Positions 1 through 55,668 of a stretch of DNA of 55,668 bases are shown here, one piece after another. Origin of the DNA: an uncultured Clostridia bacterium (GTDB taxonomy: Bacteria; Bacillota; Clostridia; TANB77; CAG-465); assembly GCA_947627255.1 (NCBI GenBank), contig CANQVI010000005.1:1-55668 (forward strand), given 5' to 3'. The notes below the pieces were generated by a model, which was not told where the DNA came from, searched no databases, and saw only the letters and a program-made list of their open reading frames with translations. Both the position numbers and the translations under genes were made by a program. Within the stretch, counting starts at the first letter, position 1. Every line of letters begins with the position of its first letter.

Positions 1-11
1 CCTTTTTTATC

Positions 12-1454
12 TTATTTATTTTTTTCTAATATTCGTGCCATTTGAACACCAGAACATGATGCCATCATAAGCCCTCTAGTCATTCCGCCACCATCTCCGA
101 TTGAGTATAGTCCTTTAACACTAGTCTCAAAATCATTTGTTATTTTAACTTTATTGCTATAAAACTTAATTTCAGGGCCATACAATAGGTTATCTGGTGC
201 AGCAAATCCCTCAATTACTTTATCTACTGATTCTATAAAATCTATAATGTCCTTCATTGTTCTATAAGGCATAGCAAATGTTAAATCTCCTGGCTCAGCG
301 TCCTTTAATGTAGGAACAACAGAATTATTATCTAATTCTTCTTTCCATGTTCTTTTACCTCTTCTAATATCACCAAATCTTTGAACTACTATTTTTCCAG
401 CACCTATTTCATTAAGATTTTTAGCAATATTTCTACCATAATCTATAGGTTTATTGAAAGGACTACTAAAATTATGTGATACTAATATAGCTAAATTAGT
501 ATTTGTACTTTTCTTTTCTTTATATGAATGTCCATTTACAAGTGTTATATTGTTATCATAAACCTCAGTTGAGACAAAGCCACTAGGGTTTTGGCAGAAC
601 GTTCTTACTTTATCTCTAAATGTACCAACTCTACCTACTAATTTTCCCTCATACATATACTTATTTATTTTTTCCATTATTTTATCTGGTAATTCATATC
701 TTATACCTACATCAACTACCCCAGACTCTGTCTTTATATCATGTGCATTACACATATCTACAAGCCAGTTAGCACCTTTTCTACCAACTGCAAGTACAAC
801 TTTATCTGAATAAATTTCTTCATATTCTTCTTTTAAGTCAACGTAGTCTTGTGAACTTTGAACTTTTACACCTTTTATTTCATTGTTTTCAACAATTAAG
901 TCTTTTACTACTGTTTCAAACATAATATCTATTCCGTTTTCAAGCAAATATTTTTGTATTTTATAATATAGCTCATGACTTTTTTCTGTTCCTAAATGTC
1001 TTATTGGTATATCTATAAGAGTTAAGTTTTCTTTTTTAGCCTTCTTTGAAATTTTTTCTACTTCATCTTTATACTCTGTTCCCTCTAAATGTTTATCTGC
1101 TCCAAATTTCAAATATATCTGGTCTGTATAATCTATTAACTTTTTTGTATTATCAACACCTATATATTCGTGTAATATTCCACCAACATGTAAATCATCG
1201 TCTGATTTATTATATAATGATAATTTACCATCAGAAAAAGCACCAGCTCCAGAGAAACCACAAGTTATGTTGCACATAGGTTTACAATGCACACATTTTC
1301 CAGCTTTTTCTATAGGGCATACTCTTTTATCCACACTTTTTCCTTGCTCAATAAGTAATACTTTCTTTTTACTATTCATAGCTACAATTTCATATGCTAG
1401 AAATACAGCACTAGGTCCAGCCCCAACTACAATTACATCATAATTTTTATTCAT
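12..1454 (-). CDS. FAD-dependent dehydrogenase-like flavoprotein (COG2509 type)
   Basis: This encodes a 480-residue soluble flavoprotein. The N-terminus has the Rossmann dinucleotide-binding motif VVGAGPSAVFLA, and LYSIGDGGGMTRGLMMAS near the C-terminus is the second FAD contact. Residues about 45-65 are cysteine-rich (CVHCKPMCNITCG) and lead into GFSGAGAFSDGKL, the arrangement I know from the uncharacterised NAD(FAD)-utilising dehydrogenase family; an iron-sulfur or redox disulfide role for these cysteines is inference. I chose the second in-frame ATG: GGAGG at 1465-1469 abuts the first ATG (1463) but sits nine to ten bases before the ATG at 1454. It is transcribed alone, leftwards. The physiological substrate is not known. 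Confidence 0.85.
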   Translation of the reverse strand: MNKNYDVIVVGAGPSAVFLAYEIVAMNSKKKVLLIEQGKSVDKRVCPIEKAGKCVHCKPMCNITCGFSGAGAFSDGKLSLYNKSDDDLHVGGILHEYIGVDNTKKLIDYTDQIYLKFGADKHLEGTEYKDEVEKISKKAKKENLTLIDIPIRHLGTEKSHELYYKIQKYLLENGIDIMFETVVKDLIVENNEIKGVKVQSSQDYVDLKEEYEEIYSDKVVLAVGRKGANWLVDMCNAHDIKTESGVVDVGIRYELPDKIMEKINKYMYEGKLVGRVGTFRDKVRTFCQNPSGFVSTEVYDNNITLVNGHSYKEKKSTNTNLAILVSHNFSSPFNKPIDYGRNIAKNLNEIGAGKIVVQRFGDIRRGKRTWKEELDNNSVVPTLKDAEPGDLTFAMPYRTMKDIIDFIESVDKVIEGFAAPDNLLYGPEIKFYSNKVKITNDFETSVKGLYSIGDGGGMTRGLMMASCSGVQMARILEKNK

Positions 1455-1544
1455 AACTATCATTCCTCCATTAACAAATGTACTATATCATAAATTAATG
1501 CCAAAATCAAGAATATTATAATCACATCTTTTTTAAAGCATTAA

Positions 1545-1572
1545 AATAGATAAGAGTCGCCCCTTATCTATT
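1545..1572 (-). terminator. Intrinsic terminator overlapping the stop of the membrane-anchored protein gene
   Basis: Ten-base arms AATAGATAAG (1545-1554) and CTTATCTATT (1563-1572) form a hairpin with an 8-base loop, followed on the minus strand by a short T run. The upstream arm includes the TAA stop of the gene ending at 1571. Confidence 0.6.
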
Positions 1573-2119
1573 AATCTTTTAATCTATTTTTTGATACAAT
1601 TATATTTAATAATTCATTGTTGTATCTTGAATATACAATACCTAAATATACGTCATTATCTGTATCAGAATATTTTGAAATTTTCCTATAATTATTTTCA
1701 TCTGGTTTGTACATATCTGTTTTATAATTTTCTCCTAAAACATTCCATATTTCATTAACTTTCATAGCTTTAGTTACAGTATCTTCTTGTCCATATAATA
1801 AATCAACTTTTCTATAATTTGCAAAAATATATGTAATGTTTCCTTTAGAGTCTGTTTTAAAACTTAATTCTTCAAAATTATAATCACAATCATCTACAAC
1901 ATTATCTGTCTGAGTATATTTAGAAACATCAATATCACTTATATTCATCCCTATTTTTATTCCATCAACAGAAACATTAGATAAATCTGTCTTTTTTACA
2001 GAGAAATCACTGTCATAAAAATAATATTTTGTTCCCCAAATTGCAATTACAAATAATACTGCTAATACTGCTAGATATATAAGTGCTTTTAAAAGGAAAT
2101 TCATTTTTCTTTTTTTCAT
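1571..2119 (-). CDS. Membrane-anchored hypothetical protein
   Basis: I do not recognise a family. The 182-residue product begins with a basic KKRK stretch and one hydrophobic segment at about residues 7-28 (LLKALIYLAVLAVLFVIAIW), followed by about 150 polar residues, so it is probably anchored by its N-terminus with the rest outside. There is no lipobox cysteine. An upstream in-frame ATG at 2131 lies directly against the AAGGA ribosome site, so the ATG at 2119 is preferred. It stands alone between the pheA operon and the flavoprotein gene and ends in its own terminator hairpin. Confidence 0.65.
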   Translation of the reverse strand: MKKRKMNFLLKALIYLAVLAVLFVIAIWGTKYYFYDSDFSVKKTDLSNVSVDGIKIGMNISDIDVSKYTQTDNVVDDCDYNFEELSFKTDSKGNITYIFANYRKVDLLYGQEDTVTKAMKVNEIWNVLGENYKTDMYKPDENNYRKISKYSDTDNDVYLGIVYSRYNNELLNIIVSKNRLKD

Positions 2120-2151
2120 ATATAATCCCATTCCTTAACACATATCAATAC

Positions 2152-2172
2152 ACAATGATTATATATCATTGT
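2152..2172. repeat. Short inverted repeat between pheA and the membrane protein gene
   Basis: Arms ACAATGAT (2152-2159) and ATCATTGT (2165-2172) are perfect complements around a TATAT centre. There is no T run on either strand, so this is not a standard terminator; it may be a protein-binding site upstream of the gene starting at 2119. Confidence 0.4.
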
Positions 2173-2212
2173 ATTTATATTAGCAATACATTTTAATTAT
2201 TTTAACACAAAT

Positions 2213-3007
2213 TTAATATGAACCTATTATCCTAAATTCATTACATAGTTCTTTTATCATTTTAAATGTTCTATCTATCCTTGCTTCTTTTTCGTCGCCT
2301 TCTACATCTACAAAAAATCTGTATTCGCCAAGTTTAGTTTTTGCAGGTCTAGATTCTATTTTAGTAAGGTTAATTTCAGACATTGAAAATAGTCCTAAAA
2401 TTTTATATAATGCACCAGGTTCATCTTTTGTAGAAAATACAATTGAAGTTTTATATGTTTTTCTTTCATTTCTTTTTTTGGATAAAACTATAAATTTAGT
2501 TTGATTAAATGATATATCTTGTATTTTATCATCTACCACTTCTAGTCCATATATATCTTTACAAGACATATTACATATACAGGCTGTATTACTTTCATTT
2601 GACGCTAAAAGAGCCGCATATGATGTACTAGAGACAGGTACTTTTTCAACATCTGAATATTTATCTGCTAAATATTTTTTGCATTGTGAAAGTGCCTGTG
2701 GATGAGAATATATTTTTGCAATTTGTGAATCTTTTTTCTTTGACATTAAAATATGATTAATATCTATTATTAGCTCATCAATTATATATATATCTTGATA
2801 TTCTAAAATTGCATCCATAGTATCTAAAACACTTCCATAGATTGCATTTTCCAGTGGTACAATACATCTTTCTACATTATCTTTTTCTAAATTTTCTATT
2901 ACTTTTGAAATTGTACTAAATTCTACTATTTCCTCATTTTCATTTTTATATTTTAAAGCTGCTTCATATGAATATGAACCTTTTGGTCCTAAAAAACCTA
3001 TACTCAT
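2213..3007 (-). CDS. pheA: Prephenate dehydratase
   Basis: Prephenate dehydratase converts prephenate to phenylpyruvate in phenylalanine synthesis. The 264-residue length is that of the monofunctional enzyme without chorismate mutase. The catalytic domain opens with IGFLGPKGSYSYEAA and carries NQTKFIVL, matching the T-R/K-F signature of the active site. Residues from about 185 form an ACT domain with EPGALYKIL and ESRP, the region that binds phenylalanine for feedback inhibition. The start codon overlaps the stop of the aminotransferase gene by one base (TAATG), so the two are translationally coupled. The preceding enzyme can plausibly transaminate the phenylpyruvate product. Confidence 0.93.
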   Translation of the reverse strand: MSIGFLGPKGSYSYEAALKYKNENEEIVEFSTISKVIENLEKDNVERCIVPLENAIYGSVLDTMDAILEYQDIYIIDELIIDINHILMSKKKDSQIAKIYSHPQALSQCKKYLADKYSDVEKVPVSSTSYAALLASNESNTACICNMSCKDIYGLEVVDDKIQDISFNQTKFIVLSKKRNERKTYKTSIVFSTKDEPGALYKILGLFSMSEINLTKIESRPAKTKLGEYRFFVDVEGDEKEARIDRTFKMIKELCNEFRIIGSY

Positions 3008-4083
3008 TATTTTATCACCTCACATAATGCCTTAATAAAGCCTTGCATATCTTCAAGTGTAGAAATACTAACTCTAATCCAATTGTCCATAAGTGGAAAT
3101 CCTGCTCTTACAATATATCCCCTCTTTAAAAGCTCATAAGTTACATCTTCTGCACTTTTTCTAACATTAATCATTATAAAATTAGCTTGTGTTTTTATAT
3201 ATTGTATATTAAGTTTATCTAAACTTTCATACATATAATCTATAGTTTTATGTATCTTTTTAATAGATTGATTCATATATTCTTGATCTTCTAATGCTAT
3301 AATAGCTGCCTTTTGTGCTATTGTAGATACATTAAAAGGTACTCTTACCTTTTCTAAATTAGAAATTACATTTTCATTTGCAACTATATATCCAATTCTA
3401 AGTGAGGCAAGGCCATATGCTTTTGAAAATGTTCTTAATACACATATATTATCATAATCTTTAATATAATCTATTGCACTTACATAATTTTCATCTCTTA
3501 CAAACTCATAGTATGCTTCATCTACTACAACTAAAATATCCTTTGGCACTTTTTCCATAACCATATTCAATTCTTCTTTTGATAATATTGTACCTAAAGG
3601 ATTATTAGGGTTTGTAAGAAAAATAATTTTTGTTTTTTCATCTATAAGTTCAATTATACTATTTATATCAAAAGAAAAATCCGAGTTATATTTTATAGTC
3701 TTTATTTGAGCATTTTGTATCATAGCCTCAGAAAAATAACTAGAAAAGGATGGTAGCTCAGAAATTACATTGTCATTTGGGTCTAAGAAAACTCTTGCTA
3801 ACATCTGTATTATCTCTACTGAGCCATTACCAAATAGTAAATTAGATTTATTTACTCCTAGTTTAGCACTTAATTTTTCTCTTAATTTTGTATCATAATT
3901 ATCTGGATATATATTATAATTTATATTGTCATATAAATTGCAAATTTTAGGTGTAGGACCATAAGGATTTTCATTTGATGCTATTTTTATAACATTTTTT
4001 ATATTAAATTCTTTCTTTATTTCTTCCTCACTTTTTCCAGGAACATATGGTAAAACACTATCTAAACATTTTCTTATTTTCAT
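3007..4083 (-). CDS. hisC: Histidinol-phosphate / aromatic aminotransferase family (class I/II PLP)
   Basis: A 358-residue pyridoxal-phosphate aminotransferase of the HisC family. FSKAYGLASLRIGY contains the lysine that binds PLP, NPNNPLGT and VVDEAYYEF are the other cofactor-contact motifs, and ASNENPYGP is the N-terminal substrate loop. No other his gene is in the window, whereas pheA follows by TAATG overlap, so I infer it acts as an aromatic transaminase (phenylpyruvate to phenylalanine) in place of, or besides, histidine synthesis. HisC-family enzymes are known to do both. Its ribosome site GAGGAGGA lies within the end of the upstream CYTH gene, so the three genes form one operon. Confidence 0.85.
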   Translation of the reverse strand: MKIRKCLDSVLPYVPGKSEEEIKKEFNIKNVIKIASNENPYGPTPKICNLYDNINYNIYPDNYDTKLREKLSAKLGVNKSNLLFGNGSVEIIQMLARVFLDPNDNVISELPSFSSYFSEAMIQNAQIKTIKYNSDFSFDINSIIELIDEKTKIIFLTNPNNPLGTILSKEELNMVMEKVPKDILVVVDEAYYEFVRDENYVSAIDYIKDYDNICVLRTFSKAYGLASLRIGYIVANENVISNLEKVRVPFNVSTIAQKAAIIALEDQEYMNQSIKKIHKTIDYMYESLDKLNIQYIKTQANFIMINVRKSAEDVTYELLKRGYIVRAGFPLMDNWIRVSISTLEDMQGFIKALCEVIK

Positions 4084-4628
4084 TATTCCTCCTCAAATTT
4101 TAATATCTGTATTTTTGAAATATCTATATTATATATTTTTTCATATACACTTTGTACATCTAATGCAGTAACCTTTTTATCTTTAAGATTTAATTTATCT
4201 ATCATTAGTTCTACACTTTTCTCATCTTTTCCTTCTATTTCTACATAAGTAGGAATTAAAGGCCATGTATCTATGTCTATTTCAACATCATCTAACATAT
4301 ATCTTATTCTTTTATTTTCTTGATATCCTTTGCTTTTTAATCCAGCAAGTTCTAATAATTCATTTGTCTTTTCAAATTCATCAACTTTGACCTCTAGCTC
4401 TTTGGTACCATCTATATTACTACTTTCTACACTTTTGTATGTTAAAGTAGTTTCACATCCATTAGTTCTAAGTCTAATCCATTTTCCATCATATTTAGGA
4501 ATTGTATTATATACATATCTTTTTTGAAAATACTCTCCTACAAATTTTGCATTAAGCTCTTTTAGCCTATTTATAACATCATCTTTATCTATTTCTAAAA
4601 TTCTTACTTCATACTCTGTATTTACCAT
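4083..4628 (-). CDS. CYTH-domain protein (class IV adenylate cyclase / triphosphatase fold)
   Basis: The 181-residue product spans a whole CYTH triphosphate tunnel domain. It opens with EYEVRI, a form of the ExExK motif with arginine in place of lysine, followed by alternating charged strands such as KWIRLRTNG, TTLTYK, ELEVKV, RIRYML and VEIDIDTWP, which line the phosphate and metal tunnel in this family. CYTH members include CyaB-type cyclases, thiamine triphosphatases and tripolyphosphatases; the sequence does not tell which activity this one has. It is first in a three-gene operon and overlaps the aminotransferase by one base. The GAGGTGG ribosome site supports the start. Presence with aromatic amino acid genes has no obvious functional reason. 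Confidence 0.8.
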   Translation of the reverse strand: MVNTEYEVRILEIDKDDVINRLKELNAKFVGEYFQKRYVYNTIPKYDGKWIRLRTNGCETTLTYKSVESSNIDGTKELEVKVDEFEKTNELLELAGLKSKGYQENKRIRYMLDDVEIDIDTWPLIPTYVEIEGKDEKSVELMIDKLNLKDKKVTALDVQSVYEKIYNIDISKIQILKFEEE

Positions 4629-4699
4629 TATTCCACCTCAAAATTAAAATTATAATATCATAAATATTAATAATATACAACATTTGACCGCTTATTCGA

Positions 4700-4728
4700 T
4701 TGACTTTACTTCATCTTTAAAATATAAT
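4700..4728 (+). promoter_or_regulatory. Sigma-A promoter of the acyl-CoA synthetase-like gene
   Basis: TTGACT (4700-4705), a 17-base spacer and TATAAT (4723-4728) stand 29 bases before the start codon at 4758, with GAGGTGA as ribosome site. The opposite strand carries another TATAAT shortly before the CYTH gene, so the 4629-4757 gap serves divergent transcripts. Confidence 0.75.
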
Positions 4729-4757
4729 TATCTCGAAAGATTTAATGAGGTGATTGA

Positions 4758-6497
4758 ATGAAAAACGATATTATAGTGTATAAAGACGCTAAAAAACTTT
4801 CTTCTTTTAGGGAACTTGTTGAAGATAGTGCTAAAAAATTTCCAGACAAAAACGCTTTTATTATAAAAGAAAAAATTGAAAAAAATCCTACATATAAATA
4901 TATTAATTATTTAGATTTAAAAAATGATGTAGATTCTTTTGGCCAAGGATTAATAAATATGGGGCTTCAACATAAAAGAATAGCTATAATAGGAAAAAAC
5001 TCTTATGAATGGGCTCTTACATATTTAACTGTTCTTTCTTCTGTTGGTATTTCTGTACCACTGGATAAAGGACTTAAACCAGATGAAATTGAGTCATTAC
5101 TTGAAAGAAGTAAAGCTGACTGCATTGTTTTTGATAGTAACTATATTGATATTATTGAAAATATAAAGCAAAAAGGTACCACTTCTCTTACAAATTTTAT
5201 TTGTATGCATGAAAATGACAAAGGCTATACTACTATAGAAAATGTAAAAGAAATTGGCAAAAAAGATTTAGATGAAGGAAAAAAAGACGTATACGAATAT
5301 AATGCAAGCACTAAAAAATTAGGAATTATATTATTTACTTCTGGAACTACTTCACTTGCTAAAGCTGTTATGCTAACTCAAGACAATATATTGTCTAATA
5401 TATATTCATTAGATTGTATGGTAAAATTTTTTGATACAGATGTATCTCTTGCATTTTTACCATTCCATCATACTTTTGGCTCTACAGCATTGTTATTATT
5501 TTTACACAATGGAGTATGTACAACTTTCTGTGATGGCTTAAAATATATTCAAAAGAACTTAGTAGAATATAAAGTATCAGTATTTGTTTGTGTTCCTTTA
5601 ATACTAGAATCTATGTATAAAAAAATAATGGATGAAGTAAAAAAACAAAACAAAGAAAAAACAGTAGAATTTGGAAAGAAAATATCTAACTTTCTTCTTA
5701 AATTCAATATCGATATTCGTAGAAAACTATTTAAAGAAATTATAGATAAGTTAGGAGGCCATATAAGACTTGCAGTTAGTGGTGCAGCTGCTTTAGATAA
5801 AGATGTTGCTAATGGCTTTAGAGAACTTGGAATAATAACTATACAAGGATATGGTTTAACTGAGACTTCTCCTGTTATAGCTGCCGAAAATGTAACACAT
5901 ATTGCTCCTGGTACAGTAGGTGTTCCTTTACACGATATTGAAGTAGAAATAGATAATCCTGATGAAAAAGGTATTGGAGAAATAAAAGTCAAGGGACCAA
6001 ATGTTATGCTTGGATATTATGAAAATCCTGAAGCTACTAATGAAGTATTAAAAGATGGATGGTTCTATACTGGTGATTTAGGATATTTCAACGAAAATAA
6101 TGACTTAGTATTAAATGGTAGAAAAAAGACTATGATTGTACTTAAGAATGGTAAAAAAATCTTCCCGGAAGAATTAGAAATATTAATAAATGCTCTACCT
6201 TATGTTGCTGAATCAATGGTATTTGGATATCCTAAAGATGATGATTTAGTAGTATCTGTAGAAATACAATATAATGAAGATTATGTAAAAAATAATATGA
6301 ATAACATTTCTTATGATGAACTGTATAAAATAGTATGGAATGATATTAAAGAAATAAATAAAACTCTTCCTACTTATAAATATATGAAAAAGTTATTCTT
6401 AACTGATGAAGAAATGATAAAAACTACTACTGCTAAAGTAAAAAGATTTAAAGAAATAGAAAAAATACTTGAAAAAGAAAAAGAACAAAAACAATAA
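4758..6497 (+). CDS. AMP-forming acyl-CoA synthetase family protein
   Basis: A 579-residue member of the ANL adenylating superfamily, which joins a carboxylate to AMP and then to CoA. LFTSGTTSLAKAVMLT is the ATP-binding P-loop (A3), GYGLTETSPVI is the A5 motif, DGWFYTGDLGYF is A7 and GRKKTMIVLKNGKKIFPEE covers the hinge and A10-side contact. TTAKVKRFKE near the end supplies the conserved C-terminal catalytic lysine. Length and the QGYGLTETSP form fit long-chain fatty-acid CoA ligases, but the acyl substrate cannot be read from sequence. The gene is alone on the plus strand with its own promoter and a terminator shared with the convergent gene. Confidence 0.85.
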   Translation: MKNDIIVYKDAKKLSSFRELVEDSAKKFPDKNAFIIKEKIEKNPTYKYINYLDLKNDVDSFGQGLINMGLQHKRIAIIGKNSYEWALTYLTVLSSVGISVPLDKGLKPDEIESLLERSKADCIVFDSNYIDIIENIKQKGTTSLTNFICMHENDKGYTTIENVKEIGKKDLDEGKKDVYEYNASTKKLGIILFTSGTTSLAKAVMLTQDNILSNIYSLDCMVKFFDTDVSLAFLPFHHTFGSTALLLFLHNGVCTTFCDGLKYIQKNLVEYKVSVFVCVPLILESMYKKIMDEVKKQNKEKTVEFGKKISNFLLKFNIDIRRKLFKEIIDKLGGHIRLAVSGAAALDKDVANGFRELGIITIQGYGLTETSPVIAAENVTHIAPGTVGVPLHDIEVEIDNPDEKGIGEIKVKGPNVMLGYYENPEATNEVLKDGWFYTGDLGYFNENNDLVLNGRKKTMIVLKNGKKIFPEELEILINALPYVAESMVFGYPKDDDLVVSVEIQYNEDYVKNNMNNISYDELYKIVWNDIKEINKTLPTYKYMKKLFLTDEEMIKTTTAKVKRFKEIEKILEKEKEQKQ

Positions 6498-6506
6498 AAT
6501 AAAAAG

Positions 6507-6537
6507 AGTAAGATATGTTAAAATATCTTACTTTTTT
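6507..6537. terminator. Bidirectional terminator
   Basis: AGTAAGATAT (6507-6516) pairs with ATATCTTACT (6523-6532), flanked by A5 on the left and T6 on the right, so it works for the convergent genes on both sides. The T run also contains the stop codon of the minus-strand gene. Confidence 0.8.
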
Positions 6538-6910
6538 AGTTATAATATAAAAACTCCTCTAATGAATTAGTCATTAAATCTATATATTCCTCTGTTTCCC
6601 AATTAACTAAATTTATATTAGCTATAATATCGTTATTAAGAATTACTTCTAAATAAAACTTATCATTTACATTATATACATATGTAGTATAATACTCATA
6701 TTCATTTACTTCCATTGGCTTATAATTCTTAAAATATTTTTCAAAAGTTATAGTTTCACCATTTTTTATTTTATTATAAATATCACTAACATAATCCATA
6801 GTTATATTATTTGTTTGATATGCTTTATTTTTTAATGTAAAGATAAGTGTTATTATTACTATTATGATAAATATAAAAAGGATACTTAAAATTATTTTAT
6901 TATTTTTCAT
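6536..6910 (-). CDS. Small membrane-anchored hypothetical protein
   Basis: This 124-residue protein starts with KNNK and one long hydrophobic helix at residues 6-27, then about 95 polar residues rich in Tyr, Asn and Glu. It has no recognised domain and no lipobox. Its start overlaps the stop of the HD-domain gene by four bases (ATGA), so it is the third gene of the operon beginning at 8520. The coupling suggests co-production with the HD enzyme; a functional link is only inference. Confidence 0.7.
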   Translation of the reverse strand: MKNNKIILSILFIFIIIVIITLIFTLKNKAYQTNNITMDYVSDIYNKIKNGETITFEKYFKNYKPMEVNEYEYYTTYVYNVNDKFYLEVILNNDIIANINLVNWETEEYIDLMTNSLEEFLYYN

Positions 6911-7686
6911 TTTTCTAATCTCCTATTTATATAATTATTTACAAAATCATAAATTTCTCTTGCTCTAGGTGTATCTTGCATTTTTTCAAACATCTTTTTT
7001 GTATATTCATTTTCTTTTATTATTTTTAAAGTTGAATCAAAATTAATATCACAGCTTATATATCCTAAAGTTACAATTTGAGATTCTAGTATAGTTTTTA
7101 AATCATATTTATATACTGTTTTATTATTCATTATGCTATTATATACATAGTCTGATATTATAGGCTCATCAGATTTATTTTTATAATATGCTAGTTTTTT
7201 ATTATTTGAATCACTTTCAGCTATTAATTTAAATCCATCTAATTTATCTGCATCTCTTAATAATGCAGAATATAAATACATTTTTCTATCCTCGATTTTA
7301 GGTAAATCTTGCATATTATGCATTAAAATTGAATCAACAATATATGGTCTGGCTTCATAGTCAATTAACTTTATTATTCCTTCATCTTCTAAAACTTTTA
7401 TACTAAGTTTAGCATGATTTTCAGAATATGCATCATTAAAAGTTTCATATTTTTCATATTGATAAAATCTTCCTATATCATGAAATAGCCCTATAAATTC
7501 AACAATAAACATATCTAATTTTAAATTTTCCTCTTTAGCTATTTGTAGAATATTATCTCTTACTCTATATGAATGTAATTTTTTATTTATAAAGTTTATT
7601 TTTCTTTCTTCATCAATATTATCATTATTTAAAAATCTATCAACATATTCATCAAATATCTTTTCAAATTTTTTAAAATCTTTCAT
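6907..7686 (-). CDS. HD-domain phosphohydrolase family protein
   Basis: A 259-residue soluble protein with an HD metal-dependent hydrolase core. The pattern is a first histidine in KLHSYRVRDN (about residue 53), the doublet in GLFHDIGRF (about 88), SENHAKLSI, a further histidine in SILMHNMQD and an aspartate in LLRDADKLDGF, the order expected for HD enzymes that hydrolyse nucleotides or phosphomonoesters. The RDADKLDG stretch resembles dGTPase or YfbR-like relatives, but I cannot assign a substrate. It lies three bases after the TIM-barrel gene and overlaps the following membrane protein. Confidence 0.8.
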   Translation of the reverse strand: MKDFKKFEKIFDEYVDRFLNNDNIDEERKINFINKKLHSYRVRDNILQIAKEENLKLDMFIVEFIGLFHDIGRFYQYEKYETFNDAYSENHAKLSIKVLEDEGIIKLIDYEARPYIVDSILMHNMQDLPKIEDRKMYLYSALLRDADKLDGFKLIAESDSNNKKLAYYKNKSDEPIISDYVYNSIMNNKTVYKYDLKTILESQIVTLGYISCDINFDSTLKIIKENEYTKKMFEKMQDTPRAREIYDFVNNYINRRLEK

Positions 7687-7689
7687 ATT

Positions 7690-8520
7690 TTATCCTCTAT
7701 TTGCTACCTTTTCTAGCATTTCAATTTCATTTATTTGGTCTTCTCTATTATCATAATCGTCTTCTGATACTTCTGTTATATAGTTACAGTCCCCCATATT
7801 ATATTCTTTTAATAAATTATAATCATACTCTAATTCATCTATATTTCTATGTACTCTACCATGAGTTTTTCTTACAACATATCCATCATTATTTGCTGTA
7901 TATGAAAAATGAACTTGATATATGTATTTTTTGCATAAATCAGGATTTAAATATTTTTTAATATAATCTTCTATATTTGATTTATTTATATTATTTTTAC
8001 AATACATATGGCAATTATCAAAACATACTTTAAGGTTAGGATGATTAATATATTCTGCTATTTTAAAGACTGCACATTCAGTCTCATCAAACATATATAA
8101 ATTTTCTAATAAAAATAATACGTTTTTTCGTCCCTCTATTATTTTTAATAATTCTCTTAACTTGTCAAGTGTTAATTCTCTATGTTTTTCAAAGCACCAT
8201 TGAGTATGATACAATAAATTTATTTTAATATTATATTTATCAGATAGCTTTACAATAGTCTTTAGCTGTCTTTCAATAATATGAATATCTTTAAAAACAA
8301 TTAGTTCAAAATCATAATTGCAAAGTGGTGGATGTATTGTAACTTCCTTTAAATCTGGCACTCTTTTCATTAGTTCATTAATTGCACTTTCTATGTCAAA
8401 ATCTGACATAATGCCATTTTCATCAAAAAACTGAATTTCTATTCCTTTATATTTTTCAACATATGGTAGTAATTTGTCTAATCCTTCAAAGTTCTTACTA
8501 GTTTTTGGATATATATTCAT
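7690..8520 (-). CDS. Sugar-phosphate isomerase/epimerase-like TIM barrel protein
   Basis: The 276-residue product resembles xylose-isomerase-like / AP endonuclease IV TIM barrels. Supporting strands include VTIHPPL, NLLYHTQWCF, VLFLLENLYMF with its metal-ligand-type glutamate, KVCFDNCHMYC and IYQVHFSYTA, each carrying a His, Asp or Glu at the position where these enzymes bind divalent metals. The substrate is unknown. The start was moved to the ATG at 8520, because GGGGAG at 8526-8531 lies five bases before it while nothing supports the ATG at 8544. It heads an operon with the HD protein and a small membrane protein. Confidence 0.72.
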   Translation of the reverse strand: MNIYPKTSKNFEGLDKLLPYVEKYKGIEIQFFDENGIMSDFDIESAINELMKRVPDLKEVTIHPPLCNYDFELIVFKDIHIIERQLKTIVKLSDKYNIKINLLYHTQWCFEKHRELTLDKLRELLKIIEGRKNVLFLLENLYMFDETECAVFKIAEYINHPNLKVCFDNCHMYCKNNINKSNIEDYIKKYLNPDLCKKYIYQVHFSYTANNDGYVVRKTHGRVHRNIDELEYDYNLLKEYNMGDCNYITEVSEDDYDNREDQINEIEMLEKVANRG

Positions 8521-8600
8521 TTTTTCTCCCCTTTTCTTTTCCAAGTGTTATTATATATTAAAGTTTTTTTTTATTCAATATTGGTCACTATAATTTCACA

Positions 8601-8635
8601 AATAAAACACCTACTATAAAAGTAAGTGTTTTATT
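8601..8635 (-). terminator. Intrinsic terminator after sseB
   Basis: AATAAAACAC (8601-8610) pairs with GTGTTTTATT (8626-8635); the inner bases extend the stem to about 16 pairs with one mismatch. It lies directly after the SseB stop codon on the minus strand. Confidence 0.7.
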
Positions 8636-8639
8636 ATAT

Positions 8640-9383
8640 TTATTCTTTAATATAAAATGGTTCGAAATTTTCAACTGCTTTTTTTCCAAATTCATTATCA
8701 AGTGCAGCTAAATTAAGTGGCATACCATTTAAGAAAGGTAAAGATGCACTAGCAATGGTATTATAATATTCTTTTTCATTACCATCTGAGTCAATTATTA
8801 CTAGATAGCTCATAACATTATCTTTTACCATTAATTGTAAATATGCTTTCTTTATAGCTGGAATATTACTAAATAAATCTTTTAGTTTATTTACAAGTTC
8901 TTCTGGATAGTCTTTTGGAATACCAATTTCTATCTCTGTATCTTTCTCTACAACGCTTTCTGTAGTTATTCCATTTTTAATTTCATTAATCATTTCTTTA
9001 GTAAATACTAAATTACAGCCTTTAGGATCAATAATAAATCCATCTAAATTAGCATTTTTAGTAGTAACCATAGCGTAGTCTTCAAAAGTATAAATTAATG
9101 ATTGCTGTTTTTGTTGTTTTTGCCATTTATTTACTTCTTTATCGCTAGTAAAAGCAATTAAGTAATTCTTTCCATCAGTAGTCTTTATTATACAAAGTTG
9201 TATTTTTGTATCTTTATTTATATTAACTTTTCCACCACCTTTAGGTGCATCCTCTAATATAACTGGGCACATAAATCTAGATTTTAAAACTTCTGATATT
9301 ACTTTGTTTTGTAACTCTAAAGTCTTTTCTTCCTTCATTTGATTAATTAATTCAATAAGTTTATTATTATTTGTTTCTTCCAT
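8640..9383 (-). CDS. sseB: SseB family protein
   Basis: The 247-residue protein has the two-part SseB arrangement. The N-terminal half includes FMCPVILEDAPKGGGK, TTDGKNYLIAFTS and a segment ending GFIIDPKGCNLVFTKEMI; the C-terminal half has EIGIPKDYPEELVNKL, a long conserved helix and a terminal strand. SseB was named for enhanced serine sensitivity in E. coli; its biochemical role is not established and it is widespread in Firmicutes. The second ATG (9383) is preferred since GGAGG touches the first one at 9389 but is six bases from this one. It ends in its own terminator. The CDF-like gene lies 59 bases upstream on the same strand. Confidence 0.8.
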   Translation of the reverse strand: MEETNNNKLIELINQMKEEKTLELQNKVISEVLKSRFMCPVILEDAPKGGGKVNINKDTKIQLCIIKTTDGKNYLIAFTSDKEVNKWQKQQKQQSLIYTFEDYAMVTTKNANLDGFIIDPKGCNLVFTKEMINEIKNGITTESVVEKDTEIEIGIPKDYPEELVNKLKDLFSNIPAIKKAYLQLMVKDNVMSYLVIIDSDGNEKEYYNTIASASLPFLNGMPLNLAALDNEFGKKAVENFEPFYIKE

Positions 9384-9442
9384 TTTCATCCTCCTAGCAT
9401 ATTATACTTATATCATAAAAAAATATAAATTGCTACTAATAA

Positions 9443-10333
9443 TTATATTTCAGGAGTAAATTCTACATATATCTCATCAAATTCATTTTTTAAATCTTTC
9501 TCAACATCCTTTTTTGCTTGTTTTAATTCTTTAAGATTAATTAATGAATTTTCACTTTTTATATATAATTCTATCCATATTTTTCTTCCTGTTTTTACTA
9601 CATCATAAAAAGTTATATTATATGGATATTTTTCTATATTCTTACTAACTATTTCCTTTATCTCATCAATTGTTTCTTCTTTTGGAGCAAATAAAATTAA
9701 GCTCTTAAATGACTCAATTACCATTTGTATTGGTTCTTTAAGCATTATTAAAGAAATAATAATAGCAAAAGAAGAATCTATATATGGTGCAACAAATGCA
9801 AATTTAGTATGTTCTAAAATATATTGAATAAAAAACGCAACAAACATACTAAATGCTGTGTACATATCTATTTTCCACTCAACTAAATCTGATTCAATAA
9901 CTGGTGTATCGATTTTTCTACTTCTATATTTTAAATATATATATGATAATATGCAAAAAATTTCTAATAATACATTAGATATTAATATACTTGATACATT
10001 TAACTTGCTACCACCATTTAATAAAATTACAATATTATCTTTAATTAAAAATAATGTAATAATAGATATAGATATACCTTTTATTATAATTATAAGCGAT
10101 TCTATTTGTGAGTACCCATAAGGCCTCTTTTCCGTAACTGGCTTATATATAAGCGGTAATAAAAAAGTAATTATTACTATAATAATTAAATCTGCTATTC
10201 CAAAAATGCAGTCCATAAGTATGGTTTTAGAGCCACTTAAAAAAGTTATAATCATCTCTAATAACATATAAATGGCGCTAAAAATTACCGAGAGTTTTAA
10301 TATACTCCCTTCTTTTTTTAATTTTTCTTTCAT
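9443..10333 (-). CDS. Cation diffusion facilitator (CDF)-fold membrane protein, divergent metal site
   Basis: A 296-residue membrane protein with six predicted helices and a soluble C-terminal ferredoxin-like domain (from about residue 210), the CDF/ZnT plan. The KRPYGYSQIESL loop matches the family RxPYGHxRxE loop and YIDSSFAIIISLIMLKE matches helix 6. The two metal-binding positions are changed: helix 2 reads FGIAD where DxxxD is usual, and helix 5 reads EWKID where HxxxD is usual. Metal transport is therefore uncertain. The gene is preceded by a glycine riboswitch and terminator, so expression should respond to glycine. The start has a GGAG site. Alternatives are transport of a different ion or a glycine-linked substrate. 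Confidence 0.75.
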   Translation of the reverse strand: MKEKLKKEGSILKLSVIFSAIYMLLEMIITFLSGSKTILMDCIFGIADLIIIVIITFLLPLIYKPVTEKRPYGYSQIESLIIIIKGISISIITLFLIKDNIVILLNGGSKLNVSSILISNVLLEIFCILSYIYLKYRSRKIDTPVIESDLVEWKIDMYTAFSMFVAFFIQYILEHTKFAFVAPYIDSSFAIIISLIMLKEPIQMVIESFKSLILFAPKEETIDEIKEIVSKNIEKYPYNITFYDVVKTGRKIWIELYIKSENSLINLKELKQAKKDVEKDLKNEFDEIYVEFTPEI

Positions 10334-10377
10334 TTAATAACATCTCCTACTTCAAATTGTCTACCAAATATGAATTC

Positions 10378-10421
10378 AAAAAAAGAATACAAGATGACCT
10401 TACTCTATTCATCTTATATTC
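10378..10421 (-). terminator. Expression-platform terminator of the glycine riboswitch
   Basis: Thirteen-base arms (10385-10397 and 10409-10421) pair with a single G-U wobble and are followed on the minus strand by seven T residues (10378-10384). It starts at the very 3' end of the second aptamer and lies 45 bases before the CDF-like start codon, so it is placed to terminate transcripts of that gene conditionally. Confidence 0.85.
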
Positions 10422-10597
10422 TCTGTCCTTTTGCCAGTTGGTTGTATCCTCGTAGGCGACGTTTCACACGTTCTCTCCAAAGTATCGTCAAATAACCTTC
10501 CTTTTGCCTGATAGTTTCAATTTTTAGTAGACTTACCTAAAAATCTTGCTTCTTCGGCTCTATACTTAAATAGTCTCTAGGGTTTTTATCATCCGAA
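10421..10597 (-). ncRNA. Tandem glycine riboswitch
   Basis: The minus-strand transcript carries the glycine riboswitch signatures twice. Aptamer 1 has GCCGAAGAAGCAAG (around 10545-10558), a hairpin with arms TTTTTAG / CTAAAAA, then TTGAAACTATCAGG and GGCAAAAGGA (10499-10508). Aptamer 2 has GGAGAG, a hairpin ACGT/ACGT, and ends GGCAAAAGGACAGAG (10421-10435). The GCCGAAGNNGCAA core of aptamer 2 is altered to GCCTACGAGGAT, so it is divergent. The ON or OFF sense cannot be settled, as the last P1 base and the terminator stem share only one position. This fills the only stretch of over 300 bases without a coding gene (10334-10666). Confidence 0.88.
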
Positions 10598-10616
10598 CAT
10601 ATTTGCTTACGTGTAT

Positions 10617-10645
10617 ATTATACTATAATTTCTTTTCTCTGTCAA
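10617..10645 (-). promoter_or_regulatory. Consensus sigma-A promoter of the glycine riboswitch transcript
   Basis: On the minus strand TTGACA (10640-10645), a spacer of exactly 17 bases and TATAAT (10617-10622) form a perfect consensus promoter. It begins 20 bases after the stop codon of the upstream Nudix gene and would start transcription near 10610, just before aptamer 1. Confidence 0.88.
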
Positions 10646-10666
10646 ATTATTATGTAATCTTTATAC

Positions 10667-11656
10667 TTACTGTTTCAAATATTTTAAAATTTCTTTAAAA
10701 TACTTATAATGTGTTTCTTTATATTTTTTTGCGTTATAAAATTTATCTACTTCAGATTTTGTCATCCATTCTACATCTGTTAATTCTTCTTTTTGTATAT
10801 TTAATTTTTCAATATCTACACAGCTTTCAAGATAATAAATATCTACAAATTTATTTTTTCTTTTTACAGTAGTTTTTAAAGTTAATTCTTCTTTACTCAC
10901 ACTAAGTCCTAATTCTTCATATATTTCAGTTATCATTCCTTCTATACTAGTTTGTCCAGAAATTGGATGACCTGATGTTGTAGCCCATTTTCCACCTTTA
11001 TCTTTAGTTCTTTTTTGCATTAACCATTTATTATTTTTTGGATTATATATAAATACAACTACTGTAACATAATATAAGCCTTTTGGTACTATATTTCCTT
11101 TTAGTATTTTCTTTCCAGTTAATTTTCTTTTTTCATCATATAAATCTCTATATTCTGTAAAGTTTTTAAAATATATCATATATTCACAATAAATATGAAT
11201 AAAAGAATAAATAATAGCTAAAATAATTAAAGGTATATTCTTACCCCATAAACCGGCAAATATGCAAGAAAAAGAATGACATATTGCCATTGGTACTTTT
11301 ATATGTAAAAATGGCTCATATAATAGCTTATATGCTCTTGCACCAAATATATACCTTATATATAGTTCATAATATAATATTAAAAAGAATAACATTACTC
11401 CAAATAATAAATTTGGATTTAATATATCAAATGAATTTTTACTAATACACAAAACTATTATAATTCCAACAAACGAAATTTTTTGAACTATATTTAAAAT
11501 ATTCTCAATTTTTGATACATTATTTTTGTCTTTTATTTTATTTTTTGGCTTAAAAACTAAAGTAGTCAAAATAATTGGTAATACTAATAATATAGCAATA
11601 ACTATACCAAAATATGGTGAGTAAAAATTAGTATACAAACCATAATTATTATTCAC
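10667..11656 (-). CDS. Membrane protein with C-terminal Nudix hydrolase domain
   Basis: The 329-residue product joins about five or six membrane helices (residues 12-165) to a soluble Nudix domain (from about 185). The Nudix box spans GHPISGQTSIEG then MITEIYEELGL: the metal-binding EIYEE core is intact while the usual Glu and Arg earlier in the box are Gln and Thr. KWATTSGHPISGQ resembles the isopentenyl-diphosphate-isomerase-like group. Nudix enzymes cleave nucleoside diphosphates linked to another moiety; the substrate here is unknown, and the membrane part suggests a lipid-linked or membrane-near one. Translation starts at GTG (11656), with GGAG eight bases before it; a nearby ATG in another frame stops at once. 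Confidence 0.78.
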   Translation of the reverse strand: MNNNYGLYTNFYSPYFGIVIAILLVLPIILTTLVFKPKNKIKDKNNVSKIENILNIVQKISFVGIIIVLCISKNSFDILNPNLLFGVMLFFLILYYELYIRYIFGARAYKLLYEPFLHIKVPMAICHSFSCIFAGLWGKNIPLIILAIIYSFIHIYCEYMIYFKNFTEYRDLYDEKRKLTGKKILKGNIVPKGLYYVTVVVFIYNPKNNKWLMQKRTKDKGGKWATTSGHPISGQTSIEGMITEIYEELGLSVSKEELTLKTTVKRKNKFVDIYYLESCVDIEKLNIQKEELTDVEWMTKSEVDKFYNAKKYKETHYKYFKEILKYLKQ

Positions 11657-11703
11657 ATAATCATCTCCATAAAGTTTATTATATCATTAAAATCTAAAAT
11701 TAT

Positions 11704-11725
11704 AAAGGAAATATTACTTTCCTTT
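11704..11725 (-). terminator. Small terminator hairpin after the TetR gene
   Basis: AAAGGAA (11704-11710) pairs with TTCCTTT (11719-11725) just at the TetR stop codon, followed on the minus strand by an A/T-rich tail. The stem is short, so confidence is moderate. Confidence 0.5.
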
Positions 11726-12294
11726 TAATCATTTATTATTCCATCTAATATTGAATTAGTAAATTCCCTAGCAGACTTGCTAATTTCAAATTCATCTTTG
11801 TTTTTATATCTTAGAAGTACCCCCGAACATATAACTCCAAAAATTTCATATGCTATTGCAGTAGTATTACATTTTTTTATTTCATTTTTTCCATATGCCT
11901 CATTTAATACTCGTTCAATAACATTTACACATTCTCCTACACATTCTCTGCACTTCTCGTTTCTTTTTTTATCTCCACAAATTTCATTTATTACTAGTCC
12001 TATTAAATTTTCATATTTAGCAACTACTTTCATTTCAACAAGAATAATTGAATATATTTTATCTTTAATATTATCTACTTGTCTTGTTTTAGTATCTAAG
12101 CTATGCTCTAGTAACTTTAGTCCCTCTACCATTAAGAAATCTAAAATTTCTTCTTTACTAGAAAAATGATAATATAATGTTCCTTTTGCAATTCCAACTA
12201 CAGAAGTTATTTCTTCTATACTTGTAGAATCATATCCTTTTTTTGCAAATAAGTCCATAGAAGTTTCAAATATTTTTCTTTTTGTTCTATTCAT
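11725..12294 (-). CDS. TetR/AcrR family transcriptional regulator
   Basis: A 189-residue repressor-type protein. Residues 5-50 form the TetR helix-turn-helix, seen as IFETSMDLFAKKGYDSTSIEEI followed here by VVGIAKGTLYYHFSSKEE, the most conserved part of the family. The remaining helices form the ligand and dimer domain, with the pattern CGDKKRNEKCRECVGEC holding four cysteines close together, which could bind metal or sense redox state (inference). A near-perfect palindrome covers its own -35 box and lies upstream of the divergent gene at 12422, so autoregulation and control of that neighbour are likely. The ligand is unknown. Confidence 0.88.
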   Translation of the reverse strand: MNRTKRKIFETSMDLFAKKGYDSTSIEEITSVVGIAKGTLYYHFSSKEEILDFLMVEGLKLLEHSLDTKTRQVDNIKDKIYSIILVEMKVVAKYENLIGLVINEICGDKKRNEKCRECVGECVNVIERVLNEAYGKNEIKKCNTTAIAYEIFGVICSGVLLRYKNKDEFEISKSAREFTNSILDGIIND

Positions 12295-12324
12295 ATTTTT
12301 CCCTCACTACCATTAATTATATAG

Positions 12325-12353
12325 ATTATACTACATTTATGTTACTTTTTAAA
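12325..12353 (-). promoter_or_regulatory. Promoter of the TetR gene
   Basis: On the minus strand TTTAAA (12348-12353), a 17-base spacer and TATAAT (12325-12330). The -35 box lies inside the palindrome at 12339-12360. Confidence 0.6.
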
Positions 12354-12360
12354 GTAGCAT
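12339..12360. promoter_or_regulatory. Candidate TetR operator (22-bp palindrome)
   Basis: The centre is TACTTT-TT-AAAGTA (12343-12356), extended outward by ATG (12339-12341) and CAT (12358-12360) with one mismatch. It covers the TetR -35 box and lies 12 bases upstream of the -35 of the divergent gene. Size and placement fit a TetR dimer site. Confidence 0.62.
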
Positions 12361-12371
12361 GTTAAAAAGTA

Positions 12372-12400
12372 TTGTTTATAATTTTTTACTATGCTATAAT
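12372..12400 (+). promoter_or_regulatory. Promoter of the exported protein gene
   Basis: TTGTTT (12372-12377), 17 bases, TATAAT (12395-12400), followed by the AGAGGTGG ribosome site before the ATG at 12422. Confidence 0.65.
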
Positions 12401-12421
12401 TTTTATTAGAGGTGGTTATAT

Positions 12422-12898
12422 ATGAAAAAAAGAAATATAGTACTATTTACATTTACTGCAATAATACTTATAGCTGTATTTTCTGTTATTCACCTATCAA
12501 TAAAAAATGGCAAACTCAAATTTATAAGTGATGATACAAGGCAAGTAGACCTTGCTTTACAAATATATTCAGATTTTATTAATAGCACTACTGATGGTGG
12601 AAATGCTACTATAACTGGTGATTTATCTACCTATGTTAATTTTATAAATTATACTGCTTATACTCAATCTAATAAAGAAAAAATCCAAAACTTATTTGAT
12701 AGCTTTACTTGCAATGATACTCAAAGAGATTACACAATAAGTAGTGAATTTAATGTAAAAAAATTAACTTTAACTCTGACATTAAGTAATAATAACGTAA
12801 ATAATATAATTAAATATACATATAAATTAAAAGTGAATAAGAAAGAAAACAAAATAGACTATAAAGAATTAAAAAACAAAGAATACATTGTAGAATAA
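12422..12898 (+). CDS. Exported or membrane-anchored hypothetical protein
   Basis: The 158-residue protein has a basic start (KKRN), one hydrophobic helix at residues 7-28 and a polar remainder of about 130 residues rich in Thr and Asn that looks like a secreted beta-strand domain. There is no lipobox cysteine and no clear signal peptidase site, so an uncleaved anchor is likely. I recognise no family. It is divergent from the TetR gene and shares the intergenic palindrome, so it is the probable TetR target. It ends in a strong terminator shared with the rRNA methyltransferase gene. Confidence 0.7.
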   Translation: MKKRNIVLFTFTAIILIAVFSVIHLSIKNGKLKFISDDTRQVDLALQIYSDFINSTTDGGNATITGDLSTYVNFINYTAYTQSNKEKIQNLFDSFTCNDTQRDYTISSEFNVKKLTLTLTLSNNNVNNIIKYTYKLKVNKKENKIDYKELKNKEYIVE

Positions 12899-12902
12899 AT
12901 AG

Positions 12903-12930
12903 TGCCTAGTAAATTACTAGGCATTTTTTT
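12903..12930. terminator. Bidirectional terminator
   Basis: TGCCTAGTA (12903-12911) pairs with TACTAGGCA (12915-12923), followed by seven T residues on the plus strand. It ends the gene at 12422-12898 and may also serve the convergent methyltransferase. Confidence 0.8.
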
Positions 12931-14149
12931 ATACAATTTGAAAAATAAAAAATTTTAAATAATCTGTTTCATTAACATTTAATAAAATTGGATGATCTGG
13001 TGCTTGCTGACGTTTTTCTATTTGTCTTAAACGTACATTTGCCTCTTTAGCAGCTTCCTTTAACATTTTAATAAATTTTTCTTCATCCATAAAATGTGAA
13101 CAAGAACATGTTGCTAAATAGCCTCCTCTAGGTAAAGCCTTCATTGCTCTATAATTTATTTGCTTATATCCTCTTTTAGCATTTTCTATAGTTTTTCTAG
13201 ACTTTGTAAATGCAGGTGGGTCTAATATTATAAAATCATATTCGTTATTTTTTATATTTGGTAATAAATCAAAAACATCAGTAGTTTCAAAAGATATAAT
13301 GTTATCAAGTCCATTTGATGCAGCATTTTCTTTAGCCATATCTATTGCAAGACTTGAAATATCTACTGCATGAACATGTTTTGCACCACCCTTAGCTGCA
13401 TTTAAAGCAAATGAGCCAGTATGAGTAAAGCAATCTAATACATTTTTTCCTTTTGCTATTTTGGAAATTGCAAGTCTATTATATTTTTGATCTAAGAAAA
13501 ATCCTGTTTTTTGTCCATTTTCTACATCAACTTTATACTTTATACCATTTTCAATAATCTCAGTTACTGTATAGTCTGGTCTTTTTACTCCTCTCAAATC
13601 AAAATATCCCTTATATTCTGTAAGTCCTTCAAGTTTTCTAATTTCTACATCATTTCTTTCATATATTCCTGCTATATTTTGACCATCTTCAACAAGTATT
13701 TTATATAATAGATTAAAAATCATATCTTTTCTTTTTTCTATTCCAAGAGATAAAACTTGAGCTACTAATATATCATTAAATCTATCAACTGTAAGTCCTG
13801 GAAATTCATCAGCTTCACCAAATATTATTCTGCAGCATTTTATATCATCTTGCATAACTGTTTTTCTGTATTCCCATGCATATTTTAGTCTTCTTTCAAA
13901 GAATTTATCATCAAATATATCATTAGCATTTCTTGATATAATTCTTACCATTATCTTAGAATTATTATTTATAAATCCTGAGCCAAGATATTTCCCTTTT
14001 TCAGATATAACATCTACTATATCGCCATTTTCATATTTTCCGTCTATTTGTATAACTTCATTATCGTACACCCATGGATGTCCATCTTCTTGCTGTTTTT
14101 GTCCTTTTTTATCTATAATTACTTTAGTATATTCTCTTTCTATTTTCAT
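12929..14149 (-). CDS. Class I SAM-dependent rRNA methyltransferase (RlmI-like)
   Basis: The 406-residue protein has an N-terminal PUA-like RNA-binding domain (HPWVYDNEV, GDIVDVISEKGKYLGSGF) and a C-terminal Rossmann methyltransferase. VLDCFTHTGSFALNAA is the SAM-binding motif I, FIILDPPAFTKS is motif IV and LATCSCSHFM carries the catalytic cysteine region of RNA m5C enzymes. This matches RlmI, which makes m5C1962 in 23S rRNA in E. coli; the exact target here is inferred. Its length agrees with the family (about 390-400). An AAAGGA site precedes the start. It is monocistronic. Confidence 0.87.
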   Translation of the reverse strand: MKIEREYTKVIIDKKGQKQQEDGHPWVYDNEVIQIDGKYENGDIVDVISEKGKYLGSGFINNNSKIMVRIISRNANDIFDDKFFERRLKYAWEYRKTVMQDDIKCCRIIFGEADEFPGLTVDRFNDILVAQVLSLGIEKRKDMIFNLLYKILVEDGQNIAGIYERNDVEIRKLEGLTEYKGYFDLRGVKRPDYTVTEIIENGIKYKVDVENGQKTGFFLDQKYNRLAISKIAKGKNVLDCFTHTGSFALNAAKGGAKHVHAVDISSLAIDMAKENAASNGLDNIISFETTDVFDLLPNIKNNEYDFIILDPPAFTKSRKTIENAKRGYKQINYRAMKALPRGGYLATCSCSHFMDEEKFIKMLKEAAKEANVRLRQIEKRQQAPDHPILLNVNETDYLKFFIFQIV

Positions 14150-14208
14150 TGTTTTTTCCTTTCAATCTAGCTTATTATATCATTTATTAATTATTATGTA
14201 AATATTAA

Positions 14209-14235
14209 AAGAAGTAAAACTTAGTTTTACTTCTT
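14209..14235 (-). terminator. Terminator overlapping the stop of the C39-like gene
   Basis: AAGAAGTAAAAC (14209-14220) pairs perfectly with GTTTTACTTCTT (14224-14235) around TTA; a T run follows on the minus strand. The stop codon at 14227-14229 is inside the stem. Confidence 0.75.
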
Positions 14236-14844
14236 CCTATACATTAATAATATCATTCTATTTTCATTTTTTACTATTGAAAAATCTCTTTTTGTTTTAG
14301 AGTTAAGTCGTACTTTACTAACTTTTCTGTTATATTCAAATGGTTTATCATTAATTACTGTACATTCTGAATCTTCATCATAGTCATCATCTTTAACATA
14401 ATATGGATCAAAAATATATACATTTTTTTCATCCATTCCTGTGCATAATACATAATGTTCACAGTCACTCCATACTCTAAGTATAGCTACTCCACCATTT
14501 TTAATACAATATTCCAATTTATCATTATATATATCTGCTTCTTCATTTTTTAATATATCTGCTTTTAAATCAAGACCAACTCCACTTATATTATTATTTA
14601 TCCAATTACCTAAATACTCAATAGCATAAGGTGAAGTTCCACATTTTCCTAATTCTCCTTCTCCATTATATGTGTCAAGAGTATATTGCGTAATATCTTT
14701 TATTATAGTTGGTGGTATTTCGCCTCTAGTATATAAAAATCTTAAAGCATTTAGCATTGTTGTTTGTGCACAATCATATTCACTTACTTGATATGCAAGT
14801 GGTGTTTTCATACTTAAATATTCTATTGCAGTATAGTTAGCCAT
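14227..14844 (-). CDS. C39-like papain-fold protein
   Basis: The 205-residue protein has no signal peptide or membrane helix. It shows the C39-like catalytic order: a cysteine in EYDCAQTTMLNALRFLY (about residue 25), a histidine in CEHYVLCTG (about 131) and an aspartate in VYIFDPYYV (about 146). The VAILRVWSDCEHYVLCTG and DEKNVYIFDP strands are characteristic of the fold. C39 peptidases often cleave double-glycine leader peptides when fused to ABC exporters; this protein has no transporter and is cytosolic. It follows the unknown 387-residue gene by 12 bases, so the two are co-transcribed. A substrate is not evident. Confidence 0.72.
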   Translation of the reverse strand: MANYTAIEYLSMKTPLAYQVSEYDCAQTTMLNALRFLYTRGEIPPTIIKDITQYTLDTYNGEGELGKCGTSPYAIEYLGNWINNNISGVGLDLKADILKNEEADIYNDKLEYCIKNGGVAILRVWSDCEHYVLCTGMDEKNVYIFDPYYVKDDDYDEDSECTVINDKPFEYNRKVSKVRLNSKTKRDFSIVKNENRMILLMYRKK

Positions 14845-14856
14845 ACTACACTCCTC

Positions 14857-16020
14857 CTATCTTTGGTTAATTTCTTGCTCCTTTTTCTTTTGTTCAATAT
14901 TTTTTAATCTAATTTCTTCAACGTCTATTATTTTATCTACTGCTAGAGCACTTGAATCAAAAATTGCAAGACAAGTAACTTGAAAACTTCTATTATATCT
15001 AAATCTTCTTCTCATGTCTGCTGTTGTACAAATTTCATTTTCAGCATCTTGTGAAATATACAGTCCACTAAAGAATCTAACATAACCTTGTACAAGTTCT
15101 TCTGTTATAGCTTCATCATTATATCTTTTATCCCACTCATTTCTTTCCATTGCTAAAGCTCGTGGTAGTTTTGCAAATATGTTATTACAAAAATCATTAA
15201 AATTATCTTTATATCTTTCAAAGTCTCTATATACTTGTTCAAGTGTAGATTTTATTCTGTCATAGCATTGCTCTGATGTCTCTCCATCTTTAGGTATAAC
15301 TCCACATCGTAAATATGAATCTCTACTTTTAGGCTCTGCCTCTTTATTATATCTAATATAATCTAAAAATTCTAATTTTTTCTTGTAAAAACCATTTTCT
15401 ATTCTTCTTTTTATATCCATATATGCTTTATATTTTTCTTCTGTAGTAGCATGACTTATACTATATGGACTAAATACATATAACTTAATTTCATTTTTTA
15501 ATATATCATGTTCAACTGGATCGACACTATTTACAACACCAAATAAATCTTCTAGAACTATAACATCACTAAGGTCATCTATTTCGCAAATAACGTGTTT
15601 TATATTTGGATTTTCCATTTTATTTGCAAGTAACTTTGCAACAGCACGTCTTACAGTATCATCTGATGCCTCTTTAGTATTTATAGTAGTATTAACCTGA
15701 GCAAGAATTTCTTTACATTGTGTAGGTCTAATTTTTATAGTGCTTTCTTTTAAAGAACTATATACTACATATTTTACACCAGGATGATATTTTCCATCAT
15801 CTAATACTTCATCATTAGCAGACTTTCCATCAGTTAAATCGAGTCTATCATATTCTTGCCATTCCGAATAATACTCTGGATATTTTGATGGTGGTGTATA
15901 CCATTTTATTTTTTCTTTGCAAGAAGGTCTAAGTCCTCCTCTTACTCTTCTTATTTCTTTTGCTTCAACATAAGTAGTTATATCTATATCATCTGTAAGT
16001 AAAACATACTTTTCTTGCAT
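14857..16020 (-). CDS. Uncharacterised 387-residue soluble protein paired with the C39-like protein
   Basis: I do not recognise a family. The product is hydrophilic and has no membrane helix or signal. Its N-terminus is TDDIDITTYVEAKEIRR, the middle carries a beta-rich section (VKYVVYSSLKE, IKHVICEIDD, EIKLYVFSPYS) and the C-terminal half is mostly charged alpha helix, ending in a Lys/Glu/Gln-rich tail that could be coiled coil. GAGGGTG precedes the ATG. It has its own promoter and is followed after 12 bases by the C39-like gene. The pair could be a protease with a partner or substrate, but nothing in the sequence shows the job. Confidence 0.7.
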   Translation of the reverse strand: MQEKYVLLTDDIDITTYVEAKEIRRVRGGLRPSCKEKIKWYTPPSKYPEYYSEWQEYDRLDLTDGKSANDEVLDDGKYHPGVKYVVYSSLKESTIKIRPTQCKEILAQVNTTINTKEASDDTVRRAVAKLLANKMENPNIKHVICEIDDLSDVIVLEDLFGVVNSVDPVEHDILKNEIKLYVFSPYSISHATTEEKYKAYMDIKRRIENGFYKKKLEFLDYIRYNKEAEPKSRDSYLRCGVIPKDGETSEQCYDRIKSTLEQVYRDFERYKDNFNDFCNNIFAKLPRALAMERNEWDKRYNDEAITEELVQGYVRFFSGLYISQDAENEICTTADMRRRFRYNRSFQVTCLAIFDSSALAVDKIIDVEEIRLKNIEQKKKEQEINQR

Positions 16021-16042
16021 AACGTGTCACCCTCTTATTATT

Positions 16043-16071
16043 AGAATAACAAAAACGAATACTTTTTTCAA
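16043..16071 (-). promoter_or_regulatory. Promoter of the unknown/C39-like pair
   Basis: On the minus strand TTGAAA (16066-16071), a 17-base spacer and TATTCT (16043-16048), 22 bases before the start codon. Confidence 0.55.
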
Positions 16072-16098
16072 TAGAAAAATTAATATTTGAAAAAACAA

Positions 16099-16130
16099 AA
16101 GCAAACTAGAGTTTTTTCTCTAATTTGCTT
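16099..16130 (-). terminator. Terminator after mgtE
   Basis: AAGCAAA-C-TAGAG (16099-16111) pairs with CTCTA-A-TTTGCTT (16118-16130), one mismatch, with a T-rich tail on the minus strand. Confidence 0.7.
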
Positions 16131-16137
16131 AATAATT

Positions 16138-17493
16138 TTACATACTAATATGCATAATTGCAACAGCTATATTGAAAAATACAAGGACTGAGCAAGTATC
16201 TACTATTGTTGTAATAAGTGGTGCTGCCATTATTGCTGGATCTAATTTTAACTTTTTAGCAAGCATTGGCAATATACATCCAAAACACTTAGACATAACT
16301 ACTGTAACAATCAAAGTAAGTCCAACAACCACAGCCAGTTGCATATCCTTATATTGTATTAATATTCTTACTCCATTTGCCAAAGATAATATTACTCCAA
16401 CAACTAATGCTACTCTTATTTCCTTCCATAATGCTCTAAAGAAGTCTTTTAATTTTATTTCATCAGTTGCAAGACCACGAATAATAAGTGTAGAAGTTTG
16501 AGAGCCACAATTTCCTCCAGTATCCATTAACATTGGTATAAATGCAACTAAAACTGGTATTGCAGCAAATGCTGTTTCATAATTTGTTATTATAGTACCA
16601 GTTAGCATAGAAGAAACCATTAAAACCAAAAGCCAAAGTATTCTATTTTTTGCATGTTTAAAAACACTAGTTCTAAAATATTCTTCTTCATTTGGTTGCA
16701 TAGCTGCCATTATTTCAAAGTCTTCTGATGCTTCTTCTTTCATTACATCAATGGCATCATCTACTGTAACAATACCAACAAGTCTTTCTTCTTTATCTAC
16801 TACTGGAAGTGCTACATAATCGTATTTATCAAAAATCTTAGCTACATCTTCTTTATCATCTAAAGTTGTAACAGTAACAACATTTTCATCAATTAAATCT
16901 TTTATTTTTTGTGCTCTATCTGCAACAAGTAAATCTTTAATATCTATTACGCCTATTAGTTTTCTATTTGTATCTAATACGTAACAATTATATACTGTTT
17001 CTTTTGTAAGACCAATTTTTTTAATTTTTTCAAATGCTTGATCTACTGTCATATCTTCTTTTAAATCTATGAACTCAGTAGTCATTATACTTCCAGCGCT
17101 ATCATCTGGATAATTTAAAATTTCATTTATTATTTTTCTATCTTTTTCGTCTACACTTTTTAATATACGTTTTACAACATTTGATGGCATTTCTTCAATT
17201 ATATCAACTGTATCATCCATAAATAATTTGTCAACAACATTTTTTAGTTCGACATCTGAAAAAGAATTTATTAATTTTTCTTGTAAATCTGAATCAAGTT
17301 CAGCAAATATTTCTGCTGCTCTTTCTTTATTTAATAATCTAAATACTATTAAGACATCTTCTTCATCAATTTCATCAAAAATACTCGGGAAATCAGCACC
17401 ATTTATCCTTTCTAAGTATTGTTTCAACTCATTATACTTCTTTTGTTCTAATAATTTTAGAACTTCTTCTACTTCAAAAACTTTTTCTAACAT
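16138..17493 (-). CDS. mgtE: Magnesium transporter MgtE
   Basis: The 451-residue protein has the MgtE plan: a helical N domain (residues 1-125), two CBS domains (to about 255; VYNCYVLDTNRKLIGVIDIKDLL and VALPVVDKEERLVGIVTVDDA region) and five membrane helices. PMLMDTGGNCGSQTSTLIIRG is the conserved pore segment, and DSAGSIMTTEF is typical of the CBS entry. MgtE admits Mg2+ and is gated by Mg2+ bound to the N and CBS domains. The reading frame continues 60 codons upstream, but those contain the promoter, and GAGGGG at 17500-17505 sets the start at 17493. The leader has an attenuator-like hairpin instead of a recognisable M-box. Confidence 0.93.
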   Translation of the reverse strand: MLEKVFEVEEVLKLLEQKKYNELKQYLERINGADFPSIFDEIDEEDVLIVFRLLNKERAAEIFAELDSDLQEKLINSFSDVELKNVVDKLFMDDTVDIIEEMPSNVVKRILKSVDEKDRKIINEILNYPDDSAGSIMTTEFIDLKEDMTVDQAFEKIKKIGLTKETVYNCYVLDTNRKLIGVIDIKDLLVADRAQKIKDLIDENVVTVTTLDDKEDVAKIFDKYDYVALPVVDKEERLVGIVTVDDAIDVMKEEASEDFEIMAAMQPNEEEYFRTSVFKHAKNRILWLLVLMVSSMLTGTIITNYETAFAAIPVLVAFIPMLMDTGGNCGSQTSTLIIRGLATDEIKLKDFFRALWKEIRVALVVGVILSLANGVRILIQYKDMQLAVVVGLTLIVTVVMSKCFGCILPMLAKKLKLDPAIMAAPLITTIVDTCSVLVFFNIAVAIMHISM

Positions 17494-17523
17494 ACTAATC
17501 CCCTCGCTTTCTATAAAAATAAT

Positions 17524-17579
17524 AAAAAAGACTACTATTAATAGTCTTATATAAAGTTTTAATACTGTTTTTTTCAGTA
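17524..17579 (-). promoter_or_regulatory. Attenuator-like leader of mgtE
   Basis: Between promoter and start codon the transcript can form a small hairpin (TACTG 17563-17567 with CAGTA 17575-17579), then a second one (AAGACTA with TAGTCTT, 17528-17534 and 17542-17548) followed by a T tract. The second looks like a weak intrinsic terminator placed inside the mgtE leader. Confidence 0.5.
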
Positions 17580-17586
17580 CATTAAT

Positions 17587-17615
17587 ATTATACCATAATA
17601 TAGAATTTATATCAA
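17587..17615 (-). promoter_or_regulatory. Promoter of mgtE (extended -10)
   Basis: TTGATA (17610-17615), 17 bases, TATAAT (17587-17592), with TGG directly before the -10 on the minus strand. It falls inside the upstream reading-frame extension and so supports the later mgtE start. Confidence 0.7.
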
Positions 17616-17647
17616 TAAAACACGCAAATAATTTGCATAATTTTGTC

Positions 17648-17677
17648 AAAAAAATAGAGTGATTTAAAATCACTCTA
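17648..17677 (-). terminator. Terminator after glmM
   Basis: TAGAGTGATTT (17655-17665) pairs with AAATCACTCTA (17667-17677), followed on the minus strand by seven T residues (17648-17654). Confidence 0.85.
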
Positions 17678-17688
17678 AATATTTTTAT

Positions 17689-19053
17689 TTACTTCATTCT
17701 TTCTTCAATTAAATCAGCAAGTTCTCTAGCCTTTTTACCTATTACTTCTTGATTTTCTCCTTCAATCATAACTCTAACTAAAGGCTCAGTTCCTGATGGT
17801 CTAATTAATACTCTTCCATTACCAGAAAATTCATTTTCAATTTTTTCTATTGCCTCTTTAATAACTGTATCTTCTTTATATGCATATTTTTTATCTGATG
17901 GTACTTTTGCATTTATTAAAACTTGTGGATATATATTTATTTTCTTAGCAAGTTCACTAGCTTTCATTTTAGATTTTAATATTATCTCAATAAGCATTAA
18001 TGAAGTAAGAATACCGTCTCCTGTTGGGTTATAATCTAAGAATATTATATGTCCTGATTGTTCTCCACCAAGATTATATCCATTTTCTAGCATATTTTCT
18101 AAAACATACCTATCTCCTACATTTGTTTCAACAAATGAAAGTCCATTTTCTTTACAGTATTTCTTTAGTCCTAAATTACTCATTACAGTAGCAACTAAAG
18201 TATCTTTCTTTAATTTTCCTTCTTTTTTTAGATAATCTGCTGTTATAGCAAGAATAACATCTCCATCTAAGATATTTCCTTTTTCATCTACACAAAGACA
18301 TCTATCTCCATCGCCATCATATGCTACACCAAGACTAAATCCATTTTCTACTACATATTTTGCTAAATTTTCAATATGTGTAGAACCACAATCTTTATTT
18401 ATATTTATTCCATCTGGTGCATTGTTTATTATCTCATAATTTATACCAAGAGCTTTAAATACTTTTGGAGCAACTTTGCTTGTAGCACCATTTGCAGTAT
18501 CTATTACTACTTTAAAATTATCATCTAAAATATCTAAAAATTTATCTTCAAAAATCTTTCTAAAGAAGAAAACATATTCTTCAAGTAAATCTTCTCTATT
18601 TTCACTAACACCAATTTTATCATTTGTAGCTGTTAGTTCATATAGTTTTCCTGATTCCATTATTTCTTCTATTTCTTCTTCTAAGCTATCTGGTATTTTC
18701 ATACCTTTATTGCTAAAATATTTTACTCCATTAAATTCAAAAGTATTATGTGATGCAGATATAACAACTGATGCATCAGCTTTAAACTTTCTAGTCAAAT
18801 ATGCAACTGCTGGTGTTGGCATTACACCTAAAGTTTTTACATTTGCACCATAACTTAAAAATCCTGCAATCATAGCACTTTCTATTAAAGTACCAGATAT
18901 TCTTGTATCTCTACCAATAAATATAGTAGGTGTATGGTCTGTATGTTTAGATAATACATACGCACCTGCTTTTGCTACTTTATATACTAATTCTGGTGTA
19001 AGCTCAGTATTAGCAATTCTTCTTATTCCATCTGTTCCAAAATATTTTCTCAA
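17689..19053 (-). CDS. glmM: Phosphoglucosamine mutase
   Basis: GlmM converts glucosamine-6-phosphate to glucosamine-1-phosphate for UDP-GlcNAc and peptidoglycan. The 454-residue length is typical. MRKYFGTDGIRR is the family N-terminus, VVISASHNTFEFNG holds the phosphorylated active serine, AYDGDGDRCLCVD is the metal loop, NLGGEQSGHIIF is the sugar-binding loop and RPSGTEPLVRVM binds phosphate. The active loop reads SASHNTFE where SASHNPFE is usual. Translation starts at TTG (19053), seven bases after GGGGGA; an ATG between them is out of frame. It ends in a strong terminator and lies 44 bases after pflA. Confidence 0.94.
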   Translation of the reverse strand: MRKYFGTDGIRRIANTELTPELVYKVAKAGAYVLSKHTDHTPTIFIGRDTRISGTLIESAMIAGFLSYGANVKTLGVMPTPAVAYLTRKFKADASVVISASHNTFEFNGVKYFSNKGMKIPDSLEEEIEEIMESGKLYELTATNDKIGVSENREDLLEEYVFFFRKIFEDKFLDILDDNFKVVIDTANGATSKVAPKVFKALGINYEIINNAPDGININKDCGSTHIENLAKYVVENGFSLGVAYDGDGDRCLCVDEKGNILDGDVILAITADYLKKEGKLKKDTLVATVMSNLGLKKYCKENGLSFVETNVGDRYVLENMLENGYNLGGEQSGHIIFLDYNPTGDGILTSLMLIEIILKSKMKASELAKKINIYPQVLINAKVPSDKKYAYKEDTVIKEAIEKIENEFSGNGRVLIRPSGTEPLVRVMIEGENQEVIGKKARELADLIEERMK

Positions 19054-19097
19054 AGTTCATTCCCCCTAAACTAGTTTATATTATACTATATTTTATT

Positions 19098-19811
19098 TCA
19101 AATTTCCACTTTCATTATATTTTTTGCTCTAATTATGTCTTCATCTGTTGCTGTTCTATATCCTTTTAAAGGATATTTTAAATTTAAATTTTTCCATTTA
19201 AACTTTCCTAAATCATGATATTTTAAAAGTTCGAATTTTTCAACATTTTTTAATGACTTAATAAATAACGATAAATTTACTAAATCTTCTTCATTATCTG
19301 TAATTGTAGGTACTAATACTTGCCTTATCCACATATTTTTATTATTTTCATCTAAATATTTTGCAAATTCCAATTCTTTCTTGTTTGAAACACCAGTTAA
19401 ATCTTTACATACCTTATCATTTATACATTTTATATCTAATAAAAATAAGTCTGTAAGATTTACAAGTTCCTCTATTTTTGGTGTTATATCTACAGAGCCT
19501 GATGTATCAATACAAGTATGAATTTTTTCTTTTTTAAGCCTCTTAAATAGTTCTATTAGAAAATCCACTTGTAATAATGGTTCACCGCCACTAATAGTGA
19601 CACCACCATTAGGTACTATATAATTTTTGTATTTCATTATAGTTGAAAAGACTTCATCAACTTCATATTCTTTTTTTGAATCCATACTCCAAGTATCTCT
19701 ATTTTGACAGTATTTGCATTTTAAAGCACAGCCTTGCATAAATATAACAAATCTAATACCTGGACCATCTACTGCTCCTAAAGACTCAAAAGAATGTATT
19801 TTTCCTTTCAT
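19098..19811 (-). CDS. pflA: Pyruvate formate-lyase activating enzyme
   Basis: A 237-residue radical SAM activase that installs the glycyl radical on PflB. CALKCKYCQN is the CxxxCxxC 4Fe-4S motif, GGVTISGGEPLLQ binds SAM and DLFLLDIKC is the conserved central strand. The frame extends upstream to a TTG, but GGAGG five bases before the ATG at 19811 fixes the start. It follows pflB after 52 bases containing a stable hairpin, so the two are probably one operon with reduced read-through into pflA. It is oxygen-sensitive like the family and fits anaerobic life. Confidence 0.93.
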   Translation of the reverse strand: MKGKIHSFESLGAVDGPGIRFVIFMQGCALKCKYCQNRDTWSMDSKKEYEVDEVFSTIMKYKNYIVPNGGVTISGGEPLLQVDFLIELFKRLKKEKIHTCIDTSGSVDITPKIEELVNLTDLFLLDIKCINDKVCKDLTGVSNKKELEFAKYLDENNKNMWIRQVLVPTITDNEEDLVNLSLFIKSLKNVEKFELLKYHDLGKFKWKNLNLKYPLKGYRTATDEDIIRAKNIMKVEI

Positions 19812-19829
19812 GTTATCCTCCAAAAGAAT

Positions 19830-19855
19830 ATAACACTAGAATCATCTAGTGTTAT
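19830..19855 (-). terminator. Hairpin between pflB and pflA
   Basis: ATAACACTAGA (19830-19840) pairs perfectly with TCTAGTGTTAT (19845-19855). On the minus strand only a weak T tract follows, so it may be a partial terminator or an mRNA-stabilising stem that lowers pflA relative to pflB. Confidence 0.65.
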
Positions 19856-19863
19856 ATTAAATA

Positions 19864-22098
19864 TTAAAACTTTTCATGTATAGTTCTATTTATAACATCT
19901 AATTGTTGTTCTCTAGTTAATTTTACAAAATTTACAGCATAACCTGATACACGTATTGTAAGCTGTGGATATTTTTCTGGATGCTCCATAGCATCTTCTA
20001 AAAGTGCTCTATCAAAAACATTTACATTTATATGATGTCCTGTTTGTTTAAAGTATCCATCTAATAGGCTTACTAAATTATCTATTTGCTTATTTAAATT
20101 ATTTCCAAGTGTTCCAGGAGTTACTGAAAATGTATATGATATTCCGTCTTCTGCATATTCATATGGTAGCTTTGCAACACTATTCATTACTGCTACTATT
20201 CCATTTGTATCTCTACCATGTAAAGGATTTGCTCCTGGTCCAAAAGGTTCACCAGCTTTTCTACCATCAGGTGTATTTCCAGTTGCTTTTCCATATACAA
20301 CATTTGATGTTATAGTAAGTACAGATAATGTATGCTTTGCACCTCTATATGTTGTATGTTTTTGCAATTTCTTCAAAAATGTTTTTATAACAGAAACTGC
20401 TATACTATCTACTCTATCATCATCATTTCCATATTTTGGAAATTCTCCATCAATAATATAGTCTGTTGCAAGGCCTGTTTCATCACGTATTACTTTTACT
20501 TTAGCATATTTTATAGCAGATAAAGAATCTGCAACAACTGAAAGTCCAGCAATACCACAAGCCATAGTTCTTATAACGTCTTTATCATGTAAAGCCATTT
20601 CAAATGCTTCATATGAATATTTATCATGCATATAATGAATTGCATTTAATGCTTTAATATATATTTTTGCAACATAATCCATCATTTGATCAAATTTTTG
20701 CATAACTTCATCATAGTCTAAATACTCAGAAGTTATTGCCTCATATTTTGGTGTTACTTGTTTTCCTGTTTTTTCATCTCTTCCACCATTTATTGCATAA
20801 AGTAAAGTTTTAGCTAAATTAGCTCTTGCACCAAAAAACTGCATTTGTTTTCCTATTTTCATAGCAGAAACACAACAAGCAATGCCATAATCATCACCTA
20901 AAGTTATCCTCATTAAATCATCATTTTCATATTGAATAGATGATGTTTTTATTGACATTTTAGTTGCATATCTTTTAAATCCTTCAGGCAAATTATTTGA
21001 CCAAAGTACAGTTAAATTAGGTTCTGGTGCAGGTCCAAGTGTAGTTAAAGTATGTAGTATTCTAAAAGAATTTTTAGTTACTAATGTTCTTCCATCAATA
21101 CCCATTCCACCAATACTTTCTGTTACCCATACTGGATCACCACTAAATAGCTCATTATATTCAGGTGTACGTAAAAATCTAATCATACGAAGTTTCATAA
21201 CAAAATGATCCATTAATTCTTGTGCTTGTTCTTCTGTTATTACATTATTATCTAAATCTCTTTGTATGTATATATCTAAGAAAGTAGATGTTCTACCTAT
21301 ACTCATAGCAGCACCATTTTGGTCTTTAGTAGCTGCTAAATATCCAAAATATAGCCATTGTATTGCCTCTTTAGCATTAGATGCAGGACATGAAATATCA
21401 TATCCATACTTTAAAGCCATCTTTTTTAATTCTTCTAAAGCTAAAATTTGGTCATGAATTTCTTCACGTTCTTTTATTACGTCTTCTGTAAATTCATCTG
21501 TATTTAATATTTCCAAATCTTCTTTCTTTTTTTCTATTAAAACATCTACACCATAAAGTGCGATTCTTCTATAATCTCCTATTATTCTTCCACGTCCATA
21601 TCCATCTGGAAGCCCTGTTATAAGGTGAGAACTTCTTGCAGCACGTATATCTGGTGTATAAACACTAAATACACCATCATTATGCGTTCTTCTTAAATTA
21701 TTGTATATATAATCTGTTTCTTCATCTACTTTATAACCATATGCTTGACAAGACTTTTCAACTATTTTTATACCACCATTTGGCATTATTGCTCTTTTTA
21801 AAGGAGCATCTGTTTGAAGTCCAACAATTTCTTCTAATTCTTTATCTATATATCCAGCTTCATACGCATTAATAGTAGAAGGAGTTTTAAAGTCGACATC
21901 AAGTACGCCTTTTTCTCTTTCTTGTTCGTAGAGTTTTAAAACTTTATCCCATAATTTTTTAGTTTTAGATGTTGCATCTGCTAAAAAAGAATCATCTTCT
22001 TCATATGGAGTATAGTTTCTTTGTATAAAGCCTCTAACATCAATTTCATTAGTCCATTCACCAGATTTATCAAAACCTGCCCATTGTTTAAAATCCAT
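19864..22098 (-). CDS. pflB: Pyruvate formate-lyase (formate C-acetyltransferase)
   Basis: PflB splits pyruvate with CoA into acetyl-CoA and formate. The 744-residue product has the adjacent catalytic cysteines in [10 protein letters not shown], conserved substrate-site motifs such as [13 protein letters not shown], and the C-terminal glycyl-radical loop RVSGYAVNF. The start at 22098 follows a GGAGG site; the 49-codon upstream extension of the frame is hydrophobic and lies over the promoter region (TATAAT at 22145-22150 with a poorly spaced TTGAAA). The gene for its activase follows. I saw no Rex or FNR-type palindrome in the upstream region. Confidence 0.96.
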
Positions 22099-22233
22099 AA
22101 ATACCTCCTTATTATCTTTGGTTATTAATATAAAAATCCCATACATTATAATAACATACCACATATTTTTTTTCAACAAAAAAATGTACTTTATTACTAT
22201 AAATATTTTTAACATTTTTTTAAAATTATACAC

Positions 22234-22272
22234 AAAAAAATACACTAAAGGTACACCTTTAATGTATTTTTT
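22234..22272 (-). terminator. Terminator after rubrerythrin
   Basis: TACACTAAAGG (22241-22251) pairs with CCTTTAATGTA (22256-22266, one mismatch) around TACA, and seven T residues follow on the minus strand (22234-22240). Confidence 0.85.
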
Positions 22273-22277
22273 ACATA

Positions 22278-22817
22278 TTAATAATTTTCTGCTTTAATTT
22301 CAAAATAACTTTGTGGATGGTCACATACTGGGCATACGTTAGGAGCTTTTGGTCCAACATGTATATGTCCGCAGTTTCTACATTTCCAAACTTTTACTTC
22401 TCCACAATCAAATACTTTTCCAGACTCAACATTTTCTAGTAATTTTAAGTATCTTTCTTCATGTTCTTTTTCTATTTTTCCTACAGCTTCAAATAGATAT
22501 GCTATTCTGTCAAATCCTTCTTCTTTAGCTTCTTTAGCCATTTTATCATACATATCTGTCCATTCATAGTTTTCACCTTGAGCTGCTGCTTTTAAATTTT
22601 CAATAGTTGATGGTACTTCACCACCATTTAAAAGTTTAAACCAAATTTTTGCATGTTCTTTTTCGTTATCTGCTGTTTCTTGGAATATAGCTGCAATTTG
22701 CTCATATCCTTCTTTTTTAGCTTTTGAAGCAAAATATGTATATTTGTTTCTAGCTTGAGATTCTCCAGCAAAAGCTGTCATTAAATTTTGTTCTGTTTTT
22801 GAACCTTTTAATTCCAT
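22278..22817 (-). CDS. rbr: Rubrerythrin
   Basis: The 179-residue protein reduces hydrogen peroxide in anaerobes. Residues 1-135 form the four-helix ferritin-like domain with the di-iron ligands in [23 protein letters not shown] and [11 protein letters not shown]. Residues 140-175 form the rubredoxin domain, with [13 protein letters not shown] and NVCPVCDHP giving the two CxxC pairs that bind one iron. Length matches the classical form. GGGAGG precedes the start, and the gene is monocistronic with its own terminator. Expression under peroxide control is usual for the family, but I see no clear PerR box. Confidence 0.96.
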
Positions 22818-22911
22818 TTTACATTTCCTCCCTTATCTTATATATTAAAATAAGAAAAATCCTATTTCGTAAAAATTTTATCATATTTTCAAACTAAAAT
22901 CAATAACAACT

Positions 22912-23034
22912 TTAAGCTAATTTTATTCCTACAAACCCTATTATAAATCCAAACATTAATAATCCTATTGATGTTAAAACCATATTTCTTTTTCTGCAAG
23001 TTACTAAATTTATTACTTCTTCTATTCTTCTCAT
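22912..23034 (-). CDS. 40-residue single-helix membrane protein
   Basis: The mini-protein starts MRRIEEVINLV, has a basic CRKRN turn and one helix LTSIGLLMFGFIIGFVGIKL to the end. AAGGAG lies eight bases before the ATG at 23034; an earlier ATG at 23109 has no ribosome site, so I use the shorter form. No family is recognised. It sits in a divergent region facing the 68-residue gene at 23212. Confidence 0.55.
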   Translation of the reverse strand: MRRIEEVINLVTCRKRNMVLTSIGLLMFGFIIGFVGIKLA

Positions 23035-23102
23035 ATTACTACATCTCCTTCTACGTTTATTACCTACTTGATTATAACATATTTTACATAAGTAATTGTC
23101 GC

Positions 23103-23144
23103 TTTTCACATAATTTACACATTTTTATGTAAATTTTCACATAA
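23103..23144. promoter_or_regulatory. Repeat cluster in a divergent intergenic region (operator-like)
   Basis: TTTTCACATAA occurs at 23103-23113 and 23134-23144, 31 bases apart (about three helix turns). Between them AATTTACA (23112-23119) and TGTAAATT (23128-23135) form a perfect inverted repeat. This layout fits a protein-binding site for the gene at 23212 or 23034. Confidence 0.45.
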
Positions 23145-23147
23145 GAA

Positions 23148-23176
23148 TTGACTTTTACCATCAAGAAATATATAAT
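23148..23176 (+). promoter_or_regulatory. Promoter of the 68-residue protein gene
   Basis: TTGACT (23148-23153), 17 bases, TATAAT (23171-23176). Confidence 0.75.
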
Positions 23177-23211
23177 ATTTCAAAATATAAAAAGAGAAAG
23201 GAATGATTAAT

Positions 23212-23418
23212 ATGATTTCTAAAGTACAAAAAGTAGAAAAAATTAATAGTACAAAAAGCTATACAGATACTCCTTCTAATAGTCAAAAAGGACAATCACA
23301 AAGAAATGATTTTTTAGAATATTTGCAAAAATTTGAAAAAGAAAATAACGATACTTCAAAAAAATTATCTCTTGTAAATACTCCTTTTAGCAAAATTCTA
23401 GAAGATAAAGATAGATAA
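23212..23418 (+). CDS. Small soluble hypothetical protein
   Basis: The 68-residue product (start MISKVQKVEKIN) is polar throughout, with a Ser/Thr/Gln-rich stretch and a helical NDFLEYLQKFEKENND segment. It has no signal, helix anchor or known domain. AAAGGA touches an ATG at 23203 but is nine bases from the ATG at 23212, so the latter is used. A consensus promoter and a strong terminator frame it, so it is a real single-gene unit. Confidence 0.68.
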   Translation: MISKVQKVEKINSTKSYTDTPSNSQKGQSQRNDFLEYLQKFEKENNDTSKKLSLVNTPFSKILEDKDR

Positions 23419-23443
23419 AAGCAACTAAAATAGTTGCTTTTAT
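23415..23443 (+). terminator. Terminator after the 68-residue gene
   Basis: ATAAAAGCAACTA (23415-23427) pairs perfectly with TAGTTGCTTTTAT (23431-23443); the stop codon is within the first arm. Confidence 0.8.
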
Positions 23444-23520
23444 TATGACTAATTACATATTTTTTCTATAATATCAATATTCTACAGTATCACTATGTTA
23501 ACCTCATTCATATTTTTCTT

Positions 23521-23952
23521 CTAAAATTCATATTCATCTATAAGTATTTTATTGTTATAGTTATAAATTGCTCTTTTTTCTGAGTCTATTGTATTTTCAG
23601 GTATATTATTAATTTCATACCACTGCATATCGCTACATTTATCTGGCTCATTTATAATTGGTGTTCCATTGTAATTTTCTGCCATAAAGAAAAAATTTAT
23701 ATATTTTGCATGTCCACCTCTTCTTATAAGGCAAACAAATTTTAAATCATCTTCATTTAATTTAATATTAGCTTCTTCTTTTGCTTCTCTTATCATTGCC
23801 TCTTTAAGTGTTTCACCATATTCAACATGACCACCAACAAAGGCATACATATCGTCCATATAACCAGTATTCTTTCTTTTAATCATTAAAACTTTGCCAT
23901 CTTTAATTAACATTAGTGCAACTGTTAATCTAACAGAAAATTCTTCTTCCAT
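23521..23952 (-). CDS. Nudix hydrolase
   Basis: A 143-residue single-domain Nudix enzyme that would hydrolyse a nucleoside diphosphate derivative with Mg2+. The box runs GGHVEYGETLKEAMIREAKE followed by EANI, so all catalytic glutamates are present while the last glycine is asparagine. KDGKVLMIKRKN is the usual first strand, and the pattern resembles MutT/ADP-ribose-type enzymes with no clear specificity. AAGGAGAG supports the start. It is monocistronic. Confidence 0.85.
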   Translation of the reverse strand: MEEEFSVRLTVALMLIKDGKVLMIKRKNTGYMDDMYAFVGGHVEYGETLKEAMIREAKEEANIKLNEDDLKFVCLIRRGGHAKYINFFFMAENYNGTPIINEPDKCSDMQWYEINNIPENTIDSEKRAIYNYNNKILIDEYEF

Positions 23953-24011
23953 TATTCATCTCTCCTTGCCTTATAATTTTATACCATATTTTATGCATAT
24001 AAACAAGAAAA

Positions 24012-24039
24012 AATAGAGGAAATATTTCATTCCTCTATT
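24012..24039 (-). terminator. Terminator overlapping the RlmCD stop
   Basis: AATAGAGGA (24012-24020) pairs with TCCTCTATT (24031-24039), and a T tract follows on the minus strand. Confidence 0.8.
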
Positions 24040-25399
24040 ATTTTTTTAAAGTTAAAACTGTTACATTTTCTATATGTTCACTATTTGGAAACATATCTAC
24101 TGGCACTATTTTACCTATATCATAATCTGAACTTAATAGCCTTAAATCTCTAGCAAAAGTAGCTGGAGAACAACTAACGTATCCTATTTTATCTGGTCTA
24201 AATTTAAGTATGTATTCTATACTTTCTAAATCTAGTCCTTTTCTTGGTGGATCTACCACTATAACATCTGGTTTTATTTTTCTCTTTTCATATTCTTGAA
24301 TTTTAGCTTCAACACTTCCAGCTATGTACTCTGCATTATCTATATTATTCAATTTTAAGTTCATATTTGCCATTTTAACAGCTTGTTCTTCTATTTCTAT
24401 GCCATATACTTTGCCAACATTTTTACTTAAAAATATCCCTATTGAGCCTACACCACTATATAAATCAAATAGAGTTTCATCACCTTTTAAATCTAATAAA
24501 TTTCTTAAAGTATTATATAGTACTTCTGCTTGAAGTGTATTTACTTGAAAGAACGATTTTGAGCTTATATAAAATTTATAATCACCAATAAAGTCAGTTA
24601 TATATCCACTACCAAATACTATTTTTTCTTCTTCTCCTAATATTTCATTTGTATTTGACATATTTAAATTTAATACAATACTTTTAATATTATCATTATT
24701 TTTTCTTAATATATCTACAATTTCTTCTATTCGAACATCATTAAATATTGATTTTTTATTTACTATAATTACTATCATTGTTTCATCTGTATGATAGCCT
24801 TTTCTAATAAGTATATGTCTTATATCACCTGAATTATCACTTTCGTTATATCCTTTAAATCCTTTAAGCAGTAATAATTTAAATACTTCTTTAGATAATA
24901 TATCTATTTCTTCATTTTGAATAAAACATTTGTTATTTTCTATTATTTCATGGCTTCTTTTTGCATAGAATCCAATTTTATTTTCTCCATTATCATTTCT
25001 TCTTATTGGATATTGTGCCTTATTTCTGTAATTAATTGGTATTCCCATACCAATAGCAGGTAAAAGTTCTTCGTATTCAACTTTTTGCTTAGCAAGAGAA
25101 TTTCTAACTATATCTTGTTTTATTTTTAATTGGTACTCATATTTTATATGTTGCCCTGAGCATCCTCCACAACGTTTATATGCTTCACAAAATGGCTCTG
25201 TTCTATTCTCACTTTTTTGCGTAATTTCTTCAATTTTTCCAATAGAAAAAGAATTATTTACTTTAATAATTCTTGTTAAAACTTTCTCTCCTTTTATGGC
25301 ACCTGGAATAAATACTACTTTATTATCTAGTCTAGCAATTCCTTCAAAATTCATTCCGTTATCTAGAACTTCTAACTCTATAATATCATTCTTTTTCAA
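24038..25399 (-). CDS. rlmCD: 23S rRNA (uracil-C5)-methyltransferase, RlmCD/RumA type
   Basis: The 453-residue protein has an N-terminal TRAM domain (DIIELEVLDNGMNFEGIARL), the 4Fe-4S cysteines in PFCEAYKRCGGCSGQHI plus a later cysteine, and a C-terminal methyltransferase with LFDLYSGVGSIGIFLS (SAM), VVDPPRKGLD and YVSCSPATFARDL, which holds the catalytic cysteine. In Bacillus this family methylates U747 and U1939 of 23S rRNA; which sites are used here is inferred. There is no ATG start. A GTG at 25408 abuts the AGG ribosome site, whereas a TTG at 25399 has AGGGTG at good spacing, so I prefer TTG. Confidence 0.85.
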   Translation of the reverse strand: MKKNDIIELEVLDNGMNFEGIARLDNKVVFIPGAIKGEKVLTRIIKVNNSFSIGKIEEITQKSENRTEPFCEAYKRCGGCSGQHIKYEYQLKIKQDIVRNSLAKQKVEYEELLPAIGMGIPINYRNKAQYPIRRNDNGENKIGFYAKRSHEIIENNKCFIQNEEIDILSKEVFKLLLLKGFKGYNESDNSGDIRHILIRKGYHTDETMIVIIVNKKSIFNDVRIEEIVDILRKNNDNIKSIVLNLNMSNTNEILGEEEKIVFGSGYITDFIGDYKFYISSKSFFQVNTLQAEVLYNTLRNLLDLKGDETLFDLYSGVGSIGIFLSKNVGKVYGIEIEEQAVKMANMNLKLNNIDNAEYIAGSVEAKIQEYEKRKIKPDVIVVDPPRKGLDLESIEYILKFRPDKIGYVSCSPATFARDLRLLSSDYDIGKIVPVDMFPNSEHIENVTVLTLKK

Positions 25400-25497
25400 A
25401 TTATTCACCCTATCTCTAAACTTTAATTATTATATCATAACATAATTAAATTATTCAACATATTGTGTAACTATTTATTTTATTTTGAATATAGTAT

Positions 25498-25521
25498 ATT
25501 AAGTTGATTATTCAACTTAAT
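25498..25521. repeat. Perfect inverted repeat before the mini-protein operon
   Basis: ATTAAGTTGA (25498-25507) and TCAACTTAAT (25512-25521) are perfect 10-base arms around TTAT, directly before the AAAGGAG ribosome site at 25524-25530. It can be an operator or a 5' mRNA hairpin. Confidence 0.6.
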
Positions 25522-25540
25522 ACAAAGGAGTTGAAAATGT

Positions 25541-25672
25541 ATGTGCATAGATAGTGATAATCTAATATGGCTAATAATACTAGTCTTAATACTTATCATC
25601 CTATACTTTATATGTAATGATAGGAATTCATCTACACCATTAAACTTCGACACCTTCTTTGAAGGTGGCTAG
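25541..25672 (+). CDS. 43-residue single-helix membrane protein
   Basis: The frame is MCIDSDN followed by a hydrophobic helix (about residues 8-24, LIWLIILVLILIILYF) and a polar tail ending in NFDTFFEGG. AAAGGAG (25524-25530) is ten bases before this ATG; a closer ATG at 25537 stops after five codons. It is the first gene of a two-gene unit with the Cys/Gly-rich protein 31 bases downstream. No family is recognised. Confidence 0.6.
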   Translation: MCIDSDNLIWLIILVLILIILYFICNDRNSSTPLNFDTFFEGG

Positions 25673-25703
25673 AAGTTTATACATAAAGAGAGGTGAATGC
25701 GAA

Positions 25704-25862
25704 ATGATGGATGAAAGATGCGGATGTGGCAACTGTGGAGGTTGCGGATGCGGAGGCTGCGGATGTGGCGGATGCGGAGGCAATGGCCTATTCGGTGGTG
25801 GAAACTGCTGTTGCATATGGATTGTATTAATAATAATCGTTCTATGTTGTTGCTGTTGCTAA
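25704..25862 (+). CDS. 52-residue Cys/Gly-rich membrane mini-protein
   Basis: Of 52 residues 16 are cysteine and 16 glycine. An N-terminal repeat region (CGCG, then GGC/GC units, residues 6-26) is followed by GLFGGGNCCC, a hydrophobic helix WIVLIIIVL and a terminal run of five cysteines. GAGAGGTGA precedes the start; the frame extends upstream only without a ribosome site. The order Gly-rich head then short hydrophobic tail resembles YjcZ-like sporulation-associated mini-proteins, but cysteine content is far higher, so metal binding or cross-linking is possible. A strong terminator follows. Confidence 0.68.
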   Translation: MMDERCGCGNCGGCGCGGCGCGGCGGNGLFGGGNCCCIWIVLIIIVLCCCCC

Positions 25863-25878
25863 TTGCACATAAATACAT

Positions 25879-25910
25879 AAAAGTGGAAGATTTCACTCTT
25901 CCACTTTTTT
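25879..25910. terminator. Bidirectional terminator between the mini-protein gene and uvrA
   Basis: AAAAGTGGAAGA (25879-25890) pairs perfectly with TCTTCCACTTTT (25897-25908), with T runs on both strands. Confidence 0.85.
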
Positions 25911-28743
25911 ATAATATTTTTCTTAAAAACTCACCAGTATAACTATTTTTACATTTTGCAATTTCTTCTGGTGTTCCAGTGGCTACAATTTGTCCACCAT
26001 CATCTCCACCTTCTGGTCCTAAATCTATAATGTTATCTGCACTTTTTATTACATCTAAATTGTGTTCTATTACTAATAATGTGTTTCCTGAATCTACTAA
26101 ACGTTGAAGTATATCTATTAATTTATGTACATCTGCCATATGTAGACCTGTAGTCGGCTCATCTAGTATATACATAGTCTTTCCTGTTGACCTTTTAGAA
26201 AGCTCTGTAGCAAGTTTTATTCTTTGTGCTTCACCACCTGATAGCTCTGTAGATGGTTGCCCTATTTTTATATATCCAAGACCTACATCCATTAGAGTTT
26301 GTAATTTATTTTTTATAGTAGGATGATTTTTAAAGAACTCTAGTCCTTCTTCTACTGTCATATCTAATACATCGCTTATACTTTTTCCTTTGTATTTTAC
26401 TTCTAATGTTTCTCTTGCATATCTTTTTCCACCACATACTTCACATGGTACATATACATCAGATAAGAAGTTCATATCTACTTTAATCATACCATCACCA
26501 GAACATGCCTCACATCTTCCTCCTGGTATATTAAAACTAAATCTACCTTTTGCATATCCTCTAAGTTTAGCTTCATTTGTGTTTGCAAAAACATCTCTTA
26601 TACTATCAAACATACCAGTATAAGTTGCTGGATTTGAACGTGGTGTTCTACCAATTGGTGATTGATCAATATTTATAACTTTATCAAAAAACTTTAATCC
26701 TTTTATCTTATCATATTTTCCTGGTCTTTCAAATGCACGATTTAAATCTCTTTCCATAGTCTTACATATTATTTCATTTACAAGTGTAGATTTACCAGAG
26801 CCTGATACACCAGTTACACAGTTAAATACACCTATAGGTATTTTCACATCTATATTTTTTAAGTTATGCTCTTTAGCACCAATTACTTCAAGATACCCTA
26901 CTTTAGTTTTTCTTCTACTTTTTGGAACGGGTATTTTTTTCTTACCACTTAAGTATTGACCTGTGATTGATTCTTCACATTTTACTATATCTTCAGGTTT
27001 TCCAGCAAATACTACATTTCCTCCATGAACACCAGCACCAGGTCCTATATCTACAATGTAATCTGCTTGTCTCATAGTATCTTCATCATGCTCTACAACA
27101 ATTAAAGTATTACCTAAATCTCTCATTTTCTTTAAAGAATTAAGTAATTTTTCATTATCTTTTTGATGAAGTCCTATACTTGGTTCATCTAATATATAAA
27201 GTACCCCTGTAAGACCAGAACCAATTTGAGTTGCAAGTCTTATTCTTTGAGATTCCCCTCCTGAAAGAGTACCTGAACTTCTAGCCAAAGTTAAATAGCT
27301 AAGTCCTACATCTACTAAAAATTGTAATCTTGCATTTAGCTCTTTTACAATTTGATATGCTATTGTTTTATCTTTTTGTGACATTTTTTCATATTCACTG
27401 TTTATATATTCTTTTATTGTAACTATATTTTTACAGCATAATTCATGTATGTTGCACTTTCCTATTGTTACAGCTAATGTTTCTTTCTTTAATCTAGCTC
27501 CATCACAATAATTACAATGAGAACTTGACATGAATCCTTCATAAAATGTTTTCATACCTTGTGATTTTGTTTCATTAAATCTTCTTTGTAATGTATTAAG
27601 TACGCCTTCAAATTCACTTTCAAACTCTCTTTGCATTGTTCTAGTGCTATGTACAAATTTTATTTTTTCACCTTTGCTTCCATTTAAAAGTATATCCATA
27701 AAATCTTCTGGTAAATCTTTTAATTTAGTAGCAGGATTAATATTATACCTATTACATAGTCCTTCAATATACATTTTACTTATGCCATCTATAATACTTC
27801 CTGAGCCAGTCCATCCCTGTATTGCGCCATAATCACAAAGTCTTTTTTCTTTATTAGGCATTATTTTATCTGGATCTATTCTTAATATTTCTCCTAAGCC
27901 TGTACAATAAGGACATGCCCCAAATGGGCTGTTAAATGAAAACATTCTTGGTGTAAGTTCTTCAAGACTTATTCCACAATCAACACAGGCATAATTTTGT
28001 GAAAATATCTGTTCTTCACCAGTATCTACTTTAGAGATTATAACTAGATTTTCCGCATATTTTAAAGCAAGTTCAACAGAATCTGCTAGTCTTTTTCTTA
28101 TATCATCTTTTACAACAAGTCTATCTACTACTACTTCAATATTATGCTTTTTTTGTTTATCTAATTGTGGTATTTCTTCAGATAAATCATAAGTTTCTCC
28201 ATCAATTCTAGCACGTATGTATCCATCTTTTAAAACTCTTTCTAATACTTTAACATGCTCACCTTTTCTTCCTCTAATAACAGGTGTCATTACTAGTATT
28301 TTTGTTCCTTCTTCATATGATAAAACTTGGTCTACTATTTCATCTACTGTTTGCTTTTTTATTCTCTTTCCGCAATTTGGACAATGTGGTACACCAACAC
28401 GTGCATATAATAGTCTTAAATAATCATATATTTCTGTTACTGTTCCTACTGTTGAACGTGGATTTTTAGAAGTGGTTTTTTGGTCAATAGATATTGCAGG
28501 TGAAAGACCTTCTACATATTCAACATTAGGCTTTTCCATAATTCCTAAAAATTGTCTAGCATATGAAGAAAGTGATTCTACATATCTACGTTGTCCTTCT
28601 GCATATATAGTATCAAAAGCAAGTGAAGATTTTCCAGAGCCAGACAAACCTGTAAAAACTACAAGTTTATCTCTTGGAATTTCTAAACTTATATTTTTTA
28701 AATTATTTTCTTTAGCTCCTCTTATAACTAATTTATCGTTCAT
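25909..28743 (-). CDS. uvrA: Excinuclease ABC subunit A
   Basis: UvrA is the damage-recognition ATPase of nucleotide excision repair. The 944 residues contain two ABC modules: [16 protein letters not shown] and [15 protein letters not shown] are the Walker A motifs, and [11 protein letters not shown] and [11 protein letters not shown] are the signatures. Zinc-finger cysteines occur in [16 protein letters not shown] through YCTG, and RCEACSGDG with [11 protein letters not shown]. Length is typical. AAGGTGA supports the start. It is monocistronic, ending at a shared terminator. uvrB and uvrC are not in the window. Confidence 0.97.
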
Positions 28744-28828
28744 TATTTCACCTTCTTAAACATTGGTATTATATCATAGTAAAATTTAAAAAGCAATATA
28801 TAAAAGAACAAATGTACGTTAAATTAAA

Positions 28829-28850
28829 AGCACTTATATAAATAAGTGCT
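28829..28850 (-). terminator. Terminator after the methyltransferase gene
   Basis: AGCACTTAT (28829-28837) pairs with ATAAGTGCT (28842-28850), with TTTTAATTT following on the minus strand. Confidence 0.7.
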
Positions 28851-28855
28851 AATTT

Positions 28856-29719
28856 CTATTTTATTCTTTTTATTATTGTTCTCATTACATTGTCATCTAC
28901 AAAAGAATTATTTACTTCAAATTTATCTTCTGGTAAAAGTTCCTCTATAAATGTAACAGCTGGAACATAATGCCATTTTCCGCCAACTTTTAATGAGTTA
29001 AGTATCTTCATATAAGTTTGAGCATATTCAAAGCATTCTTGGTCATTTGCTTCTTCTGCATTGGCATCATTAAAATATTTAGTAAATGTTAGATTAGATG
29101 TTATTAAATCATAACTTTTCTCCGGATATTCTTTTTGTAACCAGTCTTCTTGTTCTAATCTATCAGTATCTTCACATTCCATATCTATTCCATATGCATC
29201 TACTCCATTTTTTGCAAGATACTCTACAAGTTCACCCTTTTTACCACAGCCTAAATCTAAAGATTTTCCACTTACTTCATTAAGATTTACATTTAGTATA
29301 TCTAATATAAATTCTGGTGAATATTTAGATTTTTCAGTAGTTTTAGTAGCCTCAGATGTATATTCATTAATAAAATTCTTAACATTTGTATAGTGCTCTA
29401 AGGCAATTTTTTCATAAGGCATATTTCTATCAGATATATTTAAAATAAGTTTATGATATATTTCTAATATTTTTGTACAATCATCTCTTGTAAATTTATT
29501 GCTATTAGTTCCTTTTGCAATATTTTTCAAAAAACTTCTAGCAAGTTTTTCCATAACTTCTTTATACTTACTAGTGTTCATTTCTTTAATAATTTTGTCT
29601 CTATTTTCATTTTCAAATGAACTTTTATATTCAGTATTATTTTTATTTAAAATTATATTTTCAAAACTTTTTCCTTCAAATACTGTTAAAATATATGTAT
29701 ATATTTCTTCTGTACTCAT
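28856..29719 (-). CDS. Class I SAM-dependent methyltransferase
   Basis: The 287-residue protein has an unassigned helical N-terminal half and a Rossmann methyltransferase with KSLDLGCGKKGELVEYLA (SAM motif I), VDAYGIDMEC (acidic loop after strand 2), and YDLITSNLTF. No RNA-binding or small-molecule domain is recognised, so the substrate is open. GGAGG precedes the ATG at 29719; the ATG at 29746 has no ribosome site. It stands alone. Confidence 0.75.
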   Translation of the reverse strand: MSTEEIYTYILTVFEGKSFENIILNKNNTEYKSSFENENRDKIIKEMNTSKYKEVMEKLARSFLKNIAKGTNSNKFTRDDCTKILEIYHKLILNISDRNMPYEKIALEHYTNVKNFINEYTSEATKTTEKSKYSPEFILDILNVNLNEVSGKSLDLGCGKKGELVEYLAKNGVDAYGIDMECEDTDRLEQEDWLQKEYPEKSYDLITSNLTFTKYFNDANAEEANDQECFEYAQTYMKILNSLKVGGKWHYVPAVTFIEELLPEDKFEVNNSFVDDNVMRTIIKRIK

Positions 29720-29762
29720 TTTATCCTCCAATAATAACATAATCATTATATCACATATTATG

Positions 29763-30374
29763 TCAATTATCTAGATGTGGAGTTAAATTTTCATACTCAA
29801 AATACATTTTTCCATCTTTTTGAATAATAAGTTTACTAATAGATGTCTTTGATATTTTCATTCCTTTTTTCTTATTAGACCATTCTATATTGTTTATTAT
29901 ATGTCTAATTATAGAAATAACTCCACCGTGTGTTACAATCATTAAATTATTTACATCATTATTTTCATTTATAATATCAAAAAAATCTTTTTTTACTCTT
30001 TCAAAAAATTCTTTTGGGCTTTCACCACCAGGAAATTTCTCATCATATTCTAAATCTGAAAAATGTGCATGTTCATAGTTTTTTTCTGCTTCTTCATTTA
30101 ACATACCAGCAAATATACCATTATTATTTTCTCTTAATCTACTATCATATTTTACTTCAACATTTAGCTTCTCGTTTAAAATTTGTGTTGTCATAACTGT
30201 TCTTTTTAAATCACTGCTAATTATTCTATCAACATTAAATTTTTCTTTATTTGCATATATGTATTCTGCTAACTTTTGACATTTTTTTATGCCTTCTTCT
30301 ACTAGAGGTAACTGACTCCATCCGCCTCTATATCTTTCATCATCATCTCCGTGTCTAATTAAATATATATTCAT
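29763..30374 (-). CDS. Histidine phosphatase family protein
   Basis: A 203-residue protein of the phosphoglycerate-mutase-like superfamily. IYLIRHGDDDERYRGG carries the phosphohistidine in the RHG motif, SSDLKRTVMTTQIL is the second phosphate contact, and MIVTHGGVIS provides the C-terminal histidine. SQLPLVEEGIKKCQKLAEYI is the typical start of the second helix. These enzymes dephosphorylate small molecules such as cobalamin precursors, sugars or phosphoserine; no choice can be made here. GAGGTATGG sets the start at 30374 rather than 30467. The unknown gene at 30433 is just upstream on the same strand. Confidence 0.87.
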   Translation of the reverse strand: MNIYLIRHGDDDERYRGGWSQLPLVEEGIKKCQKLAEYIYANKEKFNVDRIISSDLKRTVMTTQILNEKLNVEVKYDSRLRENNNGIFAGMLNEEAEKNYEHAHFSDLEYDEKFPGGESPKEFFERVKKDFFDIINENNDVNNLMIVTHGGVISIIRHIINNIEWSNKKKGMKISKTSISKLIIQKDGKMYFEYENLTPHLDN

Positions 30375-30432
30375 TTTCCATACCTCATAGTTTATATTAC
30401 TATATATTTTTTCAAAAGTAAAGCAAATAACC

Positions 30433-30864
30433 TTATATTTTATTATCGTTTCGTATTTCAATTCCATTGGTACTTAAATAATAATCATGCTTTAGTATAA
30501 TATCGTTTATATTACTTTCTATATCCGTTATATTATAGCAATTTATAATTAATATATCATTTTGTAAAAAACACATATACTTATTTACCTTATTAATAAA
30601 AGACTCACTCCCATTTACTACAAGTATAATATTTTCATTTAAATAGTCATTAGTAATTTCTTCATTTAACCATTCTAAATATAATATTTTTTCATTTATT
30701 TTCTTAAAATATTTATTAACTATATTTTTTAATTTTTCTTTTTCATTATTTTCATTTATATATATAACCTTAGCATCTGTAAACTCCTTAGATATAAAAT
30801 TATTAGCTACAATACATGAATGTGTATAACTTGCAACAAATGAACATACTTTTATATTTCTCAT
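30433..30864 (-). CDS. Hypothetical soluble protein
   Basis: The 143-residue protein (MRNIKVCSFVASYTHSC) has no membrane helix and no family I recognise. Alternating strands (AKVIYINEN, ENIILVVNGSE, NDILIINCYN) and helices suggest an alpha/beta fold. AGAGGTG precedes the start. It ends 58 bases before the histidine phosphatase, probably in one transcript. Confidence 0.6.
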   Translation of the reverse strand: MRNIKVCSFVASYTHSCIVANNFISKEFTDAKVIYINENNEKEKLKNIVNKYFKKINEKILYLEWLNEEITNDYLNENIILVVNGSESFINKVNKYMCFLQNDILIINCYNITDIESNINDIILKHDYYLSTNGIEIRNDNKI

Positions 30865-30994
30865 AAAAACACCTCTTATATTATTTTAAACTAATAATAC
30901 TAAAAATTTTGTTCTATTATATCCAATGACAAATTTTGCTAATTTTATTATTTTAAAAATATAATAAATGCACAAAATACTATTAGGTGATAAA

Positions 30995-31210
30995 ATGCAA
31001 AAAATTAAGAAATGTTTTATTGTTTACTTTTATGTTTTTATAATATTTACTAGTATGCTTCCAAATAAAGAGAATATTGCAAATATTAAAGAATTAAAAA
31101 CAATCTTTCCTGGAATAGATAAAATATATAGTAATGAAAAAGAGAATGAAAACACAGAAGAAATTAAATATTCTTTTAAAATATTAGAAATAATACAAAA
31201 TATTATATAA
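30995..31210 (+). CDS. Small exported or anchored hypothetical protein
   Basis: The 71-residue product begins MQKIKKC, with a hydrophobic segment to about residue 22 (FIVYFYVFIIFTSML) and a charged tail with KENENTEEIK. AGGTGATAAA precedes this ATG, while the ATG at 30968 lacks a site. It could be a short signal-anchored peptide. It lies 66 bases before the DUF378 gene. Confidence is limited because of its size. Confidence 0.45.
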   Translation: MQKIKKCFIVYFYVFIIFTSMLPNKENIANIKELKTIFPGIDKIYSNEKENENTEEIKYSFKILEIIQNII

Positions 31211-31246
31211 TTTGTTATATAACTACAAAAAAGGCACAAACTATTT

Positions 31247-31267
31247 CTGACAAATAAAATTTGTCAG
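31247..31267 (+). promoter_or_regulatory. Hairpin touching the DUF378 ribosome binding site
   Basis: CTGACAAAT (31247-31255) pairs perfectly with ATTTGTCAG (31259-31267) around AAA. The last G of the stem is the first base of the GGAGG ribosome site (31267-31271), so folding could modulate translation or protect the 5' end. Confidence 0.5.
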
Positions 31268-31276
31268 GAGGTATTT

Positions 31277-31492
31277 ATGAAAGCTCTATATAATATAATG
31301 CTAACCCTAGTAATTATTGGTGCAATAAACTGGGGAATACTAGGTTTATTCAAAATGGACTTAATAGGTTCAATATTTGGTGGAATGACTAGTGTTATAA
31401 GTAGGATTTTATTTGTCTTAGTTGGTATATGTGGTCTTGGTGCTATCGCCCTATATGGACCTATCAATGAAGGCGAAGTAAGTCATTCCTAA
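31277..31492 (+). CDS. DUF378 family membrane protein
   Basis: The 71-residue product has two hydrophobic helices. IIGAINWGILGLFKMDLIG followed by FGGMTSVISRILFVLVGICGL is the pattern of DUF378, small proteins of unknown function common in Firmicutes. GGAGG precedes the start, and a 9-bp hairpin adjoins it. A strong terminator follows. Confidence 0.85.
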   Translation: MKALYNIMLTLVIIGAINWGILGLFKMDLIGSIFGGMTSVISRILFVLVGICGLGAIALYGPINEGEVSHS

Positions 31493-31500
31493 ATACCTAG

Positions 31501-31536
31501 AAAAAACATCTAGATTTATTTTCTAGATGTTTTTTT
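31501..31536. terminator. Bidirectional terminator
   Basis: AAAAAACATCTAGA (31501-31514) pairs perfectly with TCTAGATGTTTTTT (31522-31535), serving the DUF378 gene and the convergent RNA methyltransferase. Confidence 0.85.
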
Positions 31537-32325
31537 ATATTGTTCATATAAAACTATAGAAGTAGCTACTCCTACATTTAAAGATTCTATTTTATCTGTC
31601 ATAGGAATTTTTACCTTTAAATCTGACATTTCTTCTATTTCTTTAGATACTCCATTTGCTTCATTTCCCATTACAAAAGCATATTTTTTATCTGTATCTA
31701 GTAAATCTAAACTTGCATTTGCTTGTAGGCTTGTTGTTACAATACAATAATCATTAGATTTTAAAATTTCTAATTCTTTTGTATCAACATACATTATTTT
31801 AGTATTTAATATTGCACCCATTGTTGAACGTAATGTTTTAGGAGAATATACGTCAGCAGTACCTAAAGTACATAAAATTATTTCCACATCAAAAGCATTA
31901 CAACTTCTAATTATAGTTCCTAAATTTCCCAAATCTTGTACTTTGTCTAATATTATGATGTTTTTATTATACGATTTAATTTCTTTTACTATATCGTATT
32001 CTGGCATTTTTAGAACTACTAATATTCCTTGTGGTGTAACTGTATCTGTTACATATTTAAAAATATTTTCTTCTAATTCTATTACTTTAATATCTTTTAT
32101 TTTATCTATTTTATTATATAGTGCTTTCCCACCATTAGTTGCAAATAATATAGATTTAGAATAAGCGATAAACAAAATGTCTACCGCTTCTTTTCTATCT
32201 AATATTTCGTTTACAACCTTTACACCTTCTAAATAAAAAGACTTATTTTTACTTCTAAACTTCTTTTCATTTAACCCTCTAATGAATTTTACACTTTCAT
32301 TAGATTTGCTAAAAATTGTATCCAT
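31516..32325 (-). CDS. TrmH/SpoU family RNA 2'-O-methyltransferase
   Basis: The 269-residue SPOUT enzyme has an N-terminal RNA-binding part (KKFRSKNKSFYLEGVKVVNE) and the trefoil-knot domain with QDLGNLGTIIRSCNAF (motif 1), VMGNEANGVS (motif 2) and KIPMTDKIESLNVGVATSIV (motif 3), which bind SAM. It should 2'-O-methylate tRNA or rRNA; the target is not predictable. It lies nine bases after prsA and is last in the ligA-mfd-prsA operon. AAGGAG supports the start. Confidence 0.88.
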   Translation of the reverse strand: MDTIFSKSNESVKFIRGLNEKKFRSKNKSFYLEGVKVVNEILDRKEAVDILFIAYSKSILFATNGGKALYNKIDKIKDIKVIELEENIFKYVTDTVTPQGILVVLKMPEYDIVKEIKSYNKNIIILDKVQDLGNLGTIIRSCNAFDVEIILCTLGTADVYSPKTLRSTMGAILNTKIMYVDTKELEILKSNDYCIVTTSLQANASLDLLDTDKKYAFVMGNEANGVSKEIEEMSDLKVKIPMTDKIESLNVGVATSIVLYEQYKKTSRK

Positions 32326-32334
32326 AATTTCTCC

Positions 32335-33429
32335 TTATTGTTGTACTTCTTGTGTACTTTCATCAGTAACTTCTACTTCTGTACCATTATCTTGAGTAGT
32401 ACTTGAATCAGTTGCATTAGATGAATCATCTGTTGTGCTATATGCATCTGGATCAATTTCTTTTACAAATTTCATTAATGCATCTTCATCTCTTTTTAAG
32501 TTTTTGTTTGTTTCTAGGTCATCAAATAAAGTATTTGCATATTCTTGTCTTTCATTACTATTCTTTAATCTTCCATTTTCATTTATTGCATTTAATTTTA
32601 TTATGTGATATCCATATGAGCTTTCAACAAGAGCTGCATTTACTTGACCAACTTTCATACTTTTTACAGCATTAGCATATTCTTCTACTGTATTTCCGTC
32701 CATATACATAATGTATTGTCCACCTTGTTCAGCAGTTGAATCATCAGAGAATTCTTTAGCAAGTGCTGCAAAATCTTCTCCAGCTAGTGCTCTTTTTAAT
32801 ACTTCTTCAGCTTTTGTTTTTAATTCTGCTTTTTCTTCATCAGTCATTGTTGTACCATCATCTTTTGAGAATTGGAATAGAATATGTGATGTATCATATT
32901 CATTCATATCTATTTCTTCGCCCTCGCCATATTTAGATTTGATGTACTCAGAAATAACATCATCAGAAGCTTCATTAGCTAATTTATCTATATAATTTGA
33001 TATTACATAATCATTGTAATAAATCTCTCTTAAATCATCTAAATCTAGACCTAATCCTTTAAAGTATTCTATATATTGATCATCATTAAATATATCGTCT
33101 ACTTCTTTCTTTTGATCATCAGTTATCTTTACTCCAGCAGATTTAGCATCTGATAAAATCATTTTATCAAGTGCAGCTCTGTCTAATATTTGTAAAGGAA
33201 TTTCATCTGATGTATATCCATACATTTGTAAGTATGAAGCAAACATTTGATAATATATTTTATATTCAGATTTTGTAACTTTACCACCATCAAATGTTGC
33301 AAGTCCTTTATTATCTTTTGCCACTATTACTCCAACAATAGCTAAAACTACTACAAGAAGAACAGCAAGTATTACTATAATAACACTATTTTCACTTCCA
33401 GTTTTTAATTTGTTTGTTTTACTATTCAT
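32335..33429 (-). CDS. prsA: PrsA-like peptidyl-prolyl isomerase (foldase), membrane anchored
   Basis: A 364-residue extracytoplasmic foldase. An N-terminal helix (about residues 16-36, VIIVILAVLLVVVLAIVGVI) anchors it; no lipobox cysteine is present, unlike Bacillus PrsA. A SurA-type chaperone region follows, then a parvulin domain with HILFQF, AALAKEFSDDSTAEQGG and SYGYHIIKL. The tail is Ser/Thr/Asp/Glu-rich and probably extended. It would assist folding of secreted proteins. It sits four bases after mfd and nine bases before the TrmH gene. Confidence 0.88.
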   Translation of the reverse strand: MNSKTNKLKTGSENSVIIVILAVLLVVVLAIVGVIVAKDNKGLATFDGGKVTKSEYKIYYQMFASYLQMYGYTSDEIPLQILDRAALDKMILSDAKSAGVKITDDQKKEVDDIFNDDQYIEYFKGLGLDLDDLREIYYNDYVISNYIDKLANEASDDVISEYIKSKYGEGEEIDMNEYDTSHILFQFSKDDGTTMTDEEKAELKTKAEEVLKRALAGEDFAALAKEFSDDSTAEQGGQYIMYMDGNTVEEYANAVKSMKVGQVNAALVESSYGYHIIKLNAINENGRLKNSNERQEYANTLFDDLETNKNLKRDEDALMKFVKEIDPDAYSTTDDSSNATDSSTTQDNGTEVEVTDESTQEVQQ

Positions 33430-33433
33430 ATTT

Positions 33434-36400
33434 TTACCCCTTTTCTTTTATAGTATTTTCTAATTTTTCTATCTCTAACTGTACACGGATAAGTATATCA
33501 TTATTGGTAGAGTTTGTCAATGCGATTTTTAAATTCATAGGCTCAAATTTTATCATCTTGTCATTGGCAAAAATTCTAGTTATTCCAAGACTTCTAGCCT
33601 TATTTCTAATTTCAACTATTTTGATTAAATTTTCTGTTTCTTTTGGTATATCACCAAATCTATCAAGTAGCTCATCAATTACTTCCATAGATTCTTCTTC
33701 ATTTTTTATATCTGATATTTTTTGATACATATCAATTTTTTGAATTGGATCTTTTATATACATATCACTGATATATGCAGACACATTTATATCTATTTTT
33801 ACCTCTTTTGCCATTTCTTCTTTGCTTGTTAAATCTTTTCCTTCTTTTTCTTCTCTAATCGCTTTTTCAAGTAAAGCAAGATATAATTCATATCCGACTT
33901 TTGCCATATGTCCATGTTGCTCTTTGCCAAGCAAATTACCTGCTCCTCTTATTTCCAAATCTCTTAGTGCTATTTTAAATCCACTTCCAAATTCGGTAAA
34001 ATCTTTTATTGCTTTTAGTCTTTTTTGTGATACTTCTGAAAGCATTTTATTAGATTCATAAGTTATATATGCATATGCAAGTCTATTAGATCTTCCTACC
34101 CTTCCTCTTATCTGATAAAGCTGTGCAAGACCTAATGTATCAGCATCCTCTACAATTAGTGTATTTGCATTAGCAACATCTATTCCAGATTCTAGAATTG
34201 TTGTACAAACAATTATATCTATTTCATGATTTATAAATTTTAACATAACATCTTCTACCATCTCTGGTGGCATTTGTCCATGTGCACTAGCAATTCTTGC
34301 TTCTGGTACCATATTCCTTAGTTTATATGTAATTTCATCTATTTTATTTACTCTATTATTTAAATATATAACTTGTCCATCTCTTAATAACTCTTTTTCT
34401 ATTGCCTCTTTAATTATATTCTCATCATATTCTAAAACATAAGTGTGTACTGGTAGTCTTTCCATAGGAGGCTCAGTTAATGTACTCATCCCTCTTATTC
34501 CAATCATTGACATATGTAGAGTTCTAGGAATAGGGGTAGCTGTCATAGAAAGCACATCCACACTTTCCTTTAATATTTTTATTTTTTCTTTATCCTTTAC
34601 TCCAAAACGATGTTCTTCATCTATTATAAGCAAACCTAAATCTTTGAAAAACACATCTTTTGATAATATTCTATGTGTACCTATAACAACATCAATTTTT
34701 CCATCTACTATTTTTTTTAGTATTTCTGTTTGCTCTTTTTTAGATTTGAATCTACTTAAAAATTCTACTTTTATTCCAAATTCTTTCATTCTTGTGCTGA
34801 ATGTTCTATATTGTTGTAAAGCTAAAACAGTAGTTGGAACTAAATATGCTACTTGCTTAGAATCAATTACAGCTTTAAAAGCAGCTCTTAATGCAAGTTC
34901 CGTCTTACCATATCCAACATCTCCACATAGAAGTCTATCCATAGGCTTTTCTGATTCCATATCTTCTTTTATTTCTTCTAATGAAGTAACTTGATCTCTT
35001 GTAAGTTCATATTCAAAAGAATCTTCAAATTCTCTTTGCCATGGAGTATCTTTTGAAAATGCAAAGCCTTTCATTTTTTCTCTTTTAGCATAAAGAAGCA
35101 TTAATTCTTTTGCCATTTCTTTGACATGTGCTTTAACTTTAGTCTTTGTCTTTTCCCATTCTTTTGTTCCAAGAGAATTAATTTTAGGTTTAGCACCATC
35201 ATCACACACATATTTTCCTACACAGTCTAATTGGTTTATTGGTACATATAACATACCTTTATCTGCATATTCTATTTTTATATAGTCTTTTTGTACATCT
35301 TCTACCTTAACTGTTTCTATTCCTCTATATATACCTATACCATGATTTTCATGTACTACATAGTCGCCTACTTCTAAATCTGCATATGTATTTATTTTTT
35401 GACCACTAGTTGTCTTTTTTATTTTTTTAGAAGTAGTAGAAAGACCACTAACAGGCTCTGCAATTACTAAGATTTCAAATTCGTCAGATGCAAAGCCACC
35501 AGAAAGTATACCTTTTGATATATATACTTTTCCTATGTCTAAGTTATCTACTGAAAAAATATCACTAGCTTCTTTTACTTTTACATTATTATCTTGTAGA
35601 TAATTTTTTACTTGAGCATATCTTGTATCAGTTGGAAATACTAAGACTACTGCTTTATCTTTAGCCATTTTAATATCTGAAATTAATACTTCAATAGCAC
35701 TTTTATAAAAATTAGCCTCTCGGATACTAAAATTATATATTTCCCTATTTCTTAATACCACTTTATCTATATTTATTCTTTCCATATAAATACTAGTCAT
35801 ATCCTGTTCAAGTTTTGCTTCAATTTCCTCATATGACAAATAATTATTTACAAATGGCATATATATATATTCTCTTTGTGCTAACACTTTAATAGTTTCA
35901 ACATTTTCATATCCTATATTATTTGCTTTTTCTTTACATTTAGTAGGCTCATCTATAAATATATTAAAATTATCTAAATAATCTAATAATGTATCTGGCC
36001 TTTTTACTAATAAATTAAAGTATTTATCTACTAGATTATCTAATGCTCCATTTTTTATTTTCTCAATATCTTCTTCTATATTACTTCTAAGTTCTAGACT
36101 TAATTTTTCGTTTTTTATAAAGTTTCTTAGTTCTTGAATAACACTTTCTACTTTTTCTCTAGTAACATAGTTTTCTGATACTTGTGATATATCTATTTTT
36201 TTAACTGTATCTATACTTCTTTGAGTTATTGGATCAAAAGTTCTAATACTATCAACTTCATCTCCAAAAAATTCTATTCTATAAGGATAATCATTGTTAA
36301 TACAAAATAAATCTATTATTCCTCCACGAACAGCAAATTGTCCTTTTCCTTCTACTGTTTCACTTCTTTCAAAGCCAAATTTATCTAAGGTTTCTATAAC

Positions 36401-36858
36401 TTTATTAATATCTATATTATCTGAAACACTAATACTAAATTCTTCACCTTTATATCTAGCATTAGGAAACATTTTAACAAGTAATGAATCTATAGTTGTA
36501 ACTACAATTATTCTTTTGCCACTTAATATTTTTTCTATTGCATACATTCTTTGATTTGCTATATCTTTACTTTCAGCTTCTATATCATAATATTGTAAAG
36601 CTCTGGCTGGTAAATATACAATTTCTATATCTGAGGCATAAAATTTTAAATCTTGTATTATCTTATTTACTTGAAATATATTGCTACAAACTACAAGAGA
36701 ACTTTTATTAGTATTTTGTGTAATTCCGTAAAGCATCCAAGCCTTACTGCTATCAGTAAGGCCTACTATGCTTAATTTACTATTTTCATCTTTACTCAAT
36801 TTTTTTACAAGTGAAGCATAATTACTACTACTTGCTAAAGTTTTAATAAGTGGATTCA

Positions 36859-36859
<1 letters not shown>
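33434..36859 (-). CDS. mfd: Transcription-repair coupling factor
   Basis: Mfd removes stalled RNA polymerase and recruits UvrA. The 1141-residue length is normal. The UvrB-homology part carries GQFAVRGGIIDLF; the RNA polymerase-interacting domain carries VGDYVVHENHGIGIYRGIE; the translocase has LLCGDVGYGKTELALRAA (Walker A), LLIIDEEHRFG (DEEH box), LSMTATPIPRTLHMS and QIRGRVGRSNRLAYAY (motif VI). The TRCF domain is at the C-terminus. Its start overlaps the ligA stop by one base, showing tight coupling. The excision partner uvrA is about 5 kb away in this window. Confidence 0.97.
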
Positions 36860-38943
<2,084 letters not shown>

Positions 38944-38958
38944 CTTTGTACTATATAT

Positions 38959-38987
38959 ATTTTACTACACACTCCTATTTATTTCAA
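38959..38987 (-). promoter_or_regulatory. Promoter of the ligA operon
   Basis: TTGAAA (38982-38987), 17 bases, TAAAAT (38959-38964) on the minus strand, 70 bases before the ligA start. Confidence 0.6.
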
Positions 38988-39018
38988 GAAATGTTAATAT
39001 AAATCATACTCTAAATTT

Positions 39019-39786
39019 CTACATATTTTCTAGGTAATTTACCCTTTCAAATTTATATATTGGTACAACTTTTCTTTTATGTTTAGAGTTATTATATCTT
39101 TTTATAATTTCATTTTGTGCATTTTCATCTGTAGAGCCATTTTCAACCATTTCAGATATTTGTGAATATTTTATTCCCATTTTTTCTTCATCAGTCATTT
39201 TTCCAAGACCATCATTTGGAGCTTTAGATAATATTTTTTCTGGTACACCTAAATATCTGCCTATTTCTAACACTTCATCTACTGTAAAATTTCCAATAGG
39301 GTTAAAATCTGAGCTATTATCTCCCCATTTAGTTGTATATCCTACCATTGCTTCACATAGATTTCCTGTACCTATAACAAGATAATTATGTGTTTGTGCA
39401 ATAGCATATAATGTTGTCATTCTAAGTCTAGGTTTTATATTTATATATGCTTCATTAGTCATTGGATATTCACTTAATTTATTTTCAATTTCTTTTACCA
39501 TTATTTCATATGTACCTGTTAAATTTACATTTATAAGTCTAACGCCAAATGTATCTGCTACTAGTTTAGCATCATTATAATCTTCTTCTAAAGATTGACA
39601 AGGCATTGAAACTGTTAAAACATTTTCTTTTCCTAATGCTTTTGTTGCCATAGCAATAACTGTAGCTGAATCTTTTCCACCACTATTTCCAACTACAACA
39701 CCTTTTGCATTAGCATTTTTTACATATTCTCCAATCCATTTAATTGCATTATTTGCCTCTTTATATAATAATTGTTTCTCTAACAT
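39019..39786 (-). CDS. nadE: NH3-dependent NAD+ synthetase
   Basis: NadE amidates deamido-NAD to NAD+. The 255-residue protein has VVGNSGGKDSATVIAMA (ATP pyrophosphatase loop SGGxDS), GTGNLCEAMVGYTTKWGDN and NPIGNFTVDEV, all conserved. There is no glutaminase domain, so it uses free ammonia. It follows nadD by 12 bases, making a two-gene unit for the last steps of NAD synthesis. GGGGG supports the start. Confidence 0.95.
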   Translation of the reverse strand: MLEKQLLYKEANNAIKWIGEYVKNANAKGVVVGNSGGKDSATVIAMATKALGKENVLTVSMPCQSLEEDYNDAKLVADTFGVRLINVNLTGTYEIMVKEIENKLSEYPMTNEAYINIKPRLRMTTLYAIAQTHNYLVIGTGNLCEAMVGYTTKWGDNSSDFNPIGNFTVDEVLEIGRYLGVPEKILSKAPNDGLGKMTDEEKMGIKYSQISEMVENGSTDENAQNEIIKRYNNSKHKRKVVPIYKFERVNYLENM

Positions 39787-39798
39787 ATATTTTCCCCC

Positions 39799-40407
39799 TT
39801 ATTCAAATAGATTATTCTCTTTCATATAATTTACTACTTCATCTGGTGTAAGATATCTAATACTCTTTCCCTCTTTAATTTTATTCCTTACAAAAGTAGA
39901 ACTTAAATTACTTCTAACATTATTTTTTACTTTTATAAATGAATCTTTATGTGCTTTTAAGAAATCATTTGACTGTATTATCTTATCCATATCATCTTCA
40001 TCTCTTTCAAGTACAAGTATTTTAAATTTTGTAACTAGTTCCTCTACTTTTTTCCATGAATCTAATTGCTTTAAATTATCACTTCCTATGGTAAATAAAA
40101 TATCATATTGTGGATACTTGTCTTTTAAAATTAGTAATGTTTCTATTGTATATAATGGTCTTTTACTGTCAAGTTCAATTCTTGAAAGCTCAAAATTTGG
40201 ATTTTTATCTATTACAAGTTTTAACATATTATATCTATGTTCATTACCAAGTAAATTTTCTTTTTCATACAGATTATTTACTGGTACAAAAACAACTTTT
40301 TCTACTTCTTCATATTCATTTACTATTTGCTCTGCAAGTGAAAAGTGAGAATTTAAAGGTGGATTAAAAGAGCCACCAAATACTACAATTTTTCTTTTTT
40401 TGTCCAT
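39799..40407 (-). CDS. nadD: Nicotinate-nucleotide adenylyltransferase
   Basis: NadD adenylates nicotinate mononucleotide. The 202-residue product has VVFGGSFNPPLNSHFSLAEQ at the N-terminus and SSTFVRNKIKEG near the C-terminus, the ISSTxxR motif. The first histidine of the HxxH nucleotidyltransferase motif, normally in the form PPHxGH, is leucine here (PPLNSH), while the second is kept. Context with nadE 12 bases downstream supports NadD over related adenylyltransferases. GGGAG sets the start at 40407; the ATG at 40434 has none. Confidence 0.85.
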   Translation of the reverse strand: MDKKRKIVVFGGSFNPPLNSHFSLAEQIVNEYEEVEKVVFVPVNNLYEKENLLGNEHRYNMLKLVIDKNPNFELSRIELDSKRPLYTIETLLILKDKYPQYDILFTIGSDNLKQLDSWKKVEELVTKFKILVLERDEDDMDKIIQSNDFLKAHKDSFIKVKNNVRSNLSSTFVRNKIKEGKSIRYLTPDEVVNYMKENNLFE

Positions 40408-40465
40408 ATTTTTCTCCCTTACATCATTATACAAATAATATAATATTTATATAATTTTTTCAAGA

Positions 40466-40490
40466 AAAAAAGAGAGTTTTACTCTCTTTT
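40466..40490 (-). terminator. Terminator after the SDR gene
   Basis: AAAAGAGAGT (40468-40477) pairs with ACTCTCTTTT (40481-40490) around TTT; T residues follow on the minus strand. Confidence 0.8.
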
Positions 40491-40492
40491 AA

Positions 40493-41317
40493 TTATTTAT
40501 TTAACATTTTGGTATCGTCGTTAAAGAAATCTCTTTTATTAAATCCAGCTGTCATAAAACGCCATGCTGCTTTTCTATTTGTTAACCATTCTATTTTTGC
40601 ATCATTTTTATCGTTATTAATCATACCATTTACTAAAAAGTTTGCAACAACATCTGGATAATCTCCTAAAATGTTATATACTTTTTTAGTTTTTTCTGAT
40701 AAATTTATTTTTTCTTTATCTCCTAGTGCAGTTTTAATAAAATCTGTTATCATTATTCCTGGACTTAATCTTCCAATAATAACCCCTGTATTTCTTTCTT
40801 CACTTTCTTTTGCTAGTGCTTCTGTAAAATATGTTACAGCCCTTTTACTTGTACCATATATAGAAAGTCCAAGCATTTTAGCATCATTACTACCATAGCC
40901 TTCAATATTGTATATTGCACCACTATGATTTTTCTCCATTTCTTGCATTACAAGTCTAGAAGCCATTATTGTACCTTTTAAATCTACATCTAATACCATG
41001 TTTATTTCGTCTTCTGTAAGCTCCCATATTGCCTTTTCAGGCTGATTAACACCAGCATTATTAATCCAGATATCTATACTTTTATATTCATCTACAGCAA
41101 ATTTAATTAAAGCTGCTATATCTTCGCTATTTGTAACATTACAAGTAGTACAACTTACTTTAGATTCACTTTCTATAGTATCTAGTTCTGATTTTGCTTT
41201 TTGAACATTTTCAAGTTTTAAATCGCTTATTACAACATTAAAATTATTCTTTTTAAATAATTTTGCCATTTCAAATCCTAGTCCTCTAGCACTACCAGTT
41301 ATAACTACAGTTTTCAT
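40493..41317 (-). CDS. Short-chain dehydrogenase/reductase
   Basis: The 274-residue protein has VVITGSARGLGFEMAKLF (the TGxxxGxG cofactor loop), DIWINNAGVNQPEKAIW (NNAG) and YGTSKRAVTYFTEAL, in which the catalytic tyrosine and lysine of YxxxK appear as YGTSK. Serine before it is in EGYGSND. The fold is NAD(P)-dependent; the acidic residue after strand 2 (ISDLKLE) favours NAD. The substrate is unknown. The ATG at 41317 has GAGGGGTGG upstream. It follows the DUF362 gene by 18 bases. Confidence 0.85.
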   Translation of the reverse strand: MKTVVITGSARGLGFEMAKLFKKNNFNVVISDLKLENVQKAKSELDTIESESKVSCTTCNVTNSEDIAALIKFAVDEYKSIDIWINNAGVNQPEKAIWELTEDEINMVLDVDLKGTIMASRLVMQEMEKNHSGAIYNIEGYGSNDAKMLGLSIYGTSKRAVTYFTEALAKESEERNTGVIIGRLSPGIMITDFIKTALGDKEKINLSEKTKKVYNILGDYPDVVANFLVNGMINNDKNDAKIEWLTNRKAAWRFMTAGFNKRDFFNDDTKMLNK

Positions 41318-41335
41318 AAAATCCACCCCTCAAAT

Positions 41336-42220
41336 TTATTTAATTTCTATTAAATCATATTCACGAGTTCCAAATCCAAGCTCTGAAGCTGATTCAATAG
41401 TATGAACACCATGTCTAGATTCAATTCTTTCAATTAATTTTTCTTTTCCTGGATCGTTTGAATTATATACTAAATCTAAACATGCTTGATCTATAGCTAT
41501 TGGATCTGTACTTGCTAAAACACCTATATCTTGCATACATGGTGCAGAAGCATTTCCATCACAATCACAATCAACTGAAAGATTTTTCATTACGTTAATA
41601 AATACCATATTGCCTTTAAAGTAATCTACTACACTTTTAGCTGCATCTGCCATTGACTCTAAAAACTTATCTTGTAATGGTATATTATTCCATAGTTTAT
41701 TTTGGTCATCTGCTGCTTCTGCAGTATGAATTACAGTTTTTCCGGCTGATGAAGCACAACCTATAGATAGTTGTTTAAGTGCTCCACCATATCCACCCAT
41801 TGCGTGACCTTTAAAATGTGATAATACTAGCATTGAATCATAGTTTGCCATATTTTTTCCTACATAATTCTTCTTTATTACTTTACCATCCGGAATTTCA
41901 AGTACCATATCTGGTCCTTCTGCGTCCATTAAATCAAAAGGAAAATATTTGTCCCATTCATGCTCTTTTATTAATTTTAAATGTCTATCTGTATAGTTTC
42001 TTGCTCCTTCATAAGCAGTGTTACATTCTACTACTGTACCATTTACATGGTTTATAACGTCCTTTACAAAATCAGCTCTTAAATAATTCTTATTTCCTTT
42101 TTCTCCAGAGTGCATTTTTACCGCAACTCTTCCTTCCAATTTTTTTCCGACTGCCTCATATGCTTTAATAATAGTTTCTGGAGTTATATCCTTAATAAAA
42201 TAAACTTTTGCTTTTTCCAT
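41336..42220 (-). CDS. DUF362 family protein
   Basis: A 294-residue protein with RVAVKMHSGEKGN, GTVVECNTAYEGAR, LSHFKGHAMGGYGGALKQL and ASTDPIAIDQACLDLV, all features of DUF362, a family of uncharacterised proteins often annotated as Fe-S centre proteins. The cysteines in DCDCDGNASAPC may bind a cluster, but no ferredoxin-like CxxCxxC array is seen. No enzymatic role is established. AAGGGTGA supports the ATG at 42220. The SDR gene follows by 18 bases, suggesting a redox pair. Confidence 0.82.
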   Translation of the reverse strand: MEKAKVYFIKDITPETIIKAYEAVGKKLEGRVAVKMHSGEKGNKNYLRADFVKDVINHVNGTVVECNTAYEGARNYTDRHLKLIKEHEWDKYFPFDLMDAEGPDMVLEIPDGKVIKKNYVGKNMANYDSMLVLSHFKGHAMGGYGGALKQLSIGCASSAGKTVIHTAEAADDQNKLWNNIPLQDKFLESMADAAKSVVDYFKGNMVFINVMKNLSVDCDCDGNASAPCMQDIGVLASTDPIAIDQACLDLVYNSNDPGKEKLIERIESRHGVHTIESASELGFGTREYDLIEIK

Positions 42221-42278
42221 GCAATTCACCCTTTCATCTAGAATATATTTTATCATATTTATTTTTTATATACAATAA

Positions 42279-43136
42279 TTAATTTTTTAGTATTTTTTCA
42301 GCCATCATATATTTATTTGTTATATGATATCCTGCATATCCATACATTTTATCTAGCCCAGTATAAGTATAACCCAAATGACCATATTTCATTCCAATAT
42401 CTTTTAAATATCTAGTTCCTATACGTACCATATTTGATGCAATTTTTCTATGTCTATATTTAGTTTTTGTAGTAGTACATCCTACACTTCCTGTATCTTT
42501 TTTCTCCAATTGCACACTAACTATTAAAGTTCCACATACTTCATTATTATCTAAAGCAATAAGTACCTTTTGGTTTGTAGAATTATCATATAATGAAGTA
42601 TTCATATAATATTTAGTAAATTTTTCTTCTGCATCATTTACACATCTTTCTATTTCACTTAAATCATTAATAGTTGCAAATCTATAATAAATTCCGTCGA
42701 TTTTATCGCCTACATTTTCAGTATATGTTATATTTTTAAGCTCTAAATCCATATCAAAACACTCATCAGTTCCCCATGAATGCTTATATCCACGTTTTTG
42801 AAAAAATTCTACATTATTATCTATAATTGGAACTCCTGGCATTAAATAATCAAAACCTTCGCCTAAATTTATCTTATTGTATCCTTCTTTTAAAACTAAT
42901 TCTTCTGATTCTTTTAAAAGTTTTGAGCCAATTCCTTTATTTCTATATTCTTCATCTACACAAAGCATTAAAATAGTAGATTTATTTATTACAGATACAC
43001 CTATTAATTTACCATTTTCATTTCTTTTTTCAATAACTTTATTATCTTTATTACTTAAAATACTAATTTCTGTATCCTTAGCTCTTATATTAAATTTAAA
43101 ATTTGATTTATATATATCATATAATTCCTCTAACAT
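42279..43136 (-). CDS. Tandem GNAT acetyltransferase
   Basis: The 285-residue protein contains two GNAT-like halves. Residues 20-130 hold VDEEYRNKGIGSKLLKESEE, the acetyl-CoA motif A with R/QxxGxG/A, and FFQKRGYK as motif B. Residues 150-285 are a second half with CGTLIVSVQL and KTKYRHRKIASNMVRIGTRY, where the loop is RHRKIA, less conserved. Substrates may be amines or peptides; none can be stated. TAGGTG precedes the start. It follows the flavodoxin after 27 bases. Confidence 0.8.
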   Translation of the reverse strand: MLEELYDIYKSNFKFNIRAKDTEISILSNKDNKVIEKRNENGKLIGVSVINKSTILMLCVDEEYRNKGIGSKLLKESEELVLKEGYNKINLGEGFDYLMPGVPIIDNNVEFFQKRGYKHSWGTDECFDMDLELKNITYTENVGDKIDGIYYRFATINDLSEIERCVNDAEEKFTKYYMNTSLYDNSTNQKVLIALDNNEVCGTLIVSVQLEKKDTGSVGCTTTKTKYRHRKIASNMVRIGTRYLKDIGMKYGHLGYTYTGLDKMYGYAGYHITNKYMMAEKILKN

Positions 43137-43163
43137 ATCACACCTACTTTTTATAAATTATTA

Positions 43164-43697
43164 TTATTGATTAATCCAATTTTCAACTTTAGCTTTACTT
43201 GTTTTTACCATACTTCCACGAATTTCCATACCTGGTAATATTTTTGCACCTTGACATATTCTTCTTATATCATTTTCACTTGAGCCAAGTCCACTTCCCT
43301 CATGTGTAGAGAAAAATTTTACAATTTTTCCTTGCCAATTTAATTTTTCAAGTTGAGTAAACATTGGCATTGGTAATGTTCCCCAGTATATTGGATAGCC
43401 TATATATATAACCTCGTAATCGTCTATATTTGGTAATGTTTTTAAAATAGCTGGTCTTTCATTGTTATTTTTTTCAGCTAAAGCTTCGTCACAACATTTT
43501 TTATATTCTGACGAATATGGAACTGCTCTATCTACTCTAAACAAATCTGCTCCTGTTATTTCTCTTATATACTCAGCAACAATCTCAGTATTTCCTTTAT
43601 CTACATATCCCACAGCATAATTTTCATCTGCTCTTGAAAAGTATATTACAATACTCTTTTTTTCTTTTACACTTTCTTTATTTGAAAATAATGACAT
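43164..43697 (-). CDS. Flavodoxin
   Basis: The 177-residue protein has VIYFSRADENYAVGYVDKGNTE (FMN phosphate loop region), EVIYIGYPIYWGTLP and FFSTHEGSGLGSSENDI, matching flavodoxins of the NADPH-quinone-reductase-like group found in anaerobes. It would carry electrons at low potential or act as a flavoenzyme. There is no membrane helix. GGAGG precedes the start. It is first in a likely run with the GNAT gene. Confidence 0.86.
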   Translation of the reverse strand: MSLFSNKESVKEKKSIVIYFSRADENYAVGYVDKGNTEIVAEYIREITGADLFRVDRAVPYSSEYKKCCDEALAEKNNNERPAILKTLPNIDDYEVIYIGYPIYWGTLPMPMFTQLEKLNWQGKIVKFFSTHEGSGLGSSENDIRRICQGAKILPGMEIRGSMVKTSKAKVENWINQ

Positions 43698-43752
43698 AAA
43701 AATACCTCCTATATATCTGTATTATATACAAAACCTATCATTTAATCAAGTT

Positions 43753-43783
43753 AAAAAAAAGGTCATACATTGTATGGCCTTTT
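43753..43783 (-). terminator. Terminator after the DHHW gene
   Basis: AAAAGGTCATAC (43757-43768) pairs with GTATGGCCTTTT (43772-43783), one U-G wobble, and eight T residues follow on the minus strand. Confidence 0.85.
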
Positions 43784-44876
43784 ATTTTAATATATTTTGA
43801 TTTAAAACAACTGTACTATATAAAAATAATACGTCTTGATTGTTGAAATCTATATAATTATCAAGTATTGTACTTGAAACATATCTTAAATCTACTAATG
43901 TGATTTTTTGATAGTTTTCAAGTAACAGTGGAGCTATACTACTTCCAAAAGAATCTCTAAATAAAAGTAATTCTTTTCCTTCTGGTCCATTAGGATTTTC
44001 TACAGTAATGATAGGTGTAGCACCAGATAAATATACATCATATTTATCTTGAGAATTTTTCCATTTTTCCATATTATATATTTCTTCATAGCTATTTTTT
44101 TCTAAATTATATGCTCTTGCATTATTTATGGTGTCATTTTTTAATATTGATATTTTATCTGGCATAACTTTCATTCCAAGTTGTCCGTAATATGCACCGT
44201 AAAAATCTCCTAACTCCTCTTTTTGATAATTTAAATTTGATGTATCATTTAAGTTCATATTTTCTTCTAATACTTTAACTACATCTTGTATGTTTTCCTG
44301 TTTCCAATGTAAATCTGTCATATAATAGTCATCTATATTTAAAGCATTAGAAATATCAATATAATTTGCTTTTTCTAAACTTTCTTTCATTATATTTTGT
44401 ACATCTTTTACATCTATTTTTAAATAATCTGAATTTAGATAGTAATTTTTATCTGGTATAATTGAATAATATATTTTCATATTTTCATTTAAATATTTAT
44501 CGCATACACTTTTTATTTTTTCTGCAGATTTCTTTACATTTTTACTATTTAATGGATATTCCATTTTGTATATCATACCATCTTTTAAAAATAGTCCATT
44601 AGTATCTTTTTGCATAAATATATAATTACTACAAAAAGATTTTATACTTCTAAATCCATCTCTAAAAATTATCTGATCTAAAGCATAGCTATCTAAATCT
44701 TCTGCTACTTTACCACTAGTTATATTTTCAAAATTAATATTTGGAAATTGTGCTAGTTTTCTTCTCTCAGAAGCAGATATAGTTTCATCTTTTTTCAATA
44801 TTGTTGCTATAAATACACCAAATAATATAACTACAAAGCTAATTGTTATTATTTTATTTTTTATTTTATCGCTCAT
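43782..44876 (-). CDS. DHHW/AlgJ-like extracellular protein
   Basis: The 364-residue protein has one N-terminal membrane helix (about residues 8-26) and a large extracellular domain. YYMTDLHWKQENIQDV resembles the DHHW motif (D-H-H-W here as DLHW), and LLLFRDSFGSSIAPLL resembles the SGNH-like nucleophile region of the AlgJ/AlgX group. Such proteins finish O-acylation of exopolysaccharides with an MBOAT partner, and an MBOAT gene lies 37 bases upstream. The enzymatic residues are inferred, not proven. It ends in a strong terminator, closing the unit begun by the DUF4358-like gene. Confidence 0.78.
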   Translation of the reverse strand: MSDKIKNKIITISFVVILFGVFIATILKKDETISASERRKLAQFPNINFENITSGKVAEDLDSYALDQIIFRDGFRSIKSFCSNYIFMQKDTNGLFLKDGMIYKMEYPLNSKNVKKSAEKIKSVCDKYLNENMKIYYSIIPDKNYYLNSDYLKIDVKDVQNIMKESLEKANYIDISNALNIDDYYMTDLHWKQENIQDVVKVLEENMNLNDTSNLNYQKEELGDFYGAYYGQLGMKVMPDKISILKNDTINNARAYNLEKNSYEEIYNMEKWKNSQDKYDVYLSGATPIITVENPNGPEGKELLLFRDSFGSSIAPLLLENYQKITLVDLRYVSSTILDNYIDFNNQDVLFLYSTVVLNQNILK

Positions 44877-44913
44877 TTTATTACCTCTTTTCTAACTTAT
44901 ATAATATTGATAA

Positions 44914-46305
44914 TTAAAACCTAAAATATAAAAATGGGTTAAACGAACCATCAACAATATATGAAGTTGAAATTAGAAGTAAAAGCACTAAATATATTGG
45001 TTCTAATACATTAGTAACTTTTTGTAATTTTTTTGAATTAAATATATTTTTTAATAATGGTGTAGCACCTATTATTCCTACTACTATTACACATAAATAG
45101 CTTTTTAAATAATATATACTTTCAGGTGATGTAATAGGAACATTACCTATTCCAACAAGTCCACCAATATTTGTTAATATTTGTGTTGTACTTTCACCAT
45201 TAAATATTATAAAGCTTATCATTACTAAAAGTAATACATATATATGTGCAAATATTTTAGGCATTTTTTCTATAATTTTACCTAAGAATAACTTTTCTAA
45301 TATTAAGAATATACCAAAATATAATCCCCATATAATAAAGTTCCAAGCAGCTCCATGCCACAAACCTGTAAGTAGCCATACAACCATTATATTTCTTAGC
45401 CATTTGATTTTAGATACTCTGTTTCCACCAAGTGGTATATACACATAATCTCTAAACCAACTACTTAATGATATATGCCATCTTCTCCAAAAATCTGTAA
45501 TACTCTTAGCAATATATGGATAGTTGAAGTTTTCTAAGAAATCAAAACCAAACATTTCTCCTAGTCCTATTGCCATATCCGAATAACCAGAAAAATCGAA
45601 ATAAATCTGAAGTGTAGCAGATATTCCATACATCCAATAGTATAATACACTCATTTCATTACTTCCTAAAAATTTATTTGCAAGTTCTCCTAAAACATTA
45701 GCAATAAGCACTTTTTTTCCAAGTCCTATTACAAATCTTCTAACTCCTAAAGCAAATTTTTCAAATGTATGTGACCTATTTTCTAATTGTTCTTCTATAG
45801 TTGTATATCTAACTATTGGCCCTGCAATTAATTGTGGAAATAATGATACATATGTTGCAAGTTTTAATATATTTTTTTGTACTTTAGCATTTCCTTTATA
45901 TACATCAACTAAATAACTTAACATTTGAAATGTATAAAAAGATATACCTATTGGTAAAGCTACATATATAAAGTCTATTTTATTTTTTAGCCATAAATTT
46001 ATATTTTGTATAATAAAGTTGGCATATTTAAAATATACTAATAATCCTACACTAATTACTACAGCTATAACTAAGAATAATTTTGAATATGTTGTCTTTT
46101 TATATTTATCTATCAAAATACCAAAAATATATGTAATTAAAATTGAAAAAGCCATTAAAATTACATATGTTGGCTCTCCAAAAAAGTAAAAAAGAAATGA
46201 TGCTATAAGTAGCACTATATTCTTACATTTTTTTGGAACAATATAATATATACCAAGTACGATTGGTAAAAAGTAAAACAAAAATGTAATACTAGAAAAT
46301 ACCAT
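44914..46305 (-). CDS. MBOAT family O-acyltransferase (AlgI/DltB-like)
   Basis: A 463-residue membrane protein with about ten hydrophobic helices. SFYTFQMLSYLVDVYKG, SITDFWRRWHISLSSWFRDY and LTGLWHGAAWNFIIWGLYFG are the MBOAT signatures; the histidine in GLWHGAAW is the presumed catalytic one. These enzymes move acyl groups across the membrane onto alginate, teichoic acid or other polymers. The DHHW-type partner follows, as in many O-acetylation loci. The acceptor is unknown; the upstream GT8 genes suggest a glycolipid or polysaccharide. GAGGTAGT precedes the start. Confidence 0.92.
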   Translation of the reverse strand: MVFSSITFLFYFLPIVLGIYYIVPKKCKNIVLLIASFLFYFFGEPTYVILMAFSILITYIFGILIDKYKKTTYSKLFLVIAVVISVGLLVYFKYANFIIQNINLWLKNKIDFIYVALPIGISFYTFQMLSYLVDVYKGNAKVQKNILKLATYVSLFPQLIAGPIVRYTTIEEQLENRSHTFEKFALGVRRFVIGLGKKVLIANVLGELANKFLGSNEMSVLYYWMYGISATLQIYFDFSGYSDMAIGLGEMFGFDFLENFNYPYIAKSITDFWRRWHISLSSWFRDYVYIPLGGNRVSKIKWLRNIMVVWLLTGLWHGAAWNFIIWGLYFGIFLILEKLFLGKIIEKMPKIFAHIYVLLLVMISFIIFNGESTTQILTNIGGLVGIGNVPITSPESIYYLKSYLCVIVVGIIGATPLLKNIFNSKKLQKVTNVLEPIYLVLLLLISTSYIVDGSFNPFLYFRF

Positions 46306-46338
46306 TTTACTACCTCACTAATTTTTTAAATAACAAAA

Positions 46339-46368
46339 TTGCCGACAAAATAGATATTTCGTCGGCAA
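46339..46368 (-). terminator. Terminator after the DUF4358-like gene
   Basis: TTGCCGAC (46339-46347 region) pairs with GTCGGCAA (46361-46368), with inner AAATA/TATTT extension, and a TTTTG tract on the minus strand. It may be partial, since the MBOAT gene follows. Confidence 0.6.
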
Positions 46369-46382
46369 AAAAATTCTCTATT

Positions 46383-46994
46383 TTATTCTGGTAATAGAAC
46401 TTTAACTTCATTATCTGTATCTGGTGGTAATTCTCCATCTTCAACATCTTTTTCATATTCTTGTTTAACTTCTCCAGCTAAACTTTTAAAGCTTTCATAT
46501 ACACCTTGAGCTTTTTCTTTTTCAGTCATTACAAGAAATACTATATTACCACTACTTGTAGCATAGACTTTTTCTGCAGACACACAAATCCATTTTCTTG
46601 GATTTATTCCGTCAAACATTGCTTTTGCAACTTCATCTGCATTTACACCATCTTTTACTTTAGCTATTACAAGAGAATATGCTTGTGAGCTTATCATTGG
46701 CTCTGATACTACAGCAAATTCTAATTTATCGCCATTTTCAAGCCCTGTAATAGATTTTACAGAAGCTTCATCTGTAAGATCTATTGGCATACTTGATATT
46801 GTGCCATAAAGTTCTACTGTATTCTTTTCATATACTTTATCTACAATTTCTACTAAATCTTCATTACTTTCAACTTTTGGTAAGTTTGTTTTATTATCTT
46901 TAGAGTTTGTACCTAACACTACAACTATTGCTACTACTGCAATAATTATAATAGCTAAAACTACTGTCATTACTATTTTTGTAGTTTTATTCAT
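46383..46994 (-). CDS. DUF4358-like membrane-anchored protein
   Basis: The 203-residue product has an N-terminal hydrophobic helix (residues 7-29) and an extracellular domain with LEFAVVSEPMISSQAYSLVI, AKVKDGVNADEVAKAM and SSGNIVFLVMTEKE, the sequence plan I associate with DUF4358, found beside MBOAT and DHHW genes in Firmicutes. GGAGGGGA sets the start at 46994; the ATG at 47069 is only a frame extension. Its location directly upstream of MBOAT supports a role in the acylation unit, but its function is unknown. Confidence 0.68.
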   Translation of the reverse strand: MNKTTKIVMTVVLAIIIIAVVAIVVVLGTNSKDNKTNLPKVESNEDLVEIVDKVYEKNTVELYGTISSMPIDLTDEASVKSITGLENGDKLEFAVVSEPMISSQAYSLVIAKVKDGVNADEVAKAMFDGINPRKWICVSAEKVYATSSGNIVFLVMTEKEKAQGVYESFKSLAGEVKQEYEKDVEDGELPPDTDNEVKVLLPE

Positions 46995-47062
46995 ACTACT
47001 ATCCCCTCCACTGATATTATATATGATATAAAAATTGTTGTCAACAAAATTTAGACGTATAA

Positions 47063-47088
47063 ATAGCAAGTAATGAGTTACTTGCTAT
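47063..47088 (-). terminator. Hairpin after the LPG-synthase-type gene
   Basis: ATAGCAAGTAA (47063-47073) pairs perfectly with TTACTTGCTAT (47078-47088) around TGAG, with a weak T tract on the minus strand. It ends or attenuates the GT8-acyltransferase transcript. Confidence 0.6.
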
Positions 47089-48130
47089 CTTCTTCTAATA
47101 ATATATTTTCTTTTTTATTATTCTTAATTTTTCCAATTTTAATATGATTTATTATAACTACTATTCCTGATACTAAAACAAATAAATAGAAATTAATTCC
47201 TCTATTTAATAATACAGCACTACTCATTAAACTTTCAGAATATATAACTTTAAATATTTCAATAAATGCTCCCTCACTTACACCAACAGCTCCAGGGGAC
47301 GGAATACCTGATACTGTGGCAAAAAGTACAGCTTGCATTGATATGATTTTAAGTATGTTTTGTCCTGAAAATCCTAATGCTCTATATACCCAATAAGTTG
47401 TGCTATAATATACTAAAAATTGTACTATTGTAGTTAAAAGAATTTTTAACATTAATAGTTTGTTCTTTTTAATATATACTGCATTATCTTGGTATTTTTT
47501 TAGCTCAGCATTAAATTTTTCTCTTTTTTCTTCTATATTTTTTACTTTAAAGAATTTCATAACTTTAAGTGCTACATTAATTAGCCATTTCGATACTCTT
47601 TTTGAGAAAATACTAATTAATAACAATGTTAAGGCACTTAAATTTAATAGTATTCCTATTATAAAGCAAATAACTAATAATTTATTTAAATAGTCATAAT
47701 TAAATATTAAGCTAAATAAAGCTATTCCTATAGTAGTAATTTGCATACTAGTTAAATTTATAAGTAAGGCTATAGTAGAACTAGAAACTGAGATTCCATC
47801 TTTATACATGTAATATATCTGCATTGGTTGTCCGCCACTTGCAGCAGGAGTTATAGAACTAAAGAAAAATCCAATTAAAGAATATTTTACATTCTTTAAG
47901 AAACTAGATTTTTCATTTAAGTTTTTTAGCGTTCTTCCTATGTTTACTCCTTCTAATATTAAATAAATACACATAGCACTTATACCTGCTGCTACAAATT
48001 CTACTTTAGCAGATTTTATAATATCAAATATTTTAGATATATCTTTTCCATCTAGTAATATATATCCTGTCAAAATAATTAGTAAGACAAACACTATAAT
48101 ACTTTTAAATATTTTTTTACCATCTTTCAT
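47078..48130 (-). CDS. LPG-synthase transmembrane / flippase-like protein (UPF0104)
   Basis: The 350-residue protein has about eight membrane helices and belongs to the YbhN/MprF N-terminal group. SITPAASGGQPMQIYYMYK and SGIPSPGAVGVSEGAFIEIF are the family signatures, the latter a Pro/Gly-rich glycolipid-flippase-type loop. It lacks the aminoacyl-transferase part of MprF. I infer it moves or helps move a lipid, possibly made by the preceding acyltransferases, across the membrane. AAGGAT precedes the start, 23 bases after the PlsC gene. Confidence 0.85.
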   Translation of the reverse strand: MKDGKKIFKSIIVFVLLIILTGYILLDGKDISKIFDIIKSAKVEFVAAGISAMCIYLILEGVNIGRTLKNLNEKSSFLKNVKYSLIGFFFSSITPAASGGQPMQIYYMYKDGISVSSSTIALLINLTSMQITTIGIALFSLIFNYDYLNKLLVICFIIGILLNLSALTLLLISIFSKRVSKWLINVALKVMKFFKVKNIEEKREKFNAELKKYQDNAVYIKKNKLLMLKILLTTIVQFLVYYSTTYWVYRALGFSGQNILKIISMQAVLFATVSGIPSPGAVGVSEGAFIEIFKVIYSESLMSSAVLLNRGINFYLFVLVSGIVVIINHIKIGKIKNNKKENILLEEDSK

Positions 48131-48153
48131 AAAATTTATCCTTTGATTAAATA

Positions 48154-48942
48154 TTATTCTTTATCAGTTTGTTTTATGTACTTAATAACTTCAAAATTAC
48201 TATTTTCACTTCTTTTGCACATACAGTCATATACTTTATTTCTAAGATTTAATTTTGCCTCTTTAGGAGAAAGCCCTTCATCAGCAAAGAAAGGCCCATC
48301 AATATAGGTCACCATTTTTACTTTATCATTATTTTTTCCATATGCCTGGTATGTATTAGTCATACAAAAAGTTGGTGTTTTTAATTTTACTGGATATGTA
48401 AATGATACATCTTTAAATGGTCTAATTTTAGTATAATATGGCCAAATATGTGCCTCTGGATATATAGTAATTGATTGTTTTTTACCTATTCTTTTTTTAA
48501 TAGCTTCTAAAAAATTTACAGCTGCTTTAGTATCACCAGGTACTGGCATAGCACCTAAAAGCTCTACTACTTTTCCAAATGGTTTCATAGAAATATTTTC
48601 TGGATTTACTATAAAAAAGTTTCTTTTAGGAAATATTGGAAGACTAGGAATAAATGTATCTGCAAATATCTGTGTGTGATTTGCATATACAAAATATCCC
48701 TGGTCTTTATATTTCTTTAATTTTTCTTTTCCAATATACTTTATTTTTAATTTAAAAAATACGTATGAAAGTTTTATTGGCATACTAAGTATATTTTGAA
48801 ATGTAAATGATAGTATATCCCAAATTGGATTTTTATGAATATACTTAAAATTTTCATCAATTTTTTTAGGTGTTATCTTAGCTGTTGAAAATTCATCGTT
48901 TAATTCATCATTATAATAAATTATCTGCTTCTCTTTCATCAT
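48154..48942 (-). CDS. PlsC-like acyltransferase, variant HX5D motif
   Basis: The 262-residue protein matches the lysophosphatidic-acid acyltransferase group. The presumed active site reads VYANHTQIFADTF, five residues between His and Asp where PlsC usually has four. TIYPEAHIWPYY is the later YPEG-type block, and GAMPVPGD is the intermediate block. The start lies 32 bases inside the preceding gene and has only a weak ribosome site (or the second ATG at 48939), so translation depends on coupling. It is followed by the flippase-like gene. The acceptor lipid is unknown. Confidence 0.8.
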   Translation of the reverse strand: MMKEKQIIYYNDELNDEFSTAKITPKKIDENFKYIHKNPIWDILSFTFQNILSMPIKLSYVFFKLKIKYIGKEKLKKYKDQGYFVYANHTQIFADTFIPSLPIFPKRNFFIVNPENISMKPFGKVVELLGAMPVPGDTKAAVNFLEAIKKRIGKKQSITIYPEAHIWPYYTKIRPFKDVSFTYPVKLKTPTFCMTNTYQAYGKNNDKVKMVTYIDGPFFADEGLSPKEAKLNLRNKVYDCMCKRSENSNFEVIKYIKQTDKE

Positions 48943-50791
48943 CTGTAACCTGCTCTTTAGTAATTGTTGTATAAGTTAGTGGAATTTTATAAAAATCTTC
49001 ATATATTTCTTTCCAAGTTTCAAAGTTCTTATTTTTCATTAATTCTTCATTTTGTTTAACATTTAAATTTTCATCAGGAAATATTGGTTGAGCAATATTT
49101 ACAATATACTCTTGAACTGGGAAACCATCATTCCCAATAATATCGCTATCTTGCATAGTAATAAATATTGGTAAAACTGGTACATTATTTTTAGCAGCAA
49201 GTTTAAATGCTCCATTTTTTAATGGCTTTGGCTTTTTATAGTTCCACCATAGACTTTGCTCAGGATAAATTAGAATATAATTTCCTTTATTAAGTATTTC
49301 TGTAACAGCTTTCATAAATATACTCATTGTCTTTATATTTGAACTTAATGGTAAAGTATCACAATTTCTAAATAAAAAGCCATAAAATCCTGGAAAGTTA
49401 GTATAATTTCCTTCTCTTATTACTTTATATAATTTACGTTTTTTCATCTTGCCAGATGACCTTAAAACTTTTTCTACAGTAAAGCTATCAAAAGGATTAA
49501 AGTGATTACAAGTAATAATAGCACCCTTAGTTAAAAGATTTAGGTTTTCAATTCCATTTACTTGTTTTATTATTAACTTATTTTTTCTTAATAATTCATT
49601 TAAGAATAATTCTCCAGCTTTATTTGCAAATCTTGTCATTAATCTACTTGTACCTTTAGATTTTAAATAGTCTACTTTATCTGGTGTAAGTTCAATTGTA
49701 GGTGGGTCTTTTTCAGGGTCTACATCAAACTTTCCTTCTCTTTCTAGTCTTTCTATTTCTTCTAATATTTCAAGTCTATCAGGACTTTTTTCTACACCAT
49801 TGCTATTACTGCTACCACCTAATTTATTCATAGTTTTTACATATAGCTTTTTAATCATACCTTTTTCGGCTATATATCTATCATCACCAACACAGTCACA
49901 CTCTTTTTGTGCTAACTGTCTTAAAACATTTTCATTTTCTCTATCTCTAAATCTGTCTTCTTCTGTATAACTATCTTTTTCTTTTAAAATATCGTTATAA
50001 AATTCTGTCTTTTTAGCATATTTCCAGAAATATTCATTATATGGAACATCTTCAAAGTGCCATGGTTTATATGCAAAATTATAATGTATAATTTTTAAAT
50101 CTTCTTCCTTAGTGTCTTCATTTACAATAGGCATAACATCCCATTCACGACCTATAATTTTAGTTCTACCTTTGCATAGTCTATTTAAATAATCTTGGTC
50201 TTGTGCTACTGAATATTTAACTGTTCCTAATAAATAGCAGAACTTATCTTGAAAGTGGAATTTTCTTAGCTCATCTAGATTCATAAGAAGTATACCTGCA
50301 TTAAAGTAGTTTTGATATTTTGCTACACCAACAACTTTTTCTGCATAATCTTGGAATACTTTATTAAACTGAATAATATCATCTGGTGCTGCTGCAACCA
50401 AATTTTTCTTCAAATCTATATTATATAGCTCAGAAATATCTCCAAGAACTATAATATCACAATCTAGATATATTGCTTTATTATATTGTGGATAAAGCTC
50501 AGGTATAAATAGTCTAAAATATGTTGAATTTGAATAGTAATCTCTTGTATATAGCTTATCTTTAATTTTTTCAATATAATAATTTAAGTCTACAAATTCT
50601 ATATTTACATTACTCTTTTCAAATTTCTTTATCTTTTTTATATTTTCTTCTTCTACATCTGTATGTAGCACTTTTATGCTATAGTCATATTCTTTACTAG
50701 CATTTTCTAGTAATGATTGTAAAGCTACAGCTAAAAATTTAGTAAATCCATTGTCTATAGCAAAAAATATTGGTATTGTTTCTCTATTCAT
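48911..50791 (-). CDS. Fusion of GT8 glycosyltransferase and PlsC-like acyltransferase
   Basis: A 626-residue soluble protein with two catalytic domains. Residues 1-290 are a GT8 glycosyltransferase: IPIFFAIDNGFTKFLAVALQ, YLDCDIIVLGDIS (DxD, metal and sugar-nucleotide binding) and YFNAGILLMNLDEL. A charged, possibly coiled linker follows (about 300-400, with ILEEIERLEREG). The rest is a PlsC domain: TCNHFNPFDSF (HX4D, about residue 430) and ILIYPEQSLWWNY. One protein could thus glycosylate and acylate a single lipid acceptor. Its gene is 14 bases after the GT8 gene and overlaps the next PlsC gene by 32 bases. GGAAGATGAG precedes the start. Confidence 0.88.
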   Translation of the reverse strand: MNRETIPIFFAIDNGFTKFLAVALQSLLENASKEYDYSIKVLHTDVEEENIKKIKKFEKSNVNIEFVDLNYYIEKIKDKLYTRDYYSNSTYFRLFIPELYPQYNKAIYLDCDIIVLGDISELYNIDLKKNLVAAAPDDIIQFNKVFQDYAEKVVGVAKYQNYFNAGILLMNLDELRKFHFQDKFCYLLGTVKYSVAQDQDYLNRLCKGRTKIIGREWDVMPIVNEDTKEEDLKIIHYNFAYKPWHFEDVPYNEYFWKYAKKTEFYNDILKEKDSYTEEDRFRDRENENVLRQLAQKECDCVGDDRYIAEKGMIKKLYVKTMNKLGGSSNSNGVEKSPDRLEILEEIERLEREGKFDVDPEKDPPTIELTPDKVDYLKSKGTSRLMTRFANKAGELFLNELLRKNKLIIKQVNGIENLNLLTKGAIITCNHFNPFDSFTVEKVLRSSGKMKKRKLYKVIREGNYTNFPGFYGFLFRNCDTLPLSSNIKTMSIFMKAVTEILNKGNYILIYPEQSLWWNYKKPKPLKNGAFKLAAKNNVPVLPIFITMQDSDIIGNDGFPVQEYIVNIAQPIFPDENLNVKQNEELMKNKNFETWKEIYEDFYKIPLTYTTITKEQVTDDEREADNLL

Positions 50792-50805
50792 ATTAACTCA
50801 TCTTC

Positions 50806-51624
50806 CTATACTTTAAATTTTTTTCTTACTTTTAAATACTCGTTTAAATCTTTATCAAAAGCATGACATTTTAATTCCTTATGTATTTCATCCACTTGCC
50901 ACTGCTTATAATTTTCTGTATGTGGATACGGTAGTAGCATTAGTCTTTTGCAAAAATGACATATAACTGTATCTTCCCTGTCAAACCTTGCTTGTTCATT
51001 ATATATTCGTGGAAGCAATAATTTATTTGTTGTTGACCAATAAATTGCATCTTGGTCTGCAAATAACATTTTTTTAGTTTTTATTCTCTCTCTTGCCTTT
51101 TCTAAAAGTCCAGTTTTCTCTATTTCTTTCATATTTAGCAGTAACATTCCAGCGTTTATATAATCCCATCTAATTAGTTTTGAGCCATATTTTTCTTTTA
51201 CTGCTGCATACTCATACCCTTCTATATCTGTATTATATAGTCCAGATATATCTTTTGCAGCCATCATATCTATATCTAAATATAATAGCTTATCTGGCAT
51301 ATCATCTACCATATCTGCAAGTAGTCTTAGTAGTGTATATGGAGTACAATATGCATTTTCGTTCTTACAGCCTCCAAATTCCTTTTCATAAAGTTCAGTA
51401 ACATCTACTTTTGTTACTTTATTATTCTTATTTTTGCCTTTTATGACAGTTTCTAAGAATTTAACTTGTTCATCTGTTATACTAACAAAATCTGGGCTTA
51501 CTCTTTTTAAATCCATTGTAAAAATATAACAATTTACAGGCTCTTTAGTTTTATTTGTTATTGAAATTAGCAATGTTAATGCCCCATCAAAAACTTTTTT
51601 GTTTCCACATAATAGTATGTTTAT
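50806..51624 (-). CDS. GT8 family glycosyltransferase, unusual start
   Basis: The 272-residue protein is a GT8 enzyme with NILLCGNKKVFDGALTLLIS at the start, LYLDIDMMAAKDISGLY (DxD) and DYINAGMLLLNMKEIE, followed by HFCKRLMLLPY. The transcript from the promoter at 51673-51701 contains no in-frame ATG or GTG. A TTG at 51633 touches the AAGGAG ribosome site, while an ATA at 51624 lies nine bases after it and gives the normal GT8 N-terminus. I put the start at the ATA with reservation; the longer frame to 51738 contains the promoter. The fusion gene follows after 14 bases. Confidence 0.75.
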   Translation of the reverse strand: MNILLCGNKKVFDGALTLLISITNKTKEPVNCYIFTMDLKRVSPDFVSITDEQVKFLETVIKGKNKNNKVTKVDVTELYEKEFGGCKNENAYCTPYTLLRLLADMVDDMPDKLLYLDIDMMAAKDISGLYNTDIEGYEYAAVKEKYGSKLIRWDYINAGMLLLNMKEIEKTGLLEKARERIKTKKMLFADQDAIYWSTTNKLLLPRIYNEQARFDREDTVICHFCKRLMLLPYPHTENYKQWQVDEIHKELKCHAFDKDLNEYLKVRKKFKV

Positions 51625-51672
51625 AACAATCAACTCCTTGTGACAATATATTACATTTATTTCACTTCTTAT

Positions 51673-51701
51673 ATAATACCACAATTTTTTAATATTGGCA
51701 A
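51673..51701 (-). promoter_or_regulatory. Promoter of the GT8/acyltransferase operon
   Basis: On the minus strand TTGCCA (51696-51701), 17 bases, TATTAT (51673-51678) with TGG before it (extended -10). Transcription should start near 51666. Confidence 0.65.
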
Positions 51702-51727
51702 CTAATATACTACTATATGTAACGAAG

Positions 51728-51763
51728 AAAAGGAGCAAAAGATAACTCTTTTTTGCTCCTTTT
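51728..51763 (-). terminator. Terminator after the XRE/Asp-box gene
   Basis: AAAAGGAGCAAAA (51728-51740) pairs perfectly with TTTTGCTCCTTTT (51751-51763), with a T tract on the minus strand. Confidence 0.8.
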
Positions 51764-51780
51764 TTATATTTTTTGACTTT

Positions 51781-53664
51781 TTATAAGCTCTCCCATGTTT
51801 TACCATAGTCTTTAGAGTAATATTCTTTATAATCTCCACCGTTGTAATCTCCATCTGAGCCTTGATTTATTTCAACTTTAATTATTCCATCTTCAAATGT
51901 TGGTAATTCATAGAAATCATATATACTAGAATCTATTATTTTTAATTCTTCAAATGTAGCGCCACCATCTCTTGTAATATATAGTTGTTGATATGTTCCC
52001 ATAGTAGTAGACATAGTTAAAAATCCAACATTTTCATTTATGAATTTAATTTGACTTCCTCTACTAAATACTTTTTCATCATTTTCTCCTATTCCATAGA
52101 AAATGTCAGTCCAAGTCTTTCCACCATCTATTGTCTCACTTATTCTGCCCCAAGCAGTTCCTACTGCTACATCGTAGAATTTCAACATATATCCTATATC
52201 TTTAGTTACAAATTGTATGCTTTCAATAGAATAATCTTTCGCTATTTCTACTGTATTCCATGACTTTCCCATATTATCTGAATATACTAAAAATCTTTCT
52301 TCTCCTTTATCATAAAAGAAAACTGTTTTTTCTTTAGATATTTGATATTGACTATCTTCATAGCCTTTTATCATTTGAGAAAAATCACCAGGCACTTCTA
52401 TATTATTTTTACCATCATAGCTAATATATAATATTCCATTTTTAAGCTCATAATCATTTGCTTTTACTGCTATTACGTCATAATTTGTTAAGTCTTCACT
52501 CTTATATGTCATACAATATAGTGATTCTTTTTGAGTCTTATTCATAGATACTTCACATAGTGTTATTGTGCCATCCTTTTTTATAATATCTGTATTATCA
52601 TCTAGCTCACAATTTTCATCTAATGCTACTACATATTTTGGCACATCATCTTTATATAACACTAATGCTATTGTGCCAAATTGTTTACACTCAGAAAAAT
52701 CAAATTGCTCTCTTACTCCATTTTTTGTTATTCTTATTCCATTACTATCAGATAAAAGCTGAGTTGCTTCTCCATTTTGAGTCCAAACTTGCCAATCTCC
52801 ACGTAGTGCACTTGTTACATAGTAATATGATATTCCATTTCCCCTATCTCCAAAAGTTGCAACATACTCTCTTATATTACCATCTCTATCTAAATAAGTT
52901 ATTGAGCATATATCGTTAGTTAGCCATTGCCTCTTTATCTTTCCTTGAGATTCATATTGAAATTGCTCTTTTTGCCTTGCAAATATAAAAAGTTTAGGAT
53001 CTTTATATATTTTTATTGCACCGCTCTCTTTATCTACCTTTAGTATAACTTCATTTGAAAAGTTTTGAGATATACTAACAATACAATTATTTTTAAATGC
53101 ATTATTTGCCATAAATGCAATATTTACTACTGTTAAAACAGTAAATATTGAAGCAAGTATTACTTTCTTATTTGGCATTTTATTTACAAAATATAATACA
53201 CTAATGCATAAAGATGTAATCATAACTTCATTTACTATATATGGTAATATATCTAGTACATACTCAAAATTATATCTTCTTAATATACAATAATATCCAA
53301 GCTGTAAAAGTAATGTAAGGATAAATATAACTAAAGATATTATACCTACATACTTTTTAATCTTTTTTAGTTTAATTTTTCTTTTTTCTTCAATGTTTTT
53401 ATATTGTTCGATTGCTTCTTCTATTTTTTTATCTATATCTATTTCTTCTTTTTTACCACGTTCACCATTTAATAATTCTGATACATCAACTTCAAAAAAA
53501 TCTGCAAGTGAATTTAAAACAGTTATATCTGGAAAACTTATTCCTCTTTCCCATTTAGATATTGCTTTATCTGTAATATTTAGTTTTTCACCAAGTTCTT
53601 TTTGAGTTAAACCTTTTTCGCTTCTAAGTTTTTTGATAAAATTACCAAATTTTTCATTATTCAT
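51781..53664 (-). CDS. Transmembrane XRE regulator with extracellular Asp-box (BNR) domain
   Basis: The 627-residue protein joins three parts. Residues 5-60 are an XRE-type helix-turn-helix (LTQKELGEKLNITDKAISKW), then a charged linker. Residues about 106-187 hold three membrane helices, an odd number that would place the C-terminus outside. The extracellular part ends with four Asp-box-like repeats, YSDNMGKSW, TIDGGKTW, TRDGGATF and SKDYGKTW, as in BNR/sialidase-type beta-propellers. I infer that an outside signal sets DNA binding inside. AAAGGAG eight bases before the ATG at 53664 fixes the start over the ATG at 53700. It is alone in its unit and carries a palindrome in its promoter. Confidence 0.82.
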   Translation of the reverse strand: MNNEKFGNFIKKLRSEKGLTQKELGEKLNITDKAISKWERGISFPDITVLNSLADFFEVDVSELLNGERGKKEEIDIDKKIEEAIEQYKNIEEKRKIKLKKIKKYVGIISLVIFILTLLLQLGYYCILRRYNFEYVLDILPYIVNEVMITSLCISVLYFVNKMPNKKVILASIFTVLTVVNIAFMANNAFKNNCIVSISQNFSNEVILKVDKESGAIKIYKDPKLFIFARQKEQFQYESQGKIKRQWLTNDICSITYLDRDGNIREYVATFGDRGNGISYYYVTSALRGDWQVWTQNGEATQLLSDSNGIRITKNGVREQFDFSECKQFGTIALVLYKDDVPKYVVALDENCELDDNTDIIKKDGTITLCEVSMNKTQKESLYCMTYKSEDLTNYDVIAVKANDYELKNGILYISYDGKNNIEVPGDFSQMIKGYEDSQYQISKEKTVFFYDKGEERFLVYSDNMGKSWNTVEIAKDYSIESIQFVTKDIGYMLKFYDVAVGTAWGRISETIDGGKTWTDIFYGIGENDEKVFSRGSQIKFINENVGFLTMSTTMGTYQQLYITRDGGATFEELKIIDSSIYDFYELPTFEDGIIKVEINQGSDGDYNGGDYKEYYSKDYGKTWESL

Positions 53665-53690
53665 TTTAAAAGCTCCTTTCATACAATAAT

Positions 53691-53719
53691 ATGTTACCAC
53701 TTAAACTATATTTAAGCAA
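53691..53719 (-). promoter_or_regulatory. Promoter of the XRE/Asp-box gene with an embedded palindrome
   Basis: TTGCTT (53714-53719), 17 bases and TAACAT (53691-53696) on the minus strand, with TGG before the -10. CTTAAA (53700-53705) and TTTAAG (53711-53716) form an inverted repeat inside the spacer, a typical autoregulatory site. Confidence 0.45.
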
Positions 53720-53801
53720 TCGACTGTTAGTAGAATTTATATAACGCAATGAAAAATATCACTCTAATAACCATTATATAGCTTAATAGTTTAGTACACA
53801 A

Positions 53802-53833
53802 AAAAGTAAGAGATTAATTTTTCTCTTACTTTT
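53802..53833 (-). terminator. Terminator after nrdG
   Basis: AAAAGTAAGAG (53802-53812) pairs perfectly with CTCTTACTTTT (53823-53833), followed by T residues on the minus strand. Confidence 0.82.
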
Positions 53834-53839
53834 CTACTT

Positions 53840-54331
53840 TTAACATAATTCTACAATTTTGTTATTTTTTAGGCTTTGTTGTACATCAATAACCCTTTGA
53901 TTTGACGACCCTTTCCATTTTAATGTAGGATCATGAAGTTCATCTACATATTGTCCATCAACTAGAACATCTATATAGTTTAATACTTCTTTACCTTTTA
54001 AATCTTCATCAAATTTAAAGCCTGACCAGACCCATATGTTTTTATCTGGATATTTTTCTTTAAACTCTTTTGCAAGAAGTGTTGTAGCTTCAATATTCTT
54101 AGGATGCATAGGCTCTCCTCCAAGTATTGATAAACCTTTTATATAATCTTTATTACATAAGTTAAGCACTTCATCTATTTTTTCTTGAGTTAGTTCTTGT
54201 CCTCCATCAAAATTCCAAGTTTCAGGATTAAAGCAATTTTTACAATGAAATTCGCATCCTTGCATAAATACGGAAACTCTAACTCCAGGGCCATTTGATA
54301 TATCCATTTTTCTAACTAAATTGTATCTCAT
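53840..54331 (-). CDS. nrdG: Anaerobic ribonucleotide reductase activating protein
   Basis: The 163-residue radical SAM activase places the glycyl radical on NrdD. GCEFHCKNCFNPETW carries CxxxCxxC, GLSILGGEPMHPKN binds SAM and VDVLVDGQYVDE is the conserved late strand. Length is typical. It overlaps the nrdD stop by four bases (ATGA), so the two are translated together, and it is last in the operon. It is the second radical activase in the window besides pflA, each with its own target. Confidence 0.94.
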   Translation of the reverse strand: MRYNLVRKMDISNGPGVRVSVFMQGCEFHCKNCFNPETWNFDGGQELTQEKIDEVLNLCNKDYIKGLSILGGEPMHPKNIEATTLLAKEFKEKYPDKNIWVWSGFKFDEDLKGKEVLNYIDVLVDGQYVDELHDPTLKWKGSSNQRVIDVQQSLKNNKIVELC

Positions 54332-55668
54332 TTTGCATCTGCCACCTTATTATCTATATGTAATACTCTTTCTTTTATTTCTTGTGTTCTTCCTTTATTC
54401 CAGAAGTTTGTTCCAATATAACCACATGTTCTTCTTGCAACATTTAATGTATTATGGTCTCTATTTCCACAATTTGGACAATACCATTCTAAGTTATCGT
54501 CTATTAAAATTTCGCCTGTATATCCACATTTTTGGCAATAATCTGATTTTGTATTTAATTCTGCATACATTATATTGTCATATATAAACTTAATAACATC
54601 TATTATTACATCAAGATTATTTTGTAGATTTGGTGTTTCAATATATGATATTGCACCACCAGGACTTAATCTTTGGAATTCACTTTCAAGTTTTAGTTTA
54701 GTGAATGCATCAATTTCTTCAAATACTGGTACATGGTAAGAGTTAGTAATATAATTTTTATCTGTTACTCCCTCAACTGTTCCAAAACGCTCTTTTAAGC
54801 ATTTTGCAAATTTATATGTTGTTGATTCTATTGGTGTACCATATACAGAATAATCTATATCTTCTGCTTCTTTCCATTTTTTACATGCATCATTAAGTTT
54901 TTGCATAATCTTAATTCCAAATTCTTTACCTTCACCATTATCTGTATGAGATTTTCCAGTCATGTATTTTACACATTCATATAATCCCGCATATCCTAAT
55001 GATATAGTTGAATATCCATGATGTAGTAATTCGTGTATGCTCTCACCTGGTTTTAATCTAGCTAAAGCTCCATCTTGCCATAATATTGGTGCAACATCAC
55101 TTGTTACATTACTTAATCTTTTATGTCTTATTTGTAATGCTTTATGACAAAGCTCAAGTCTTTCTTCAAAAATTTGCCAGAATTTTTCCATATCTTTCTT
55201 TGAAGAAAGCGCAACATCTGGTAGATTTATAGTTACAACACCTTGATTAAATCTTCCATAATATTTTCCTTTTCCTTCAACATAGTTCTTAGCATTTGCA
55301 ATGTTTCCTAAAGAATTAGTTCTATCAGGAGTTAAGAAACTTCTACATCCCATACAAGGATAACATTCACCTACTCCATACTCATTTTTCTTTAAATCTA
55401 ACATTACTTTTTCAGAAATATAATCTGGAACTAGTCTTTTTGCTGTACATTCTGCAGCAAGTTTAGTTAAATAGTAATATTCTCCATCTTCATTTATATT
55501 ATCTTCTTCAAGAACATATAACAATTTTGGAAATGCTGGTGTAATATATACACCTTTTCTATTTTTAAATCCAAGAATTCTTTGTCTTAGGAATTCTTCA
55601 ATTATCATAGCAAGTTCTTTTTTGTATTCTTTTGTTTCATTCATATACATAAATACACTTAAAAATGG
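54328..55668 (-). CDS. nrdD: Anaerobic ribonucleoside-triphosphate reductase, 5' part outside the window
   Basis: This is the C-terminal 446 residues of the class III reductase that makes deoxynucleotides without oxygen. The frame is open to the right edge (PFLSVF before the first internal Met), so the start and the ATP-cone are off the window. CYPCMGCRSFLTPD holds active-site cysteines, SPGGAISYIETPN is conserved, CQKCGYTGE with CPNCGNRD is the zinc site, and RRTCGYIGTNFWNKG is the glycyl-radical loop. It overlaps nrdG by four bases. Confidence 0.95.
   Translation of the reverse strand, partial: PFLSVFMYMNETKEYKKELAMIIEEFLRQRILGFKNRKGVYITPAFPKLLYVLEEDNINEDGEYYYLTKLAAECTAKRLVPDYISEKVMLDLKKNEYGVGECYPCMGCRSFLTPDRTNSLGNIANAKNYVEGKGKYYGRFNQGVVTINLPDVALSSKKDMEKFWQIFEERLELCHKALQIRHKRLSNVTSDVAPILWQDGALARLKPGESIHELLHHGYSTISLGYAGLYECVKYMTGKSHTDNGEGKEFGIKIMQKLNDACKKWKEAEDIDYSVYGTPIESTTYKFAKCLKERFGTVEGVTDKNYITNSYHVPVFEEIDAFTKLKLESEFQRLSPGGAISYIETPNLQNNLDVIIDVIKFIYDNIMYAELNTKSDYCQKCGYTGEILIDDNLEWYCPNCGNRDHNTLNVARRTCGYIGTNFWNKGRTQEIKERVLHIDNKVADAK

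Follow-up and report, generated by a model that had tools for sequence, protein, structure and literature searches.

A tandem riboswitch of the glycine family with both ligand pockets altered stands directly in front of a gene for a membrane protein with the cation diffusion facilitator (CDF) fold, in a 55,668-nucleotide stretch of DNA (the window) from a small gut bacterium with a genome of 1.4 Mb. The pairing of riboswitch and gene is real, conserved and unusual, and the two are inherited together. We tentatively favour the reading that the remodelled pockets belong to an ON switch whose ligand, a small amino compound, is also the substrate of the exporter under its control; this compound is likelier to be related to glycine than to be glycine. 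On the identity of the ligand taken separately, the balance tips slightly towards a molecule other than glycine, with glycine a credible minority candidate. A more specific form of the proposal is held more loosely: that an orphan class of riboswitches descended from the tandem glycine riboswitch senses a non-glycine molecule, that the CDF-fold protein, with a conserved Lys and Asp instead of a metal site, exports this molecule, and that the core of aptamer 2 doubles as an anti-Shine–Dalgarno strand. The proposal builds on computed features of the locus (RNA family, promoter, terminator, alternative pairings, pocket changes, loss of metal-site residues and co-inheritance); from these we infer the ON direction, the class of ligand and the direction of transport.

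Locus layout and riboswitch family

The features of the locus, all on the reverse strand, are listed in the order of transcription.

10617..10645 (-), sigma-A promoter TTGACA-17-TATAAT, 12/12 consensus match
10598..10605 (-), 5′ switching strand CAAAUAUG, which can pair with AUACUUUG (anti-P1) or with CAUAUUUG (outer helix)
10419..10596 (-), tandem glycine-type riboswitch aptamers with leader–linker P0; RF03166, 154 bits, model positions 1-177 of 177
10507..10558 (-), core of aptamer 1, with A(10551).A(10512) as pocket pair 70-80
10421..10482 (-), aptamer 2; P1 is CUUUG/CAGAG, altered core GCCUACGAGG-AUACAA-CCAACUGGC at 10433-10457
10452..10463 (-), anti-Shine–Dalgarno strand AACGUCGCCUAC; 11 pairs with 10339-10350 in six of six species
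10378..10423 (-), intrinsic terminator, 13 pairs plus seven T; its 5′ arm has GAG in common with the 3′ strand of aptamer-2 P1
10365..10372 (-), post-terminator strand CAUAUUUG
10339..10350 (-), Shine–Dalgarno region GUAGGAGAUGUU
9443..10333 (-), gene for a CDF-fold membrane protein of 296 amino acids; PF01545, with the canonical metal sites for the most part gone
8640..9389 (-), the following gene on this strand, with an SseB domain; PF07179 and PF14581

Of the 45 promoter-like sites listed in the region 6500-10750, where shuffled sequences give 40.2 such sites, this promoter alone matches at 12/12, and both of its boxes are kept in the alignment of six species. Searching the window with cmscan returned a single match, to RF03166 (glycine-GGAnGA), which spans the full length of the model at 154 bits against a gathering cut-off of 110 bits; its E value of 1.4e-33 rules out a chance occurrence. 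RF00504 (cut-off 32 bits) scores each aptamer individually, at 43 and 32.2 bits. Over the whole 1.4-Mb genome, RF03166 gave one match, and RF00504 at an E value of 0.001 gave none beyond the two aptamers. The RNA is therefore a member of the tandem glycine-riboswitch family (RF00504/RF03166), above gathering scores. The leader contains GGCAAAAGGA twice and GCCGAAG once, and a leader–linker kink-turn P0 is present as judged by sequence and model alignment: the P0 pairs and the GGAUGA leader motif align, with GAAUGA and GGAAGA in its place in two of the relatives (L021 and L020, respectively).

These results confirm what the sequence-only reading had observed, namely a perfect sigma-A promoter, glycine-aptamer signatures and a 13-bp terminator with seven T residues ahead of a CDF-type gene. 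That reading also described the gene as standing alone, which holds less well: the SseB-domain gene begins 53 nt downstream of it on the same strand. The two genes adjoin in all six carriers and are possibly co-transcribed.

The RNA resembles the canonical tandem glycine riboswitch (RF00504; Bacillus subtilis gcvT, Vibrio cholerae) in its two aptamers, its leader–linker P0 and the position of the terminator beside aptamer-2 P1. It differs in having A.A in both pockets, a rebuilt aptamer-2 core and a conserved anti-Shine–Dalgarno helix, and in its target, which is a PF01545 gene and neither a glycine cleavage gene nor an AGCS symporter gene. Compared with RF03166, the full-length match includes an aptamer-2 core that nearly follows the consensus GCCuAcGaGGcuAuAACCAACUGGc of the model; in contrast, aptamer-1 positions 80-81 (window 10511-10512) are A and U, unlike the g and A of the consensus, which may make the RNA of the genus a sub-variant within RF03166. 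Glycine riboswitch variants were reportedly described by Weinberg et al. in 2017, and our guess is that RF03166 is one of them. In the open-access literature searched, one paper names RF03166, when commenting on thresholds for scores.

Ligand pockets

Six leaders were aligned with 29 tandem riboswitches of other Clostridia that match RF03166. The numbering of the pocket pairs 70-80 (aptamer 1) and 177-209 (aptamer 2) follows the V. cholerae aptamer sequence as we take it to be, which agrees with the residues named in PMC12060979. At these pairs, A.A is found in all 12 aptamers of the six species versus 0 of the 58 aptamers in the 29 comparison loci, in which the aptamer-1 pair is G-C, A-U or G-U in 28 cases and A-C in one, and the aptamer-2 pair is G-C, A-U or G-U without exception. 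In the window, the aptamer-2 pair is A(10450).A(10439) and position 210 is A(10438). Aptamer 2 of the six species has C175, C208, A210 and U212, where the comparison loci have A, U, U and A; C175 is present in 4 of 15 further loci too (L104, L105, L106 and L117). This altered core is the same in the six species except for one loop base. Aptamer 1 retains U81, G69 and most canonical core nucleotides. Measured against an arrangement of one intact aptamer with a reduced ‘ghost’ partner, aptamer 1 is nearly canonical apart from A.A, and aptamer 2 retains P1, GGAGAGA and GGCAAAAGGAC. Both ligand pockets are thus altered relative to the canonical glycine riboswitch, whose pocket nucleotides are not kept in full in the two aptamers.

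A figure legend of PMC12060979 places the 70-80/177-209 pair among the residues within 4 Å of glycine. The accessible text of the same paper cites a crystal study in which the equivalent of U81 touches the glycine carboxyl group, and presents data of its own that favour a different orientation of glycine. Aptamer 2 is without U210, the equivalent of the carboxyl-touching residue. With A.A in both aptamers and U210 missing from aptamer 2, glycine is doubtful as the ligand; glycine riboswitch core variants that reject glycine are reported in PMC9481103.

The A.A mismatch by itself was rejected as proof of a new ligand because of a single further locus, L107. A wider motif scan of 150 riboswitches, in which no core was recognized in 6, a single core in 34 and three cores in 11, with some odd pairs being false matches, gave A.A in 1 of 253 core pairs of other loci among the matches listed. 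This is aptamer 2 of L107, the one other riboswitch with such a core among these matches, which stands before a PTS_EIIC_2 gene. As two comparison riboswitches without A.A also precede PTS_EIIC_2-like genes, a single A.A pocket may be tolerated. The glycine-type riboswitches found near PTS_EIIC_2-like genes are those of L107, L065 and L089.

Glycine could still be the ligand if aptamer 1 binds it, aptamer 2 acts as a non-binding switch partner for the anti-Shine–Dalgarno and terminator pairings, and the CDF-fold protein carries glycine out of the cell. The intact U81 and most of the core nucleotides of aptamer 1 agree with this account, as do a B. subtilis aptamer-2 pocket mutation that leaves regulation in place (accessible text of PMC5666159) and the single aptamers with a ‘ghost’ partner described in the accessible text of PMC9481103. 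Glycine decarboxylase (GDC-P) was found in 0 of the 28 genomes of the genus, with a control that was positive in 10 of 14 named genomes, and an AGCS symporter was found in none of the six carriers. Two common glycine-riboswitch targets were thus not found in the carriers, and another outlet for glycine would make sense. However, the pocket of aptamer 1 is mismatched as well, with A.A next to the ligand in all six species, and the altered aptamer-2 core is nearly invariant among them, which seems more conservation than a decayed partner should require. We consider glycine sensing of this kind somewhat less likely than the favoured reading.

CDF-fold protein

By family profile and by fold, the protein belongs to the CDF (cation efflux) family. 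Its gene (9443-10333) matches PF01545 (Cation_efflux) with an E value of 3.1e-26, and TIGR01297 scores 88.8 bits against a cut-off of 82.35. With an AlphaFold2 model (pLDDT 84.4, pTM 0.72) as the query, the best Foldseek match was YiiP (E value of 3.9e-11, TM-score of 0.55), and YiiP and ZnT structures were matched at TM-scores of about 0.5–0.7.

The likeness to FieF/YiiP in family and fold contrasts with the metal sites, in which most of the residues checked are replaced. FieF positions were placed by a phmmer alignment to FieF together with a family alignment of 47 proteins; the structure-prediction alignment holds 45 of the 47, the partial homologues L058 and L064 being left out. In the site-A quartet (D45, D49, H153 and D157), two of the four ligands are lost. 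D45 is replaced by Phe in all six genus members and by Tyr, Phe, Cys or Trp in the 39 aligned others; H153 is replaced by Glu, Val, Ala or Gly in the genus and is never His in the 47. D49 is kept as Asp in all six genus members and is Asp in 35 and Glu in 4 of the others (Asp or Glu in 45 of 45 aligned), and the D157 position is Asp in 45 of 47 proteins (five of six in the genus). With what we take to be the FieF numbering of sites B and C, the site-B residues D68, H71 and H75 are replaced by Thr or Ser, Arg or Lys, and Tyr or Phe, respectively, and the positions of H232 and H248, the two site-C residues checked, have no His in any of the 47. The FieF Q155 position is Lys in 44 of 47 proteins and the FieF Y154 position is Trp in all 47; D41 (Asp in 45 of 45), E68 and W153 are invariant where aligned, and K154 is found in 44 of 47. 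The genus proteins contain 0–1 histidines. Replacement of most of the metal-site residues checked points to a changed substrate, and the CDF-fold protein is probably no longer a metal transporter.

It might nevertheless still carry a divalent metal, in which case the riboswitch would couple the efflux of that metal either to glycine or to some metabolite linked to metals. Family and fold are compatible with such a role, as are the acidic residues retained at D41, D49 and D157, and site-A quartets are known to vary among CDF proteins (HD-HD, HD-ED, ND-DD, DD-DD, DD-HD, EN-HD and HH-DH in the accessible text of PMC5703985). The quartet found here is absent from those named in that text; moreover, the residues in place of D45 and H153 are for the most part aromatic or hydrophobic, Lys occupies the Q155 position, the checked site-B and site-C ligands are gone and the genus proteins are almost devoid of histidine, all of which make metal transport improbable. 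The same replacements render doubtful an earlier suggestion, from the sequence-only reading, of a metal used with glycine metabolism.

Alternative pairings and proposed switch

The terminator has 13 counted pairs (10423-10411 with 10395-10383) and seven T residues at 10384-10378, and is lengthened to 16 pairs by RNAfold. A simple terminator scan, the rules of which are three G-C pairs and a loop of ≤8, did not list it, so its support is pairing and covariation: 5 of the 13 pairs are changed on both sides across the six leaders.

The Shine–Dalgarno region GUAGGAGAUGUU forms 11 bp with AACGUC-G-CCUAC, which belongs to P2 and the altered aptamer-2 core. This anti-Shine–Dalgarno helix is paired in all six leaders. 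Ten of its 11 pairs never vary, and the outer pair is compensatory: the Shine–Dalgarno region is the same in all six except for its last base in L020, in which both sides of this pair are altered. The duplex has a computed energy of −14.7 to −15.1 kcal/mol, and 0–2 of 500 shuffles per leader are as stable. Because the altered aptamer-2 core doubles as the anti-Shine–Dalgarno strand, one RNA element would be both sensor and translational switch.

For the six leaders, RNAalifold returned the terminator, anti-Shine–Dalgarno and anti-P1 helices together. In the anti-P1 helix, 7 nt of CAAAUAUG pair with AUACUUUG, which contains the 5′ strand of aptamer-2 P1; four of these pairs lie in P1, and none ever varies. 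In the outer helix (CAAAUAUG with CAUAUUUG), 95.8% of cells are paired, and one pair shows a two-sided change in L022 and is unpaired in two of six leaders. Of 300 shuffles for each of the six species, 0, 0, 8, 51, 34 and 20 were as stable as the outer helix, which makes this helix weak in L020 (51), L023 (34) and L019 (20). For the terminator, anti-Shine–Dalgarno and outer helices combined, 98.4% of 192 cells pair. Seven pairs are changed on both sides (five in the terminator and one in each of the other two helices), versus 0 of 500 shuffles reaching this number and ≤2 such pairs in slid versions; the observed number of further pair types was reached by 46 of 500 shuffles. The alternative pairings are computed, possible folds.

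In energies that leave out ligand and tertiary contacts, the OFF fold is better by 4.8–6.6 kcal/mol than a fold in which aptamer 2 is enforced up to the terminator, and by 10.6–13.5 kcal/mol in the read-through RNA. A ligand bound by aptamer 2 is accordingly expected to activate the gene, and it should relieve both the terminator and the anti-Shine–Dalgarno helix, as both use aptamer-2 strands. When aptamer 2 is enforced in the window RNA, a 12-pair hairpin still precedes the U tract, so release of termination may be partial. The leader is thus probably a ligand-induced ON switch that acts at two levels, the direction being predicted from these folds.

Without ligand, the 5′ end of the leader would pair with the 5′ strand of aptamer-2 P1 and the terminator would capture part of its 3′ strand; in read-through transcripts, the altered aptamer-2 core would pair with the Shine–Dalgarno region, so that the gene is off at two levels. 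Bound ligand would stabilize P1, P2 and P3 of aptamer 2, weaken the terminator and free the Shine–Dalgarno region, turning the gene on, and the transporter, its normal metal site gone, would expel the riboswitch ligand. Guanidine and fluoride switches form riboswitch–exporter pairs. The pair described here would share ligand-induced export with them, a likeness that for the window is predicted. The earlier idea that the protein exports or senses glycine is partly supported: export fits the predicted ON logic, but glycine is the doubtful part.

An import function, with the ligand turning the switch off, has a precedent in Streptococcus pyogenes, in which a SAF symporter gene and, behind it in one transcript, a ‘cation efflux’ gene are both repressed through a glycine riboswitch (accessible text of PMC5829553), but is improbable here, as the terminator and anti-Shine–Dalgarno helix both use aptamer-2 strands that the ligand should withdraw and the one consensus fold computed with RNAalifold holds no separate anti-terminator. 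The S. pyogenes system, as far as that text describes it, resembles the window in having a CDF-type gene in a glycine-riboswitch transcript; there the gene is second and repressed by glycine, whereas the CDF-fold gene of the window is first and predicted to be switched on.

If the ligand of the switch is not glycine, the RNA shows that one of the most intensively studied riboswitches has changed its specificity in nature, and the closely linked gene narrows the search for the ligand. If it is glycine, the protein becomes a candidate for a bacterial exporter of glycine; no paper in the open-access literature searched pairs the phrase ‘glycine exporter’ with ‘bacteria’. With either ligand, members of this branch of CDF-fold proteins (46 relatives found) may be mistaken for metal pumps.

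In the six leaders, the sequence AUUUG-G(U/A)AGA-CAA, which resembles a short hairpin, lies right before the Shine–Dalgarno region (window 10356-10369).

Conservation and distribution

A search of 95 relatives with RF03166 gave matches in six, each of which is one of the 28 genomes of the genus; the full-length CDF gene is present in the same six, and RF00504 matched in these six only over 36 genomes of the family. Between the window and the other five, the riboswitch is 91–97% identical and the protein 62–76%. Remnants occur beside sseB in two further genomes, as fragments of both riboswitch and CDF gene in G019 (L129) and as a fragment of the CDF gene in G006 (L131).

A motif scan of genome contigs yielded 46 relatives of the CDF-fold protein, with no Streptococcus record among them. 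Five, all of the genus, carry RF03166; at the other 41, no glycine riboswitch reached the gathering score, L058 and L064 being without upstream DNA. The RNA–gene unit was thus seen in one genus only, and the protein branch is wider. The neighbours of ten homologues, hand-picked from 218 listed open reading frames, had no common theme.

An exact pattern of the variant aptamer-2 core matched 6 of 385 genomes of the order, all of the window’s genus, and gave 0 matches in IMG/VR contigs. With RF03166, 391 genomes of the class gave one match over the cut-off, the window’s own, among the matches listed, and 398 genomes of the phylum gave 11 including the window’s own (10 in the 397 others). Fifteen other matches from the phylum (L104–L118) are all without the variant core, so a score above the RF03166 cut-off does not tell variant RNAs from ordinary ones.

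A CDF gene lies downstream of the RNA in 0 of 144 other RF03166-matching loci among the matches listed, with flanks of about 1.5–2 kb (a few hundred bases in five loci). On this count, the view that glycine riboswitches are generally linked to CDF genes was rejected. The one CDF frame that hmmsearch detected in the 144 loci, at L080, is on the opposite strand and points away from the riboswitch. A CDF target is unexpected, as the sequence-only reading had said, on the evidence of these loci, but it is not without precedent given the S. pyogenes gene described in the accessible text of PMC5829553. In the open-access literature searched, no paper was found that joins ‘glycine riboswitch’ and ‘cation diffusion facilitator’, and two were found that link the former with ‘cation efflux’.

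Among the 28 genomes of the genus, an AGCS symporter is present in 14 and SseB in the other 14, an exactly complementary distribution that suggests two subclades within the genus.
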